Shown here piece after piece: positions 1 through 64,000 of a stretch of DNA of 64,000 nt; within the stretch, counting starts at the first letter, position 1, and each line of letters begins with the position of its first letter. Below the pieces are notes generated by a model. That model saw only the letters and a list, made by a program, of their open reading frames with translations, made no database searches and was not told where the DNA came from. The position numbers and the translations under genes are program-made. The stretch comes from Meiothermus sp. Pnk-1 (GTDB taxonomy: Bacteria > Deinococcota > Deinococci > Deinococcales > Thermaceae). Where the stretch lies: assembly GCF_003226535.1 (NCBI RefSeq), contig NZ_QKOB01000006.1, positions 87,136 through 151,135 on the forward strand, read 5' to 3'.

Positions 1-487
1 CAGCCTGGAGGTCTTGGGCGGTAGTACCGGGATAGCTGAACCCCCCGGTGTCCTCCCAGACACCCGCGTAGGCCAAGGTGGCCTCGAGGGGGGAAAGCTC
101 CAGGCCCTGCGCCACCAGCAAAGGCACCAGGAGGCTCACCGTCGAACCCACCGCCTCCACCACCCCCCCAGCCGCCGGGAGGTCCTGGGGGGTGCGGGGA
201 TGGTGGTCGTAGACCTGGAAAGGCACCTTCCCCACCAACTCCCCTACCGGCCCGATGCGATCCGCACGGGCGGTGTCCACCACGATCACCTCGCGCACCT
301 GGAGGAGGTCTACCGCGGACACCGGGAGCAACCCCAGGTGATCCTCGTGGAGGGCTACCACCTCTTTGAGGCGACCCTCGAGCCCCCCCACCAAGACCCC
401 TACCGCACCGGGGAACAGCCGCTTGGCCAGCAACAGCGAGCCCAGGGCGTCAAAGTCCAGGTTTTCGTGAGCCACCACCAGCCGCAC
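1..487 (-). CDS. DHH-family phosphoesterase, N-terminal part (runs off the window)
   Basis: Read on the minus strand from GTG at 487; an in-frame TAA lies just upstream of that GTG. The 162 visible residues contain the DHH-family signatures NLDFDALGS near the start, VVDTARADR, and YDHHP, which place metal-binding Asp and His residues of the DHH phosphodiesterase fold. In Deinococcus-Thermus and Aquifex such a domain is often the N-terminus of a larger protein that adds CBS domains and a poly(A)/CCA-type nucleotidyltransferase; the rest lies outside the window, so this cannot be checked. A simple NrnA-like oligoribonuclease is the alternative. It is the last gene of the efp-accB-accC-nudix run, 31 bp after the Nudix stop. 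Confidence 0.75.
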   Translation of the reverse strand, partial: MRLVVAHENLDFDALGSLLLAKRLFPGAVGVLVGGLEGRLKEVVALHEDHLGLLPVSAVDLLQVREVIVVDTARADRIGPVGELVGKVPFQVYDHHPRTPQDLPAAGGVVEAVGSTVSLLVPLLVAQGLELSPLEATLAYAGVWEDTGGFSYPGTTAQDLQA

Positions 488-518
488 GTATTAACGTTAC
501 CCTACCCGCGCCCGGCGC

Positions 519-1060
519 TCACTGCCCCAACAACCTCAGCTTGAGCCGCAGCACCGCTGCAACGGTGAGCGAATCGGTAATCTCCCCGGCCAAGACCCGG
601 CGGTACACCTCGTCGAAAGATAGCCTTTGTACCTGAAGGGCTTCGGTATCCTCGGGTTGAGGCTCGCCCTGACGCAGACCTTGGGCCAAGTAGACCATCC
701 CCACCTCGTCGGTGACCGAGTTGGAAAGGTGCAGGGTGAGGATGTGTTCCCAGCGGTCGGCCTCGAGGCCGGTCTCCTCGCGCAGCTCGCGCTTAGCGGC
801 CTCTAGGGGGTCCTCCTCGAGCGGCCCACCCCCCTCGGGGATCTCCCAGGAGTAAAGGTGCAGCGGGTAGCGGTATTGACCCACCAAGTAAGTGCACCCC
901 TCCTCGTCCAAGGGAATCACCCCGATGGCCCGGTTCTTGAAGTGGACCACCCCGTAGATGCCGGGGTTCCCACCGGGGTTGATGACCCTGTGCTCGCTGA
1001 GGGAGATCCAGCGGTTCTCGTAAACGAGCCGGGAGTCCAGGGTTTTCCAGGGATTTCCCC

Positions 1061-1064
<4 letters not shown>
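519..1064 (-). CDS. Nudix hydrolase, probably ADP-ribose pyrophosphatase type
   Basis: 181 residues. The Nudix box is complete: a Gly before PLEEDP, then the REL-REE-TG core ([13 protein letters not shown], about residues 91-103), which coordinates Mg2+ and hydrolyses nucleoside diphosphates linked to another group. The region before it ([19 protein letters not shown]) matches the ADP-ribose pyrophosphatase subgroup, which reads xQxRxP...WExPxG. The start ATG overlaps the accC stop by four bases (ATGA), so translation is probably coupled to accC. Likely role is clearing ADP-ribose or related sugars; the substrate is inferred from the subgroup only. Confidence 0.88.
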
Positions 1065-2404
<1,340 letters not shown>

Positions 2405-2437
2405 AAAACCTCGCGGAAGGCTACGGGTCCTCGGCCG

Positions 2438-2953
<516 letters not shown>

Positions 2954-3003
2954 GCTGCTCCTCCTGGCGATGTCAACTACTTCAGCGCCCCTTCCCGGGG
3001 CTT

Positions 3004-3027
3004 GCGGATTAATCCGCCCGAATCATA
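3004..3027 (-). promoter_or_regulatory. accB -10 box with overlapping palindrome (candidate operator)
   Basis: On the minus strand TATGAT (3027-3022) is followed by the perfect palindrome GCGGATTAATCCGC (3017-3004). The expected transcription start, 6-7 bases after the -10, falls inside the palindrome, a typical repressor position. No convincing -35 was found at 16-18 bp. The palindrome does not look like the operators I know for FapR or FabT. Confidence 0.4.
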
Positions 3028-3084
3028 CCTCAGCAAGCGAGAAAAGCCCCGCCATCCCCTCGAGGCCCGATGTGGGGCTATGCC

Positions 3085-3111
3085 AACAAAAGCCCGGCGC
3101 GAAAGCCGGGC
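3085..3111 (-). terminator. Rho-independent terminator after efp
   Basis: On the minus strand the stem GCCCGGC / GCCGGGC with loop TTTCGC is followed by TTTTGTT, 22 bases after the efp stop. It separates efp from accB-accC, at least partly. Confidence 0.8.
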
Positions 3112-3133
3112 AGGTTCGAGCCTGGCCGGTAGA

Positions 3134-3688
3134 TCAGGCCCGGCTGATGTACTCCCCGGTCCGGGTGTCTACTTTGATGGTCTCACCAGGGTTGACGAAC
3201 AGAGGTACCTGGACCACCGCACCGGTCTCGAGCGTGGCGGGCTTGGTGCCACCCGAGACGGTATCGCCGCGCACGCCCGGGGGGGTGTCGATAATTTTGA
3301 GTTCCACGGTAAAGGGCGGGGTGATGGAGAGCGGGCGGCCTTGGTACATCTCCCCCACCACGGTCATGCCTTCTTTGAGGAACTTGGCGGCCTCGGTGAT
3401 GCTGCGTGGAACATGAAACTGCTCGTAGGTCTCGAGGTCCATCAGCACCAGCTCGTCCCCCTCGGAGTAGAGGTACTGCAGGTCTTTGGTCTCGACGTAG
3501 ATATCCTGCAGCTTCTCACCGGAGTTGAAGCTTTTCTCCACGGTCACGCCGGTCTCGAGGTTGCGGAACTTGGCCACCACCTTAGCCCCGCCGCGCCCGA
3601 TCTTCTGGTGCTGGTACTCTACGCACTGCCACAAGCCGCCGTCCATTTGCACCTTGGTTCCCGAACGCAAATCGGTCACGCTGATCAT
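3134..3688 (-). CDS. efp: Elongation factor P
   Basis: 184 residues, the usual EF-P length with three beta-barrel domains (KOW-like N-terminal, OB, C-terminal). It binds stalled ribosomes and promotes peptide bonds at consecutive prolines. MISVTDLRSGTKVQMDGGLW begins the N-terminal domain. The KVQMDGGLW... QHQKIGRGGAKV loop contains the position normally modified in EF-P (GRGGA, with Arg at the tip, rather than the Lys of E. coli). The C-terminal VQVPLFVNPGETIKVDTRTGEYISRA is the EF-P signature. Shine-Dalgarno GGGAGGA precedes the ATG. Confidence 0.96.
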   Translation of the reverse strand: MISVTDLRSGTKVQMDGGLWQCVEYQHQKIGRGGAKVVAKFRNLETGVTVEKSFNSGEKLQDIYVETKDLQYLYSEGDELVLMDLETYEQFHVPRSITEAAKFLKEGMTVVGEMYQGRPLSITPPFTVELKIIDTPPGVRGDTVSGGTKPATLETGAVVQVPLFVNPGETIKVDTRTGEYISRA

Positions 3689-3727
3689 TCATTCCTCCCA
3701 AAAATCAGACAAAGCTCCCAAAAGGAG

Positions 3728-3756
3728 ATTGTACACACTCGGGGTCGCTTAGGTAA
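3728..3756 (-). promoter_or_regulatory. Candidate efp promoter
   Basis: On the minus strand TTACCT (3756-3751), 17 bp spacer, TACAAT (3733-3728). The -10 is good, the -35 weak. It would give a 5' leader of about 35 nt. Confidence 0.45.
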
Positions 3757-3760
3757 CCCC

Positions 3761-4660
3761 TCACAGCTCGGTCAGCTGCGGACGCAGCCCGAGCTTTTCG
3801 ATGTACTCGAGGTACTCCTGCTCGCTCAGGGGGTACTTGCCCGCCGCCGCCACGAAGAACGCTTCCATCACGTTGGTGCCGAAGCTGCGCCCCTCCAGCC
3901 GGGGGGTGGTGGTGATGAGGGTTTTGATCCCCCGGGCGCGCATAAACGTGAGGTCATCCTGGGTGGTGGTGTTGGTCAGGATGATCTTGCCCCGCATGTC
4001 TTGGGGCATGTAGCGGCGCATGAAGTGCCAGTCGCCAGCGATCACATCAGCCCAGCGGAAGTACTTCTGCCGCCAGTCGAGCACCTGTTGTTCCTGCTTC
4101 TCGCCGGTCGGGTAAAGCCACTTGAAGGGAAGCTGGGTGATGATGGGCAAGAGGATATAGGCCCAGGCCCGCAGGGCCGCGAGGGTGCGCAGCGGGATGT
4201 CGAGGCCCAGGGCGTAGATGAAATCTCCGTAGAGCACCTGGGCCCCGGCTTCGCTGAGGGCTTCGGCCAAGCCGAAGCGATCTATAGCGCTCGGGACCAG
4301 CACCCTCTTGCCCTTCCAGCCGATCAGGGGCTCGAGGTCTTGGATCGCCTTGCGCTCGAGGGTATGTTTGAGCCCCGAGCCATCGAGCATGGGGGTCTTC
4401 TGGGCAGCGCGGGCCAAGCGCAAGGAATCCCGGAAGGTGTAGCGGCGCCTCCCCGCCCACACGTAGAGGTCGGCCCCGCCCAGCCCGAAGGCGTCCACCC
4501 TACCGTCCAGGGAACGGACCAGTTCGATGGCCCGCTCCCAGGAGCCGTCGGTGCCGATGCGCTCGAGGATGAAGGTCTCGTTCAGGCTCTCGAGGTGGAG
4601 TTCGGCTCGGGCGTTGCGCTTCGATGAACCGATAGAAACGCTGACCACGTGTTTGGGCAT
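3761..4660 (-). CDS. Conserved Deinococcus-Thermus protein (often labelled quinate 5-dehydrogenase)
   Basis: 299 residues, full length, starting MPKHVVSVSIGSSKRNARAE. I recognise the family as one annotated quinate 5-dehydrogenase in Thermus genomes, but I see no clear Rossmann glycine motif and cannot support the enzyme name from sequence. Blocks such as GWKGKRVLVPSAIDRFGLAEAL and KIILTNTTTQDDLTFMRARGIKTLITTTP alternate hydrophobic strands and helices, consistent with a soluble alpha/beta protein. A TAAAAT box lies nine bases before the ATG, so the mRNA may be leaderless or nearly so. Confidence 0.7.
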   Translation of the reverse strand: MPKHVVSVSIGSSKRNARAELHLESLNETFILERIGTDGSWERAIELVRSLDGRVDAFGLGGADLYVWAGRRRYTFRDSLRLARAAQKTPMLDGSGLKHTLERKAIQDLEPLIGWKGKRVLVPSAIDRFGLAEALSEAGAQVLYGDFIYALGLDIPLRTLAALRAWAYILLPIITQLPFKWLYPTGEKQEQQVLDWRQKYFRWADVIAGDWHFMRRYMPQDMRGKIILTNTTTQDDLTFMRARGIKTLITTTPRLEGRSFGTNVMEAFFVAAAGKYPLSEQEYLEYIEKLGLRPQLTEL

Positions 4661-4685
4661 AGACGCGCTATTTTACACCGTCCCG

Positions 4686-4928
4686 CTACCGCCCGACCCA
4701 ACCCCAAACCGCCAGCAAGGCCCCCACGGCCCAAAGCAGGTAAGCCCAACGGCGGTTGGCCGCCCCTTGGCTGGAAAAGATGTACACCAACCCCCCCACA
4801 GCAGCAAAGCCGAGGGCCAGGGTAAACAGCAGCGCCGACGCCTGCTGAAAGACCAAGCCCAGCCCCCGGCCCTCTCCTTGCGCCAAGGCGCTGGGGAAAA
4901 TCGCCAGCGCAAACCACCCGCCCCGCAT
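4686..4928 (-). CDS. Small two-helix membrane protein, VirB2/TrbC-like in shape
   Basis: 80 residues. A cleavable-looking signal segment ends in ALAQ (about residue 16), followed by two hydrophobic helices (about 27-50 and 62-78) around a short charged loop SSQGAANRR. This is the size and topology of TrbC/VirB2-type pilins, but sequence identity to them is not evident. The ATG directly follows the transketolase stop (TGA-G-ATG), so translation is probably coupled. It could equally be an unrelated small membrane protein. Confidence 0.55.
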   Translation of the reverse strand: MRGGWFALAIFPSALAQGEGRGLGLVFQQASALLFTLALGFAAVGGLVYIFSSQGAANRRWAYLLWAVGALLAVWGWVGR

Positions 4929-4929
4929 C

Positions 4930-6897
4930 TCAGACCCCTAACAGGGCTTTTACCCTCTCGGCCACGCGCTCCTTGGTAAAGCCCAGGTTGTGGTAGACCG
5001 CGGGGTAAGGAGCGCTGGCCCCGAAGTGGTCGATCCCCAGCACCGCGTCGGCGTAGCGCTCCCAGCCCAGGCTGGCCCCGGCCTCCACCGCCAGGGTGGG
5101 CAGGGAGGGCGGCAGCACGGAATCCCGGTAGGCTTGCGGTTGCCCCTCGAACGCCTCCCAGCAGGGCAGGCTCACCACCCGCACCGCAATCCCCTCCTGC
5201 CAGAGCAGGGCTTGGGCCTCCAGCGCCAAGCTCACCTCGCTTCCGGTGGCCACGATGCAGGCCCGGGGGCTGTCCACGTCGGAGATCACGTAGCCGCCCC
5301 GCTCCACCCCGGCTTGGTCCACCCCTTCCAGCACCGGCACCGCCTGCCGGGTCAGGGCCAGGGCGGTAGGTCCCTCCACCCGCTCGAGGGCCATCTTCCA
5401 GGCCACCGCGGTCTCGTTGGCGTCCGCCGGGCGGATCACCCACAGGCCGGGAATGGCCCGCAGGCTCATCAGGTGCTCGATGGGCTGGTGGGTGGGGCCG
5501 TCCTCCCCCAGGGCGATGGAGTCATGGGTGAAGACGAACACCGTGGGCACCCCCATGAGCGCCGCCAGCCGCACGGCAGGGCGCATGTAGTCGGAGAAGA
5601 CCAAAAACGTCCCCCCATACGCCCGGTACCCCCCGTGCAGGGTGATCCCGTTCATCGCCGCCGCCATGGCGTGCTCCCGTACCCCGTAGCGGATATACCG
5701 CCCGGCAGGATTGGAGCGGCTGAAGTCCTCCATATCCGGGGTGCGGGTGTTGTTGGAGGGGGTGAGGTCCGCCGAGCCTCCTACCAGTTCGGGCAGCGCC
5801 GGCACCAGCCGTTCCAGGGTCTTCCCCGAAGCGGCCCGGGTGGCCAGCCGCTCCCCCGCCGCGAAGTGGGGGAGCGCCGAGGTGAGGTCCGGGAGTCTCC
5901 CCTCCAGCCGCCGCCGAAACTCCGCCGCGCGCTCGGGTTGAGCTTGCGCTAAGGCCTCGAAGCGGGCCTGCCACTGGGCGTGGGCTTGCTGGCCCCGCTC
6001 CAAAGAGCGCCGGTAGTCGGCGTACACCTCCTGCGGGATCACGAAGGGGGGGTACTCCCAGCCCAGCGCCGCCCGGGTGGCCGCTACCTTCTCGGGCCCC
6101 ATCGCGTCGGAGTGGGCCTTGTGGTTTCCCGCCAGCGGCGAACCGTAGCCGATGATGCTCCGGATGGCGATGATGGAGGGGCGGGGGTCGGCCTGCGCCG
6201 CGCGGATCGCCGCGCGGATCGCCGCCAGGTCCTCCCCATCTACCCCCCGGATCACCTGCCAGCCGTAGGCCTCGTAGCGCAGCAGGCGGTCCTCGCTGAA
6301 GGCCAGCGCGGTGCTCCCGTCGATGGAGACCTCGTTGTCGTCGTAGAACACGATCAGCTTACCCAGGCCCAGGTGTCCCGCCAGCGAGGAAGCCTCCCCC
6401 GTAACCCCCTCCATCAGGTCCCCGTCCGAGGCGATCACGTAGGTATAGTGGTCCACGATCTCCGAACCGAACTCCGCCGCCAGTTTGCGCTCGGCAATGG
6501 CCATCCCCACCGCCGTGCTCAGCCCCTGCCCCAAGGGGCCGGTGGTGGTCTCCACCCCCGGGGTATGTCCGTACTCCGGGTGCCCCGGGGTCTTGGACCC
6601 CCATTGCCGAAAGCGGCGCAGTTCCTCCAGCGGCAGGTCATACCCGCTCAGGTGTAACAGCCCATACAGCAGCATCGAACCATGTCCCGCCGACAGCACA
6701 AAACGGTCCCGATCCGGCCAGCGCGGGTCCTGTGGATCATGCTTGAGAAATTCCGTCCACAGCACGTACGCCGTCGGGGCCATCCCCATCGGCATCCCCG
6801 GATGCCCGCTCTTAGCCTGCTCCACCGCGTCCAAGGCCAGCATGCGCAGGGCGTTGATGGAGAGGGAGGAAAGGTCTTTCGTAGCCATGCCTGTCAT
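4930..6897 (-). CDS. tkt: Transketolase
   Basis: 655 residues, standard transketolase length. It transfers two-carbon units between sugar phosphates in the pentose phosphate pathway, using thiamine diphosphate and Mg2+. Visible landmarks: SGHPGMPMG near the N-terminus, [15 protein letters not shown], the ThDP-binding GDGDLMEG-type segment (here [15 protein letters not shown], about residues 154-168), [15 protein letters not shown], and in the pyrimidine domain [24 protein letters not shown] 6897 is preceded by GAGG four bases upstream; a second ATG at 6888 is possible. Confidence 0.97.
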
Positions 6898-6933
6898 GAT
6901 ACCTCAGGTCGGGAAGAAAGCAGGGACGTGCCT

Positions 6934-6966
6934 AGGACACATGTCCTCGGCCAAGACGCGTACATT
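6934..6966 (+). promoter_or_regulatory. Candidate control region of the ba3 oxidase operon
   Basis: The dyad AGGACA-CA-TGTCCT (6934-6947) lies upstream of TACATT (6961-6966), 20 bp before the cbaD ATG. No -35 is visible, so the dyad, centred near -32, could bind an activator. Confidence 0.3.
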
Positions 6967-6986
6967 CAAGCCAGGAGGCGAGCCCT

Positions 6987-7094
6987 ATGGAGGAAAAACG
7001 ACCCATCGGCGCCATCGGGGTAGTGGCGATCTTGACCATCTTCATCCTGACATTCTGGTTTGTCACCTTTGGCGTCTTCCTATCGCGGGGGTAA
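6987..7094 (+). CDS. cbaD: Cytochrome ba3 oxidase subunit IIa
   Basis: Only 35 codons. The product begins MEEKRPIGAIGVVAIL and has one transmembrane helix (about residues 8-31) ending FLSRG. Subunit IIa of Thermus thermophilus ba3 oxidase has the same length, the same MEEK start and the same single helix, and its gene also lies directly before cbaB. AGGAGG stands ten bases before the ATG. The CbaB ATG follows three bases after the stop. Confidence 0.93.
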   Translation: MEEKRPIGAIGVVAILTIFILTFWFVTFGVFLSRG

Positions 7095-7097
7095 ACC

Positions 7098-7580
7098 ATG
7101 CAGGACAACCACAAAGTGATCGAAGCTTACGAGCGCGGCTGGCTCATCTTCGGGCTGGCGATGATCCTGGTGTTTATCGGCGTCATCGCTTACACCGTGC
7201 TGAACCGGGGCGAGACCATCTCGCGGGGCGCTGGGCAGATTGATGTAGCCACAGTACGCACTACCAGCCCCTTCGCCAATCCCCGGGTCGAGCAGGTTGG
7301 CGGGGAGTATGTGGCGTATGTCCAGGCTTTCGCCTTCGGCTACCTCCCAGCGGAGATCAAGGTCAAGAAAGGGGTTAAGGTGACCTTCTACATCACCAGC
7401 CCTGACGTGCAGCACGGCTTTTACGTAGAGGGCACCAACATCAACCCGCAGATCATCCCGGGCGAGGTGACCAAGCTCGAGTACGTCTTTAAGAAAGCCG
7501 GCACCTACCGCATTGTCTGTAACGAGTACTGCGGCATCGGCCACGCCCAGATGTTCGGCAAGATCGTGGTGGAGGAGTGA
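7098..7580 (+). CDS. cbaB: Cytochrome ba3 oxidase subunit II (CuA)
   Basis: 160 residues, as in Thermus ba3. One N-terminal transmembrane helix (about residues 14-37) precedes a periplasmic cupredoxin domain that receives electrons from cytochrome c. The CuA ligands are visible: His in SPDVQHGF, then CNEYCGIGHAQMFGK, giving Cys, Cys, His and Met. Gene order cbaD-cbaB-cbaA is the Thermus arrangement. Confidence 0.97.
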   Translation: MQDNHKVIEAYERGWLIFGLAMILVFIGVIAYTVLNRGETISRGAGQIDVATVRTTSPFANPRVEQVGGEYVAYVQAFAFGYLPAEIKVKKGVKVTFYITSPDVQHGFYVEGTNINPQIIPGEVTKLEYVFKKAGTYRIVCNEYCGIGHAQMFGKIVVEE

Positions 7581-7582
7581 GC

Positions 7583-9256
7583 ATGGCCGTAAGAACCTTA
7601 GCCAACGTAGACGCCTACGCCGAGCACCCGGAGAAGAAGGTCACCCTGTACCTGCTGACGCTGGGCTTCTCGGCCTTGCTCCTGGGCACCCTGTTCGGCC
7701 CGTTGCAGGCCCTCAACTATGGTGGGATCGATGCCTACCCGCTGCTCAAGCCATTGGTGCAGTCGTATTACCAGGGCCTCACCCTGCATGGGGTATTAAA
7801 CGCGATCATATTCACTCAGCTTTTCGCCCAGGCTTTGCTGGTCTATCTACCTGCCCGCGAACTCAGGATGCGGCCCAACATGACCTTGGCCTGGATCTCT
7901 TGGTGGATGGCCTTTATCGGGCTGGGTATCGCCGCCACCCCATTATTGGGAAATGCCGCTACGGTGCTATATACCTTCTACCCTCCCCTCAAGGGGCACT
8001 GGGCCTTCTACGTGGGAGCCGCCATTTTCGTACTCTCGAGCTGGGTGAGCATCTACTTGGTGCTCGACCTCTGGCGGCGCTGGAAGCGGGCCAACCCCGG
8101 TAAGATCACCCCGCTCGTAACCTACCTGAGCCTGACCCACTGGTTGATGTGGTTCCTGGCCAGCCTGGGGCTAGTGGTGGAGGTAGCGGTATTTCTCATT
8201 CCCTGGTCGCTGGGGTTAGTCCAGGGGGTAGATCCGCTGCTGGCGCGTACCCTCTTCTGGTACACCGGCCATCCCATCGTCTACTTCTGGCTGCTGCCGG
8301 CTTACGTGGTGGCCTACACCATCCTCCCTAGGGTCGCCGGGGGCAAGCTCATCTCCGACCCCCTGGCCCGGCTGGCCTTTCTGCTGTTCCTGCTCTTCTC
8401 GGTCCCGGTAGGTTTCCACCACCAGTTTGCCGACCCTGGGATCAGCCCCGGATGGAAGTTTCTGCACACCGTGCTCACCCTGATGGTCGCTGTACCGAGC
8501 TTGATGACCGCCTTTACCCTGGCGGCTTCGCTCGAGCGCGCCGGGCGGGCCCGGGGCGGCAAGGGGCTACTGGGTTGGATTCGGGCGCTCCCCTGGGATA
8601 ACCCGGTCTTCCTAGGCCCGACCTTGGGCCTTATCTCCTTCATCCCCGGCGGGGCTGGGGGTTTCGTCAACGCCAGCTTCCCCCTGAACCAGGTCATCCA
8701 CAACACCACCTGGATCGTCGGCCACTTCCACCTCCAGGTAGCCACCATGGTCACCATGAGCGCGATGGGGGCGGCTTTCTTCCTGATTCCCCACCTGACC
8801 CGTAAACCCCTGGTAGGCATAGGGTATGCCCGGGCTTCGCAGTGGCTGTGGTTCATCGGGATGAACTTGATGGGTTTCGCGCTGCACTGGATGGGGTATC
8901 TGGGCGTACCCCGCCGCGCCCATATCTCCGAGGTGGTCGGGCAGTACCAGGGGGCGGCCCCTTTCATGGCCCTCAACGCCATCTCCGGGGTGATCTTGTT
9001 CGCCGCGGCAGGCTTCTTCTTCTACGTGCTCTTCGCCACCCTGCTACAAAACCGCCGCCTCCCGGAGGCCCAAACCCCCGAAATCCCGTTCACCGAAGTG
9101 GTCTCTGGCCCGGAGGGCAACCGGATAGCACAGCTTACCGACCGGGTGGGGTTCTGGTTCGCGGTCGCGGTGATCTTGATCGTAGTGGCCTACGGGCTGC
9201 CCCTTATCCAGATGTTCACCAGCCTCAACCCGGTGCCGGGGATGCGGTTGTGGTAA
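7583..9256 (+). CDS. cbaA: Cytochrome ba3 oxidase subunit I
   Basis: 557 residues with 12-13 transmembrane helices. It is the haem-copper core that reduces O2 and pumps protons. The haem b and haem a3/CuB ligands appear in YQGLTLHGVLNAI, in WYTGHPIVYFWLLPAYV (His-Tyr crosslink region), in HHQFADPG, and in GHFHLQVATM. ATG 7583 is chosen because GGAGGAG ends five bases before it and MAVRT matches the Thermus N-terminus; a GTG six bases upstream is in frame. It lies 2 bp after cbaB. Confidence 0.96.
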   Translation: MAVRTLANVDAYAEHPEKKVTLYLLTLGFSALLLGTLFGPLQALNYGGIDAYPLLKPLVQSYYQGLTLHGVLNAIIFTQLFAQALLVYLPARELRMRPNMTLAWISWWMAFIGLGIAATPLLGNAATVLYTFYPPLKGHWAFYVGAAIFVLSSWVSIYLVLDLWRRWKRANPGKITPLVTYLSLTHWLMWFLASLGLVVEVAVFLIPWSLGLVQGVDPLLARTLFWYTGHPIVYFWLLPAYVVAYTILPRVAGGKLISDPLARLAFLLFLLFSVPVGFHHQFADPGISPGWKFLHTVLTLMVAVPSLMTAFTLAASLERAGRARGGKGLLGWIRALPWDNPVFLGPTLGLISFIPGGAGGFVNASFPLNQVIHNTTWIVGHFHLQVATMVTMSAMGAAFFLIPHLTRKPLVGIGYARASQWLWFIGMNLMGFALHWMGYLGVPRRAHISEVVGQYQGAAPFMALNAISGVILFAAAGFFFYVLFATLLQNRRLPEAQTPEIPFTEVVSGPEGNRIAQLTDRVGFWFAVAVILIVVAYGLPLIQMFTSLNPVPGMRLW

Positions 9257-9269
9257 GCCTGCCCCAAGC

Positions 9270-9296
9270 GCCCCGCTCCCAAAAGGAGCGGGGCTT
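9270..9296 (+). terminator. Hairpin after cbaA
   Basis: Perfect ten-pair stem GCCCCGCTCC / GGAGCGGGGC with loop CAAAA, immediately after the cbaA stop. The U-tract is poor (TTAAG). Confidence 0.6.
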
Positions 9297-9307
9297 AAGC
9301 TGGTTCC

Positions 9308-10465
9308 ATGCCTCGCTTGCCTCGAGCTATCTACGCCCTAGGCTGGGTCAGCCTGTTGATGGACATCGCCTCGGAGATGGTCTACCCGCTCTTGCCCCTC
9401 TTCCTGACCACGGGGCTGGGGGCCAGCAAGGCCACGGTGGGCCTGGTGGAAGGGGTGGCGGAGGCCACCTCGAGCCTCTTCAAGGTGGTGGGAGGGCGGA
9501 TCTCCGACCGAATTGCCGCCCGCAAACCCCTGCTGCTGGTGGGGTACGGCGCTCCGGCTTTTTTCCGGCCTATCCTGGCACTGGCCACGGCTCCCTGGCA
9601 CGTGCTTTTGTACCGGTTTTTGGACCGGGTCGGCAAAGGGGTGCGCACCGCCCCCCGTGACGCCCTGGTCGCCGAGGCCACCCCGCGGGAGCAGTACGGG
9701 CGGGCCTATGGGCTGCACCGGGCGATGGACTCCGCCGGAGCCGCCATCGGGCCTTTGCTGGCAGTGGTGCTGCTGCCGTTGGTGGGCTACCGGGGGGTGT
9801 TCTGGGTCTCGGCGATCCCAGCCTTACTGGCGGTAGGGGTGATTGTTTTCTTCGTGCGGGAAAAGCCGGGCACCGCCAAACCGCTGCCGCGCTTCCGGTG
9901 GCGGGGGTTCTCCTTCGGTTACCGCTGGTTTTTGCTGGTCTCGAGCGTCTTCACCCTGGGGCTATCCTCCAACGCTTTCTTGATCCTGAAGCTCTCGAGC
10001 CTGGGCCTTTCCAGCACCCAGACCACCCTGGTCTACACTCTCTATAACCTCCTCTACGCGCTGATCTCTTACCCGCTGGGCTCGCTCGCCGACCGGATTG
10101 GGCTGCGCCGCTTGGTGGCGACGGGTTTTGCCACTTACGCCCTGGTGTACCTGGGCTTTGGCCTCTCCAGCGCGATCTGGCAGGGAATCGGGCTATTCTT
10201 GCTCTACGCGGTGTACAGCGCCGCCTTCGAGGGCAGCAGCCGGGCCTACCTGGCAACGATCATCCCCGCCGCCGAGAAGGCCAGCGCCATCGGCTTGTAC
10301 CATACCCTGACCGGGCTTTTGCTGTTTCCGGCGAGCGCCCTGTTCGGCTTTTTGTGGGAGCACGCGGGGCCTGGCACGGCCTTTTTTACCGGCGCGGCCC
10401 TGGCGGGAATGGCGCTGGTGCTGTTCGCGCTCGAGCCCAGGGTCTCCCCTCCCGACGCGCGATAG
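9308..10465 (+). CDS. MFS transporter
   Basis: 385 residues with about 12 hydrophobic helices. The MFS loop 2-3 signature is present as GRISDRIAARKPLL and repeats in the second half as GSLADRIGLRRLV. DRVGKGVRTAPRDALVAEATP resembles a subgroup of uncharacterised MFS permeases in which this loop is strongly conserved. Substrate unknown. No clear operon partner; it lies between the oxidase hairpin and the rpsO promoter. Confidence 0.85.
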   Translation: MPRLPRAIYALGWVSLLMDIASEMVYPLLPLFLTTGLGASKATVGLVEGVAEATSSLFKVVGGRISDRIAARKPLLLVGYGAPAFFRPILALATAPWHVLLYRFLDRVGKGVRTAPRDALVAEATPREQYGRAYGLHRAMDSAGAAIGPLLAVVLLPLVGYRGVFWVSAIPALLAVGVIVFFVREKPGTAKPLPRFRWRGFSFGYRWFLLVSSVFTLGLSSNAFLILKLSSLGLSSTQTTLVYTLYNLLYALISYPLGSLADRIGLRRLVATGFATYALVYLGFGLSSAIWQGIGLFLLYAVYSAAFEGSSRAYLATIIPAAEKASAIGLYHTLTGLLLFPASALFGFLWEHAGPGTAFFTGAALAGMALVLFALEPRVSPPDAR

Positions 10466-10466
10466 C

Positions 10467-10495
10467 TTGACGCCTGGCCCTTTCCCCCATACACT
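10467..10495 (+). promoter_or_regulatory. rpsO promoter
   Basis: TTGACG (10467-10472), 17-bp spacer, TACACT (10490-10495). It begins just after the MFS stop codon. Confidence 0.8.
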
Positions 10496-10580
10496 GGCCT
10501 TTGGCCCCATCGCCGCCAACGGGCGGTGAGGCCAGAGGGCAGGAAGGTCAGCGCACGTTCCTGTTCCCGACGGAGGAAAA
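10496..10580 (+). promoter_or_regulatory. rpsO leader, candidate S15 autoregulatory RNA
   Basis: The leader can fold with TGGCCT near its start pairing AGGCCA, enclosing the hairpin CGCCGCC-AACG-GGCGGTG. In Thermus thermophilus S15 is known to repress its own translation through a three-way-junction leader that mimics its 16S rRNA site. That this leader does the same is inference. Confidence 0.5.
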
Positions 10581-10850
10581 ATGCCGCTAACCAAAGAAGA
10601 CAAGGCCCGCATCGCGAGCGAATTTGGCAGCTCCGAAAAGGATACCGGCTCCGCCGAAGTCCAGATCGCTATGCTCACCGAACGGATCAACCGCCTTTCG
10701 GCCCATCTCGCCAGCAATAAAAACGACCATCACTCGCACCGGGGGCTGCTCATGATGGTGGGACGCCGCAAGCGGATGCTCAGCTACCTCGAGCGCGTGG
10801 ACGAAGCGCGCTATAAAGCCCTCATCGAGCGGCTGGGGCTGCGGAAATAG
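10581..10850 (+). CDS. rpsO: 30S ribosomal protein S15
   Basis: 89 residues, the exact normal length. [39 protein letters not shown] and the C-terminal [16 protein letters not shown] are diagnostic of S15. It binds the central domain of 16S rRNA during small-subunit assembly. GGAGG is seven bases before the ATG. Followed by a terminator and then pnp, the same rpsO-pnp neighbourhood as in many bacteria. Confidence 0.98.
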
Positions 10851-10873
10851 TTGCGCCCAAGGCACGAAAACCA

Positions 10874-10907
10874 GGCGGAGCCGGTCCCCCGGCCCCGCCG
10901 TTTTGTT
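10874..10907 (+). terminator. Terminator after rpsO
   Basis: GC-rich stem GGCGGAGCCGG / CCGGCCCCGCC with a short loop, followed by GTTTTGTT. Confidence 0.75.
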
Positions 10908-11028
10908 GGTGGGGGCCCCCCGGGCGTGTTAGAGTGCCTAATGGAGCCGGGCGGCCTCCCGGGATAAATGTGTCTAGCGGCGCACGTTCGCCGCGACCAT
11001 CTCGGCCAACAATAACTTTAGGCATACA

Positions 11029-11103
11029 CCTCAAACGGAGTCGCTGTGCCGGAATTTATGAAGTACCCCAACCCTTATCAAACGCAAGCGCTCCGTTTGG
11101 GGG
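11029..11103 (+). promoter_or_regulatory. Inverted repeat in the pnp leader
   Basis: CCTCAAACGGAGTCGCTG (11029-11046) and CAAGCGCTCCGTTTGGGG (11085-11102) are complementary apart from one bulge and one mismatch. The stem would end about 20 bases before the pnp start. In E. coli a leader stem cut by RNase III mediates PNPase autoregulation; a similar role here is inference. Confidence 0.5.
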
Positions 11104-11124
11104 TAGAGGAAAACAGGAGTGAAT

Positions 11125-13266
11125 ATGGCAGAACAAAGTCCTAACGCCCCCCAGGGTTACCGCTATAGCCTCGAGGTTGGCGGGCGCACCCTCTCCATCG
11201 AAACCGGCAAATACGCCAAGCAAGTCTCCGGCTCGGTGTGGGTGCGCTACGGCGACACCGTGGTGATGGCCACCGCCCAAGCCTCGGACAAACCGATTGA
11301 AGCCGATTTTCTGCCCCTTACCGTGGAGTTCGAGGAACGCCACTACGCCGTAGGCAAGATCCCCGGCTCCTTCATGCGCCGCGAGGGCCGCCCGGGCGAG
11401 AAGGCCATCCTCTCGGCCCGGCTGACCGACCGGCCCATCCGCCCGCTATTTCCCAAGGGCTTTCGGCACGAGGTACAGGTCATCCTGACCGTGCTCAGCG
11501 CCGATCAAGAAAACACCCCAGACATTCTGGGGCCGATCGCTGCCAGCGCCGCCCTGACCCTTTCCGACATCCCCTGGAACGGGCCCATCGCTAGCGTGCG
11601 GGTGGGCTTGCAGGCGGGGCGCTTCGTGCTCAACCCGGTAGCCGCCGAGGAAAGCGACCTCGACCTGGTGGTGGCGGGTTCCAAGGACGCCATCATCATG
11701 GTGGAGGCGGGGGCCAGGGAGATCCCCGAGGAGCAGCTAGTCCAGGCCCTCGAGTTCGCCCACCGGGCCATGCAACCCATCATCGAGCTGCAAGAGCGAA
11801 TGCGGGCCGAGCTGGGCAAACCCAAGTTCACGGTAACCCCTCCCGAAAAGCTCAGCGACGAACAGAGCGAGGCCTTCCGCCGCCTGGCCCTCGAGCGGGG
11901 CCTCTCCGCGGTGCTGCTCACCGCCTCCAAGGGCGAACGCAGCCAGGCCCTGGAAGCTTTCCGCGAGGCCATCGTGGCCGAGGCCGCGCCGGGCGAGGGT
12001 GAGGAGGTGGAGCGGCAGCGCAAGCTCTACTCCCAAGCCTTCGACGAGGTGGTGAAGCGGGAGTTGCGCCGGCTGATCCTCGAGGAGGGCAAGCGCGCCG
12101 ATGGCCGCGGCCCCAAGGACGTGCGCAACATCTGGATCGAAGCCGACGTGCTACCCCGAACGCACGGTTCGGCGGTCTTCGCCCGCGGCGAGACCCAGGT
12201 GCTGGGGGTGGTTACCCTGGGTACGGGCCGTGACGCCCAACTGGTGGACGACCTCGGCCTAGATACCGAAGACCCCTTCTTGGTGCACTATAACTTTCCC
12301 CCTTACTCCACCGGCGAGGTCAAGCGCCTGCGCGGGGTAAGCCGCCGCGAGGTGGGGCACGGCAACTTGGCCAAGCGGGCTTTGCGCCCCGTGCTCCCCA
12401 GCCAGGAGGAATTCCCCTACACCATCCGGGTGGTGGGGGATGTGCTCGAGTCCAACGGCTCGAGCTCCATGGCGACAACCTGCGCCGGTTGCCTGGCCCT
12501 GATGGACGCGGGCGTACCGATCAAAAAACCGGTGGCCGGCGTGGCCATGGGCTTGGTGAGCGAAGGCGACCGCCACGTGGTGCTCACCGACATCCTGGGC
12601 CTCGAGGACGCCCTGGGCGACATGGACTTCAAGGTGACCGGCACCAAAGACGGGGTGACCGCCTTGCAGATGGACATCAAGATCTCCGGCCTCTCGTCCG
12701 AGACCCTGCGCCAAGCCCTGATGCAGGCCAGGGAGGCCCGGCTTTTGATCCTGTCCAAGATGGCCGAGGTCCTGCCCGAACCGCGCCGCGAACTCAAGCC
12801 GCAGGTCCCGCGCATCCTCACCCTCAAGGTCCCGGTCGAGAAAATTGGAGCCATCATCGGCCCCGGTGGAAAAAATGTGCGGGCCCTGGAGGAGCTGGGT
12901 GTCGAGGTGGATATCGAGCAGGACGGCACCGTGCGGCTCTTCTCGGTCAACGCCCAGGCCGCCGAGGAAGCCAGAAGCCGCATCCTGGGCCAGACCCAGG
13001 AGGCCCGCATCGGCGAGGTCTACGAGGGCACGGTCTCGAGGATCACCAGCTTCGGCGCTTTCGTGACACTTTTCCCCGGCACCGATGGCCTGTTGCACAT
13101 CAGCCAGATCGCTCCGGGCCGGGTGGAGCGGGTCGAGGACGTGCTCAAGCTGGGAGACAAGATCCGGGTCAAGGTCAACAAGATCGACGAAAAAGGCCGG
13201 GTGGATCTGGTCCGCCCCGAACTCGAGGGTCAAGTCCCCCCGCGTAAACCGCCGGTCAAGCGCTAA
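11125..13266 (+). CDS. pnp: Polynucleotide phosphorylase
   Basis: 713 residues: two RNase PH domains (about 10-240 and 320-560) separated by a helical linker, then KH ([22 protein letters not shown], GxxG loop) and S1 ([18 protein letters not shown]) domains. It degrades RNA 3' to 5' phosphorolytically. The second PH domain carries the [23 protein letters not shown] phosphate-binding segment. ATG 11125 is preferred because AGGAG ends five bases before it; a GTG at 11119 overlaps that site. RNase J follows 74 bp downstream, so two RNA-decay enzymes are adjacent. Confidence 0.97.
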
Positions 13267-13340
13267 ACGCACAACGCCCGCCGCGAAGCGCAGCCTATCC
13301 CTGGCGCTAGGCGACAGGCACGGAACAAATGGAGTACGAC

Positions 13341-15077
13341 ATGAACGACATCCCCAACCGCCCCCCTAACCCACGGGGGCCCCGCAAACGCCGGATGCGC
13401 CCCAAGCCCACCGGCCCGCTGATCCTCGCCAAACCCAGCGAGCACGTAGAGATCATCCCGCTGGGAGGCATGGGCGAGATCGGCAAAAACATGTTCGCCT
13501 TCCGCTACCACGACGAGATTCTGGTAGTGGACGGCGGCCTGGCCTTCCCCGAAGAGCACATGCCGGGGGTGGACTTGCTGATCCCCCGCATCGACTACCT
13601 CCTCGAGCACCAGGAGCTCATCAAGGGCTGGGTGCTCACCCACGGCCACGAGGACCATATCGGGGCCTTGCCCTTCATCATGCCCCAGCTGCCTCGGGTC
13701 CCCGTTTACGGGGCCAAGCTCACCCTGGGGCTGGTCAAAGGGAAGCTCGAGGAGTTCGGCCTGCGCGCCGGAGACTTCAACTTCAAGGAAGTCTCCCCCG
13801 ACGAACGCATTCAGATCGGACGCTTCTTCGTCGTGGACCTCTTCCGCATGACCCACTCCATCCCCGACAACTCGGGGATGATCATCCATACCCCCATCGG
13901 CAAAATCGTCCACACCGGAGACTTCAAGCTCGACCCCACCCCCATCGACGGCAAAACCAGCCACCTGGCTAAAATCGCGCAAGCTGGGGCTGAGGGGGTG
14001 CTGTTGCTCATCGCCGACTCCACCAACGCCGAGCGGCCCGGCATCACCCCCAGCGAGTCGGAGATCGCCAAGGGCCTCGACGCCATCATCGGCAAGGCCA
14101 AGGGCCGTATCTTCGTCACCACCTTCGCCTCGCACATCCACCGCATCCAGTCGGTCATCACCGCCGCGGAAAAGTACGGGCGCAAAGTGGCGATGGAAGG
14201 CCGCAGCATGCTGAAGTTCAGCCGGATTGCCCAGGAGCTGGGCTACATGAGCGTGCGCGACCGTATCTACACCCTGGACGAGATCAACCACCTCCCCGAT
14301 GAGCAAGTCCTGGTGCTCTCCACCGGCTCGCAGGGTCAGCCCGAGGCCGCCCTTTCCCGGCTGGCCTTTGGCGGACACGCCAAGTTCGCCCTCAAGCCCG
14401 GCGACACGGTAATCCTCTCCTCGAGCCCCATCCCCGGCAACGAGGAAGCGGTCAACCGGGTCATCAACCAGCTGTATCGGCTGGGGACTTACGTCTACTA
14501 CCCGCCCACCTACCGGGTGCACGCTTCCGGCCACGCCTCACAGGAAGAGCTCAAGATCATCCTGAACCTCACCAACCCCAAGTTCTTCCTGCCCTGGCAC
14601 GGGGAAAACCGCCAGCAGACCAACTTCAAGTGGCTGGCCGAGAGCATGGGCCACCCACCCCAACGCACCCTGATCGTGGAAAACGGGCAGCGGGTCAAGC
14701 TCACCGCCGACAGCATCAGCGTCGAGGGAGAGGTGCCGGCGGGGGTGCTCTACGTGGACGGTCTGGGGGTGGGCGATATCACCGATGAAATCCTCGAGGA
14801 CCGTCAACACATGGCCGCCGAAGGGGTAGTGGTCATCACTGCGCTGGTAAGCCGCGAAGCTCCCGCGGTGCAGGTTGTCTCCAAGGGGTTTGTAAAGGCA
14901 GGGGAGCGCTTGTTGAACGAGGTTCGCAACCTGGTCTTCGAGGCTATCCACGCGGGGGTGCGGGAGAAAAAGCGGCTCGAGGTCATCCGCGACGACATCT
15001 ACTACCCGGTGAAGAAATTCCTGCGCAAGGCCACCGGGCGTGACCCGGTCATCATCCCGATGGTGATTGAGGGGTAA
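13341..15077 (+). CDS. rnj: Ribonuclease J
   Basis: About 578 residues. Metallo-beta-lactamase/beta-CASP nuclease with 5'-3' exonuclease and endonuclease activity. The zinc motif THGHEDHIGALP is intact (about residues 97-108), followed by the second-metal His in HTGDFKLD and beta-CASP motifs (SGHASQEELK, FLPWHGE). Start: GGAG six bases before ATG 13341 favours it over the in-frame ATG 13329, which lacks a Shine-Dalgarno. Thermus also has a single RNase J and no RNase E. Confidence 0.96.
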   Translation: MNDIPNRPPNPRGPRKRRMRPKPTGPLILAKPSEHVEIIPLGGMGEIGKNMFAFRYHDEILVVDGGLAFPEEHMPGVDLLIPRIDYLLEHQELIKGWVLTHGHEDHIGALPFIMPQLPRVPVYGAKLTLGLVKGKLEEFGLRAGDFNFKEVSPDERIQIGRFFVVDLFRMTHSIPDNSGMIIHTPIGKIVHTGDFKLDPTPIDGKTSHLAKIAQAGAEGVLLLIADSTNAERPGITPSESEIAKGLDAIIGKAKGRIFVTTFASHIHRIQSVITAAEKYGRKVAMEGRSMLKFSRIAQELGYMSVRDRIYTLDEINHLPDEQVLVLSTGSQGQPEAALSRLAFGGHAKFALKPGDTVILSSSPIPGNEEAVNRVINQLYRLGTYVYYPPTYRVHASGHASQEELKIILNLTNPKFFLPWHGENRQQTNFKWLAESMGHPPQRTLIVENGQRVKLTADSISVEGEVPAGVLYVDGLGVGDITDEILEDRQHMAAEGVVVITALVSREAPAVQVVSKGFVKAGERLLNEVRNLVFEAIHAGVREKKRLEVIRDDIYYPVKKFLRKATGRDPVIIPMVIEG

Positions 15078-15097
15078 GCCCCCTTGCCCCGGATTGT

Positions 15098-15119
15098 CCC
15101 CTGCTAATCGCAGCAGGGG
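15098..15119. terminator. Convergent hairpin between rnj and the TlpA-like gene
   Basis: Perfect eight-pair stem CCCCTGCT / AGCAGGGG with loop AATCGC between converging genes. Neither strand has a good U-tract. Confidence 0.5.
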
Positions 15120-15122
15120 GCA

Positions 15123-15668
15123 TCACTCAAGCCGTCTCAGATACCCCCTCAGCTCTTCTCGGTTGATCTCCCCGAGGTGCCGGGCCAGGAGATTGCCCTT
15201 GGCGTCGAAAAACAGCGTGGTAGGCAGACCCTGGATTTGCAAAGCCTCCGACAGGGCAGTCTTTTTGTCCAGCAGCAAATTGGGGATCTCTTTGCGCTTG
15301 ACCTCGTCCAGGAAGATGCGGATGGCCTCGGGACCTTCGCCCATGTTGACGAAGACAAACTGCACGTCGTGCTGGCGGGCAGCCTCCTCGAGCAGCAACG
15401 GCATCTCCCGGCGGCAGGGAGCACACCAGGTAGCCCAGGCGTTGAGCACCACCGGCTTACCCACGAACGCCCGGAGGTTTTGGGGCTGGCCCTGCTCGGT
15501 CTCAAGGACAAGATTCGGCAACGGCTGAGCCGCCGGGCGGGAGGTCGGGCGGCCCAACAGGCCGTACACCACCCCCCCTACGGCCAACACCGCCAGGCCC
15601 CAACGTAAGAGGTTGGCTCGAGCGGGCGACATCTGCTCTAACCTAGCAAAGGCCCCCGTGAGATGCAT
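15123..15668 (-). CDS. TlpA/ResA-like membrane-anchored thioredoxin
   Basis: 181 residues. One N-terminal membrane anchor (about residues 21-40) and an extracytoplasmic thioredoxin fold with the redox motif WCAPC and the cis-proline segment GLPTTLFF. Such proteins reduce disulfides outside the cytoplasm, often for cytochrome c maturation; the target here is unknown. ATG 15668 comes directly after the trehalose synthase stop (TAG-ATG), suggesting reinitiation; MSPARANLL at 15632 is an alternative start. Confidence 0.85.
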   Translation of the reverse strand: MHLTGAFARLEQMSPARANLLRWGLAVLAVGGVVYGLLGRPTSRPAAQPLPNLVLETEQGQPQNLRAFVGKPVVLNAWATWCAPCRREMPLLLEEAARQHDVQFVFVNMGEGPEAIRIFLDEVKRKEIPNLLLDKKTALSEALQIQGLPTTLFFDAKGNLLARHLGEINREELRGYLRRLE

Positions 15669-17315
15669 CTAGCCGGATGGGTCAAGGCGAAACCAAAAAA
15701 AGGCGTGGGGCCCCAAGGTGAGGAGATAGGGCGGTTCGCCGATGGGAGGAAAGGCGGCCTGGCCGATCATCTCCACCGGGGTTAAGCCTTTCCAGGGGGA
15801 GAGGTCGAGGGCTACCGGCTGGGCGTGGCGCGAGAGGTTGTGCACCACCAGCGCATGCATCCCGGCATAGCTTCGCATGTAGGCCAGCACCTTGGGGTTG
15901 TCTGAGGATAAGAAGCTGATATCCCCTCGCCCAAAAACCGGATACCCCTTGCGCACCTGGATGATCCGGCGGACCCAGTTAAGCAAACTGGTAGGGGTGC
16001 GCTCTTGGGCCTCGACGTTCACCGCCTGATAGCTGTAGGGCGGGTCCACGATCACCGGGCTATACAGCCTCGAGGTATCGGCCCGGGAGAAGCCCGCGTT
16101 GCGGTCGATGCTCCACTGCATGGGGGTGCGCACCCCGTGGCGGTCGGGCAGGTAGATGTTATCGCCCATCCCGATCTCGTCGCCGTAGTAGAGGATGGGG
16201 CTGCCTGGCAGGGTGAGCAAGATCGAGTGCAGCAGCTCGATTTTCCGCCGATCTCCATCCAGCAACGGGGCTAGCCGCCTCCGAATGCCCACGTTCACCT
16301 TCATACGCGGGTCCTTGGCGTACTCGGCGTACATATAGGCGCGCTCTTCCTCGGTGACCATCTCCAAGGTCAGCTCGTCGTGGTTGCGCAGGAAAATAGC
16401 CCATTGGCAGTCCGGGCGGATCTCGGGCAGGCTGCGCATGATCTCTTCGATAGGCCTCGCCTCCTCGCGGGCTAGGGCCATGAAGATCCGCGGCATCACC
16501 GGGAAGTTGAAGCACATGTGGAACTCGGGGCGCTCAGCGGTGCCGAAGTAAGCGACCACATCTTTTGGCCACTGGTTAGCCTCGGCCAACAGTAGCTTGC
16601 CCGGAAAGTTCCGGTCGATGAAATGGCGCAGCTCGGCCAGGAAAGCATGGGTCTCGGGGAGGTTTTCGCAGTTGGTTCCCTCGCGCTCAAACAGATAGGG
16701 CACCGCGTCTACCCTAAACCCGTCCAGGCCCAGCTCGAGCCAGAACCGCACCACCTCTAACATCTCCTCGCGCACCTTGGGGTTGTCATAGTTGAGATCG
16801 GGCTGGGAGGAAAAAAACCGGTGCCAGTAGAACTTGCCTACCCTAGGCTGGTAGGTCCAGTTGGAAATCTCGGTATCGGTGAAGATGATGCGGGCGTCCT
16901 TGTATTTTTCCGGGGTTTCCGACCAGACATAGTAGTCGTGGTAGGGGTTACCGGGGCCCTGGAGGGCTTCTTGGAACCAGAAATGCCGATCAGAGGTATG
17001 GTTCACCACCAAATCGGCGATGACCCGAATGCCGCGGGCGTGGGCCTCCTCGAGGAAATGCCGAAAATCGTCCAGCGTTCCGTAATCGGGGTTGATCGCC
17101 TTGTAATCGGCGATATCATAGCCATCGTCCTTGAGCGGCGAGGGGTAGAAGGGCATCAGCCATAAACAGTCCACCCCCAGGGCCTGCAGGTAATCCAGGC
17201 GCGAGGTGAGTCCGGGAAAGTCACCTACGCCATCGGCGTTGGAATCCTGGAACGAGCGCACGTGCAGCTCGTAAAAAACGGCATCCTTGTACCACAGGGT
17301 ATCGGCAGCGGTCAC
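15669..17315 (-). CDS. treS: Trehalose synthase (maltose-trehalose isomerase)
   Basis: About 548 residues, a GH13 enzyme that interconverts maltose and trehalose. GH13 regions are intact: [18 protein letters not shown] (nucleophile Asp), LLAEANQW (acid Glu) and [11 protein letters not shown]. The stretch [17 protein letters not shown] is typical of TreS rather than plain amylases. The C-terminal maltokinase-like extension found in Thermus TreS is absent; the protein ends with a beta-sandwich domain. GTG 17315 ([16 protein letters not shown]) is chosen because it matches the family N-terminus and has GGTGG upstream; a longer frame reaches 17402 but would overlap the divergent gene. Confidence 0.9.
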
Positions 17316-17396
17316 GCCCACCAAGTTACCATATCCGACCCGCCCCGCCTTTACAGACCCTTGCCAGGGGTCTAGGCTGAGGGCGAAACGGGCACC

Positions 17397-18104
17397 ATGC
17401 ACAGGTTATGCCCCCTTCTCTTCCTTTGTATCGCCGCTTGGGCCGCCCCGCCCGACGCCTACGGATACCCGCCCGAGGTCCGGATCGTCAGCGCCCAAGA
17501 CCGCGAGGCCTTTATGCGTTGGTTTGCCGCCATCGCCGAGGCCCAGTACACGGCCCGAAGCCCAACGTGGAAACCCGAAGACCAAGACTGCGCCGGACTG
17601 CTGCGCTTCGCCTATGTGGAAGCGCTCAAACCCAAGACCGCCGAATGGTTCGCCCGGTTTCCCTACCTGCCCGAGCGGGCCATCCCCGCGGTGAGGTCGC
17701 TAACATACCCCCTTCCCCAAATAGGCCGCAGCGTGTTCCGGGTGGCCCCTGGGGCCTACCGACAGGGCGACGTGGAGGCGGGCCGGCTCGTCGGGCGCAC
17801 CACCGCTTGGTATTTGATGCGCTATAACACGGTCTTCCTGGGCCGCACCCCGGACAAGGCCCGCCGCGGCGATCTGCTCTTTTTCGTCCACCCTCTGGCC
17901 GAGGGTTCGGCCTATCACAGCATGGTCTATCTCGGCGGGGGCATGGTGGTGTACCACACCGGGTTGCGCCCGGAGGAAGGAGGGGAGGTTAGGCTGCTCT
18001 CCCTCGAGACCCTGCGGCAACACCCGGAGAAAAGCTGGCATCCGGTGCCGGAGAATCCCGGATTTCTGGGATTTTTTCGCTGGAAGATCCTCGTTGGCCC
18101 CTAA
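17397..18104 (+). CDS. DUF1175 family secreted protein (YfaT-like)
   Basis: 235 residues with a signal peptide ([19 protein letters not shown]). The segment [18 protein letters not shown] and later [11 protein letters not shown]...[16 protein letters not shown] look like an NlpC/P60-type papain-like fold: Cys in DCAGLLRF and His in YHSMVYL. E. coli yfaT (DUF1175) lies beside yfaS, an alpha-2-macroglobulin, exactly as here, which supports the assignment. Function unknown. The A2M gene follows 35 bp downstream. Confidence 0.8.
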
Positions 18105-18139
18105 GCGGCCAGGCCCTGCTCGACGCCCGAAAGGATGCT

Positions 18140-21100
18140 ATGAAACACTTTCTACAGGGGATTTTATGGACGCTGTTGGTGCTGCCGGTGTTCGCCCAAA
18201 GCGGGACGCGGATGGAGCTTTACGGCGGGGGGGTCAAGAGCCCACAGGAGCCGGTCGCCCTCGAGTACTACATCCAGCGCCCGCAGAGTACCCGCCTCGA
18301 GCTATTCCGCCTGTATGAGCCAGAAAAGCTGCTGGCCCTGTACGGCCCGCGCGGGGTGCGGGTGGAGGGGCTGGAGCGGCTGAAAAAAACCCGGCTGCGG
18401 GTCATTCCGGTCTACCCCGGGGGAAGCGCCTACGGAACCATCCGCATCGGTCGGCTTCCCCCTGGCCTCTACTACGCCCGGATCGGGGGCGGGCTAGGTC
18501 GAACGCTGATCCTGGTCACCCGGCTGGGTCTGGTGGTCAAGGCCGAGCCGGGGCAGACCCTCACCTACACCGCGGATCTGGCCAGCGGCAAACCGCGAGC
18601 CGCCCGGATCTATCTGCTGGAGCGGGGGGTGGCGAGGCAGGCCACCGCCGATGCGAGCGGGATCGCCCGGCTACCCAGCCCCGCCCACGGCGACGGGGCC
18701 GTGGTAGCTGCCCGCTACGGGATGGACTGGGCCTTCAGCCGCCTCTTCTGGAACGGCTGGAGTCTAGTCAAAAATCGGGTCTACCTGGTAACCGACCGAC
18801 CGGTGTACCGGCCCGGCCACCCGGTGTTCTTCAAAGGCATTGCCCGCAGCGCCGCAGGGCTCAAGCCGCGGGCGGGCCAGCGCCTCGAGGTCCGGGTGGT
18901 GAACAGCGACGACGAGGAGATCTTCCAGCAGACCTTCACCACCGACGCCTACGGCAGCTTCTCAGGGGAGTTCCGCCTAGGCCTGGACGCCCCTCTGGGG
19001 GATTACCGCCTCGAGGCGCGGCTGGAGGGCGAGACCCACGACACGAGCTTCGAGGTGCAGGAGTTCGTCAAGCCGGAGTACCAGGTGAGCGTGACCCCTA
19101 GCCGTCCTACGGCTATTCAGGGGGACCAGGTCCGCTTCACGGTCAAGGGCGAGTACCTCTTTGAGGGCCCGGTGGCGGGGGGCAAGGTGCAGTGGTCGCT
19201 GCTGCGCTCGCCCTACTACCGCTATGACCAGGGCCTCCCTTACGAGTTCTACGGCGACGCCGAAGAGGCGTACGGCGACGTGATCCAGCGCGGCGAGGGA
19301 ACCCTGAACGAACGGGGGGAGCTGGTGGTGGAGGTTCCCCTCGAGCGCCAGGACGACGATTACCGCCTCTCGCTCCAGGCCAGCGTCAGCGACGAGACCC
19401 AGCGCGAGCAGCGAGGGGCGGCCAGCCTGGTGGCCTACCGGGCGGGGATCGTGCTGGGGCTCGAGACCGACCGCTACGCTTACCAAAGCGGCGACTCCCT
19501 CCTGCTCAACGTCCGCGCCGAAGACCTCCAGGGCAGGCCGGTCGCGGTGCCCTTCACCCTGGTCGCCGAGCGGGAGTTCTGGGTGCGGAGCAAGGGTGTC
19601 CGGCGCGAGCAGGTGAGCGCCCGCCAAGGCCAGACGAACGCCAGGGGCGAGGCCACGCTGCACCTTTCCTTCTCCGCGCAGGGCTCGTACCGCTTCACCC
19701 TCAGCGCCAAAGACCCCCAAGGCCGCCCCACCCGCGAGCAGGCTTACGTGTGGGTTTCGGGGGATTCCTACTGGTTCTGGGGGTACGAGGGGCTTACGGT
19801 GCGCTCCGATAAAAAGGTCTATAAGCCGGGCGAGGAGGCGGTGTTCGTGATCCAGTCGCCGGTCGAGAACGGTTACGCGCTGGTCACGCTGGAGGGCCAG
19901 TCCCTGCGAAAAGCCGAGGTGGTGAAGATGAACGGCTCGGCGCTCACTTACCGCCTCAAGGTGACCGAGGCCATGGGGCCCAACAGCTACCTGAGCGTGA
20001 GCGTGATCGGCAAGGGGGACTACTACCAGGGCGAGGCCGAGTTCTTGGTGCCGCCGGAGCAGAGGTTTTTGAACGTGGCCATCCGGCCCAGCGCCGAGAG
20101 TTTCAAGCCCCAGGACACCGCCACCTACACCCTGCGGGTAACCGACGCCTCCGGCAAACCGGTAAAGGCCCAGGTCACGGTAGGGTTGGTGGACGAGGCG
20201 ATTTACCTGGTTCGGCCCGAAAACACCCCGGATATCCGCGGTTTCTTCTATCCTCGCCAGAGCAATGTTGTCGGTACGGAGTTGGCGAGCGGATACAGCT
20301 TCGGTTTTGATAGCGGGAGGCTCTCCGGGCGACCCCCTATGAGCCGGGCGGTGTTCGCCCAGGCTAAGGAGGGCCTGGCCACCGCCCGGCTGCGCAGCGA
20401 TTTCCGCGACACCATCCTGTGGTTGCCCGCAGTGGAAACCGACGAAACGGGAGAGGCCAGCCTCGAGGTAAAGTTCCCCGACAACCTCACCCAGTGGCGC
20501 CTCACCGCGCGGGCCATCACCCTGGGCCAGGAGGTGGGGCAAGGACGCAACCTGGTCCGCACCACCCTGCCGGTGATCGCCCGGATTGCCGCTCCGCGTT
20601 TTTTGGTACGCGGCGATGAGGCCAGGGTGCGGGTCATCGGCCAGAACAACCTGGGCCAGAACCTGCGCGGGCGGCTCAACCTCGAGGCCGAGGGCCTCAC
20701 CAACCCCAACCCCGGAGGAAAAAGCGTAACCCTGAGCGCCGGGGGCCGCAGCAGCGCAGAATATACCGTGCAGGCGAGGCAAACCGGGTCCGCCAAGCTC
20801 AAGGGTTCGGTCCTGACCCCCTCTACCAGCGACGCGCTCGAGGTCACCCTCCCGGTGATCCCCAAGGGCGTGCGTGACGAGATCGGCTGGGCCGCTCAGG
20901 TGAAGCCGCTCCAGCAGCCCGGCGATGCCGGTACTCAGGGGAGCGCCCGCTGGAGCTTTACCCTTCCCGATGGGGTAGATCCCGGTTCGGTGCAGGGGGC
21001 TCTCATCCTCACCCCCTCGCTGACGGCGGCGGTCGCCCCGGCCCTGCGCTACCTGGCCGGCTACCCCTACGGCTGCTCCGAGCAGACCATGAGCCGCTTT

Positions 21101-22504
21101 CTGCCCAGCGTACTGGCCAAGCGGTCGGGCGGGTCCGCGCTGCTCCCCGAGGAGATCACGGCCAACCTCGACGAGATGGTCGAACAGGGCCTGGCCCGGC
21201 TTTACCGCTTCCAGCACGAGGACGGCGGCTGGGGGTTCTGGGAGAACGACGACTCCTCCCTCTTCATCTCGGCCTACGTGATGGGCGGGCTGCTCGAGGC
21301 CCGCGCGGCGGGTTACCGGGTGCGCGAGCGGGTGCTCGAGGGGGGCTTCAAATACCTGCAAGATTACGCCCGCCGGACCGACGTCTCAGCGGATGCCCGG
21401 GCGATGGCCTACTTTACCTTGGCCCAAGGAGGGAAGGGAATAAACGGTATCTCGGGCGTCCTCGCCGATAAGAACCTCACCCCCTACGGCCTGGCCCAAG
21501 CCGTGCTGGCCCTGGCCGAGGCCGGACAGCAGGATCAGGCTTTGGCAACCCAGAACCGCCTGCTCGCCAAGGTGACCGAGCGGGCTAGCCTCGCCTACTG
21601 GGAATCCGGTGCCCCCGACTATGGGTGGAACGACGACCGCGTCGAGACCACCGCCTACGCCCTGATGGGTCTGGCCCGGCTGCGCCCCGACCACCCCATC
21701 GTGCCCAAGGTGGTGAACTGGCTCTTGCTCGAGCGCCGGGGGTCCGCCTGGCGCTCGAGCAAGGACACCGCGGCGGTGGTGCGGGCAGCGCTCGAGCTCT
21801 CCAAGCGGCAGAGCAGCGCCGAGGCTTGGCGCGAGGTCAGGATTAGCGTCGACGGGCAGGAAGTTGCCACGCAGACCGTCGGCGAGGCCGCGAGCGCCAG
21901 CGTTCCAATCCTGAACCTCTCGGCGGGAACCCACGTGCTCGAGGTCGGCGTGAGCGGCGAGGCCCCGCTTTACCTAGGAGCCCGGCTCTCCTACGTCTCC
22001 GAGCGGGCCTACAACCGGCCCGAGGGCCGGGGCCTGAGGGTGGCCCGGCAGTTCGAGCGGCTGGTGCCCAAGTACCTCGAGGACCAGGGGCGCTACGTCT
22101 ACGGCCGATCCCCCCTCACCGGCCCGGTCAGACCCGGCGAGCTGGTCCTGGTGACGATCTCGGTGACCCCCCAGACCAAGGGTGCGCTGCGCTACCTGCT
22201 GGTCGAAGACGGCATCCCGGCGGGGTTCAGCGCCGTGGAGGAGGCCGGGATGGAGATCGAGGGGGTAGATACCCCCTACGGGAGCGATTACTACGGCTGG
22301 AACTACGGGTACGACGGGCGGGAGTTCCGCGACCAACGGGCCGAGTTTTACTTCAGCTACCTCGACCGGCCCATCACCTTCAGCTACGTGCTGCGGGCCG
22401 AGACCCCGGGCCGCTACAGCGCCCTGCCTACCGTGGCCTGGCTGATGTACGACCCGGAGGTGCGCGGGGTAGGGACCGAGCGGGAGGTGCGGGTCGGCGA
22501 ATGA
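18140..22504 (+). CDS. Bacterial alpha-2-macroglobulin
   Basis: 1454 residues. Signal peptide at residues 1-20 with no lipobox cysteine. A string of macroglobulin-type beta domains follows, with MG2-like YRPGHPVFFKGIAR near residue 228. The thioester motif GCSEQ lies at about residue 977 in YPYGCSEQTMSRFLP, followed by the alpha/alpha-toroid domain (EDGGWGFWENDDSS). In bacteria such proteins are thought to trap attacking proteases through the reactive thioester. Its operon partners are DUF1175 and a putative metallopeptidase; the latter overlaps its stop by four bases. Confidence 0.93.
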   Translation: MKHFLQGILWTLLVLPVFAQSGTRMELYGGGVKSPQEPVALEYYIQRPQSTRLELFRLYEPEKLLALYGPRGVRVEGLERLKKTRLRVIPVYPGGSAYGTIRIGRLPPGLYYARIGGGLGRTLILVTRLGLVVKAEPGQTLTYTADLASGKPRAARIYLLERGVARQATADASGIARLPSPAHGDGAVVAARYGMDWAFSRLFWNGWSLVKNRVYLVTDRPVYRPGHPVFFKGIARSAAGLKPRAGQRLEVRVVNSDDEEIFQQTFTTDAYGSFSGEFRLGLDAPLGDYRLEARLEGETHDTSFEVQEFVKPEYQVSVTPSRPTAIQGDQVRFTVKGEYLFEGPVAGGKVQWSLLRSPYYRYDQGLPYEFYGDAEEAYGDVIQRGEGTLNERGELVVEVPLERQDDDYRLSLQASVSDETQREQRGAASLVAYRAGIVLGLETDRYAYQSGDSLLLNVRAEDLQGRPVAVPFTLVAEREFWVRSKGVRREQVSARQGQTNARGEATLHLSFSAQGSYRFTLSAKDPQGRPTREQAYVWVSGDSYWFWGYEGLTVRSDKKVYKPGEEAVFVIQSPVENGYALVTLEGQSLRKAEVVKMNGSALTYRLKVTEAMGPNSYLSVSVIGKGDYYQGEAEFLVPPEQRFLNVAIRPSAESFKPQDTATYTLRVTDASGKPVKAQVTVGLVDEAIYLVRPENTPDIRGFFYPRQSNVVGTELASGYSFGFDSGRLSGRPPMSRAVFAQAKEGLATARLRSDFRDTILWLPAVETDETGEASLEVKFPDNLTQWRLTARAITLGQEVGQGRNLVRTTLPVIARIAAPRFLVRGDEARVRVIGQNNLGQNLRGRLNLEAEGLTNPNPGGKSVTLSAGGRSSAEYTVQARQTGSAKLKGSVLTPSTSDALEVTLPVIPKGVRDEIGWAAQVKPLQQPGDAGTQGSARWSFTLPDGVDPGSVQGALILTPSLTAAVAPALRYLAGYPYGCSEQTMSRFLPSVLAKRSGGSALLPEEITANLDEMVEQGLARLYRFQHEDGGWGFWENDDSSLFISAYVMGGLLEARAAGYRVRERVLEGGFKYLQDYARRTDVSADARAMAYFTLAQGGKGINGISGVLADKNLTPYGLAQAVLALAEAGQQDQALATQNRLLAKVTERASLAYWESGAPDYGWNDDRVETTAYALMGLARLRPDHPIVPKVVNWLLLERRGSAWRSSKDTAAVVRAALELSKRQSSAEAWREVRISVDGQEVATQTVGEAASASVPILNLSAGTHVLEVGVSGEAPLYLGARLSYVSERAYNRPEGRGLRVARQFERLVPKYLEDQGRYVYGRSPLTGPVRPGELVLVTISVTPQTKGALRYLLVEDGIPAGFSAVEEAGMEIEGVDTPYGSDYYGWNYGYDGREFRDQRAEFYFSYLDRPITFSYVLRAETPGRYSALPTVAWLMYDPEVRGVGTEREVRVGE

Positions 22505-23088
22505 GGGCCTGTGCCTACTGGACATCACTGCTCCTCATCGGCGGGGCGCCCGTCCAGGCCTGGCAGGCCTACCAAAGCCCCGGCTTCATCGTCCAAATCG
22601 CCTCCCCGGCCGACGCCCGGTACCTCCCGCGCCTCTTCCAGAGCCTCGAGCGGGCCCGCAGAGAGCTAAGGGGATGGGGCCTCCGGCCCCCCGATCGGGT
22701 CCGGGTGGTGGTGCACCCCACCCTCGGGTCCTACCGCAAGGCCACCGCTCAGCCCTGGTTTGTCCTGGCCCAGGCCGACCGGGCCCAGGGCCGAATTGAC
22801 CTGCAGCGGCTTTCCGTGGTGGTCGAGCGAGGCGGGCTCGAGGCCGTGTTGCGCCACGAGTACTTTCACCTGGCCCAGCCCGAAGGTTGGGCCAGGTGGC
22901 TGGCCGAAGGATCGGCGATGATCTTTGCCGCTCAAAGGCCGAGCGCCAAGGCCCTGGAAGGCGTTTCGACGGCGAGGCTGGAGGAGATCCTGGCCGCTCC
23001 ACCGCAGCCGCAACTCCTGGCCCGGGCGATGGCGACAGCCTACGCTCGGGCGCAAGCCTACTGGAAAAAGCGCCGACCTGCCCCCTGA
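22501..23088 (+). CDS. Putative secreted zinc metallopeptidase (peptidase MA-like)
   Basis: 195 residues with an N-terminal signal segment ending near GGAPVQAWQ. LRHEYFHLAQPEGWARWLAEGSAM contains an HExxH motif (HEYFH) and a downstream Glu in WLAEG, the gluzincin arrangement. These support a small zinc peptidase; the substrate is unknown. The ATG overlaps the A2M stop (ATGA), so the two are translationally coupled. Pairing a protease with a protease trap is notable: it might process or test the trap. Confidence 0.65.
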   Translation: MRACAYWTSLLLIGGAPVQAWQAYQSPGFIVQIASPADARYLPRLFQSLERARRELRGWGLRPPDRVRVVVHPTLGSYRKATAQPWFVLAQADRAQGRIDLQRLSVVVERGGLEAVLRHEYFHLAQPEGWARWLAEGSAMIFAAQRPSAKALEGVSTARLEEILAAPPQPQLLARAMATAYARAQAYWKKRRPAP

Positions 23089-23196
23089 CCGTGCTGCCCG
23101 CCTGGGGATAGGCGCATTTCTGCAGAAGGGTCATCCACCCTGGCGTTTTGCGTTTGACATACGACGGGGGACCTCGGCCCGTGCATAATAACCCTG

Positions 23197-24141
23197 ATGC
23201 GCGTCCACCTCGTAGCCGTTCAGGCCGAAATCCAGCCCCCGGCTTACCGGAGTGCGGCAGCCTTCCGGGAGAGGGTCTTGGCCTTGACCCGTTCCGCGGT
23301 GGAGGGGCTCCCTGAGGGAGAGCCACGCGTCGTGGCCTTTCCCGAGGCCTTCGCGCTACCGCTTTGCTTCTGGCTCGAGGCCCCCCAAGAGATCCTCCAA
23401 GCCCCCTCGGCCACCTCCGCCGCGCTGGCCTTGCTGCGCCGGCGCTGGCCCGAGGCGTTGCGGCTGGCCATCCCTTCTCCGGCGGTGTTTTTTCATCTGC
23501 GGGCCATCGAGGTCTGGCCAGTCTACGAGCAGGTATTTCGAGAGGCCGCGCAGATGGGCCAGGCCTATGTGGTGGCGGGTTCTACGTTCAGCCCCCAGGT
23601 AGACTGGGAACCGGCACAGGGCTATCACCGCGCCTCGCGGGCGGTACTCAACCAAACCCTGCTCATCTCCCCCCGGGGCACGGTCCTGAGCCGGGTTCCC
23701 AAGGTGAACCTGACCCAGGACGAACGCAGGAGCTTTCTCTCGAGCGGCCCGCTCGGCGGCCAGGTCGTGCAGACCCAGATCGGCAAGCTGGGGGTCCTGA
23801 TCTGCCTCGATGCTTTCCACGAGCGGCTGGTGGAATGGGTGGACGGCCAGGGCGCTTGGCTGTTAGTCCAACCCTCCGCCAACGCCACCCGGTGGGACGG
23901 CCCCTGGAGCGCCGATGCCCGGCAGGTCGAGAAGGAGGTCTGGCTGAGGGAAGGGCTGGCGAAGAAACTCGCGGCCCGCGAGAACCTGCGCTACGGCATC
24001 AACCCCATGCTAAACGGCAGGTTTTACACCCTGAGCTTCGAGGGGCAAAGCGGAATCTACGGCCCCGGAGCGCCGATAGCGCTAGCCGAAAGCCCCACCG
24101 GAGATGCCCTGGTTCGCTACACCATCGACACCACAGGTTGA
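23197..24141 (+). CDS. Carbon-nitrogen hydrolase (nitrilase superfamily)
   Basis: 314 residues. The catalytic triad is visible: Glu in VAFPEAFALP, Lys in VPKVNLTQDE, Cys in VLICLDAFHE. These enzymes hydrolyse amides or nitriles through a cysteine acyl-enzyme. No substrate can be inferred. CATAAT ends seven bases before the ATG and no Shine-Dalgarno is present, so the transcript is probably leaderless. Confidence 0.88.
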   Translation: MRVHLVAVQAEIQPPAYRSAAAFRERVLALTRSAVEGLPEGEPRVVAFPEAFALPLCFWLEAPQEILQAPSATSAALALLRRRWPEALRLAIPSPAVFFHLRAIEVWPVYEQVFREAAQMGQAYVVAGSTFSPQVDWEPAQGYHRASRAVLNQTLLISPRGTVLSRVPKVNLTQDERRSFLSSGPLGGQVVQTQIGKLGVLICLDAFHERLVEWVDGQGAWLLVQPSANATRWDGPWSADARQVEKEVWLREGLAKKLAARENLRYGINPMLNGRFYTLSFEGQSGIYGPGAPIALAESPTGDALVRYTIDTTG

Positions 24142-24150
24142 TTTCCAGCC

Positions 24151-25107
24151 CTAGGGCTGAGCGGAAAGCCCCAGGCGCTCCGGGTAGAGGGTGATCCCGG
24201 CACGCTGGCCAATCCGGTTCAGGAGCTTCTCCACAGCCTGCTGCAGCACCGCATCGGCGATGCTCGACTTCACCTCGTCGAACGGGCGCACCGTGCTGGG
24301 CTCGATCTTGTTGAGCCGGATGACGTGAAAACCGAACTCGGTGCGCACCGGCTCGCGGCTAGTCTGCCCGACCTTGAGGCGAAGCATGGCGTTTTCGAAA
24401 GCGGTCACATACGTCCCGCGGGGCTCACAACCGAGGTCGCCGCCGTTGTCTTTGCTGCCGGGGTCCTGGGAGTAACGCTTAGCTAGCTCAGCGAAGTCAG
24501 CCCCCTGGCCTAGCTGGCGGATCAGGGAAATAGCCTCTTGCCCGCTCACCACCAGGATATGCGAGGCGCAGTAGGTCTCCGGGGTGGTAAACTCGGCCTG
24601 GGAAAGCCCGTAGATAAGCCGGAGCGCGGATTCGCTGGGTTGGATCTGCCCCTGAAGGCGCTCGAGGTAGGCGTTGTAGGTGAGGGCTTCATACACCAGC
24701 ATCCGGTAATCGTCGAGGCTGGCGAGGCCCACCTGGTTCAACGCTTGGCCGAAAGCCTCGTCGCTTTCAAAATCCTTGCGGGCCTCGGCCACCTGGTCTT
24801 CAACGGCCTCTTTGCTCGCCGCCAAGCCCGCCCGCTCGGCGGCTTTGATGACGGCATAATCCTGGGCTAGGCGCTCGAGGAACTGCGGTTTGAAGCGCTC
24901 AAACTGGGACTCCGTCTCCGGCGTGGCGGGCACCCCTTGCCGCTGAAGCGAGGTCTTGACAAAAAACCCCCATTCGAGATCGAAGTAGCTTTTCCTCAGC
25001 GCCTGTCCCCCCACCTCCGCCACCACCGGGTCGTCCTGCTGGGGCGACGTCTGCTGGGCCAACGAGAGGGAGAAAAGCGCAAGGAGGCAAATCAAGAATC
25101 TAGGCAT
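24151..25107 (-). CDS. Secreted peptidyl-prolyl isomerase, parvulin/SurA type
   Basis: 318 residues. Signal peptide (ends near LSLAQQ), a SurA N-like helical chaperone region, then a parvulin PPIase domain (about 190-285) with CASHILVVSG, AKRYSQDPGSKDNGGDLG and EFGFHVIRL. It probably folds proteins in the periplasm. It converges with the nitrilase gene, with 9 bp between stops. TAGCAT six bases before the ATG suggests a leaderless start. Confidence 0.92.
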   Translation of the reverse strand: MPRFLICLLALFSLSLAQQTSPQQDDPVVAEVGGQALRKSYFDLEWGFFVKTSLQRQGVPATPETESQFERFKPQFLERLAQDYAVIKAAERAGLAASKEAVEDQVAEARKDFESDEAFGQALNQVGLASLDDYRMLVYEALTYNAYLERLQGQIQPSESALRLIYGLSQAEFTTPETYCASHILVVSGQEAISLIRQLGQGADFAELAKRYSQDPGSKDNGGDLGCEPRGTYVTAFENAMLRLKVGQTSREPVRTEFGFHVIRLNKIEPSTVRPFDEVKSSIADAVLQQAVEKLLNRIGQRAGITLYPERLGLSAQP

Positions 25108-25243
25108 GTCGCTATGCTAACACGCAGCGCCGACAGTTTCGCTCGTTCCGCCTTCCCAAAGATGGTAGAATCCGCCCCGTGAAGCTCAAGCCTCCCGATC
25201 GGGCCGCCCCGCTAGCCCCTCTTGCCCCAACACCAGAGGGGGT

Positions 25244-26560
25244 ATGCCCGCGCGCCTAGCCGTCATCGGTGGGGGGATGGCGGGGTTGGTGGCCGCCTAT
25301 TACGCCCAGCGAGCCGGGCTCGAGGTTAGGGTGCTCGAGGCCGCCCCCCGCTTTGGCGGGAAGCTCTTCTCGCTGCGCGGGGAGGGGTTCGTGGTGGAAG
25401 CCGGGGCTGACTCCCTCCCGGCGACCCCCGAAGTGCTCGAGCTGGCCAGGGAGCTCAACCTCACGAAACGCCTCCTCTCCCCCCACGCCAACTCCAGCTA
25501 CCTGCTTTACCGGGGTAAGGTCCAGGCCCTCCCCCAAGTCCCCCTGGCCCAGCTCCCCTGGGCCATCCGCCCGCTGCTCTCCCCGGCAGGGCAGCTGCGG
25601 CTGGCCTTTGAACGGTTCGTAGGCCCAGCCGCCGACCCCGACGAAGCTTTGGGATCGTTTATCCGTCGCCGCTTCGGAGAGGAGGCCTGGGCGATCCTGG
25701 CCCGCCCCCTCAGCCACGCCGTGTACGGGGCCGACCCCGAGGATCTCTCGGTGCGCTCGACCTTCCCGGAGTTGTGGGAAAGCGAGCAGAGGAACGCCTC
25801 CGTACAACAACCCGCCGAGGCCATCTCCCTGGAGGACGGAATGGGAACTTGGATCAGCGCGCTGCTGCAAAGCCTCGAGGGAAAGGTGCAGCTCGGCTGT
25901 GGGCTCGAGGTGGTAGCGATGGGGCGGGAAGGAGAGGCGTGGCAGATTTTTACCCCCCAGGGTCGGCTCGAGGCCGAGGCAGTGATCCTCGCCACCTCTG
26001 CGCAGCGCGCTGCTCGCATCTTGCGCCCCATCTACCCTCAGGCCACCGCTCTGCTCAACCAGGTACCCACCCTCCCGGTCGCGACGGTGGCGCTGGCCTT
26101 CCGGGAGGAAGGCTTGCCGAGCCTGCCCGGCCACGAGGTAATCCTGGACGGAAACTATCGAGCCGAGAGCTTTCTTTGGGCGAGTCAGCGTTGGGCGGGG
26201 CGGGCTCCTGAAGGCTTCCAGTGGGTACGGGTGAACTTCGCCAAAGAGGCGGCGCGGCTGGGAGATGCCGAGCTGGTGCGCCTAGCCCAGGTCGAGCTCG
26301 AGCGCTATGTGGGAAGCGCAAGGATGCCCAAGCCCTTGGCGAGCTGGTCGTTCCGCCTGGGTACGATCCCCATCTATCAAGTCGGCCATAAGCGCCGGGC
26401 GGAGGCCATCGAGGGGGCAATAGACCGAATGCCGGGAGTCTACACCGCCGGGTTGGGCCTCCGAGGTCTCAGCTTGGCGGATAGCGTACGGGAGGGGCAG
26501 AAGGCGGTCAGGAGGGCCCTCAACTACCTGGCCCTCTCCCCCGCCTCGCCCACCCCCTAG
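25244..26560 (+). CDS. hemY: Protoporphyrinogen oxidase (HemY/HemG type)
   Basis: 438 residues. FAD-dependent oxidase of haem synthesis. The dinucleotide motif LAVIGGGMAGLVAAYYAQRA starts the protein, and the conserved C-terminal motif VYTAGLGLRGLSLADSVREG contacts FAD. FVVEAGADSLPATPE and VYGADPEDLSVRSTFPEL are typical of oxygen-dependent PPOX. It converges with metX across a 14-bp gap. A TAGAAT box stands 74 bp upstream. Confidence 0.92.
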   Translation: MPARLAVIGGGMAGLVAAYYAQRAGLEVRVLEAAPRFGGKLFSLRGEGFVVEAGADSLPATPEVLELARELNLTKRLLSPHANSSYLLYRGKVQALPQVPLAQLPWAIRPLLSPAGQLRLAFERFVGPAADPDEALGSFIRRRFGEEAWAILARPLSHAVYGADPEDLSVRSTFPELWESEQRNASVQQPAEAISLEDGMGTWISALLQSLEGKVQLGCGLEVVAMGREGEAWQIFTPQGRLEAEAVILATSAQRAARILRPIYPQATALLNQVPTLPVATVALAFREEGLPSLPGHEVILDGNYRAESFLWASQRWAGRAPEGFQWVRVNFAKEAARLGDAELVRLAQVELERYVGSARMPKPLASWSFRLGTIPIYQVGHKRRAEAIEGAIDRMPGVYTAGLGLRGLSLADSVREGQKAVRRALNYLALSPASPTP

Positions 26561-26574
26561 CCGAGGGAAGCCAC

Positions 26575-29120
<2,546 letters not shown>

Positions 29121-29182
29121 CTACCGCGTTTGGATTTGGGGCGCTGTCTGGCCTTTGCACACGCTTTGGGGTAGGAGTTTAT

Positions 29183-29247
29183 AAAGAAAAACTCCCATCC
29201 CGATTCGTTCTCTTGGCTGGCGTGTGCCAGCGAATCTGGAAGGGAGT
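29183..29247 (-). terminator. Intrinsic terminator of the SAM riboswitch
   Basis: On the minus strand ACTCCC...GATTCG (29247-29231) pairs with CGAATC...GGGAGT (29207-29191), with an inner CTGGC/GCCAG hairpin, followed by TTTTTCTTT. It stands 72 bp before metY. Confidence 0.88.
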
Positions 29248-29262
29248 CACTGTGCCTAGCTC

Positions 29263-29412
29263 GTCCCTTCTCTCATCTTTCCCGGGCGTTTCCCCCGTCC
29301 GGGTCGGAATTGGCACCTTTGGTAAGCCACAGTCGGTGATGGGCGAATGGGCTTACCGGGTTGCCGCGACTTCATCGGGCCGAATCCCTCAGTCGCTCTG
29401 GATAAGAGAACG
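29263..29412 (-). promoter_or_regulatory. SAM-I riboswitch upstream of metY-metX
   Basis: Minus-strand reading shows the S-box core: P1 strand TTCTCTTATC (29410-29401), AGAGCGACTGAGGGA, GGCCCGATGAAG, GGCAACC, a P3 stem GGTAAGCC/GGCTTACC, AGGTGCCAATTCC, and the closing P1 strand GATGAGAGAA (29277-29268). The 3' P1 strand overlaps GAAGGGA (29269-29263), which can pair with TCCCTTC (29245-29239) inside the terminator. So SAM binding should free the terminator and switch metY-metX off. Confidence 0.95.
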
Positions 29413-29450
29413 CACCTCTTTGTTGCCGCGCCCCGGCGCGGTTAGAGGTG

Positions 29451-29479
29451 AGTGTAGGGGTTGGCCGGGCGGCTGTCAA
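29451..29479 (-). promoter_or_regulatory. Promoter of the SAM riboswitch and metY-metX
   Basis: Minus strand: TTGACA (29479-29474), 17-bp spacer, TACACT (29456-29451), about 35 bp before the P1 stem. Near-consensus. Confidence 0.85.
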
Positions 29480-29518
29480 GCTTCTCCGCCCGAGGCAGCA
29501 GCCCGCAGGCTGTCATCC

Positions 29519-29547
29519 TTGACGTTTGGTATACCAAAGCGTATACT
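29519..29547 (+). promoter_or_regulatory. leuC promoter with palindrome in the spacer
   Basis: TTGACG (29519-29524), 17-bp spacer, TATACT (29542-29547). The spacer contains the perfect 14-bp palindrome TTTGGTATACCAAA (29525-29538), a good candidate for a repressor site. It diverges from the metY promoter, with 39 bp between the two -35 boxes. Confidence 0.85.
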
Positions 29548-29555
29548 TCTTTCCA

Positions 29556-29603
29556 ATGCGTGGCATCTCCTGCATCCTAGGCCCCCGAGCTCCGTGGGCC
29601 TGA
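29556..29603 (+). CDS. Possible leu leader peptide
   Basis: Fifteen codons, [15 protein letters not shown], starting nine bases after the -10 box, so the mRNA would begin at or next to this ATG (leaderless). It contains two Ile codons and one Leu codon close together and ends shortly before a terminator-like hairpin. Translation is not proven; the position relative to promoter and hairpin is what suggests it. Confidence 0.45.
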
Positions 29604-29622
29604 TGGTGCCGTACCCCCAGAA

Positions 29623-29652
29623 GCCCCGGAGCGAACCATCTCCGGGGCCTTT
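29623..29652 (+). terminator. Attenuator-like hairpin before leuC
   Basis: GCCCCGGAG (29623-29631), loop CGAACCAT, CTCCGGGGC (29640-29648), then CTTT. The U-tract is short. An upstream segment GCTCCGTGGG (29589-29598) can pair with the first arm instead, as an antiterminator would. Confidence 0.5.
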
Positions 29653-29676
29653 GCTGCGCGTAGAGGAGGAAGCCTG

Positions 29677-31101
29677 ATGGGAAAAAGCCTGTACGAAAAG
29701 GTCTGGGAAGCCCACGCCATCCGCACGCTGCCGGGCGGCCAGACTCAGCTTTTCATCGACACCCACCTCATCCACGAGGTCACCTCGCCCCAAGCGTTCG
29801 GCATGCTCAAGGACCTGGGGCTTCGGGTGCGCTTCCCCGAGCGCACCTTCGCCACCGTGGACCACATCGTGCCCACCCATAGCCTTCTTGAGCCCTTCGC
29901 CGATCCCCAGGCCGACGAGATGATCCGAAAGCTGCGGGAGAACGTGCGGGAACACGGCATCACCTTCTTCGACGTGACCAGCGGCCTGCAGGGCATCGTG
30001 CACGTGATCGGGCCCGAACAGGGCATCACCCAGCCAGGCATGACCATCGCCTGCGGCGACTCCCACACCTCCACCCACGGGGCCTTTGGGGCCATCGCCT
30101 TCGGCATCGGCACCACCCAGGTGAGGGATGTGCTGGCCACGCAGACCCTGGCCATGAGCAAGCTCAAGGTGCGGCGCATCAACGTCGACGGGCGGCTGCG
30201 GCCCGGCGTGTACGCCAAGGACGTGATCTTGCATATCATCAAGGTGCTGGGCGTCAACGGTGGCCTCGGCTATGCCTACGAGTACGGCGGCAGCGTATTC
30301 GACAACTTCAGCATGGAAGAGCGCATGACCGTGTGCAACATGAGTATCGAAGGCGGAGCGCGCTGCGGCTACGTCAACCCCGACCAGACCACCTTCGACT
30401 ACCTCAAAGGCCGCCCCTATGCGCCCAAGGGAGCCGAGTGGGAGGCGGCAGTCGAGCGCTGGAAGGCCCTGGCCTCCGACCCCGATGCCCACTACGACGA
30501 CGTGGTGAACATTCGGGCCGAGGAGATCGCCCCTACCGTGACCTGGGGCATCAACCCCGGCCAAGGCTGCGCCATCACCGACCGCGTGCCCGACCCCGCC
30601 GACTACCCCGAGTCCGCGCGGGCGGGGCTCGAGGAGGCCCTCCGGCACATGAAGCTTCGGCCCGGCCAGCCCATCAAGGGGGTGAAGGTGGACGTGGCCT
30701 TCCTGGGAAGCTGCACCAACGGGCGCATCTCCGACTTCCGCGAGGTGGCGAAGTACCTCAAGGGGCGCAAGGTAGCTCCCGGCGTGCGGGCCATCGCGGT
30801 GCCGGGCTCGCAGGTAGTGGCCAAGCAGTGCGAGGAGGAGGGCATCGCCGAGATCTTCCGCGAGGCCGGCTTCGAGTGGCGGGGCGCGGGCTGCTCGATG
30901 TGCTTGGCCATGAACCCGGACAAGCTCGTCGGCGACGAGCTGTGCGCCTCCTCCTCCAACCGCAACTTCAAGGGGCGGCAGGGCTCGGCTACGGGCCGCA
31001 CGGTGCTGATGAGCCCGGTGATGGTGGCCGCGGCGGCGGTGACGGGCGTGATCAGCGACGCGCGCGAGGTGTTCGGAGTGAGCGATCTGGTAAGCGCCTG
31101 A
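29677..31101 (+). CDS. leuC: 3-isopropylmalate dehydratase large subunit
   Basis: 474 residues, aconitase superfamily with a [4Fe-4S] cluster. Cluster ligands are visible in [12 protein letters not shown] and in [34 protein letters not shown] is the substrate-binding signature. With LeuD it isomerises 2- to 3-isopropylmalate in leucine synthesis. GAGGAGGA lies seven bases before the ATG. Confidence 0.97.
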
Positions 31102-31264
31102 GCTCCTTAGGGAGACTTAGCTGCCCGAAAGGATGCAAGTGGTATTTTTAGGCCGTGAGCAGGAAAAGCACTTCCGAGCGGGTTCTGAACCCGTACCTTG
31201 GCCTGGGTGGGCAGAAACTTTTCGGCCTGGCTATGCCCTTTGCAAGGGTAGATGGGGTATTAGG

Positions 31265-31471
31265 GTGAGGTCTTCCGCCTTACGCATCGTTGGGGGGGTT
31301 GGCCTGGTGCTCTTGGGCGTGGTGGTTGCCGGTCTTGGAATCGCCCTTTCGGGATTCGCTGGGAAAGCCGTATCTCCCCAGGGTTATGTGATCCTAGCTG
31401 CGGGCTTAGCCCTTTCAGGCCTGATGGTTACAGCAGGAATCGTGGTTTTGCTGAGCGTGTTCAAAGAGTAG
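31265..31471 (+). CDS. Small two-helix membrane protein inside the leu operon
   Basis: 68 residues from GTG 31265. Two hydrophobic helices (LRIVGGVGLVLLGVVVAGLG and GYVILAAGLALSGLMVTAGI) joined by a short loop. The open frame extends upstream to 31133, but that part lacks protein-like character and a Shine-Dalgarno. It sits between leuC and leuD, eight bases before the leuD start, so it is probably co-transcribed. Family unknown; not a normal leucine pathway component. Confidence 0.5.
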   Translation: MRSSALRIVGGVGLVLLGVVVAGLGIALSGFAGKAVSPQGYVILAAGLALSGLMVTAGIVVLLSVFKE

Positions 31472-31479
31472 GAGGAAAA

Positions 31480-32085
31480 GTGGCCCTCGAACCGATCAGA
31501 CAAGTCATCGGACGTGCCGTGCACGTCCCCGGCAACGACATCGACACCGACCGCATCACCCCGGCCCGCTACCTCAAGGTGGTCACCTTCGACGGGCTGG
31601 GCGAGGCGCTGTTCTACGACGAGCGCTTCAATCCCGACGGTTCGGAAAAACCTCACCCCCTCAACGACCCCCGTTTCAAAGGGGCCAGCATCATGCTGGT
31701 GGGGGCCAACTTCGGCTGCGGCTCCTCCCGCGAGCACTCGCCCCAGGCCATCTACCGCGCCGGTTTCCGCGCCCTCGTCGGGGAGAGTTTCGCCGAGATC
31801 TTCTTCGGCAACGCCACCGCGCTCTCCATGCCCTGCGTAAGCGCGGACAAAGCCGATATCGAACGCCTGGCAGCGGCGGTGGAGCACAACCCGGCCCTCG
31901 AGGTCACCGTGGACGTGGAGCGGCTCGAGGTGCGCTACGCCGACCGGTCTTTCCAGGTGAGGCTACCCGAATCCGCCCAAAAAGCCTTGGTCTCGGGCCG
32001 CTGGGACCCCATCGCCGACCTGCTCGAGGCCGGAAGCTTGCTGGAAGAGTTTGATCGCAAACTGCCCAAGGCGGTGAAAAGTTGA
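31480..32085 (+). CDS. leuD: 3-isopropylmalate dehydratase small subunit
   Basis: 201 residues. VHVPGNDIDTDRITPARYLK and GANFGCGSSREHSPQAI are the LeuD swivel-domain signatures; it completes the active site with LeuC. GTG 31480 is chosen because GGAGG ends five bases before it. A pair of mutually exclusive hairpins lies in the gap before leuB. Confidence 0.96.
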   Translation: MALEPIRQVIGRAVHVPGNDIDTDRITPARYLKVVTFDGLGEALFYDERFNPDGSEKPHPLNDPRFKGASIMLVGANFGCGSSREHSPQAIYRAGFRALVGESFAEIFFGNATALSMPCVSADKADIERLAAAVEHNPALEVTVDVERLEVRYADRSFQVRLPESAQKALVSGRWDPIADLLEAGSLLEEFDRKLPKAVKS

Positions 32086-33198
<1,113 letters not shown>

Positions 33199-33217
33199 AA
33201 CCTGGAATCTATAAGCC

Positions 33218-33961
33218 ATGAAGCTCAAAGGGCAAACCTTTATCATCACCGGGGCCAGCCGCGGCATCGGCGCAGCGCTGGTCATGGAGTTGGCCAAAGC
33301 CGGGGCCAACGTGGTCCTGGGGGCGCGGAACAAAGGGGCGCTCGAGACGGTGCGCGAAGCGGCAAAAGGGCTTGGGGTGGAGGCGGCAGCGGTGGCGGGA
33401 AGCGTCGCCGACGACGGGGTGGCCCGGCAACTGGTGGAGGCCGCCAAGGCCCTCGGGAACTTCGCGGGGTTCGTCCACAACGCAGGGATCCTCAACGCGG
33501 GTCCTTTGGTGGTGGAACTCCCCGAGCCCCAGTACGACGAGATCCTCGAGTCCAACCTCAAAGGCGGCTACCAGCTAGCCCGCTACAGCTACCCCAACCT
33601 GCGGCCCCAGGGAGGGGTGGCGGTATTCTTGGGCTCTGGGGTCGCCGAACACCACATCCCTGGCATGGGAATATACGGCGTGGCCAAGGCCGCCGAGGAG
33701 TACCTGGCGCGGCAGCTGGCGCTCGAGGCCCCCGAAGTGACCTGCTTTATCTACCGCCCCGGCATCGTCGAGACCGACATGCAGCGCCAATTGCGCGCAG
33801 CGGAGGGGGGCGGGGCCACTGCATTGCGCCCGCTCTTCCAGGGCTACAAAACCCAAGGCCGGGTCCTCTCCCCCGAGCAGTCCGCCCGCACGCTGGTGCG
33901 TATCCTGGAGGGCGAAGCCCACAAATTCCACGGTAAGATAGCCACGTATCGCGACGCCTAA
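33218..33961 (+). CDS. Short-chain dehydrogenase/reductase
   Basis: 247 residues, classical SDR. Cofactor motif TGASRGIG (residues 12-19), NAG in VHNAGIL, and the catalytic YGVAK (Tyr and Lys) with a preceding Ser in GSGVAEH. Substrate unknown. It lies 19 bp after leuB and 48 bp before ilvD in the branched-chain operon, which may be an accident of packing or point to a keto-acid related role. Confidence 0.88.
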   Translation: MKLKGQTFIITGASRGIGAALVMELAKAGANVVLGARNKGALETVREAAKGLGVEAAAVAGSVADDGVARQLVEAAKALGNFAGFVHNAGILNAGPLVVELPEPQYDEILESNLKGGYQLARYSYPNLRPQGGVAVFLGSGVAEHHIPGMGIYGVAKAAEEYLARQLALEAPEVTCFIYRPGIVETDMQRQLRAAEGGGATALRPLFQGYKTQGRVLSPEQSARTLVRILEGEAHKFHGKIATYRDA

Positions 33962-34009
33962 GCGTCAACATAGGCCATACGAAAGTACGACGCACCGGAG
34001 GTGCAACCC

Positions 34010-35671
34010 ATGCGCTCTGACGTGATCAAACAAGGCCCACAGCAAGCTCCTGCGCGTGCGATGTTGCGTGCGGTGGGGGTGACGGATGACGACTTCAAGA
34101 TTCCCTGGGTAGGCCTCGTGAACACCTGGACCGAAGGGATGCCCTGCAACTTCCACCTGCGCGAGCTGGCCGCCGACCTCAAGGCGGGGGCCAAGGAGGC
34201 CGGGCTGCATGCCTTCGAGTTCGGCGCCCCGGCCATCTCCGACGGGATTAGCATGGGCACGGTGGGGATGCGAGCCTCGCTCATCAGCCGCGAGGTGATC
34301 GCCGACTCCATCGAACTCATCGCCCGGGGCTACCTCTACGACGGAATGGTGGCGCTGGTGGCCTGCGACAAGACCAACCCCGGCGGGATGATGGGGGTGA
34401 TCCGCGCCGACGTGCCAAGCCTGGTGCTTTACGGTGGCTCCATCGCCCCCGGAGTCCTGCGCGGTAAAAAGCAGACCGTGGTCTCGGTCTTCGAGGCGGT
34501 AGGGCAGTACGCCGCAGGCAAAATCACCGAGGAAGAGCTGGCCGAGGTCGAACGCACCGCCATCCCCGGCCCTGGGGCCTGCGGGGGGCAGTACACGGCA
34601 AACACCATGGCCATGGTGCTGGAGGTGATGGGCTTCTCCCCTATCGGCTACAACGCCATCCCTGCCATCGCCCCGGAGAAGAAAGCCGCCGGACGAAAGG
34701 CGATGTATGTCCTGGCCGACGCCATTCGGGAAAACCGCACGCCCAAGAGCTTCCTCACCCGGCAGTCCTTCGTCAACGCGATCGCCGCGGTGGCCGCCAC
34801 GGGCGGCTCGACCAACGCGGTCTTGCACCTCCTGGCGGTCGCCCGCGAGGCGGGGGTCAAGCTCGAGCTCGACGACTTCGACCGCATCTCGCGCAAAACC
34901 CCGGTCATCGCCGATATGCGCCCCTGGGGCACCTACACCGCCTGGGAACTGTGGGAGGCCGGAGGCATTCCGCTCATCATCCGCCGCCTGATCGAAGGAG
35001 AGATGATCGACGGCAGCCAGATGACCATAACCGGTAAGACCCTGTGGGAAGAGGTCAAGGACGCCCCCGAGACCCCCGGTCAGCAGGTGGTGGTCCCGCG
35101 GGAGCGGGCTTTCAAAGCGGAGGGTGGCCTACGCGTCCTCAAGGGCTCATTGGCCCCCGAGGGGGCGGTCTTGAAGCTCGCCGGCACCGAGCGCAAGCAG
35201 TTCCGCGGCCCGGCCCGGGTCTTCGACGGCGAACCGCAGGCGATGAAGGCGGTGCTCGAGAAGCAGATTCGCCCCGGCGACGTAGTGGTCATCCGCTACG
35301 AGGGCCCTAAGGGAGCCCCCGGAATGCCCGAGATGCTCTCGGTGACCAGCGCCCTGGTAGGGGAAGGGCTGGGTCCGGAGGTGGCTTTGGTGACCGACGG
35401 GCGCTTTTCGGGCGGCACCAGGGGGTTGATGATCGGGCACGTCGCGCCGGAAGCTCAGGTTGGCGGGCCGATCGCGCTGGTCGAAGAGGGAGACTTCATC
35501 TCGATTGACTGTGACGCGGGGAAGCTCGAGCTGGAGGTTTCCCCCCAGGTGTTGGAAGCGCGCAGGGCTAAGTGGAAGGCCCCGGAGCCGCATTACCAGA
35601 GCGGGCTGTTTGCCCGCTACGCCAAACTGGTGAGCAGTGCGAAGTATGGGGCGGTGCTAGAGGCGGAATAG
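34010..35671 (+). CDS. ilvD: Dihydroxy-acid dehydratase
   Basis: 553 residues from ATG 34010, preceded by GGAGGTG. It dehydrates dihydroxy-acids to the keto-acid precursors of valine, isoleucine and leucine, using an Fe-S cluster and Mg2+. Cys ligands appear in ACDKTNPGG and GPGACGGQYTANTM; the C-terminal TDGRFSGGTRGLMIGHVAPEA is an IlvD signature. The length matches the short [2Fe-2S]-type branch rather than the E. coli enzyme of about 616 residues, but cluster type is not certain. Confidence 0.95.
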   Translation: MRSDVIKQGPQQAPARAMLRAVGVTDDDFKIPWVGLVNTWTEGMPCNFHLRELAADLKAGAKEAGLHAFEFGAPAISDGISMGTVGMRASLISREVIADSIELIARGYLYDGMVALVACDKTNPGGMMGVIRADVPSLVLYGGSIAPGVLRGKKQTVVSVFEAVGQYAAGKITEEELAEVERTAIPGPGACGGQYTANTMAMVLEVMGFSPIGYNAIPAIAPEKKAAGRKAMYVLADAIRENRTPKSFLTRQSFVNAIAAVAATGGSTNAVLHLLAVAREAGVKLELDDFDRISRKTPVIADMRPWGTYTAWELWEAGGIPLIIRRLIEGEMIDGSQMTITGKTLWEEVKDAPETPGQQVVVPRERAFKAEGGLRVLKGSLAPEGAVLKLAGTERKQFRGPARVFDGEPQAMKAVLEKQIRPGDVVVIRYEGPKGAPGMPEMLSVTSALVGEGLGPEVALVTDGRFSGGTRGLMIGHVAPEAQVGGPIALVEEGDFISIDCDAGKLELEVSPQVLEARRAKWKAPEPHYQSGLFARYAKLVSSAKYGAVLEAE

Positions 35672-35891
35672 CGGCCACCAAACCGCCATGGCAGGGTTTC
35701 GCATAAACCCCGCCCAAAGCGCTCTGACGACCGGAAGTCCGCTGCTTTGCGCAACGGCCCTTGCCGCGCCCATCCCCGCCGTGCTTTCACGTAGCGAAAC
35801 ACGCAGGGCACACCCATTTTGGCCCAGAACCCCGCTTCGCTTGGGAGCGGTTCGGCGGTCCCAACCCGCTCGAGTCCCTCCGAAGACGCGA

Positions 35892-36332
35892 TTAAACAGA
35901 ATTAGGTGGGGCTTCGGCGGGGAGGGGCTCGAGGTACACCCCGGCGATCTTCCAACTCCCATCCGGCTGGCGCTCCATCAGGTAGTAGGCCCGGTAGCGC
36001 AGCCCTTCTCCGTCGGTGACGATGAGCACCTGAGTAGGTATACCTTGCAACAAACCGATGGCACCGAACTCCACCCGGGCTGGGCGATAGAGGGGCAGGT
36101 ACCCCTGTTTGACCATCTGGAGAAAGCGCTCGGGGGTCTGAAACTTTTGGCGGATGCCCGGAGCGGCGAAGGAGAAGGCCCGCCCCGCATCGTCCTGTTG
36201 AAAAGCCGCCAGTTGTGCCTCTATCACCGCACGGATCTCGGCCTGTTGTTGCAGCGGTATGTCGGTAAGCCGCTGAGAAAGGGCTACGGCCGCCAGCAAA
36301 AGCCCCACCGCCACCCCAATTCGCGCAGCCAT
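35892..36332 (-). CDS. Secreted DUF4864-like protein
   Basis: 146 residues. Hydrophobic N-terminus (MAARIGVAVGLLLAAVALSQ) for export, then a compact domain with IRAVIEAQLAAFQQDDAGRAFSFAAPGIRQKF and a C-terminal YYLMERQPDGSWKIAGVYLEP, matching the DUF4864 pattern (NTF2-like fold). Function unknown. It ends 220 bp from the convergent ilvD, a stretch in which I see no gene. Confidence 0.7.
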   Translation of the reverse strand: MAARIGVAVGLLLAAVALSQRLTDIPLQQQAEIRAVIEAQLAAFQQDDAGRAFSFAAPGIRQKFQTPERFLQMVKQGYLPLYRPARVEFGAIGLLQGIPTQVLIVTDGEGLRYRAYYLMERQPDGSWKIAGVYLEPLPAEAPPNSV

Positions 36333-36382
36333 ACCTCAAGATGGCGATCGAAGGCGGTGGGATGTGTCGCCTGCCCCACGGT

Positions 36383-37570
36383 TTAGGGCTTGAGAAACTC
36401 CAAGGTGGCCCTAGCCAGCAGTTCCACCGCCACCGGCAAGGCCCGCTCGTCATCGATGTCGAAGCGGGGGTGATGGTGGGGTTGGTTCTTCCCCGTGGCG
36501 GGGTCTCCCGCCCCCACCCAGAAATACACCCCCGGAGCCCGGTTCAGGAACTCGGCCATGTCGTCGCCGCCCATCACCGGGGGGGTCTCGAGCACCCGCT
36601 GCGGCCCTACCACTTCGCTCGCCAGAGCGCGGAAACGCTGGGTCAGCTCGGGGTCGTTGACCACTGCCGGCGAGCCATCCCGCCAGGCGATCTCAGCCGT
36701 CCCGCCCATCGCCAGGGCGATGCCCGTAGCCACCTCTTCGATCCGGCGCACCAGCTTGGCCCGCAGCGCAGCGTCAAAAGTACGCAAGGTCCCCTTGAGG
36801 GTGGCGGTCTCGGGGATGATGTTGTGGGCGCCTTCCCCGGCAGTAAGGGTGGCGATGGTAATCACCGAGGTACCCACCGGGTCGGTCTCACGGCTCACCA
36901 GGCTTTGCAAGGCGGTGATGATGTGCGCCGAGATCAGCACCGTGTCCACGCCCTCGTGGGGCATGGCGGCGTGGGTTCCCTTGCCGTGCACGGTGAGGGT
37001 GAAGGCATCGGCAGCGGCCATGCTGGGGCCGGGCCGTATCCCCACGGTCCCGGCGGGCAGCAGGCTATAGAGGTGCAACCCAACCACCCGGTCCACGCCT
37101 TCCATCACCCCCGCCTCGATCATCGGGCGGGCCCCCCCTACGATCTCCTCGGCAGGCTGGAAGACAAAGACCACGTTGCCCTCGAGCTGGTCTTTCATCT
37201 CGCTGAGGAGGGTGGCCACATGGGCTGCTACCGCCGCGTGGCCATCGTGCCCGCAGGCGTGCATCACCCCGGGGTTCTCCGAGGCGTAGGGGGCTCCGGT
37301 GGCCTCGTGGATGGGCAGGGCGTCGATGTCGGCGCGGACCAGCACGGTCTTGCCCGGCTTGGCCCCTTTCAAGCGCGCCACCACGCCGGTGGTGGCGATG
37401 CCGGTCTGGACCTCGAGCCCCAAAGCGCGCAGGTGAAGGGCTAGCTTTTCGGCGGTGCGGAATTCCTGGAAAGCCAGCTCAGGGTGGCGGTGGAAATCGC
37501 GTCGCATGGCGACGAGCGAGGGGGTGAGGTCAGCGATGCGGTTTCGGATATCCAGCGGTGCGACTTGCAT
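36383..37570 (-). CDS. M20-family amidohydrolase
   Basis: 395 residues. Metal-binding peptidase fold with HACGHDGHAAV (HxxxHD-type site), DIDALPI near residue 88, EEIVGGARPMIE and VMGGDDMAEFLN toward the end. Such enzymes deacylate N-acyl amino acids or related amides (hippurate hydrolase/IAA-amino-acid hydrolase group). ATG 37570 is used because CTGGGGG lies just upstream; an in-frame ATG at 37582 is an alternative. Substrate not inferable. Confidence 0.9.
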   Translation of the reverse strand: MQVAPLDIRNRIADLTPSLVAMRRDFHRHPELAFQEFRTAEKLALHLRALGLEVQTGIATTGVVARLKGAKPGKTVLVRADIDALPIHEATGAPYASENPGVMHACGHDGHAAVAAHVATLLSEMKDQLEGNVVFVFQPAEEIVGGARPMIEAGVMEGVDRVVGLHLYSLLPAGTVGIRPGPSMAAADAFTLTVHGKGTHAAMPHEGVDTVLISAHIITALQSLVSRETDPVGTSVITIATLTAGEGAHNIIPETATLKGTLRTFDAALRAKLVRRIEEVATGIALAMGGTAEIAWRDGSPAVVNDPELTQRFRALASEVVGPQRVLETPPVMGGDDMAEFLNRAPGVYFWVGAGDPATGKNQPHHHPRFDIDDERALPVAVELLARATLEFLKP

Positions 37571-37607
37571 GTCCCCCAGCATACTCCCGCCGAGGGAAAT
37601 TTGCGCC

Positions 37608-37979
37608 TCACTCCTCGAGCCACTCCGTCGAATAGCTCGCGGTCTTGGGAATCACGCAGATGAACTCGGCCGTCTCAGGATCGGGATTTTCGTACCAGTG
37701 AGGGGTGTCGGCAGGGATGTAGATGGCCTCCCCGGCTTTGGCTTCGAAGATCTCCTCCCCGATACCGACGCGCAGCCGTCCGGTGATCAAGAACTGCTCG
37801 TGCTCCACGCCAGGGTGCTTGTGGCGGGGAATCCGCCCGCCGGGCAGGATGGTGAACTTACGGGTGATGTAGTGAGGAGCGCCGTCCTCAGGGCCAATCA
37901 GTACCTGAATAAAGGCCTGAACCCCCCGCTCGACGGGACGGGAGGGGGCTTGTTGGGCGGAGCGCACAAAGCCTTTCAC
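37608..37979 (-). CDS. Cupin-domain protein
   Basis: 123 residues, one cupin barrel. Motif 1 is GGRIPRHKHPGVEHEQFLITG (metal ligands His, His, Glu), motif 2 GEAIYIPADTPHWYEN (His). It should bind a divalent metal; function unknown. It follows the phosphoribosyltransferase gene by 23 bp and precedes the M20 gene by 37 bp. Confidence 0.85.
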   Translation of the reverse strand: MKGFVRSAQQAPSRPVERGVQAFIQVLIGPEDGAPHYITRKFTILPGGRIPRHKHPGVEHEQFLITGRLRVGIGEEIFEAKAGEAIYIPADTPHWYENPDPETAEFICVIPKTASYSTEWLEE

Positions 37980-38002
37980 GTCCCCAGTCTACCAACCCGG
38001 GG

Positions 38003-38653
38003 CTAGAGGTCGGCCCATGCGGAAAGCGTTTCCAGGACCTCTTGGTCGGAGACTTGGGGGAAGTCTTGATAAAAAGCCCCCACGGCATCGAAAGGAACCG
38101 GCGTATACAAGCACACTACCTCGACCTGGCGCCGCAGGTGCTCGAGCGCCTCCGGCGGGGCCACCGGAACGGCCACCACTAGCCGCCGGGGCTGCTCGGC
38201 CCGCACCGCCCGAATGGCCGCTTCCATGGTGCTGCCGGTGGCGATGCCGTCATCGACGACCACCGCGTCACGGCCCGCGAGCGGGACCTTGGGCCGCACC
38301 GCACGGTAGCGCTCCGCCCGCTCGGCGATCACCGCCTGCTGGCGCCGGGCCTCGGCCTCGAGGTAGGCCTCGCTCGCGTAGCGGTGGGCATAGGGTTGCA
38401 GGTGGATCGAACCATCCTCCCCCACCGCTCCCAAAGCGAACTCCTCGTGCCCGGGAGCGCCGATTTTGCGCGCCAAGACCACGTCGGCAGTACCTCCTAA
38501 AGCTCGAGCCAGCCGGTCCGCCAGCACCACCCCGCCCCGCGGAATCCCCAGGACCACCGGGCGCTCGAGGCCATGCCGCAGGGCCTGGGCCAACAGCTCT
38601 GCCGCCTGTGCCCGATCACGAAAGCGCACCGGCTCCCACCCGGCCTTTGCCAC
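38003..38653 (-). CDS. Phosphoribosyltransferase-domain protein
   Basis: 216 residues. The PRPP-binding loop VVVDDGIATGSTMEAAIRA (about residues 130-148) is clear, and VLGIPRGGVVLA and VLARKIGAPGHEEFALGA place it in the stand-alone family often found in stress gene sets. No base or acceptor can be assigned. First gene of the minus-strand PRT-cupin-M20 run. Confidence 0.87.
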   Translation of the reverse strand: MAKAGWEPVRFRDRAQAAELLAQALRHGLERPVVLGIPRGGVVLADRLARALGGTADVVLARKIGAPGHEEFALGAVGEDGSIHLQPYAHRYASEAYLEAEARRQQAVIAERAERYRAVRPKVPLAGRDAVVVDDGIATGSTMEAAIRAVRAEQPRRLVVAVPVAPPEALEHLRRQVEVVCLYTPVPFDAVGAFYQDFPQVSDQEVLETLSAWADL

Positions 38654-38826
38654 ACGGCTTCATCTGCGCCCTCTTGCAAGGATTGTTGCACCCGCTCGCG
38701 CTATTGGCAACCCCGCCCGCAAGGATCTCGCTGCTCAAGGCCGAAAATTCCGGCGACCCTTGAACTCGGTATAAATTTTCCCTAAGCTGGTAGGTACAAG
38801 TCGTTGCTTAAGAGGTGGAGGAGCGA

Positions 38827-40506
38827 ATGGAGCGTCCTTGGTTCAAGCACTACGACCCCGGTGTCCCTAAGGACATCGAGTACCCCGAGGTTCCCCTGTG
38901 GTGGCTGCTCGAGCACAGCGCAAACCGCTACCCCGAGAAGGTCGCTTTGGAGTTTTTGGGCAAGACCTTGAGCTACAAAGAGCTCTGGGAGTCTGCTCGC
39001 CGTTTTGCTGAAGCCCTGCGCGTCCAGGGGGTGAAGCCAGGCGACCGGGTAGCCCTCATGCTGCCCAACACCCCGGCTTTCGTGATCGCCTTTTACGGCA
39101 CCCTGATGGCCGGCGGTATCGCGGTGAATGTGAACCCGCTCTACACCGCCCGCGAGCTCCACCACCAGCTCATAGACGCCGGGGCTGAGACCTTGGTGAT
39201 GCTCGATATGCTGTGGCCCCGCTACGCCGAGATCGCCCAGGAGGTCCCGGTGCGGCGGGTGATCACCAGCGGGCTCCAAGACTATCTGCCCTTCCCCAAG
39301 AACCTGCTCTATCCGATCAAGATGCGCCGGGAGAAGCGCTGGGTCAACCTACCCAAAGATCCCAGGCGCCTCGGGCTCAACCCCCTGCTGCGCTCCCACC
39401 CCCCCATCGCCGAGCCGCTGCGGCCCAACCCCGACGACGTAGCCCTGCTCCAGTACACCGGCGGAACCACCGGGATCTCTAAGGGGGCTATGCTCACCCA
39501 CCGCAATCTGGTGGCTAACACCTACCAGACCATCGCCTGGTCCCCGGAAAGCAAAGCCCTCGAGGGCAAGGGCGTGATGCTGGGGGCTATCCCCTTTTTC
39601 CACGTCTATGGGATGACCGTGGCCATGAACTTCGGCCTCGCCTTGGGATATAAGATCGTGCTCCTGCCACGGCCCGAAGTCGCCGCCTGCGTGGAGGCTA
39701 TCGAAAAGCACAAGGTGACCCACTTCCCCGGGGTACCCACGCTGTACACCGCGTTCAATCACTTCCCCGGCATCCAAAAGCGCAAGATACACACCATACG
39801 CGTCTGCAACTCGGGCTCGGCCCCCCTTCCCCTCGAGGTGATGGAGCGCTTCGAACAGCTCACCGGGGGCAAGGTGCTCGAGGGGTACGGCCTAACCGAA
39901 GCCGCGCCGGTCACCCACTCCAACCCGGTCTCCGGGTTGCGCAAAAAGGGCAGCGTGGGTTTGCCGCTTCCGGGAGTGGACGCCAAGATCCTGGGACCCG
40001 ATATGCAAGAGCTTCCCCCGGGAGAGGTGGGGGAGCTGGCGGTGCGCGGGCCTAACATCATGAAAGGCTACTGGAACCGCCCCGAGGAGACCGCTAAAAC
40101 CCTGGTCATCGACTGGCTCCTCACCGGCGATATGGCCAAGATGGACGAAGACGGCTATTTCTACATCGTAGACCGCAAGAAAGACGTGATCATCGCGGGC
40201 GGGTACAACATCTACCCCCGGGAGGTCGAAGAGGTCCTCTACGCCCACCCGGCCATCCAGGAAGCCTGTGTGGTGGGGGTGCCGGACAGCTACCGCGGCG
40301 AGACCGTGGCGGCGTATGTGGTCCTCAAGCCGGGAGCTAGCCTGAGCGAGGCCGAACTCGAGAAGTACTGCCGGGAAAACCTGGCCGCCTTCAAGATTCC
40401 CCGCATCATCCAGTTCCGCAAGGAGCTGCCCAAGTCGGCGGTGGGCAAGATCTTGCGGCGGCAGCTGCGGGAAGAAGCGATACAAGCCCAAAAGGTCTCG
40501 AGCTGA
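38827..40506 (+). CDS. fadD: Long-chain fatty acid-CoA ligase
   Basis: About 559 residues, ANL superfamily. Adenylation motif QYTGGTTGISKGAMLTH, GYGLTEAAPVTHSNP, TGDMAKMDEDGYFYIVDRKKD, and the C-terminal catalytic Lys in PKSAVGKILRRQLR. IAGGYNIYPREVEEVL is typical of fatty acyl rather than acetyl substrates. Start ATG 38827 lies after GGAGG. Chain length is inferred from family resemblance only. Confidence 0.92.
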   Translation: MERPWFKHYDPGVPKDIEYPEVPLWWLLEHSANRYPEKVALEFLGKTLSYKELWESARRFAEALRVQGVKPGDRVALMLPNTPAFVIAFYGTLMAGGIAVNVNPLYTARELHHQLIDAGAETLVMLDMLWPRYAEIAQEVPVRRVITSGLQDYLPFPKNLLYPIKMRREKRWVNLPKDPRRLGLNPLLRSHPPIAEPLRPNPDDVALLQYTGGTTGISKGAMLTHRNLVANTYQTIAWSPESKALEGKGVMLGAIPFFHVYGMTVAMNFGLALGYKIVLLPRPEVAACVEAIEKHKVTHFPGVPTLYTAFNHFPGIQKRKIHTIRVCNSGSAPLPLEVMERFEQLTGGKVLEGYGLTEAAPVTHSNPVSGLRKKGSVGLPLPGVDAKILGPDMQELPPGEVGELAVRGPNIMKGYWNRPEETAKTLVIDWLLTGDMAKMDEDGYFYIVDRKKDVIIAGGYNIYPREVEEVLYAHPAIQEACVVGVPDSYRGETVAAYVVLKPGASLSEAELEKYCRENLAAFKIPRIIQFRKELPKSAVGKILRRQLREEAIQAQKVSS

Positions 40507-40519
40507 AGCTGAATTTTCC

Positions 40520-40547
40520 CGCCCGAAGCGCCCTCCGGCTTCGGGCG
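40520..40547. terminator. Hairpin between fadD and iscS
   Basis: Ten-pair stem CGCCCGAAGC / GCTTCGGGCG with an eight-base loop between converging genes. No U-tract on either side. Confidence 0.5.
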
Positions 40548-40578
40548 AGGTCCCTGCACCACCGCCTCACCCTTAGCG

Positions 40579-41715
40579 TCAGCGCGCTGTGTCCGTGAGC
40601 CTCGAGCGCTCCACCGCCTGGGCGAAGATCCGGGCCGCCTCGTCCACCTCGGCCTCGGTGGTGAATCGCCCCAGGCTAAACCGCACCGAGGCCCGGGCTT
40701 CGGCCTTGCTGCGACCTATGGCGGTGAGGACATGGCTGGGCTCGAGGCTCCCTGCGCTGCACGCCGAGCCCGAGGAGGCGCACACCCCCATCAGGTCGAG
40801 GTTGAGGAGCAGGCCCTCGCCATCCGCATCCTTGGCCGTGACGTTGACGTGCTTGGGGCTCCTGTGGGTAGGGTGGCCGTTGAGCTCTACCCCGGGGAGG
40901 GCGAGCAAAGCGCGCTCCAGCCGACGGCGCAGGGCCAGCAACCGAGGGGTTTCTTCGGAAACCAGCCGCGCCGCCTTCTCAAGCGCCAAGGCCATCCCGT
41001 AGAGGGCGGGGAGGTTCTCGGTGCCACCCCGAAAGCCTTGTTCCTGCTTGCCGGGGGCGATAGGGAAAAGCTCGAGGCCTTTGCGCAAGTACAAAGCCCC
41101 GGCGCCTTTGGGGCCATAGAACTTGTGCGCCGCCAACGAGAGCATATCCACCCCCAGCTCCTGGATGTCGAGCGGCAAGGTCCCCGCCATCTGTACCGCG
41201 TCGGTGTGGAAGACGACCCCCCGCGCCCGGCAAACCTCGGCCATCTCGCGCACCGGGTAGAGGGTGCCGAGTTCGTTGTTGACGGCCATCACGCTCACCA
41301 GCAGGGTATCGGGGCGGAGGGCTTGGGCCAGCTGGTCGGGATACACCATGCCGGTAAGGGGTTCCGGCTGGAGGTAGGTGACCGCGTAACCCAGCCGCTC
41401 GAGCCCCCGCATCGCGGTGAGCACGGCGGAGTGTTCCACTTGGGTGGTGACGAGGTGGCCCTTACCCCGCGCGAGGGCATACCCCAAGATCGCCAGCGCA
41501 TCCGCTTCAGATCCGCCGGAGGTGAAAATCACCTCGCGGGGGCGGGCCCCGATGGCCCTGGCTAGCCGCTCGCGGGCCTCCTCCAGCAGCGCCTTGGCCT
41601 TTCTTCCCGCGGCGTGCACCGAGCTGGGGTTCCCCCAGGCCGCGAAGGCTTGCGCCATCGCGGTGCTCACCTCTGGGTCCAGCGGGGTGGTGGCGGCGTA
41701 GTCCAGGTAGATCAC
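40579..41715 (-). CDS. iscS: Cysteine desulfurase
   Basis: About 378 residues, PLP-dependent. It takes sulfur from cysteine for Fe-S clusters and tRNA thiolation. PLP lysine in SLAAHKFYGPKGAGAL; persulfide cysteine in ASSGSACSAGSLEPSHVL. GTG 41715 (VIYLDYAATTPLDPEV) is chosen because it gives the normal family N-terminus; the frame is open further upstream but would overlap iscR. It follows iscR by seven bases. Confidence 0.95.
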   Translation of the reverse strand: MIYLDYAATTPLDPEVSTAMAQAFAAWGNPSSVHAAGRKAKALLEEARERLARAIGARPREVIFTSGGSEADALAILGYALARGKGHLVTTQVEHSAVLTAMRGLERLGYAVTYLQPEPLTGMVYPDQLAQALRPDTLLVSVMAVNNELGTLYPVREMAEVCRARGVVFHTDAVQMAGTLPLDIQELGVDMLSLAAHKFYGPKGAGALYLRKGLELFPIAPGKQEQGFRGGTENLPALYGMALALEKAARLVSEETPRLLALRRRLERALLALPGVELNGHPTHRSPKHVNVTAKDADGEGLLLNLDLMGVCASSGSACSAGSLEPSHVLTAIGRSKAEARASVRFSLGRFTTEAEVDEAARIFAQAVERSRLTDTAR

Positions 41716-41722
41716 GCTACAC

Positions 41723-42178
41723 CTAGGCTGGCCGCTCGGCAGGCTCAATCTGGATGAGCTTGCGGGCCTCAATAGCCCGGCGCTGCTCGATCAAGTCCTT
41801 GAGCGAGGTGCTCCCCAGCACCCCGCGCATGGCCAGGTCCACCCGCTTCCACAGGGCTTCCGTGGAGCAGTGCCCGGTATGGTAGCACGACTGCGGGTCG
41901 TCCAAGCAGGTGACCGGGGCCAGGCTGCCCTCGAGGGCCTCTACCACCTCGAGCGCGGTGAGCTTCTCCGGCGGTTTCCCCAGCCTGTACCCGCCCTTGG
42001 CCCCGCGTACGCTGCGGATGAACCCGGCTCGGCGCAGTTGGGCGGCGATCTGCTCAAGGTAGTGCTGGCTGATGCTCTGGGCCTCAGCCACATCCTTGAG
42101 CGGGACCGCCTCCGGAGCGCGCAGACCGATCTCCACGAGCGCCCGCAAGCCATACTGGGATTTGGTGGAGACCCACAT
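41723..42178 (-). CDS. iscR: Rrf2-family regulator, IscR-like
   Basis: 151 residues. N-terminal winged helix (STKSQYGLRALVEIGLRA... SISQHYLEQIAAQLRRAGFIRSVRG) and three cysteines in CLDDPQSCYHTGHC (C-x6-C-x5-C) able to hold a [2Fe-2S] cluster. Location directly before iscS supports an Fe-S sensing repressor of this operon. The -10 box lies six bases before the ATG, so the mRNA is probably leaderless. Confidence 0.9.
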   Translation of the reverse strand: MWVSTKSQYGLRALVEIGLRAPEAVPLKDVAEAQSISQHYLEQIAAQLRRAGFIRSVRGAKGGYRLGKPPEKLTALEVVEALEGSLAPVTCLDDPQSCYHTGHCSTEALWKRVDLAMRGVLGSTSLKDLIEQRRAIEARKLIQIEPAERPA

Positions 42179-42184
42179 ACCTCT

Positions 42185-42213
42185 ACTATAATCCCGTATA
42201 AACCACCTGACAA
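42185..42213 (-). promoter_or_regulatory. iscR-iscS promoter
   Basis: Minus strand: TTGTCA (42213-42208), 17-bp spacer, TATAGT (42190-42185), then six bases to the iscR ATG. The expected transcription start coincides with the start codon. Confidence 0.82.
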
Positions 42214-42234
42214 TTGTAGATTTGCTCCGGCTTG

Positions 42235-43041
42235 TTACTCTACCCGCTCCCGCTGTCCGGTAGCGAAGGCCACCGCGAAGACCACCCCCTGTACCAGCAC
42301 GATGCTGGCTCCGCTGGGTACGTTAAGCTGATAGGACAAGGCCAGACCAACCAGCGCCGTAGCAACCCCCAGCACGACCGAGAGCAACGTCATGGTGGCG
42401 AAAGTGCGGCTCCACAGGCGAGCGGTAGCCGCCGGGATCACCAAAAAAGCCCCCACCAACAACGCCCCCACCACCTTTACCGCTACCACGGTGGCCACCG
42501 CGACGAGCGCCGAGAGAAGGTAGTCCTGCAACAGCACCCGGCGGCGGTCGGCCAAGGCCAAGTCACGGTCAAAGGTGACGTAGGCCCAGCGACCCCACGC
42601 AGGGAGCAGGGCTAGGGTCAGCCCGAGAACCCCTAGCGAGATCCAGAGGTCGGTGGGGGTCACGGCAAGGAGCGAGCCAAAAAGATAGGCCAAGGCTTCG
42701 GCGGCATAGCCGCTTCGGAAAGAGAGGATCAGGATACCCAAGGCCAGGGCCAGCGCGAGGAAAATCCCGATGGCCGAGTCTTCCGCAAGGCCCGTCCTCG
42801 AGCGCACCCAGGTGATCCCCAACGCCACCAGCACGGTAAACGGCAGCGCCACCCATAGCGGCTCGGTATTGAAGAAAAGGGCAATCGCCACCCCCCCGAA
42901 GGCCGCGTGGGCCAATCCGTGCGAGAGGAAGGAGAGCTTGCGCTGCACTACGAAGGGGGCGTAGTAGCTGATAAACGCCCCCACCAGCACCCCGGCCAGC
43001 AGGGCGCGCTGAAAGAAAGGGAAAGCGAGGGCCTCGAGCAT
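42235..43041 (-). CDS. znuB: Zinc/manganese ABC transporter permease
   Basis: 268 residues with about eight hydrophobic helices; ABC-3 family. SFLSHGLAHAAFGGVAIAL and VGALLVGAFLVIPAATARL are the conserved segments. It partners with the ATPase gene one base upstream. Zinc against manganese cannot be decided from the permease. No binding-protein gene is in this window. Confidence 0.88.
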   Translation of the reverse strand: MLEALAFPFFQRALLAGVLVGAFISYYAPFVVQRKLSFLSHGLAHAAFGGVAIALFFNTEPLWVALPFTVLVALGITWVRSRTGLAEDSAIGIFLALALALGILILSFRSGYAAEALAYLFGSLLAVTPTDLWISLGVLGLTLALLPAWGRWAYVTFDRDLALADRRRVLLQDYLLSALVAVATVVAVKVVGALLVGAFLVIPAATARLWSRTFATMTLLSVVLGVATALVGLALSYQLNVPSGASIVLVQGVVFAVAFATGQRERVE

Positions 43042-43042
43042 A

Positions 43043-43798
43043 TCAGGGCATACGGGGCTGGAGGGCCTCGTTCAGGTGAGCATGGCCCACGTGACCGAAA
43101 GCCCGGCTTAGACACTCCGGGCAGAGCACCTGCGGGGGTGGGCCGAAGCCGATCACCCGGCGGTTGAGTAGCAGTACGTGGGTAGCGTGGTGGTGGGCGG
43201 CCTCCCAGTCGTGGGTGATCATCAGGATGGTCGCCCCCGAGCGCTGCTGGTAGGCCTCCAGATGCCGGTACAAATCCGCCTCCCCTACCGCGTCCACGCC
43301 CGTGGCCGGCTCATCCAGCAGGAGCAACCTGGGCCTGTGCACCAACGCGCGGGCCAGGTAGACCCTTTGCAGTTCCCCCCCCGAGAGCCGCCCCAGCGAG
43401 CGGTTCTCCAGGTGGGAAGCCCCCACCTGCTCAAGCGCCTCCCGAGCGGTCTGGCGCTCGGCGGGGCGGACCCGAAACGGCCAAGCCCGACGAATCCCCG
43501 AGACTACCAGCTCGAGGGCTAAAGCGGGAAAGCTGCGGTCGAAGCCCTTGACCTGGGGGACGTACCCCACCTGCCCCGGCGGCAGGGCGGCAAGCGGCTT
43601 ACCGAAGAGCTGGAAACGGCCCCGCTCGGGTTGAACCAAGCCCAACAGCACCCGCAGCAGGGTGCTCTTTCCGGCCCCGTTGGGCCCCACGATGGCCACG
43701 AAGGAGCCCTGGGGGGCCGCAAAGCTTACGTCTTGGAGCGCTTGAAAATCGCCAAAGCGCACCCTGAGGTCTTGTACCTGAACCGCTGGAGCCACCAT
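43043..43798 (-). CDS. znuC: Zinc/manganese ABC transporter ATP-binding protein
   Basis: About 251 residues. Walker A VGPNGAGKST, signature LSGGELQRVYLARAL, Walker B LLLLDEPATGVD, switch His in ITHDWEAAHHHATHV. ATG 43798 follows AGGTGG. The C-terminal region (CPECLSRAFGHVGHAHLNEAL) contains two Cys and several His that might sense the metal. A dyad overlapping the -10-like TATTAT upstream suggests metal-dependent repression. Confidence 0.9.
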   Translation of the reverse strand: MVAPAVQVQDLRVRFGDFQALQDVSFAAPQGSFVAIVGPNGAGKSTLLRVLLGLVQPERGRFQLFGKPLAALPPGQVGYVPQVKGFDRSFPALALELVVSGIRRAWPFRVRPAERQTAREALEQVGASHLENRSLGRLSGGELQRVYLARALVHRPRLLLLDEPATGVDAVGEADLYRHLEAYQQRSGATILMITHDWEAAHHHATHVLLLNRRVIGFGPPPQVLCPECLSRAFGHVGHAHLNEALQPRMP

Positions 43799-43804
43799 AC
43801 CACC

Positions 43805-43820
43805 TGATAATACGCTATCA
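43805..43820 (-). promoter_or_regulatory. Dyad before znuC, candidate metalloregulator site
   Basis: TGATA-n6-TATCA, perfect five-base arms. The -10-like TATTAT (43812-43807 on the minus strand) lies inside it, and the znuC start is seven bases beyond. Such placement suits a Fur/Zur or DtxR-type repressor, but the regulator is unknown. Confidence 0.4.
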
Positions 43821-43867
43821 AATGCAGGGGGCAAATGGCACCGCGGTTACGAAGCCGCACAGGTTCC

Positions 43868-45823
43868 CTACTGGGCGGCTTTGAGTCGCTCCACCACGCT
43901 ACGGTCCTCGAGGGTGGAGGTGTCGCCCTTGATCTCCGATTCTCCCGCGGCAATCTGCCGCAGTAGCCGGCGCATGATCTTCCCCGAGCGGGTCTTGGGC
44001 ATGGCCTCGGTGAAGCGAATCTCGTCCGGGCGGGCGATGGCACCGATAGCCTTGACCACGTGGGCCTTGAGCTCTGCGCCCAGCGCATCCGAAGCGGTAT
44101 GCCCCGCCTTGAGGGTCACAAAGGCCACGATCCCCTCCCCTTTGATGGGATCCGGGCGGCCTACCACCGCGGCTTCAGCCACTGCCGGGTGCGAGACCAG
44201 GGCGCTTTCCACCTCCATGGTGCCCAGGCGGTGCCCGGAGACGTTGAGCACGTCGTCCACCCGGCCCATGATGAGATAGTAACCGTCCTTATCGCGGCGG
44301 GCGCCGTCCCCAGAGAAGTAGTTGCCGGGGTACTGGCTCCAGTACTGCCGCTCATAGCGCTCGGGATCGCCCCACACGGTGCGCAGCATCGAGGGCCAGG
44401 GACGCTTGAGGATCAGGTGGCCACCCTCGTCGGCGCTGGTGATCGTTTTTCCGCTGGTGTCCACGATGTCCGGCTCGACCCCGAAGAAGGGCTTTCCGGC
44501 ATGGCCGGGCTTCATCGGATGCACCCCCGGCAGGGTGGTGATCATGATCCCCCCGGTCTCGGTCTGCCACCAGGTATCCACGATGGGGCAGCGGCCCTTG
44601 CCGATCACGTGGTAGTACCATAGCCAGGCCTCGGGGTTGATGGGTTCGCCCACCGAGCCCAAGAGCCGCAGGCTCGAGAGCCGATACTTACCCGGCCACT
44701 GCTCTCCCCATTTCATGAACGCCCGGATGGCGGTGGGAGCGGTGTAGAGGATGCTCACCCCGTATTTGTCGATGATGCTCCAGATCCGCCCCTCGTCGGG
44801 CCAGTTGGGGGCTCCTTCGTACATCAGCGTGGTGGCCCCGTTCAGCAGAAGCCCATATACCACGTAGCTGTGCCCGGTAACCCAGCCCACATCGGCGGTG
44901 CAGAAGTAGGTGTCGGTCTCCTTAAGGTCGAAGACGTAGCGAGCGGTGAGGGCCACATAGACCATATACCCAGCGGTGGCGTGCATCACCCCCTTGGGTT
45001 TGCCGGTGGAGCCCGAGGTGTAGAGGATAAACAGCGGATGCTCGCTGTCCAATGGCTCGGCCTCGCAGCGGTCGGAGGCTCCTGCCATCAGCTCGTGGTA
45101 CCAGTGGTCGCGCCCCGGCAGCATGGGCACCTCCTGACCGACGCGCCTGACCACCACCACATGCCGGACGCTTTCGGTGCTGGCTAGGGCCTCGTCGGCG
45201 TTGGCCTTGAGGGGAACCACCGAACCCCGCCGCCAGCCGCCGTCGGCGGTGATCAACACGGTGGACTGAGCATCGTTGATGCGCTCGGCTAGGGCCGAGG
45301 CCGAGAACCCTCCGAAAACCACGCTGTGGATGGCCCCGATGCGGGCACACGCCAGCATGGCGATGGCGGCCTCCGGGATCATCGGCAGGTAGATGGTCAC
45401 CCGGTCACCCGGCTTCACCCCCAGCCCCTTGAGCACGTTGGCGAACTGACAGACCTCGCGGTGCAGGTCGTGGTAGGTGAGCACCCGGGAATCGCCGGGC
45501 TCGCCCTCGAAGACGATGGCCGCCTTGTTGCGGCGGGAGGCGAGGTGGCGGTCGAGGGCGTTGTAGGCCAGGTTGGTCTTTCCGCCCACAAACCACTTCG
45601 CGTAGGGAACGTTCCACTCGAGCACCTTCTTCCAGGGCTCAAACCAGTGAAACTCTTGGGCAAAGCGGCCCCAGAAACCTTCGGGGTCCCTCAAGCTCTC
45701 TTCGTACAGGGCTTGGTACTCCTCGGGCTTTGAGATGAGCGCAGCCCGCCTAAACGCCTCGGCAGGTTCGAACACCCGCTCTTCCTTGAGCACCGCTTCG
45801 ATCCGATCCGCGTTTTGATCCAT
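43868..45823 (-). CDS. acs: Acetyl-CoA synthetase
   Basis: 651 residues, the normal AMP-forming Acs length. ATP motif [29 protein letters not shown] (Trp that limits the acyl pocket to acetate), the hinge/CoA loop [15 protein letters not shown], and the acetylatable Lys in [14 protein letters not shown] are all present. AGGAGGGGG precedes the ATG. It diverges from the IclR-Acs fusion operon with a 199-bp gap. Confidence 0.96.
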
Positions 45824-45874
45824 AATCCCCCTCCTGGTGGTTGTACACGCACCTTACACAGTGGATCTGGCTAC

Positions 45875-45889
45875 CAGCTTATGGAGCTG
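45875..45889. promoter_or_regulatory. Inverted repeat between acs and the IclR-Acs operon
   Basis: CAGCT-TATGG-AGCTG in the divergent gap. IclR-family operators are often about 15-bp imperfect palindromes, so this is the best site I found for the fused regulator. A weak promoter (TTGACG 45946-45951, 17 bp, TAATGA) faces the fusion gene. Confidence 0.3.
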
Positions 45890-46022
45890 CACGCCCCCCT
45901 GCAAGAATGGCAGACTTTCGCGCAATGTTCAAAAGGGGCGGTTTCTTGACGCGGCAAGGGGCTCGAGGTAATGATGGCTCCGTCAGAGCGAAGCAAGTTT
46001 CAGAGGATTCCCAGGGAGGGTG

Positions 46023-48680
46023 ATGGGAAGGAGCAAGCGGCTCAGCACAGTAGAAGCGGCCCTGCGGGTACTGGCCTACCTGGCCGCCCATCCGGAGGGG
46101 CTCGAGGCGAGGGAGGTGGCCCAGATGCTGGGCAAGAGCCTCTCCACGGCCTACGCCCTGCTGGCCAGCCTGGTCGCGGAGGGCTTCGCCGAGCGGGAGG
46201 GGTCTAGCTACCGGGTCTCCAAGGCCGCCTTGGCCCCCGCCCACCTCCCCCCCAAAGCCGAGCACTTCGAACGCCTGCAGGACGCGCTCGAGGAGCTTTA
46301 CCTGCGCACCCGGGAGCGGGTCTATTTGGCCTTGCTCACCCCGGAGGGAGGGCTCGAGCTCGCCACCCGCGGCCGCCAGGGGCTGCCCAAGCCCGGGGGG
46401 CTGGAGAGGCAGGTCCAGGGGGGGTTGTACGCCTTCGCGCTGGGAAAAGCAGTCCTGGCCTACCTGCCGGAGGAAGAGCTCACCCAGCAGGTGGGAGAGT
46501 TGCGCCCCCGTACCCCCTACACCCTCACCGATCCTCTAGCCTTGCGCGAGGAGCTGGCGCGGGTGCGGCAGATGGGCTTCGCGGTGGAACTCGAGGAGTA
46601 CGCCCTGGGCCTCTCTGGGCTGGCTGCGCCCATCTTTGGCTCCGAGGGACAGGTGATCGGCTCGCTGGGGGTGGTGGTGCCTTCGCGCCGGTTCCCCTAC
46701 GCCTTTACCCGACTGCTCCGGGCAGTGCAGGAGGTGAGCCAGGCTAGCGCGAGCCAGGTTGGGGCGCAGCCCAGGCGTGAAGCCCCATCGCTCGAGAGCA
46801 CCTGGCTGCCCGCACCCCCGAAAACCCCCGACAAGACGCCCGAAGCGCTCGAGGTGTGGGCCGATCCTGCGCTCCGCCGCGCGGCCAACCTGCAAGACTA
46901 CCGCAGCGCTTATCGGCGCAGCCTAGAGGACCCCGAGGGGTTCTGGGCGGAGTGGGCTGAGCGCTTCTGCTGGTTTGAGCGGTGGAGGAAAGTCCAGGAG
47001 CTGAACCTGCCCCTTCATCGCTGGTTTGTGGGTGGGACGACCAACCTGAGCTATAACGCCCTCGACCGCCACGCAGCGGGGCCCCGGCGCAACCAGCTAG
47101 CCCTGGTGGCGCTTTCGGGAGAGGGCAAAATCCACAAACTCACCTACCGCGAGCTGCTGGAGCGGACGGCCCGGTTGGCTTCGGCCCTAAAGCGGCTGGG
47201 GGTGGCGGCGGGGGATCGGGTGGCCGTGTACATGCCCACCGGGCTCGAGGCGGCCCTGGCCATGCTGGCCTGCGCCCGCATCGGGGCGGTACACGCCCTG
47301 ATCCCAGCGGGCTTAGGAGCGGCTGCCCTGCGCGAGCGGCTGGAAGACACCGGGGCCAAGCTCTTGATCGCAGCGGACCGGGCTTACCAGGCCGGACAGG
47401 CCGTATCCCTGAGCGGGATGGTCGAGGAGGCGGTGCAGGGGCTAGACCTGGAGGTGCTATGGCACCGCCGGGGCAGCACCCCCAGGCACCCCGAGTTCTG
47501 GGGGGTGCTCGAGGCCGAAAGCACCCTGGCCCCCGCCGAACCATTAGACAGCGAGCATCCGCTATTTATCCTCTACACCTCGGGCTCCACCGGCAAGCCC
47601 AAGGGGGTCGTCCACGTTCACGGCGGCTACATGGTAGGCACCACCTACCACCTGCGGCAACTGTTCGACCTCAAGGACGGCGAAACCCTGTGGACCACCG
47701 CCGATCTCTCCTGGATCGTAGGGCACGCCTACGGGCTCTACGCTCCCCTGCTCGAGGGCCTTACCACCGTCTTGCGCGAGGAAAAGCTGGCCTACCCCGA
47801 TCCCTCGGCGTTCTACGGCATCCTGGACGAGCTGGGGGTGAACGTGCTGGTGACCAGCCCCACCTGGCTGCGCCACCTGCGCCGTTATGGGCCGGAGTGG
47901 GCAGCCCAGGCCAACCTCTCGAGCCTGCGCCTGGTGACCTCGGTGGGCGAGTACCTGGCCCCCGAGGTCTGGCAGTGGGCCCACACTTACCTCAAAACCC
48001 CCGTCATCGATCACTGGTGGCAGACCGAAACCGGGGCCCCTACGCTGAGCACCCCGCTTTGCGAACCAGCCCGGCCCGGCAAGGTAGGCCTGCCCCTCCC
48101 AGGGGTCGAGGCCAAAGTAGTGGACACCGAAGGTCGCGAGCTACCGCCGGGCCAGAAAGGGCACCTGGTGCTCCTCCAGCCCTTTCCCCATTTCATGCGC
48201 GGACTGTGGAACAACCCCGAGGGCTACCGTGCGCTGTGGCAGAGAATCCCCGGCTGTTACGTCACCGGTGACCTAGCCGTGCGCGACGAGGCCGGATACA
48301 TCGCTCTCTTGGGGCGCTCAGACGACGTGATCAAGGCCGGAGAGCAGCGCATCGGCACCGCCGAGATCGAAGGGGCCATGCTCACCCACCCGGCGGTGGC
48401 GGAGGCCGCAGCCATCGGCCTGCCTGACCCCGAGCACGGCGAGACCATCAAGGTCTATGTGGTGCTCCGCACCCCGGACGTAGGGGCCGAGGTGCAGTCG
48501 GTGCTGGCCCAAAAGCTCGCCACCCATCTGCGCCGCCAGCTGGGGCGGCTCGAGGTACCCGTCGAGGTATCCTTCCTCCCCCGGCTCCCCCGCACCAAAA
48601 GCGGCAAGATCCTGCGGCGCTTGCTCAAAGCTAGGGAACTCGGGCGCGATCCGGGAGATCTGTCCAATCTCGAGGAGTAG
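46023..48680 (+). CDS. IclR-type regulator fused to acetyl-CoA-synthetase-like enzyme
   Basis: 885 residues in one frame with no break. Residues about 8-70 form an IclR winged helix (STVEAALRVLAYLAAHPEGLEAREVAQ); about 75-250 the IclR effector domain (ALGKAVLAYLPEEE, GLSGLAAPIFGSEGQVIGSLGVVVPS); 250-290 a Pro-rich linker; 295-870 an acyl-CoA-synthetase part. This part has the Acs N-domain (SLEDPEGFWAEWAERFCWFERW), ATP motif [24 protein letters not shown] and Lys in PRTKSGKILRRLL, so adenylation looks possible. The CoA-side loop reads GRSDDVIKAGEQRIG where the neighbouring acs has [15 protein letters not shown]: the Gly before H/Q-R is Glu. AGGGAGGG precedes ATG 46023. Likely acetate- or acyl-responsive; function not established. 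Confidence 0.9.
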   Translation: MGRSKRLSTVEAALRVLAYLAAHPEGLEAREVAQMLGKSLSTAYALLASLVAEGFAEREGSSYRVSKAALAPAHLPPKAEHFERLQDALEELYLRTRERVYLALLTPEGGLELATRGRQGLPKPGGLERQVQGGLYAFALGKAVLAYLPEEELTQQVGELRPRTPYTLTDPLALREELARVRQMGFAVELEEYALGLSGLAAPIFGSEGQVIGSLGVVVPSRRFPYAFTRLLRAVQEVSQASASQVGAQPRREAPSLESTWLPAPPKTPDKTPEALEVWADPALRRAANLQDYRSAYRRSLEDPEGFWAEWAERFCWFERWRKVQELNLPLHRWFVGGTTNLSYNALDRHAAGPRRNQLALVALSGEGKIHKLTYRELLERTARLASALKRLGVAAGDRVAVYMPTGLEAALAMLACARIGAVHALIPAGLGAAALRERLEDTGAKLLIAADRAYQAGQAVSLSGMVEEAVQGLDLEVLWHRRGSTPRHPEFWGVLEAESTLAPAEPLDSEHPLFILYTSGSTGKPKGVVHVHGGYMVGTTYHLRQLFDLKDGETLWTTADLSWIVGHAYGLYAPLLEGLTTVLREEKLAYPDPSAFYGILDELGVNVLVTSPTWLRHLRRYGPEWAAQANLSSLRLVTSVGEYLAPEVWQWAHTYLKTPVIDHWWQTETGAPTLSTPLCEPARPGKVGLPLPGVEAKVVDTEGRELPPGQKGHLVLLQPFPHFMRGLWNNPEGYRALWQRIPGCYVTGDLAVRDEAGYIALLGRSDDVIKAGEQRIGTAEIEGAMLTHPAVAEAAAIGLPDPEHGETIKVYVVLRTPDVGAEVQSVLAQKLATHLRRQLGRLEVPVEVSFLPRLPRTKSGKILRRLLKARELGRDPGDLSNLEE

Positions 48681-48705
48681 CCCGTTCCAAATGGAGGAGG
48701 CAACC

Positions 48706-48978
48706 ATGGGAGAAAAGGAGAAAGCCCTCGAGGCGCTAGCCGCGCAGCGTTGGCGGATTGCTTTACAGCTCACCCTGGCCATGATGGTGATCTACTTTGG
48801 CTTCATCCTGTTGGTGGCCTACGCCAAAGGGGCCATGGGCACCCAGCTGGTGCCGGGGTTGAGCCTGGGCATCCTGCTGGGAGCGCTGGTCATCATCGCC
48901 GCCTGGGTGCTCAACTGGATCTATGTGCGCTGGGCCAACCGCGAGTACGACGAGGCCATACGACGGTTGGGAGAGTAA
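48706..48978 (+). CDS. DUF485 membrane protein (YjcH-like)
   Basis: 90 residues with two transmembrane helices (about 20-43 and 54-77) and a charged C-terminal tail (WANREYDEAIRRL). In E. coli yjcH lies between acs and actP, as here. It is thought to accompany the symporter. ATG 48706 is preferred over 48691 because GGAGGAGG ends just before it. Confidence 0.9.
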   Translation: MGEKEKALEALAAQRWRIALQLTLAMMVIYFGFILLVAYAKGAMGTQLVPGLSLGILLGALVIIAAWVLNWIYVRWANREYDEAIRRLGE

Positions 48979-48990
48979 AGGAGAAGTCCC

Positions 48991-50526
48991 ATGCAAACCA
49001 CGCTCGGACAGACCAACCCCGTCGCTATTCTCTTTTTCTTCCTTTTTATCGCCATCACCCTAGGCATCACCTACTGGGCCGCCCGCCGCACCCGCACCAC
49101 TGAGCAGTTCTACGCCGCGGGGCGCAGTATCTCCGGCTTCCAAAACGGTCTGGCGCTGGCCGGGGACTACATGTCGGCGGCCAGCTTTTTAGGGATCGCG
49201 GGGTTGGTGGCCCTCTCGGGATTCGATGGGCTGATCTACTCCATCGGCTTTTTGGTGGGCTGGCCAGTGGTGATGTTCCTCATCGCCGAGCCGCTGCGCA
49301 ACCTGGGCAAGTACACCTTCGCCGACGTGGTCGCCTACCGGCTGCGGCAGGTGCCGGTGCGAAGCGCCGCCGCGGTGAGCACCCTGGCGGTGGTAGCTCT
49401 CTACCTCATCGCCCAGATGGTGGGAGCGGGAAACCTGATCAAGCTCATGTTCGGCCTCTCCTACGAAGCCGCGGTGGTCATCGTGGGCGCGGTGATGCTG
49501 GCCTATGTGCTCTTCGGGGGCATGGTCGCGACCACCTGGGTGCAGATCGTCAAGGCCGTTCTGCTGCTGGGTGGGGCTTTCCTGCTGGCCCTTCTGGTGC
49601 TATTCCACTACGGACTCAACCCCTTGGCGCTCTTCCAGGATGCCGCCGCCAAACAGGGGGATAAAGTCCTGGCTCCCGGAGGGTTGGTGGCCAATCCCAT
49701 CGACACCCTCTCGCTCGGACTGGCCCTCATGCTGGGCACCGCCGGGCTACCTCACATCTTGATGCGCTTTTACACCGTGCCCGACGCCAAGGCTGCTCGG
49801 ACCTCGGTTACCTGGGCCACCCTCTTCATCGGGTTTTTCTACTTGGTGACCTTTGTGCTGGGCTTTGGCGCGATGACCCTGGTGGGGCCGGATGCCATCC
49901 GGGCCATCGACAAAGGGGGCAACATGGCGGCTCCGCTGCTGGCCGAGGTGTTAGGGGGTACCCCCTTCCTGGGATTCATCGCCGCGGTGGCCTTTGCTAC
50001 GATCCTGGCGGTGGTGGCGGGCCTTACCCTCTCCGGGGCGGCGGCGCTCTCCCACGACATCTGGGTCAACGTGGTGCGCCGGGGCCACGTTTCCGAGGGA
50101 GAACAACTACGGGTAGCCCGGACCGCCACCCTGGTTCTGGGAATCGTGGCCATCCTCCTGGGGATCGCGTTTAAAGGGCAGAACGTGGCCTTCACCGTGG
50201 GCTTAGCCTTCGCCATCGCCGCCAGCGGAAACCTGCCGGCTTTGGTGTATTCGATCTTCTGGCGGGGCTTCACCACAGCAGGAGCGGTGGCCGCCATCCT
50301 GGTGGGCACGCTCTCCGCGGTGCTGCTCATCTACCTCTCCCCCACGGTTCAGGTAGATATCCTCAAGCATGCAGCGGCCATCTTCCCCTTGAAGAACCCC
50401 GGCATCATCTCTATCCCCCTGGGCTTCCTGGCCGGATGGCTGGTCTCGATCCTCTCCCGCGAACGCGAAGCCGAGGAGCGCTTCCTCGAGGTCGAGCGTC
50501 GGGTACACCTGGGTGCAGGTGACTAG
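48991..50526 (+). CDS. actP: ActP-like acetate/solute symporter
   Basis: 511 residues, about 13 transmembrane helices, sodium:solute symporter family. YAAGRSISGFQNGLALAGDYMSAASFLGIAGL is the characteristic first segment of ActP (read here in parts); GTAGLPHILMRFYTVPDAKAAR also matches. Genomic place after acs-like and DUF485 genes supports acetate or short-chain acid uptake. AAGGAG precedes the ATG. A strong terminator follows. Confidence 0.92.
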   Translation: MQTTLGQTNPVAILFFFLFIAITLGITYWAARRTRTTEQFYAAGRSISGFQNGLALAGDYMSAASFLGIAGLVALSGFDGLIYSIGFLVGWPVVMFLIAEPLRNLGKYTFADVVAYRLRQVPVRSAAAVSTLAVVALYLIAQMVGAGNLIKLMFGLSYEAAVVIVGAVMLAYVLFGGMVATTWVQIVKAVLLLGGAFLLALLVLFHYGLNPLALFQDAAAKQGDKVLAPGGLVANPIDTLSLGLALMLGTAGLPHILMRFYTVPDAKAARTSVTWATLFIGFFYLVTFVLGFGAMTLVGPDAIRAIDKGGNMAAPLLAEVLGGTPFLGFIAAVAFATILAVVAGLTLSGAAALSHDIWVNVVRRGHVSEGEQLRVARTATLVLGIVAILLGIAFKGQNVAFTVGLAFAIAASGNLPALVYSIFWRGFTTAGAVAAILVGTLSAVLLIYLSPTVQVDILKHAAAIFPLKNPGIISIPLGFLAGWLVSILSREREAEERFLEVERRVHLGAGD

Positions 50527-50551
50527 GTGAGGTGATCCCGCTTTATGCCCA

Positions 50552-50582
50552 CCCCGCCTAGCCGGCTAGGCGGGGGTTTTAT
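50552..50582 (+). terminator. Terminator after actP
   Basis: Perfect 24-base palindrome with 12-base arms, beginning CCCCGCCTAGCC and ending GGCTAGGCGGGG, followed by GTTTTAT. It separates actP from the DUF294 gene. Confidence 0.9.
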
Positions 50583-50587
50583 CCATC

Positions 50588-52408
50588 ATGAACACCCAAA
50601 AGTTCTCTGATCCGTTGGATTTTATTCGCTTGTGCCCGCCCTTTGACCAGCTCCCACCCCAGGGCTTGCAAACGCTGGAAAAAAGCCTCGAGGTGGCCTA
50701 TTTGCCCGCCGGGACGCGGGTGCTCGAGGAGGGGGGTAAGAGCAGTAACCATCTATACCTGATCCGCAAAGGCTCGGTTCGACTCGAGCGAGGGGGGAAG
50801 GTGGTGATGCAGCTCGAGGAGGGTGACCTATTCGGTTACCCCTCGCTGCTCTCTCAGGACGCCCCGGCCTTCGATGTTATCGCCGAGGAAGACCTCTTGG
50901 CCTACCGCTGGCCCGCCGAGACCTTTCGCACCCTGATGGAGTATCCCGGCTTCGCCCAGTTCTTTACCCAGGGGCTCGCCGAACGGCTGCATAAGGCGGT
51001 GCAACCCGAATCCACCTACCTGAACGTAGATTTCAGCTTGCCCATCAGGCAAGTGGTGAGCCGGCCTGCGGTCTTTGTTCCCCGCGGATACACGGTGCAA
51101 CAAGCAGCCCAGCTCATGCGACAGCACCGCATCAGCTCGGTGCTGGTGATGGGCGACCCGGTGGGCATCCTGACCGACCGCGACCTTAGAAACCGGGTCC
51201 TAGCCGAGGGCTTACCCCCCAACACCCCGGTAGAGCAGGTGATGAGCACTCCGCTGAAAACCTTAGCGGCCTCGAGTTCGCTCTTCGAGGCGCTATCCTT
51301 CATGATGGCCCACGATATTCACCACCTGCCCCTCACCGAGGAAGGGCGGATCATAGGAGTCGTCACCGATACAGTTTTTCTGCACCAGCAAGCGCGAAGC
51401 CCACTGTACCTAGCCCGGCGTCTCGAGCGTAGCGAAGATCCAGAACAGCTACAGGGATACGGGCTCGAGCTAGCCGGAGTGATAGAAAACCTGCTCAACG
51501 GTGGGCTGGGTGCGGCGGAGATCGGGCGCGCGGTGAGCACCCTCAACGACCTACTGCTATACCGTCTATTGCGCCTGGCCGAACAAAAGCTGGGGCCACC
51601 CCCTACCCCCTATGCCTGGATTGTCTTCGGCTCCGAAGGACGGATGGAGCAGACCCTCCTCACCGACCAGGATAACGCGCTGATCTACGCCCAGCCCTCT
51701 CCACAAGCCGCCCATTACTTCCCCCAGCTCGCGGAGTTCGTGGTAAAGGGGCTGCTGAGCGCTGGGTTCCCTCTTTGTCCGGGCGGTTACATGGCGACAA
51801 ACTGGCACAAACCCCTGGCCGATTGGCTCCAGCTCTTCCGGGAGTGGATCGAGCGGCCTACCCCAGAGGCCCTGCTCGAAAGCGCCATCTTCTTTGACTT
51901 CCGCCCGCTACACAGCTCGCTTGATCTCAGCGTGCTGCGCGAAGCAGTGGGACAGGCCCGCTCGAACCAGCGCTTTCTAGCCCAGCTGGCCCGCTCCGCG
52001 CTCGAGTTCCGCCCTCCGCTCACCCTCTTCCGGCAAATCCGCCAGGATGAGGCCGGGCTCGACCTCAAGAAAAGCGGCATCACTCCCATCGTCAGCCTAG
52101 CTCGCCTCTACGCCTTAGCCGCCGGTTCCGAGGCGGTGAGCACGCCCGAGCGCCTGAAAGCTGCCGCCCAAGCCGGGACACTGAGCGAAGAGACCGCGCT
52201 GACTCTGGCAGAAGCCTTTGCCTTCTTGCTGCGTCTGCGGCTACGCGAACAGCTGCAGGCCTTCCGCAAAGGTCAGCCGGTGGGAAACCGAGTACGGCTA
52301 GAAACCTTGAGCCCGCTGGAGCGCCACCATCTACGCGAAGCCTTTCTGGCCATCCGCGAAGCCCAAGAGGCCACCCGCCTAAGCTTCCGCACTGACCAGC
52401 TCGGGTGA
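50588..52408 (+). CDS. cNMP-binding / CBS / DUF294 nucleotidyltransferase-like protein
   Basis: 606 residues. Cyclic-nucleotide-binding domain (about 15-130: LPAGTRVLEEGGKSSNHLYLIRKGSVRLERG), two CBS repeats (about 155-270), then DUF294 (VFGSEGRMEQTLLTDQDNALIY, the G-S-x(7-10)-D-x-D type of nucleotidyltransferase site, about 343-364) and a helical DUF294 C-domain. GlnD-like enzymes share this type of site. It probably senses adenine nucleotides and modifies or signals to a partner; neither is shown. It starts six bases after the actP terminator and is followed by an exonuclease gene. Confidence 0.88.
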   Translation: MNTQKFSDPLDFIRLCPPFDQLPPQGLQTLEKSLEVAYLPAGTRVLEEGGKSSNHLYLIRKGSVRLERGGKVVMQLEEGDLFGYPSLLSQDAPAFDVIAEEDLLAYRWPAETFRTLMEYPGFAQFFTQGLAERLHKAVQPESTYLNVDFSLPIRQVVSRPAVFVPRGYTVQQAAQLMRQHRISSVLVMGDPVGILTDRDLRNRVLAEGLPPNTPVEQVMSTPLKTLAASSSLFEALSFMMAHDIHHLPLTEEGRIIGVVTDTVFLHQQARSPLYLARRLERSEDPEQLQGYGLELAGVIENLLNGGLGAAEIGRAVSTLNDLLLYRLLRLAEQKLGPPPTPYAWIVFGSEGRMEQTLLTDQDNALIYAQPSPQAAHYFPQLAEFVVKGLLSAGFPLCPGGYMATNWHKPLADWLQLFREWIERPTPEALLESAIFFDFRPLHSSLDLSVLREAVGQARSNQRFLAQLARSALEFRPPLTLFRQIRQDEAGLDLKKSGITPIVSLARLYALAAGSEAVSTPERLKAAAQAGTLSEETALTLAEAFAFLLRLRLREQLQAFRKGQPVGNRVRLETLSPLERHHLREAFLAIREAQEATRLSFRTDQLG

Positions 52409-52486
52409 AGTCAGGCTGTGGTCGACCATGGATCCTCTCCCAACCAACGACAACCCCGCTTGATCGCATTTTCTTTGCTTACACCC

Positions 52487-53098
52487 ATGCTTAAGCGCCT
52501 GCTACGACGCACCCCCGCATTGCCTTGGGAGGAAGTGGTGTACTGGGCGCTTGACCTTGAGACCAGCGGGCTCAAACCCCAAGATCAAATCCTCTCGGTG
52601 GGCATGGTTCCCATTCGGAAAGGGGTGATCCGCTACGGGGAGCACTTGTACAGCTTGGTGCGCCCCCACCGTTTCGACACGCTCTCGCTCGAGGGGCTGC
52701 GGGCCCACCAGATCCGTCCTTTTGAGCTGCGTGAGGCCCCCCCGCTTTGCCAGGTCTTGCGCGAAGTTCATCAGCGGCTCAAAGAGGGGGTTTTGCTGGT
52801 CCATCACGCTTTGGTGGACGTAACGTTTTTGAAGCGCGCGTATGCCCGTTGCGACCTGGTTTGGCCCGAGCCACAGGTAGTAGATACCGTCAAACTGCTG
52901 CACAAGCTCGGCCAACGGCGAGCGCTGCTCGAGCCCCACCTTGAAGCACCTCCTGAGAATTTGGCCAAGGCGCGGGCCTTTCTTGATCTACCACCTTACA
53001 CCGCTCACCACGCTCTAATCGATGCGCTCGCTACCGCGGAGATATTTTTGGTCCTGCGCGCCAAGCTAGGAATCCGGACGTTGCGTGAACTGGTTTAG
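52487..53098 (+). CDS. DnaQ-like 3'-5' exonuclease
   Basis: 203 residues. DEDDh motifs are present: ALDLETSG (Asp, Glu), LVHHALVDVTFLKR (Asp), and TAHHALIDALATAEIF (His, Asp). ATG 52487 is chosen since MLKRLLRRTPALPWEEV leads directly into the fold; the frame is open 69 bases further up. Exonucleases of this type often follow DUF294 genes next to solute symporters. Role unknown: DNA, RNA or small nucleotide substrate. Confidence 0.87.
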   Translation: MLKRLLRRTPALPWEEVVYWALDLETSGLKPQDQILSVGMVPIRKGVIRYGEHLYSLVRPHRFDTLSLEGLRAHQIRPFELREAPPLCQVLREVHQRLKEGVLLVHHALVDVTFLKRAYARCDLVWPEPQVVDTVKLLHKLGQRRALLEPHLEAPPENLAKARAFLDLPPYTAHHALIDALATAEIFLVLRAKLGIRTLRELV

Positions 53099-53390
53099 AC
53101 AGTTCGTAGCCCTGGTCAGGTTTCTCAGAGGGGATTCTGTTTCAAGGCTTGGCCCCAATGATATGAACCCCACCCCAAGCGTTCCGCTAAGGGCAAGCCA
53201 AAGCCTATCTGTTATGACCGCTTCGATTGGCAGCGCTACCCGGCTATCGCCGCGAAAATACGCCGCGGTTGGGGTCCCAAAAATAAGAAAAAGCCAAGAA
53301 GATTTCTTAATGACCTCTATCCCTGGGTAAAACCCCGAACATCACAAGACTCTCATCCCTCTGACCTCAGCTCGTGGTACAGAAGAGCAA
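53099..53390. other. Gap before exbB with possible coding remnant
   Basis: 292 bp, lower GC than its surroundings. No standard promoter is convincing. From about 53160 one plus-strand frame runs without stop into the exbB region and reads KPKPICYDRFDWQRYPAI and KKPRRFLNDLYPWVK, which look protein-like, but there is no start and A/T-rich codons are used. It may be the tail of a decayed, perhaps mobile, gene. Confidence 0.3.
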
Positions 53391-54083
53391 ATGACCCCCC
53401 TCGAGCTGATCCAAGCGGCTGGGCCGGTGTTGTGGGCCATCCTGGCACTTTCGCTGTACGTGGTGTACACGTTCTTCTTGCACCTGCAAGCCCTCTTGCG
53501 CCTAGGCCGGGATAGCCGGTTACTCTTGACCCGGGTCCACGCCTCGATCATGCACGGCGACCTGGCCGGGGCCCTGCGGGAGGTGCGGCGTGAGCGGAGC
53601 GCGGTAGCGAATGTGCTGCGGGCGGGGCTCGAGCGGGCTGAAGTGGGAGGGATCGAAGCCGCGCTCAACGAGGCGGTGCAGTACGAGGAGGCCCGGCTTT
53701 TCCGGCCCTTGGGCGGCTTGGGAACGGCGGCCCAGATCGGCCCGCTGCTGGGGTTGTTGGGCACGGTGATCGGGATGATCCGCTCGTTCCTGGTCTTCGC
53801 TCAATCTCCCAACCCCACCCCCACCCAGCTCTCCACCGGGATCAGCGAGGCGTTGGTCAACACCGCAGCGGGGCTCATCGTGGCGATCGTGGCCTATCTG
53901 GCCCGTAGCTACCTGCGCAACCGAGCCGAGGCCCTGCTGCTGGGGGTGGACCGGGCGCGCGAGGCCCTCCCGGCTTGGCTCGCCGAGGCCCAGCTTCGCC
54001 GCGAGGGCCGCCTGCGAGGAGCCCCGGCCCCGCTTTACGAACCCGACCGGGTGGAGGCTGTGAGCCCCAAGGAGGGCGCATGA
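53391..54083 (+). CDS. exbB: ExbB/TolQ/MotA-type proton channel protein
   Basis: 230 residues with three transmembrane segments (about 8-28, 105-128, 150-172). The family core LGGLGTAAQIGPLLGLLGTVIGMIRSF and GISEALVNTAAGLIVAIVAYL is clear. It uses the proton gradient to drive an envelope-spanning partner. The stop overlaps the exbD start by four bases. The alternative names TolQ or MotA-like cannot be excluded. Confidence 0.9.
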   Translation: MTPLELIQAAGPVLWAILALSLYVVYTFFLHLQALLRLGRDSRLLLTRVHASIMHGDLAGALREVRRERSAVANVLRAGLERAEVGGIEAALNEAVQYEEARLFRPLGGLGTAAQIGPLLGLLGTVIGMIRSFLVFAQSPNPTPTQLSTGISEALVNTAAGLIVAIVAYLARSYLRNRAEALLLGVDRAREALPAWLAEAQLRREGRLRGAPAPLYEPDRVEAVSPKEGA

Positions 54084-54487
54084 GGCGCCGAGCGGGCCTG
54101 GGGCGGCGCACCCTCGAGCCCGTAGAGTTCAACTTCGCCCCCATGGTGGATGTGGTGTTGATCCTGGTGATCTTCTTCATGCTGGCGGCCAACCTGAACC
54201 GCCCGGATCGGGCCTTTGCGGTAGACCTGCCCCAGGCCAGCACCGCCCAGGCCATCCCCCAAGCCCCGCTGGTGATCGCCCTCAGCCGGAACGGACAGGT
54301 GGCCCTCAACGGCCAGGTGGTGAGCCCGGCAGCGCTCGAAGGAGAGCTGCGCAAAGCCCTCAAGAACCCCAACCGCGCGGTCTTGCTCGAGGCCGATAAG
54401 GCCGCCACCCACGGAAGGGTGGTCTCGCTCATCAACCTGGTGCGCTTGGCCGGAGGGACCCGGCTGGAGATCGCCACCCTGCCCTGA
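54080..54487 (+). CDS. exbD: ExbD/TolR-type protein
   Basis: 135 residues. One N-terminal transmembrane helix with the essential Asp (APMVDVVLILVIFFMLAANLN), then the periplasmic TolR/ExbD domain. GGAGG is five bases before ATG 54080, and ATGA overlap couples it to exbB. It should form the channel with ExbB. Confidence 0.9.
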   Translation: MRRRAGLGRRTLEPVEFNFAPMVDVVLILVIFFMLAANLNRPDRAFAVDLPQASTAQAIPQAPLVIALSRNGQVALNGQVVSPAALEGELRKALKNPNRAVLLEADKAATHGRVVSLINLVRLAGGTRLEIATLP

Positions 54488-54488
54488 A

Positions 54489-55805
54489 ATGACCCCGTCC
54501 CTGCCCCCTAACGCCGAACGCAGCCGAGCGCTGCTGGCCGCGCTGCTATTTCACCTGGCCCTCTTGGTGTGGCTGGGGTTGTTGCCCCCCCTGCGCCCTT
54601 CGGCCCCGCCCCCGCTCCGCATCACCGTAGCGCCTCCCCCGACCCCGGCGGCGCAGCCTGCGCCTAGCCCCACCCCCCCGGCGGTCAGACCCCCCCAGGT
54701 GCGCCCGGCCCCAACACCCAAACCGAAACCTGCCGTACCCTCTTCGGCTCAGGCTCGAGCCTCCCAAGCCACCGCACAACCGCGGGCCGGGAGCCGCACC
54801 GTCCAGCCCGGCCCCCTACCCAAAGCTGAGCCTCAGCCCACCCCGCGTCCGGAGGTCGCCTCCCGGCCCAATCCGGCCCTCGACTCTCCGCAAAACGGCC
54901 CGCTCGAGCCCCCCAGCCCGGTCCGGTCCGCTCCGGTGGGCGAAAACACCGCGGCAGCTCGCCAGGCCCTCACCCCCTCCCCCGAAGGGAACCTGCCCGC
55001 CCGCCCTGCCCCCTCGCCCGAGATGCAAGTCGGGGGTGGACGTAGCCCCGGTAACACCCCCATCCCCGAGGGGCAGCCGCGCTCGAGGGCGGCCAACCCG
55101 ACTTCCGCGCAGGCCGAACCCATAGCAGCCTCGCCGCGTTCGGGAAGCGCGCCGCTCCCCGAACCCCAGGCCGATACGGTATCCGCCCCTGACTCCCTGC
55201 GGCGCAACGGCACCTCTCCCGCGCCGGATGCCGCCTCGAGCCCCACCCCGGCCCCGCTCGCCGAGCCCCAACCTGCCGCGCCGCACCCTGGCCCTGAGAC
55301 CGTGGGGAGCGAGTCCACCCGCATAGCCCCCAAGACCACCCCGTCCCCACATCCCAGCGAGCAAGCCCGCCAGGACGGCCCGGAAGCTGCCGCAGCCCAG
55401 CCGGGGGTCGAGGCAGACGGTCTCGCCGGAGGGAGGGCAGGCGGCAGGGACCAGCCGGATTGCGCCGTCGTGGTGGATGCCCGGGGACTCTCCCCCCGCC
55501 TCTCCCCTAGTCCTTCGCCGGCAGTGCTCGACCCCAGCGGTAAGAAAGTCTGGCCTAACTCCGAGGCCGTCAAGGGAATTTCCTCCAACTTGGTCAATAA
55601 GACCAGCATCGCCCTGTTCTTTGAGAAAGAAGCCGAGGTCGCCTTCGGACAATACACCCGCACCCTCAAGGTGCGCGCCGAGGCCACCAAGCCTTCGGAG
55701 TTCGCCACCTCCTCTAAATTCAACGACTACGTGATGGTTTCCAAAACCGACGCCGAGCGCATCCAATCGGCGGGGTTGACCTGCCAAATGATCTTCCTGA
55801 GGTGA
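54489..55805 (+). CDS. TonB-like Pro-rich envelope-spanning protein
   Basis: 438 residues. One N-terminal helix (ALLAALLFHLALLVWLGLLPPL, read in parts), about 280 residues very rich in Pro, Ala and Ser, then a C-terminal domain of about 110 residues starting DCAVVVDARGLSPRLSPSPS. TonB has the same anchor-plus-Pro-linker design, and the gene follows exbB-exbD with one base between stop and start. The C-terminal domain does not resemble the classic TonB fold; VVDARGL...P resembles a segment in LPP20-type lipoproteins. Partner unknown. Confidence 0.7.
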   Translation: MTPSLPPNAERSRALLAALLFHLALLVWLGLLPPLRPSAPPPLRITVAPPPTPAAQPAPSPTPPAVRPPQVRPAPTPKPKPAVPSSAQARASQATAQPRAGSRTVQPGPLPKAEPQPTPRPEVASRPNPALDSPQNGPLEPPSPVRSAPVGENTAAARQALTPSPEGNLPARPAPSPEMQVGGGRSPGNTPIPEGQPRSRAANPTSAQAEPIAASPRSGSAPLPEPQADTVSAPDSLRRNGTSPAPDAASSPTPAPLAEPQPAAPHPGPETVGSESTRIAPKTTPSPHPSEQARQDGPEAAAAQPGVEADGLAGGRAGGRDQPDCAVVVDARGLSPRLSPSPSPAVLDPSGKKVWPNSEAVKGISSNLVNKTSIALFFEKEAEVAFGQYTRTLKVRAEATKPSEFATSSKFNDYVMVSKTDAERIQSAGLTCQMIFLR

Positions 55806-55809
55806 CCCG

Positions 55810-56505
55810 ATGCAGCGGATGGTGATTTTTCTCAGCTTGAGCTTCCTCGCATCAGCCCTAGCCTGGCAACCGGCCCCCGACCTCGAAACCGCCCAGCGGG
55901 TAGTGGACGGGGCGTATAGCCGTATCCCTACCGTAGAGACCTCGACTACCGTGGACCTGAGCGTAAAGGACAAAAGTTTTTCCGGTGGCGTGGGGGTCAA
56001 GACGCTGTATGGAAACCCCGCCGCCTGCTTAGCCCCTTGGCTCGAGAACCCCGAGGCCTATGCCCAGTACGGTAGCCGCCCGCACTCCATCACGGTGGCG
56101 GGCCAGGCGGACGTAATCAGCCTGGAGGCTCAGCGGGTGCGCAATGCCTTCAAGAACCTATCCGCCCAGGAAGCGCTCTCGAGGGCACAAAAAATCCTGC
56201 CTGCCGGACACCTACGCATCTTTGTGGAGATTTGGGGGCTGGCCAAACCCGCCCTCCGCGCCGCCTATACCGTCGGGCTGGGCGGCCTAGGCAACGGCTT
56301 CGTGATGCCTTACAAATCGGCCTACCTGGACGACTGGAAACCGCTTGACAGCGACCCTGGGCGCTACAGCGGCACCATGGTCTATTACTTCGATCTCTCG
56401 AAGACCAGCGTGGATCCCAAAGGTACCCTCAACGTGGTGATCAAGACCGAGGCTGACAGCGATTGCGCCTATATCGTGCCGGTGGACCTGTCAAAGTTTG
56501 AATAA
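55810..56505 (+). CDS. Secreted protein of unknown function
   Basis: 231 residues with a signal peptide (MQRMVIFLSLSFLASALAWQ). The body has few cysteines (ACLAPW and SDCAYI) and beta-rich stretches such as RYSGTMVYYFDLSKT. NVVIKTEADSDCAYIVPVDL ends the protein. The gene starts four bases after the TonB-like stop, so it is probably the last gene of the exbB operon and may be the component energised by it. I do not recognise the family. Confidence 0.65.
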   Translation: MQRMVIFLSLSFLASALAWQPAPDLETAQRVVDGAYSRIPTVETSTTVDLSVKDKSFSGGVGVKTLYGNPAACLAPWLENPEAYAQYGSRPHSITVAGQADVISLEAQRVRNAFKNLSAQEALSRAQKILPAGHLRIFVEIWGLAKPALRAAYTVGLGGLGNGFVMPYKSAYLDDWKPLDSDPGRYSGTMVYYFDLSKTSVDPKGTLNVVIKTEADSDCAYIVPVDLSKFE

Positions 56506-56530
56506 AAATCCGGAAGCGCTGGGCTTCCGG
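56500..56530 (-). terminator. Terminator, originally of the tRNA-Met operon
   Basis: On the minus strand CCGGAAGC (56530-56523), loop CCAGC, GCTTCCGG (56517-56510), then ATTTTTATT. It stands directly beyond the distal 47-bp repeat, where the 3' end of the tRNA operon would lie without the inserted element. Confidence 0.8.
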
Positions 56531-56533
56531 GGG

Positions 56534-56580
56534 TGGTGGCTATGGGCGGACTTGAACCGCCGACACCACGATTATGAGTC
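56534..56580 (-). repeat. Distal attachment repeat (partial tRNA-Met copy)
   Basis: 47 bp identical to 59974-60020. It spans from the CCA end of tRNA-Met back to the anticodon loop. It lacks the 5' half of the tRNA, so it is not functional; it marks the far end of the inserted element. Confidence 0.95.
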
Positions 56581-56888
56581 CCCCCAACCCACTGGTAATG
56601 TAGCCTCACCGGGTTCTGGACACAAGAACCGGTCTATGCCCTAATCCAAGGGGCAGTCTATGACATGCAGTCCATACTTTCAAGGGGGTACGCTTACCCG
56701 CCATTATATATGTCGGTACCCAAAATTCATGCCCCAATCCCTGTCCTACACGACCTTTCCTTGAGGTCAATACTTTCCCCTTATATACTCGAGTACAAGT
56801 TTGTAGACTTATCCCTGTCCTAGACTCTACTCATACACCTCAATGCTAGCTACTCACTCCTCTCAACCCTGTGCTGTGTGACTTACTC
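56581..56888. other. Non-coding end of the element, possible replication origin
   Basis: 308 bp, A/T-richer than the rest. It contains the direct repeat ATCCCTGTCCTA (56737-56748 and 56811-56822), the palindrome TACTCGAGTA, and short related motifs (CAATACTTTCC-like). It lies downstream of rep. No gene is seen; a double-strand origin is possible. Confidence 0.35.
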
Positions 56889-57500
56889 CTAAGGCAGTTG
56901 ACCCCACCGAGGGCTAAGGTGAGCGCTATGCTTACCCTCATCCTTGTCCTGTGAGTACTTACTCCTCACATCCTTTGTACTTGGTAACCCACCTTCGTAG
57001 GTAGCCTTCGCCATGTAGCTCCCCCAACGTCCTATGTCCTTTTGGTCAATCCGTCCTCCCCACTGCGGCCTATGCTTGACTTCTGGGGCATGCCAACCGT
57101 GAAGCTCTGATTCGACCATGGCCCAGGTGTACTCCTCTAGGCGCTCAGCCGCACTCAGCAAGTTCCACGCTTCCCGCGTCTGCGCTGCTGTAACGTGGGC
57201 ATGTGCACCCATCCCGTCAGCGTCAAGTTCATACTTGATGACGTGTGGAGTACTGCCGAGGGCGCGCTCGAGCTCACGCTCGAACGCACCCCGCTTACGC
57301 TTGTCCGTCAGCCACTCCTTCGGACCTTTGTACGTGCTTGTAATCACACCAGGTGCCCACTCCGGGTCACCGCTGCGCACTAGCCTGTCCAGCCTGTCCA
57401 CCCACCGCTTGGTGGCCCTGGCGTGCTGCTTCCTCTCGAGGCTCGTGCGCCGTGCCGCTTCGGGCACATAGCGTACTGGTCTACGTGCTTTGCGCGGCAT
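56889..57500 (-). CDS. Putative rolling-circle Rep protein (HUH endonuclease)
   Basis: 203 residues. Three features in order fit rolling-circle Reps: a T-rich strand GVITSTYKG (about residues 51-59; motif 1), GMGAHAHVT with His100-Ala-His102 (HUH, motif 2), and GSYMAKATYEG with Tyr162-x-x-Lys165 (motif 3). The tail HSAHLSPRWG resembles the end of small phage and plasmid Reps. It would nick the origin and join the 5' end to Tyr162. It begins two bases after the upstream gene's stop. No database check was possible. Confidence 0.6.
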   Translation of the reverse strand: MPRKARRPVRYVPEAARRTSLERKQHARATKRWVDRLDRLVRSGDPEWAPGVITSTYKGPKEWLTDKRKRGAFERELERALGSTPHVIKYELDADGMGAHAHVTAAQTREAWNLLSAAERLEEYTWAMVESELHGWHAPEVKHRPQWGGRIDQKDIGRWGSYMAKATYEGGLPSTKDVRSKYSQDKDEGKHSAHLSPRWGQLP

Positions 57501-57502
57501 GG

Positions 57503-58030
57503 CTAGAATTTCTCGGTGACGTCGGCCATGGCCTCGAGGTCGCTCAACTGCACTACGTAGTACGGCTTGTGACCTTCAGCCTTGCCCTCGCGGACTTTCG
57601 CCGCGCTCTCGAAGTCGGCTAGGCGCTCGAGGCCTTGTCCGCCAAGCCGCGAAGGTAGGAAGCAGTACACCGCGCACACTTCCTCGCGCTTACTGTCCAC
57701 CAGGGCGTAAATCAGCAAGTTGTCCCAGCGGTGCGCCTTCTCGGCCGTGCCTGCGGTGATGGTGACGCTACCGTGCCAGTGCGCGCCCTCAACCTCGGTT
57801 TGCTTCACCTCGATGCGCACTCGGTGGTCGCCCAAGAGGACCTCCGCGTCCCAGCCATGCGCACGTTCGTGTGACGTGTAGGACACCTGGTCCACAGGCT
57901 GAGGCAGCTTGCCATGCTTAGCCAGGGCCTCCAGCGCCTTAGGCACGATACGCGTTTCCCAGACTTTGAAGTACTCGTAGTACTCCAGGCTTAGGGTCGT
58001 CGTTGAAAGTGATGGTGTGCTATAATTCAT
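57503..58030 (-). CDS. PD-(D/E)XK-like nuclease domain protein
   Basis: 175 residues, family not recognised. GWDAEVLLGDHRVRIEVKQT has Asp61, Glu74 and Lys76 in the D-x(12)-E-x-K spacing of the PD-(D/E)XK nuclease fold, preceded by a helical N-terminus. It could be a resolvase, a restriction-like nuclease or an accessory replication factor. A terminator-like hairpin lies just upstream of its start. It is followed by rep, probably in the same transcript. Confidence 0.5.
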   Translation of the reverse strand: MNYSTPSLSTTTLSLEYYEYFKVWETRIVPKALEALAKHGKLPQPVDQVSYTSHERAHGWDAEVLLGDHRVRIEVKQTEVEGAHWHGSVTITAGTAEKAHRWDNLLIYALVDSKREEVCAVYCFLPSRLGGQGLERLADFESAAKVREGKAEGHKPYYVVQLSDLEAMADVTEKF

Positions 58031-58043
58031 TCATCTGAACCTC

Positions 58044-58078
58044 AAAAAAGTAGGTCAGGGGTCTGCCAACCCCTGACC
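58044..58078 (-). terminator. Hairpin with U-tract between the HTH gene and the nuclease gene
   Basis: On the minus strand GGTCAGGGG (58078-58070), loop TTGGCAGA, CCCCTGACC (58061-58053), then TACTTTTTT. The U-tract runs into the GAGG that probably serves as ribosome binding site for the nuclease gene, so the hairpin may regulate it as well as end the upstream transcript. Confidence 0.75.
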
Positions 58079-58256
58079 TTTAGTTGCGACTACTTGTGAA
58101 GTTATCCAGGCCCGTAGGCCTTCACACGGACCTACTGCTGCCTGATGCTGCGCCGGGCTCCACTACCCTCGCCATGCCTCAATGCCACGAGGGGGGTTGG
58201 ATACCCCCCTCGCTTTGGAAGCCCGTAAAACGCCTTATAGCGCCTTACAGGGGCCT

Positions 58257-58454
58257 TTAAACCTTGCCCTCAGCCTTAGCTTGCGCGTACTCCCGGCCCT
58301 CGAGGATACGCTGTAGCAGCTCGAGGCTTTCAGTCTCCAGCATGTAGCGCCTACCCCAGCGAATGCTAGGTACCTTGCCGCTACGTGCCCAGTCCCTTAT
58401 GGTGTACCGGTTCACCCCGAGGATTCTTGCCGCTTGACCTGTAGTGAAAAGCAT
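58257..58454 (-). CDS. Excisionase-like MerR/HTH_17 protein
   Basis: 65 residues. LFTTGQAARILGVNRYTIRDWARSGKVPSIRWGRRYMLE is a single winged-helix domain of the excisionase/HTH_17 type. AGGAGG stands seven bases before ATG 58454; the frame is open upstream to 58565 but only this start fits. It probably directs excision by the integrase and may regulate the element. Confidence 0.85.
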   Translation of the reverse strand: MLFTTGQAARILGVNRYTIRDWARSGKVPSIRWGRRYMLETESLELLQRILEGREYAQAKAEGKV

Positions 58455-58465
58455 ACGTCCTCCTG

Positions 58466-58523
58466 GCCTCAGCAAAGCCTGAGGCTCATAACTGCACCTA
58501 ATTAGCTTGGACACCCCATTATA
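58466..58523 (-). promoter_or_regulatory. Promoter -10 and leader hairpin of the excisionase-like gene
   Basis: A consensus TATAAT (58523-58518 on the minus strand) lies 64 bp before the ATG. The leader contains the hairpin GCCTCAG-n6-CTGAGGC (58485-58466), ending just before the ribosome binding site. No clear -35. Confidence 0.5.
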
Positions 58524-58565
58524 TCGTGCGTGGGTTTTGAACCCCATACGCTGGGGGCTTGCCAC

Positions 58566-59031
58566 ATAGGTGGGCGGAGTGAGTCAAGGCCGACGCCTCC
58601 GCGAACTGGGGGTGGTCAGTACGACAGGTGCTCCTGCCCGCGCTAGCGCTGTGACCCCGCGCACTCGCACCGCGCCTTGGCCTCACTGTGGGTAGCTTTT
58701 GGGGGATATGCGGGGGGATTCGTCAATGGGCTCCAGCCTCCCGAGTCGCCACCCACACGGCAATCTCCACACTTGACGCTAGCTCACGGTCAAATTTCCG
58801 CTAATTCCCATTAGGGGAAATTTGCATTCAGCTTTGGTGCGCTTGCCGTGTGCCGCGCCGTGCGTACTCACCCGTCCGGCCTTGCCGCACTCGAGGAGTA
58901 GCTCATGAGGCATGGAGCGTGTCCACACAGCCACGTACCCACCTAGGGGGACAATTTTCCGGGCGTGACGCACCCCATAGCGTTATGGCCTCCCGATGTA
59001 CCGGGGGCTGTCGCCGCCGCGCCGTGCTCAA
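58566..59031. other. Non-coding interior of the element
   Basis: 466 bp between integrase and the HTH gene. A minus-strand frame of 64 codons (58973-58779, GTG start) is open but has no good ribosome binding site; I do not call it. The main structure is a 34-bp dyad at 58791-58824. Confidence 0.4.
58791..58824. repeat. 34-bp dyad in the element
   Basis: Arms CAAATTTCCGCTAAT (58791-58805) and ATTAGGGGAAATTTG (58810-58824) match with one mismatch around the loop TCCC. Candidates are a nick-site hairpin, a single-strand origin or an operator. Confidence 0.7.
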
Positions 59032-59892
59032 TCACACCCAGCGTTCCGGCCTAAGTACTCTGCGGTTGAGGTCTGCCGCTACATCATCCAGCACCAAGTT
59101 CACGTACCGCTGGGTCATGGAAGCAGTCTTGTGACGCATTAGCCGCTGTAGCCGGAAAGCGTCACCGCCTGCTTTCAGGTAATTTGTGGCGAATGTGTGG
59201 CGCAGCAGGTGCGCACCTACAGGCCTAGAAAGTCCAGCCCGCTTTGCCAGTCGCTGCACCCAGCGGCTCACCGAAGTCCCGGTGACCGCTAGACTACCGG
59301 TGGCGAAAAAGTAGCGGCTTTGCCCTCTGCGCTCCGTGGTCAGGTACGCTTTCATGGCCCGGTACACATCGCGGCTCATGGGTACGACGGCGTCTCCAGT
59401 CTTACCCCGTACAATGATAGCCGCGTTCTCCCAGTCCACATCCTCAACCCGCATTCGGGCTACCTCCGAAGCCCGCAAACCTGCCTGTAGCAGCACGTAC
59501 AGCATGGCCCGATTGCGTAGCCGGTAGCGTGGGTCTGACCCAGCCGCAGCAAAAAGGCGGTTTACCTCCTCTTGGGTCAAGGTTTTCTTGGGCTTGTACT
59601 CCTCTCGAGGGCGCTTCATGCCCTCGAATGGAAATTTGGCGATGATGCCGTCACGGTACAGCGCTCTGGTGAATCCGCGTAGCGCCCGCTCATAGATGGC
59701 CTTGGTGTTGGTGGATACATTCCGGTCTAGCACCTTGAGCATAAGAGGCTTGGTCAAGGCGGTCACAGGGTCGCCCTGGTGGTCTCTAAGCAACAGGCTC
59801 AACGTGGTGCGGTACCACCTTATGGTGTCCGGACGCGAACCAAGCCGACGGTGGTCTGCCAGAAAGTACTCGATAGCCTCACCAATGGTCAT
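59032..59892 (-). CDS. int: Tyrosine integrase of the element
   Basis: 286 residues from ATG 59892, chosen for the GGAGG six bases upstream. The N-terminal SAM-like core-binding domain precedes the catalytic domain with Arg (GLRASEVARMRV), Lys (RGKTGD), HLLRHTF (His, Arg), His in LMRHKTA and the nucleophile Tyr in MTQRYVNL: the full R-K-H-R-H-Y set. It lies 81 bp from the tRNA, at the attachment side, and probably recombines the 47-bp site. It is in the same orientation as the tRNA genes. Confidence 0.96.
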   Translation of the reverse strand: MTIGEAIEYFLADHRRLGSRPDTIRWYRTTLSLLLRDHQGDPVTALTKPLMLKVLDRNVSTNTKAIYERALRGFTRALYRDGIIAKFPFEGMKRPREEYKPKKTLTQEEVNRLFAAAGSDPRYRLRNRAMLYVLLQAGLRASEVARMRVEDVDWENAAIIVRGKTGDAVVPMSRDVYRAMKAYLTTERRGQSRYFFATGSLAVTGTSVSRWVQRLAKRAGLSRPVGAHLLRHTFATNYLKAGGDAFRLQRLMRHKTASMTQRYVNLVLDDVAADLNRRVLRPERWV

Positions 59893-59973
59893 ACTGCCCT
59901 CCGTGCTTCGACACACAGACTAGGGCAGTAGACCGGTACACTTTACTTTTCAAACTCTTGCGTCTGGTAAGCT

Positions 59974-60050
59974 TGGTGGCTATGGGCGGACTTGAACCGC
60001 CGACACCACGATTATGAGTCGTGTGCTCTAACCAGCTGAGCTACATAGCC
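59974..60050 (-). tRNA. tRNA-Met (CAT), attachment site of the element
   Basis: 77 nt including encoded CCA. Acceptor GGCTATG/CATAGCC, anticodon arm CACGA-CTCATAA-TCGTG (anticodon CAT), T arm GGCGG/CCGCC. It is not the initiator (paired first base); elongator Met is most likely, but a lysidine-modified Ile tRNA cannot be excluded from sequence. Positions 59974-60020 form the proximal copy of the 47-bp repeat. Confidence 0.93.
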
Positions 60051-60052
60051 AT

Positions 60053-60129
<77 letters not shown>

Positions 60130-60157
60130 GTGTAGCGTCGCACTAGACGCAACGTTT

Positions 60158-60186
60158 ATCTTAGGCGGGGTCGCAGCTAACGTCAA
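60158..60186 (-). promoter_or_regulatory. Promoter of the tRNA-fMet/tRNA-Met operon
   Basis: Minus strand: TTGACG (60186-60181), 17-bp spacer, TAAGAT (60163-60158). Confidence 0.85.
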
Positions 60187-60247
60187 GCCTGGCGCAGAAT
60201 TTTAGTCCGAAAAATCGAGGCATAATAAAGGCTGAGGGGGTAAAGGT

Positions 60248-60622
60248 ATGGTCGGCACCCTGAGAGTCGAGCGCATCAATGCTTTACCCGAGAACCATGT
60301 GCTGGAGTGTCTGTTACAGGAATCGGGAGAGTCGATCCGGCTGGTGGTCCTGCATACCTCGCCGAGCCATTACGAGGCTTTGGGGAACATCGTCACGCGC
60401 AACGCCAAACATCTCTACCCACATTCCGGCCCCATGAGCGCAGAGCTTTTGGTCCACTGGCTAGATACTTTGTTGGTGAAGTGGAACCCTGAGGGTTCGA
60501 TCAGCTGGCGAGAGCATCCGCTGGATGAGGCCACCCGTCAGTTCATCGCTACCGTGCGGCAGTCAGCGGCAGCGATAGCCAGCCGAGCCACGAGCAACGC
60601 CGCGCAAACCCCTGGGGACTAA
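60248..60622 (+). CDS. Conserved-looking protein of unknown function
   Basis: 124 residues, no transmembrane segment. IRLVVLHTSPSHYEALGNIV, HSGPMSAELLVHWLDTLLVKWNPEGSISWREHPLDEATRQ look like a compact soluble protein. GGGGGTAAAGGT precedes the ATG. Family not recognised. It stands alone between the tRNA operon and ssrA. Confidence 0.6.
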   Translation: MVGTLRVERINALPENHVLECLLQESGESIRLVVLHTSPSHYEALGNIVTRNAKHLYPHSGPMSAELLVHWLDTLLVKWNPEGSISWREHPLDEATRQFIATVRQSAAAIASRATSNAAQTPGD

Positions 60623-60816
60623 TTTGCGTACCCTTTTGGGCGACCCTGCTCAAGGAGGTTGATCTACCGGAGACATAAACCCGGGCGGCCAGGGAAGGTC
60701 GTCACGGGGCCGGAAGTACATGTGTCTGGGGGCTATCCGCACGAAGCCTCGAGCGCCGACGGATGTGATGGCCCTCCGAAAGTCCCCGGAGTCGCGGATA
60801 GGCTGAGCCGGCTGCA
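60623..60816. other. Gap before the ssrA promoter
   Basis: 194 bp with no gene. CTATCCGC (60733-60740) is complementary to GCGGATAG (60794-60801), with an inner CTCCG/CGGAG hairpin, so a structured RNA or a protein site is possible. It does not match SRP or 6S RNA as far as I can see. Confidence 0.3.
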
Positions 60817-60845
60817 TTGTCTGAAATGAGAAAAGCTGCTATACT
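60817..60845 (+). promoter_or_regulatory. ssrA promoter
   Basis: TTGTCT (60817-60822), 17-bp spacer, TATACT (60840-60845), about 36 bp before the mature 5' end. Confidence 0.85.
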
Positions 60846-60881
60846 GGACTTTGCCTCGAACGGGGACGCCGAGAGGTACAA

Positions 60882-61235
60882 GGGCGCGACCTGGCTTCGA
60901 CGGGGGTCGCCAAAAGTGTGGTAGCGTGCCGAGGTGGTCGGTGGCCTCGTAAAACACCGGCAAAGCCATAACTGGCAACACTCAGCGTTCTTACGCTCTC
61001 GCTGCTTAAGTCCAGCGACGTTCCTAGCAAGCCTTGCCGTTGGCTCGGCTAGCGAACGACCTAAAACCGGCTAGCCCGCGCGAGGCTCCGTAAGCGTCGG
61101 GCGAACCTTTACGGGGCTTGGCTTAGAGCCCCTGCTGATGGGGAAACTCTAGGCGACAGCTAAACATCAGCTACGCACGTAGAGGCCCACTGGAGGGACT
61201 TTCGGACGGGAGTTCGATTCTCCCCGCGTCCACCA
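60882..61235 (+). ncRNA. ssrA: tmRNA
   Basis: About 354 nt. The 5' end GGGCGCGACCTGGCTTCGACGGG and the 3' end, a T arm GGGAG/CTCCC followed by CGCGTCC-ACCA, form the tRNA-like domain with a seven-pair acceptor. The tag frame (60974-61009) encodes GNTQRSYALAA then TAA, to which tmRNA adds the leading Ala. It rescues stalled ribosomes together with SmpB. Confidence 0.97.
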
Positions 61236-61244
61236 GCACGTTAG

Positions 61245-61271
61245 ACTCCGCGCAAGCGGAGTTTTTCTTTT
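61245..61271 (+). terminator. ssrA terminator
   Basis: ACTCCGC-GCAA-GCGGAGT followed by TTTTCTTTT, starting nine bases after the tmRNA 3' end. Confidence 0.93.
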
Positions 61272-61331
61272 GGCCCAGCGTAGACTGGGTACACCTGGTT
61301 TAGCACTCGGTTTAGGCTTGATAATTGAGGG

Positions 61332-63497
61332 GTGCGGGGGCTGCGACTCGGGGTGATTTTGCTGCTGCTTTGCGCAGCTTGGGGGCCCAGCTTGCCGCTT
61401 CGCCCAGCCCGCACGGTGGTCATGCTCGATCAAAGCCCCTCGGCGCGGGAGGCTACGGCGCGATTGGCCCCGCAGCTCGAGCTTCCCGGAGCGCAGTACT
61501 TGGCCTTCGCCTCGAGGCCCCAACCCATCGCCACCCCCACTGCCCGCCGTACCGACTTGGGCGATGGCACCGACCTCGAGCAGGCTCTGGAGGCGGCCCA
61601 GGCATTCCGACCCGACCGTATCGTGCTGGTCTCGGACGGGCTATGGCAGACCCAGGTACCTCCGCCTCCGGTGCCGGTGTACGCCTTAGCGGTCTCTCCC
61701 AGCCCCAACCTCTCGCTTTCGTTGCTGCCCCCCGCTTACCCGATGAAAGGCGAGGTTGCAGAGGTGCGGGTACTGCTCGAGTCCACCACCTCCGCTCGAG
61801 CCCGGCTGATCGTGGAAGGCCCTGCCGGGCGGTTGATCCGCGAACTGCGGGTCGAGCCGGGGCAGCAGAGCTTGGGTTACCGCTTTCCCCTGGAAAGTCC
61901 AGCGGTGGTGCGGGCTACCCTGCAAAGCCCTTTAGGAACCAAGCAGGCCCGGCTCGAAGTGGCCCCTATAGACCAGGTGCGCGTCTGGGTGCTGGGGGAC
62001 CCGGCGCTGGCCCGCTACCTGGAGGCCCAAGGTTTCGCCGTGGAAGAACCACAGCACATCACCCTACCTATAAAAGCCCAGGTGGTTGCGCTGGGCAAAG
62101 GCGCCCTTGAGTTTTCCCCCGCTGAACTCGACGCGCTGCAAAGCTTCTTGGCCCAGGGAGGAAGCCTATTATGGACCGCAACGCCCAAGGGCCTGTTCTT
62201 CGGGAGTTGGGAGCGCAGTACCCTGGCCGATGCCATCCCCCTCGAGCCGCTGAAAGAAGATGGCGGGGTGGGCTTGGTGCTGGTTCTGGACGTCTCCGGC
62301 AGCATGCTCGAGGCCGACAAGTTGGGGTTGGCGCTCTCCGGAGCGTTGGAGCTGATCCGCTCTGCCCGCGAGCAGGACTATATCGGGGTGGTGGCTTTCT
62401 CCAGCGGTGCCCACTGGATCTTCCGGCCCCGGCCTATGACCCCACAGGGACGGCGCGAGGCGGAGAGCCTGCTCCTGTCGGCTCGTGCGGGGGGCGGCAC
62501 CGTGATGGGCGAGGCCTATGCCCAAGCCCTGCAAGCGCTACAAGGGCTCAAGGTGCAAGACAAGCAGGTGTTGGTGCTTACGGATGGGTTGGTGCAAGAT
62601 CCCACCCCGCCCATCCTGCAAGCGGCCCACCAGGCCCAAACGAGCAAGATTCGCACCAACACGGTGGCTCTGGGTACCGACGCGGACCGCGGCTTCTTGC
62701 GCGAGCTGGCCCGGCAAGGCGGAGGGAGTTTTTACGACGTGCCCCGCCCGCAAGACCTGCCTCGCTTTTTCCTCGAGGAGGCCCAGCGAGCCTTCCGGCG
62801 CGAGGCTCTGGTGGGGAACTTTCCCCTATCCTTGCGCCTTCACCCCATCACCCGTGGCCTTAACCCACCCCCCCTCTCGGTAATCCTTCCCGCCAAGACC
62901 AAACCCTGGGCCCAGGGGCTGCTCTACTCGGGGGAGCGAGTGGCGCTGGCGGTAGGCGAGGCGGGGCGAGGGCGGGTGGCGGCTTTGGCGACCGATCTTT
63001 CGCGCTCGTGGCTAGGCTGGCGGGAGGTCAGCGGTTTTCTGGGAGGGATGGTGCGCTGGCTGGCCCAGACCCCGGCCCGCCCCCACATCCAGGCTTTGAG
63101 CCAACCAAACGGGGTGCGAGTGGTGTTGGAAGGCCAGTTCGAACACCCCTGGTTGCGCCACGCCGGCCTCGAGCAGGCTATGCCCCCGGTTGGGCCACTA
63201 CGCTACGAGGCCCTCCTGCCTCCGGGCTCGAGCGGAGAGGCGGTGGTGCTCGAGGGCGATCAACCTCGCCTTAGCCTACGCCTACCCGAGCTGCCCGAGT
63301 GGCGCCTAGAGGATGGACGGGTCCACTTGGCCAGGCTGGCCGAAGCCAGCGGAGGGCGGCTTCTGACCAGCCCTGCTGAGCTGCGGCAGCTTCCTAGCCG
63401 CGCCGACCTCTCTACCCGGCCCTACTTGTTGGGGTTGGCGATCCTGCTGTTTTTGCTTGAGCGCTACTTCGAGCGGCGGGTTGGATTAGGCCACTAA
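61332..63497 (+). CDS. VWA-domain membrane protein
   Basis: 721 residues. An N-terminal helix (LRLGVILLLLCAAWG) and a C-terminal one (YLLGLAILLFLLERYF) anchor a large central part. The von Willebrand A domain at about 310-480 has the metal site DVSGS, Thr in GGGTVMGEA and LTDG. DVSGS proteins of this layout resemble the BatA/BatB or glutamine amidotransferase-like VWA group. Function unknown. Start GTG 61332 follows GATAAT by seven bases with no Shine-Dalgarno, so a leaderless mRNA is likely. Confidence 0.82.
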   Translation: MRGLRLGVILLLLCAAWGPSLPLRPARTVVMLDQSPSAREATARLAPQLELPGAQYLAFASRPQPIATPTARRTDLGDGTDLEQALEAAQAFRPDRIVLVSDGLWQTQVPPPPVPVYALAVSPSPNLSLSLLPPAYPMKGEVAEVRVLLESTTSARARLIVEGPAGRLIRELRVEPGQQSLGYRFPLESPAVVRATLQSPLGTKQARLEVAPIDQVRVWVLGDPALARYLEAQGFAVEEPQHITLPIKAQVVALGKGALEFSPAELDALQSFLAQGGSLLWTATPKGLFFGSWERSTLADAIPLEPLKEDGGVGLVLVLDVSGSMLEADKLGLALSGALELIRSAREQDYIGVVAFSSGAHWIFRPRPMTPQGRREAESLLLSARAGGGTVMGEAYAQALQALQGLKVQDKQVLVLTDGLVQDPTPPILQAAHQAQTSKIRTNTVALGTDADRGFLRELARQGGGSFYDVPRPQDLPRFFLEEAQRAFRREALVGNFPLSLRLHPITRGLNPPPLSVILPAKTKPWAQGLLYSGERVALAVGEAGRGRVAALATDLSRSWLGWREVSGFLGGMVRWLAQTPARPHIQALSQPNGVRVVLEGQFEHPWLRHAGLEQAMPPVGPLRYEALLPPGSSGEAVVLEGDQPRLSLRLPELPEWRLEDGRVHLARLAEASGGRLLTSPAELRQLPSRADLSTRPYLLGLAILLFLLERYFERRVGLGH

Positions 63498-63534
63498 TGT
63501 TTCTCTCGAGGTTCTCACCTACACTGGCAAAGAT

Positions 63535-64000
63535 ATGCGTCTGGCTCTTTTGGCGCTGGTATTGGGCCTGGCGGCCTGTGCACAGCGGGGCGTCTCCCCC
63601 TCTCAGATTCGCCTTGACTATAGCGGTCAGGGAACCCTGGATTTAAACGTAAGCTACTCCACCGCCTGGAAGCTTATCCCCGGCAGCCCCTGGCTGACCA
63701 CCACGCCCGCCGAGGGGCTAGGCCCGGCCCGGGTGAGCTTACAGGCTAAGCCGACGGAGCTTCCCGAAGCGCCTTCCATCAGCACCGACTTGCAATTTTC
63801 CGGCGATCTCCAAGGGAGCACCAAGGTCACCCTCCCGCTGGTCAAGCTCAGCGGCCAAGTCCAGGCACCTCCGTCGCAAACCTCCTTCTCTCTCGAGGCA
63901 GGCGCCGTCCCCCTGCGTGGCAAGCCCCAGAACCTCTCGACCGGTGAAATCCTGGTCAAGTACCGCTCGAGCGGGCTGGAGGGAAGCCGCACCGCTCTGC
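63535..64000 (+). CDS. Lipoprotein, N-terminal part (runs off the window)
   Basis: 155 residues visible. Signal peptide with lipobox: ALVLGLAAC, Cys15 followed by Ala. The visible part is beta-rich (LDYSGQGTLDLNVSY, IPGSPWLTTTPAEGLGP) and resembles BACON-like repeats that sometimes precede secreted proteases, but no catalytic region is in view. TACACT lies nine bases before the ATG. Product unknown. Confidence 0.65.
   Translation, partial: MRLALLALVLGLAACAQRGVSPSQIRLDYSGQGTLDLNVSYSTAWKLIPGSPWLTTTPAEGLGPARVSLQAKPTELPEAPSISTDLQFSGDLQGSTKVTLPLVKLSGQVQAPPSQTSFSLEAGAVPLRGKPQNLSTGEILVKYRSSGLEGSRTAL

Follow-up and report, generated by a model that had tools for sequence, protein, structure and literature searches.

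The window, a stretch of 64,000 nucleotides from the heat-loving bacterium Meiothermus sp. Pnk-1, contains a 3,440-bp, four-gene element at positions 56534-59973. This element is best read as an integrative element that probably excises and replicates by rolling circle via a new HUH-type Rep protein. A four-gene element had already been proposed in the first-pass annotation of this DNA, and its existence was confirmed and its ends could now be placed. What is new is the Rep, which belongs to a hitherto uncatalogued family; the small integrative element itself is of a known general kind.

The boundaries of the element are formed by 47-bp direct repeats, identical at all 47 positions, which were found by a repeat search of the window (56534-56580 and 59974-60020). 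The left copy is the att' repeat; the right one makes up the 3' half of a tRNA-Met(CAT) gene that ARAGORN detected as intact (59974-60050, minus strand), the attachment site at the integrase end. All four genes of the element lie on the minus strand, in the order integrase, HTH_17 gene, D-x12-E-x-K gene and Rep gene. The tyrosine recombinase (59032-59892) matches Pfam Phage_integrase with an E-value of 4.6e-31, and its ATG start at 59892 is common to the relative described below, the reading frame being open up to a GTG at 59916. The 65-aa HTH_17/excisionase-family protein (58257-58454) scores above the cut-offs of both Pfam HTH_17 (PF12728) and NCBIfam 'excise' (TIGR01764) and is a probable recombination directionality factor (RDF) or activator of the AlpA-like type. 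Its ATG at 58454 is preceded by AGGAGG, and its frame is open up to a GTG at 58565. A palindrome with 15-bp arms (58791-58824; repeat search, fold z -4.1) sits between the integrase and HTH genes. A hairpin followed by a T run, resembling an intrinsic terminator (58052-58079, minus strand; fold z -3.8), sits between the HTH gene and the pair formed by the putative nuclease and Rep genes; it comes from a scan that returned 3 terminator-like sites against 2.9 expected. The genome carries a single copy of the element. With a tyrosine integrase, insertion into a tRNA 3' end and direct repeats, as in integrative and mobilizable elements (IMEs), its anatomy is the usual one for tRNA-targeting integrative elements.

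The candidate Rep gene (56889-57500, minus strand, 203 aa) and the gene before it (57503-58030, minus strand, 175 aa) were found as first annotated, and the Rep motifs stand in the order that had been claimed for them: V-I-T54-S-T56, H100-A-H102 and Y162-x-x-K165 (TST 54-56, HAH 100-102 and YMAK 162-165), with a second tyrosine at position 168. T54, T56, H100, H102, Y162 and K165 are all retained in the single known relative of this Rep, encoded by a genome of another Thermaceae genus (G004), and the order hydrophobic-T-x-T, E..G..HAH, YMAK is the same in these two sequences, from which the conservation is read. A pattern combining h[TS]x[TS], E..HxHh and YxxK was rare by chance: when the window Rep was shuffled at constant composition, 170 of 200,000 sequences showed it, and for the G004 Rep 149 of 200,000 did. 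These figures are not clean probabilities, the pattern having been composed after the motifs were seen. Of 606 stop-to-stop ORFs with a length of 120 aa or more in eight sequences, 2 carried it, namely the Reps of the window and of G004, and so did all control Reps except a Thermus Rep_1-type protein (8/9).

Searches of family libraries assigned the Rep to no family. There was no family match in Pfam, PHROGs, NCBIfam or PADLOC, the weak matches listed belonging to unrelated families, and no sequence match in the PDB; Pfam Rep families, including Rep_1 (PF01446), gave nothing at E-values up to 1 for the window Rep and up to 5 for its relative. Profile comparison with hhalign yielded nothing against pUB110-type Rep_1, P2 gpA and microvirus Rep. 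Against two Deinococcota Rep_1-type proteins it gave a marginal match (E 0.015) in which the HUH motif is off register by two residues and whose score of 23.8 barely exceeds the highest value from 100 shuffles of the columns, 23.5. In a single-sequence AlphaFold model (mean pLDDT 59), motif 1 and HAH are placed on strands (52-60 and 98-106) and Tyr162 in a helix (153-168), with residues 127-203 below a pLDDT of 50. A fold search with this weak model recognised no HUH chain among the matches listed, and its best match, the DNase-I subdomain of RNase E (Z 5.8, 3.3 A over 79 residues), is below the level at which such a match is telling. An inovirus Rep (Dulem virus 51), considered as a bridge to the Reps of filamentous phages, turned out to belong to Rep_trans and led to no viral contig.

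Based on motif order and setting, it is very likely that the Rep is an HUH protein, although without a family assignment, and judging by the two sequences it represents a new, rare, HUH-like family with two members. The original suggestion of a rolling-circle Rep in a small mobile element is thus supported by the motifs, by their conservation in the relative with 47% identity, by the predicted order of strands and helix, by the integrase, HTH gene and tRNA att repeats, and by a second element of like build. For the HUH assignment as such, profile comparison contributed only the weak and unconvincing match mentioned above.

This second element was found with a two-row Rep profile, which matched 2 of 111 Deinococcota genomes, namely the Pnk-1 genome and G004, where the Rep is 47% identical over 184 aa. 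The G004 element measures about 9.8 kb and is bounded by tRNA-Trp and a copy of the tRNA-Trp 3' end. Its integrase adjoins the tRNA and is 84% identical to the window integrase, and its HTH protein is 54% identical to the window HTH_17 protein. From the tRNA onwards, it encodes the integrase, a serine-recombinase-like ORF (a label assigned by reading), a type I restriction-modification set, the HTH protein, the Rep and a third gene, so that the order of the Rep and the third gene is swapped relative to the window, and the two genes form separate units. Since integrase, HTH, Rep and third gene are found in both elements, they constitute a common core. The restriction-modification genes hsdR, hsdS and hsdM (L005:606-6342), located beside the serine-recombinase-like ORF, look like cargo.

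Of 50 Thermaceae genomes, four matched the Rep at E-values up to 0.1, and two of these matches were discarded as chance: one (L003 in G034, E 0.0057) lies in a pilin-gene region with pilin-like ORFs on the other strand, and the other (L004 in G003, E 0.04) has internal stops and lies on a contig of defence-like genes. A tblastn search of 50,697 phage records and of plasmids returned no Rep. Genome contigs and viral contigs likewise gave no relatives in a search that reaches only places sharing short conserved peptides and that therefore leaves distant Rep relatives outside Deinococcota possible. In open-access full texts, no paper on the element or on an HUH Rep in Meiothermus or Thermus elements was recognised. 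A region of G003 (L006:1753-5014, on G003:C12) with nucleotidyltransferase-, E1/E2- and JAB-like neighbours, labelled by reading, resembles a CBASS-type defence set. Furthermore, contig G024:C4 shows Rep_1 matches at 880, 4417, 7469, 10778, 14084 and 17380, a spacing of about 3.3 kb, and probably represents the concatemeric assembly of a rolling-circle plasmid.

The comparison with G004 also revealed conserved attachment arms. The left arm (56613-56683) aligns with the left end of the G004 element at an equal distance from the att' repeat. The right arm (59872-59967), part of which lies inside the integrase gene, aligns with its counterpart with a score of 102; in both cases none of 2,000 shuffles was as good. 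The sequence GGACACAAGA occurs exactly in both left arms, in the window at 56618-56627 within an imperfect inverted repeat, and in the right arm of G004. The strongly conserved integrase leader of the window (59893-59967) contains GACGCAAGAG, and the G004 counterpart has GACACAAGAG. These inverted sites around the core suggest binding by the integrase or an RDF, and the left arm could serve either as an Int/Xis arm site or as an origin. Between the remaining gaps of the two elements, likeness did not go beyond that of shuffles, with the exception of one borderline pair of 12, the integrase-HTH gap against the hsdM-HTH gap, with a score of 26 against a shuffled maximum of 25.

No canonical replication origin was identified among the repeats, the palindrome and the left-arm inverted repeat of the element. 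Two 15-bp direct repeats downstream of the Rep gene (56737-56751 and 56811-56825, spanning 56737-56825; 93% identity, repeat search) may be iterons, or may have arisen by chance. Neither these repeats nor the palindrome, both considered as nick sites, are conserved in G004, whose gaps contain no sequence similar to the palindrome. The left-arm inverted repeat is conserved there, but as GACACAAGA-like sites lie on either side of the core, binding by the integrase or an RDF explains it at least as well; its hairpin strength is not unusual (z -1.7 and 0.1).

The gene before the Rep had been singled out for a D-x12-E-x-K motif, which is present as D61-x12-E74-x-K76, so short a motif being weak alone. 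The gene ends two bases upstream of the Rep gene, and the two are likely to form an operon. The third protein of the G004 element is 28% identical to it in alignment, and the local score of 73 was reached by none of 3,000 shuffles (mean 31.8, sd 5.2). This homologue keeps the aspartate and the glutamate, and the catalytic lysine is replaced by valine (E-V-V), so that the PD-(D/E)XK triad, complete with K76 in the window, is not conserved across the family. The protein had no match in Pfam (Hjc included), PHROGs, NCBIfam or PADLOC, and none from profile comparison. The one above-cut-off Hjc match (PF01870) in the Pnk-1 genome is to a protein encoded elsewhere. The structural model (mean pLDDT 66) shows an N-terminal helix followed by strands bearing D61 and E74, which is compatible with a PD-(D/E)XK fold, not diagnostic of it. 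In the fold search, no PD-(D/E)XK chain was recognised among the matches listed, and the best match, the T4 MotA C-terminal domain (Z 7.3, 2.9 A over 101 residues), is again below a telling level. Plasmids, phages and viral contigs contained no third protein. Its profile matched 19 of the 111 genomes at E-values up to 0.5, with credible matches only in the Pnk-1 genome and G004 and the remainder being short pieces with E-values of 0.003 or worse.

Regarding the proposed PD-(D/E)XK identity, the retention of D and E in the relative speaks for it and the loss of K against it; family, sequence and fold searches did not place the protein. On balance, the fold is slightly favoured, and active cleavage as a conserved function is less probable than the fold. 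It had further been proposed that the protein is a resolvase or a nuclease directed against competing elements. D61, E74 and K76, with a predicted helix and then strands carrying them, would fit such an enzyme. However, the G004 homologue lacks the lysine and is encoded apart from the Rep gene, none of the libraries searched (PADLOC, Pfam with Hjc, PHROGs and NCBIfam) contained a match, and the fold search, in which only unrelated proteins appeared, was uninformative. This role found no support and is improbable; with the lysine missing from the homologue, cleavage is unlikely to be strictly required.

At E-values up to 1e-45, a limit chosen to leave out chromosomal XerC/XerD, the integrase matched 4 of 111 genomes, these being Pnk-1, G004 and the Thermus-like G030 and G044. 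In the latter two, a 1,165-bp insertion between 45-bp tRNA-Lys(CTT) repeats contains an integrase only (L017:8303-9512 and L018:8156-9365) and represents either a minimal integrase-only element or a remnant of the same integrase lineage. The nearest phage integrases are those of the Thermus phages phiFa, P23-45, P74-26 and G20c (46-47% identity).

The tRNA-Met gene is used by more than one kind of element. The genus is represented among the genomes examined by one further genome, G001, in which this gene holds an unrelated 7,025-bp element (L068:2005-9082) with another integrase and a PrimPol-DUF927 protein of 1008 aa, a type of element reported for Meiothermus relatives of ICETh2 (PMC7693054). 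The window element and the G001 element together make tRNA-Met a site for elements with differing replication modules. Next to the element, between a DnaQ-like gene and its left end (53391-56505), the window encodes ExbB (Pfam MotA_ExbB), an ExbD-like ORF, a long proline-rich TonB-like ORF and a further ORF; the matching interval of G001 (L068:9083-9950) is too short for this ExbB/ExbD/TonB-like set.

A likely life cycle can be outlined from these observations. As is evident from the anatomy, the integrase inserts the element into the 3' half of tRNA-Met and leaves an intact tRNA beside the integrase gene, and the HTH_17 protein probably directs excision. In the circular form, the Rep would act as an HUH single-strand endonuclease that introduces a nick into one strand and becomes linked to the 5' end through Tyr162, as the motifs and known elements suggest. 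Rolling-circle replication would then keep or amplify the excised form before re-integration or transfer, in analogy to other elements that combine an integrase with a rolling-circle initiator. IMEs are an established case of a tyrosine integrase targeting tRNA ends being paired with such initiators, which serve maintenance, transfer or both (PMC5704250). The D-x12-E-x-K protein is probably co-transcribed with the Rep in the window copy. It is most likely an accessory DNA-binding or DNA-cleaving protein of PD-(D/E)XK fold rather than a core catalyst, given that the lysine is missing from its homologue, whose gene is not coupled to that of the Rep. Spread from cell to cell would need a helper, which could be a phage, DNA uptake or a conjugation-like system; the element itself encodes no such helper.

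Alternatively, the Rep could be mainly a relaxase, and the element an IME that is nicked at an oriT and rides a resident conjugation-like system as with MobT/Rep_trans proteins, with replication being secondary. This reading is possible, though doubtful. Of the sources consulted, one reports that 118 of 144 streptococcal IMEs encode putative relaxases of the rolling-circle type (PMC5704250), and another that the Thermus elements ICETh1 and ICETh2 reside at tRNA genes, ICETh1 having genes critical for DNA donation in 'transjugation' (PMC7693054). However, no coupling protein or oriT was found in the element, and the Rep is small (203 aa) and falls into none of the Pfam families named in PMC5704250. 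Another explanation, for which the probability is low, is a decayed or immobile remnant without current activity. The single copy in the genome would agree with this, as would the integrase-only version in two Thermus genomes, which indicates that this integrase lineage leaves reduced elements. Against it, none of the four ORFs is interrupted, the two att repeats match at every position, and both arms are conserved between genera.

A minimalist phage satellite is also an unlikely reading. Such an element would be excised and amplified by rolling circle when a phage infects the cell, and would then be packaged as a concatemer by a virulent P23-45-type siphophage or as single strands by a filamentous phage. 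The logic of the PICMI satellites would allow this reading, as they consist of an integrase, an HTH_17/AlpA protein and a replication gene without capsid genes, with replication consistent with rolling circle, and show that an integrase, an HTH_17/AlpA protein and one replication protein can form the core of a phage-borne life (PMC10803314). The closest phage integrases are indeed those of Thermus phages such as P23-45, and a filamentous-prophage-like block with Zot is located on the same contig. However, the integrase likeness may mean only a common source, the element has no known packaging or capsid-interference gene, neither the phage records nor viral contigs contain its Rep, and viral contigs contain no match to its right arm. 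It also shares no DNA with the filamentous-prophage-like block (best blastn E 0.47). This block (L074:7921-13174 on G000:C6, outside the window) comprises a Zot ORF, membrane and acidic-repeat minor-coat-like ORFs, and a Rep-like region apparently split over two frames beside an IS110-like ORF, all labels except Zot being assigned by reading. It is conceivable as a helper for single-stranded DNA. Still less probable than a satellite as such is a new Thermaceae lineage of minimalist satellites, in which an HUH Rep, not the PICMI primase, makes concatemers or single strands for a virulent P23-45-type or a filamentous phage, and the PD-(D/E)XK-like protein has the task of processing the element's concatemers or of harming the helper.

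If the preferred reading of an excising, rolling-circle integrative element is correct, Thermaceae carry very small integrating replicons whose initiator lies outside the family libraries and PDB searches used, and replicons with an HUH Rep stand beside PrimPol-driven elements at the same tRNA hotspot. It would also provide a compact HUH enzyme that is probably thermostable, and a system of four genes for dissecting integration, excision and rolling-circle replication. Furthermore, it would be relevant to the question of how elements with hardly any genes persist in dependence on a helper.

Compared to the HUH initiators Rep_1, P2 gpA and microvirus VP4, the window Rep has the same order of hhTxT, E..HxH and YxxK, without significant sequence or profile similarity to them. 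It has one tyrosine in YxxK and a second conserved tyrosine six residues on, in contrast to Y-x3-Y, the arrangement of P2 and phiX initiators. With IMEs (PMC5704250), the element shares an integrase, an RDF-like small protein, a tRNA 3'-end target and an HUH/RCR-type protein without a mating apparatus of its own; it differs in that its Rep is not Rep_trans, Rep_2 or Rep_1 by Pfam, in its length of 3.4 kb and in its Thermaceae host. ICETh2 and related Thermales elements have in common with it the Thermaceae host, a tyrosine integrase with an excisionase and 47-nt tRNA repeats, but ICETh2 uses PrimPol and a helicase, unlike the HUH-type Rep found here (PMC7693054). The PICMI satellites of Vibrionaceae share with it an integrase, an HTH_17 (AlpA) protein and a replication gene without capsid genes, and in the window element PF00589 and PF12728 were both above cut-off. 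PICMI satellites carry a DUF3987/DUF5906 primase and lie next to fis (PMC10803314), whereas none of the four proteins of the element is a primase, its replication gene encodes an HUH-type Rep and its site is tRNA-Met. Because it has neither the PICMI primase nor the fis site, the element is not a PICMI.
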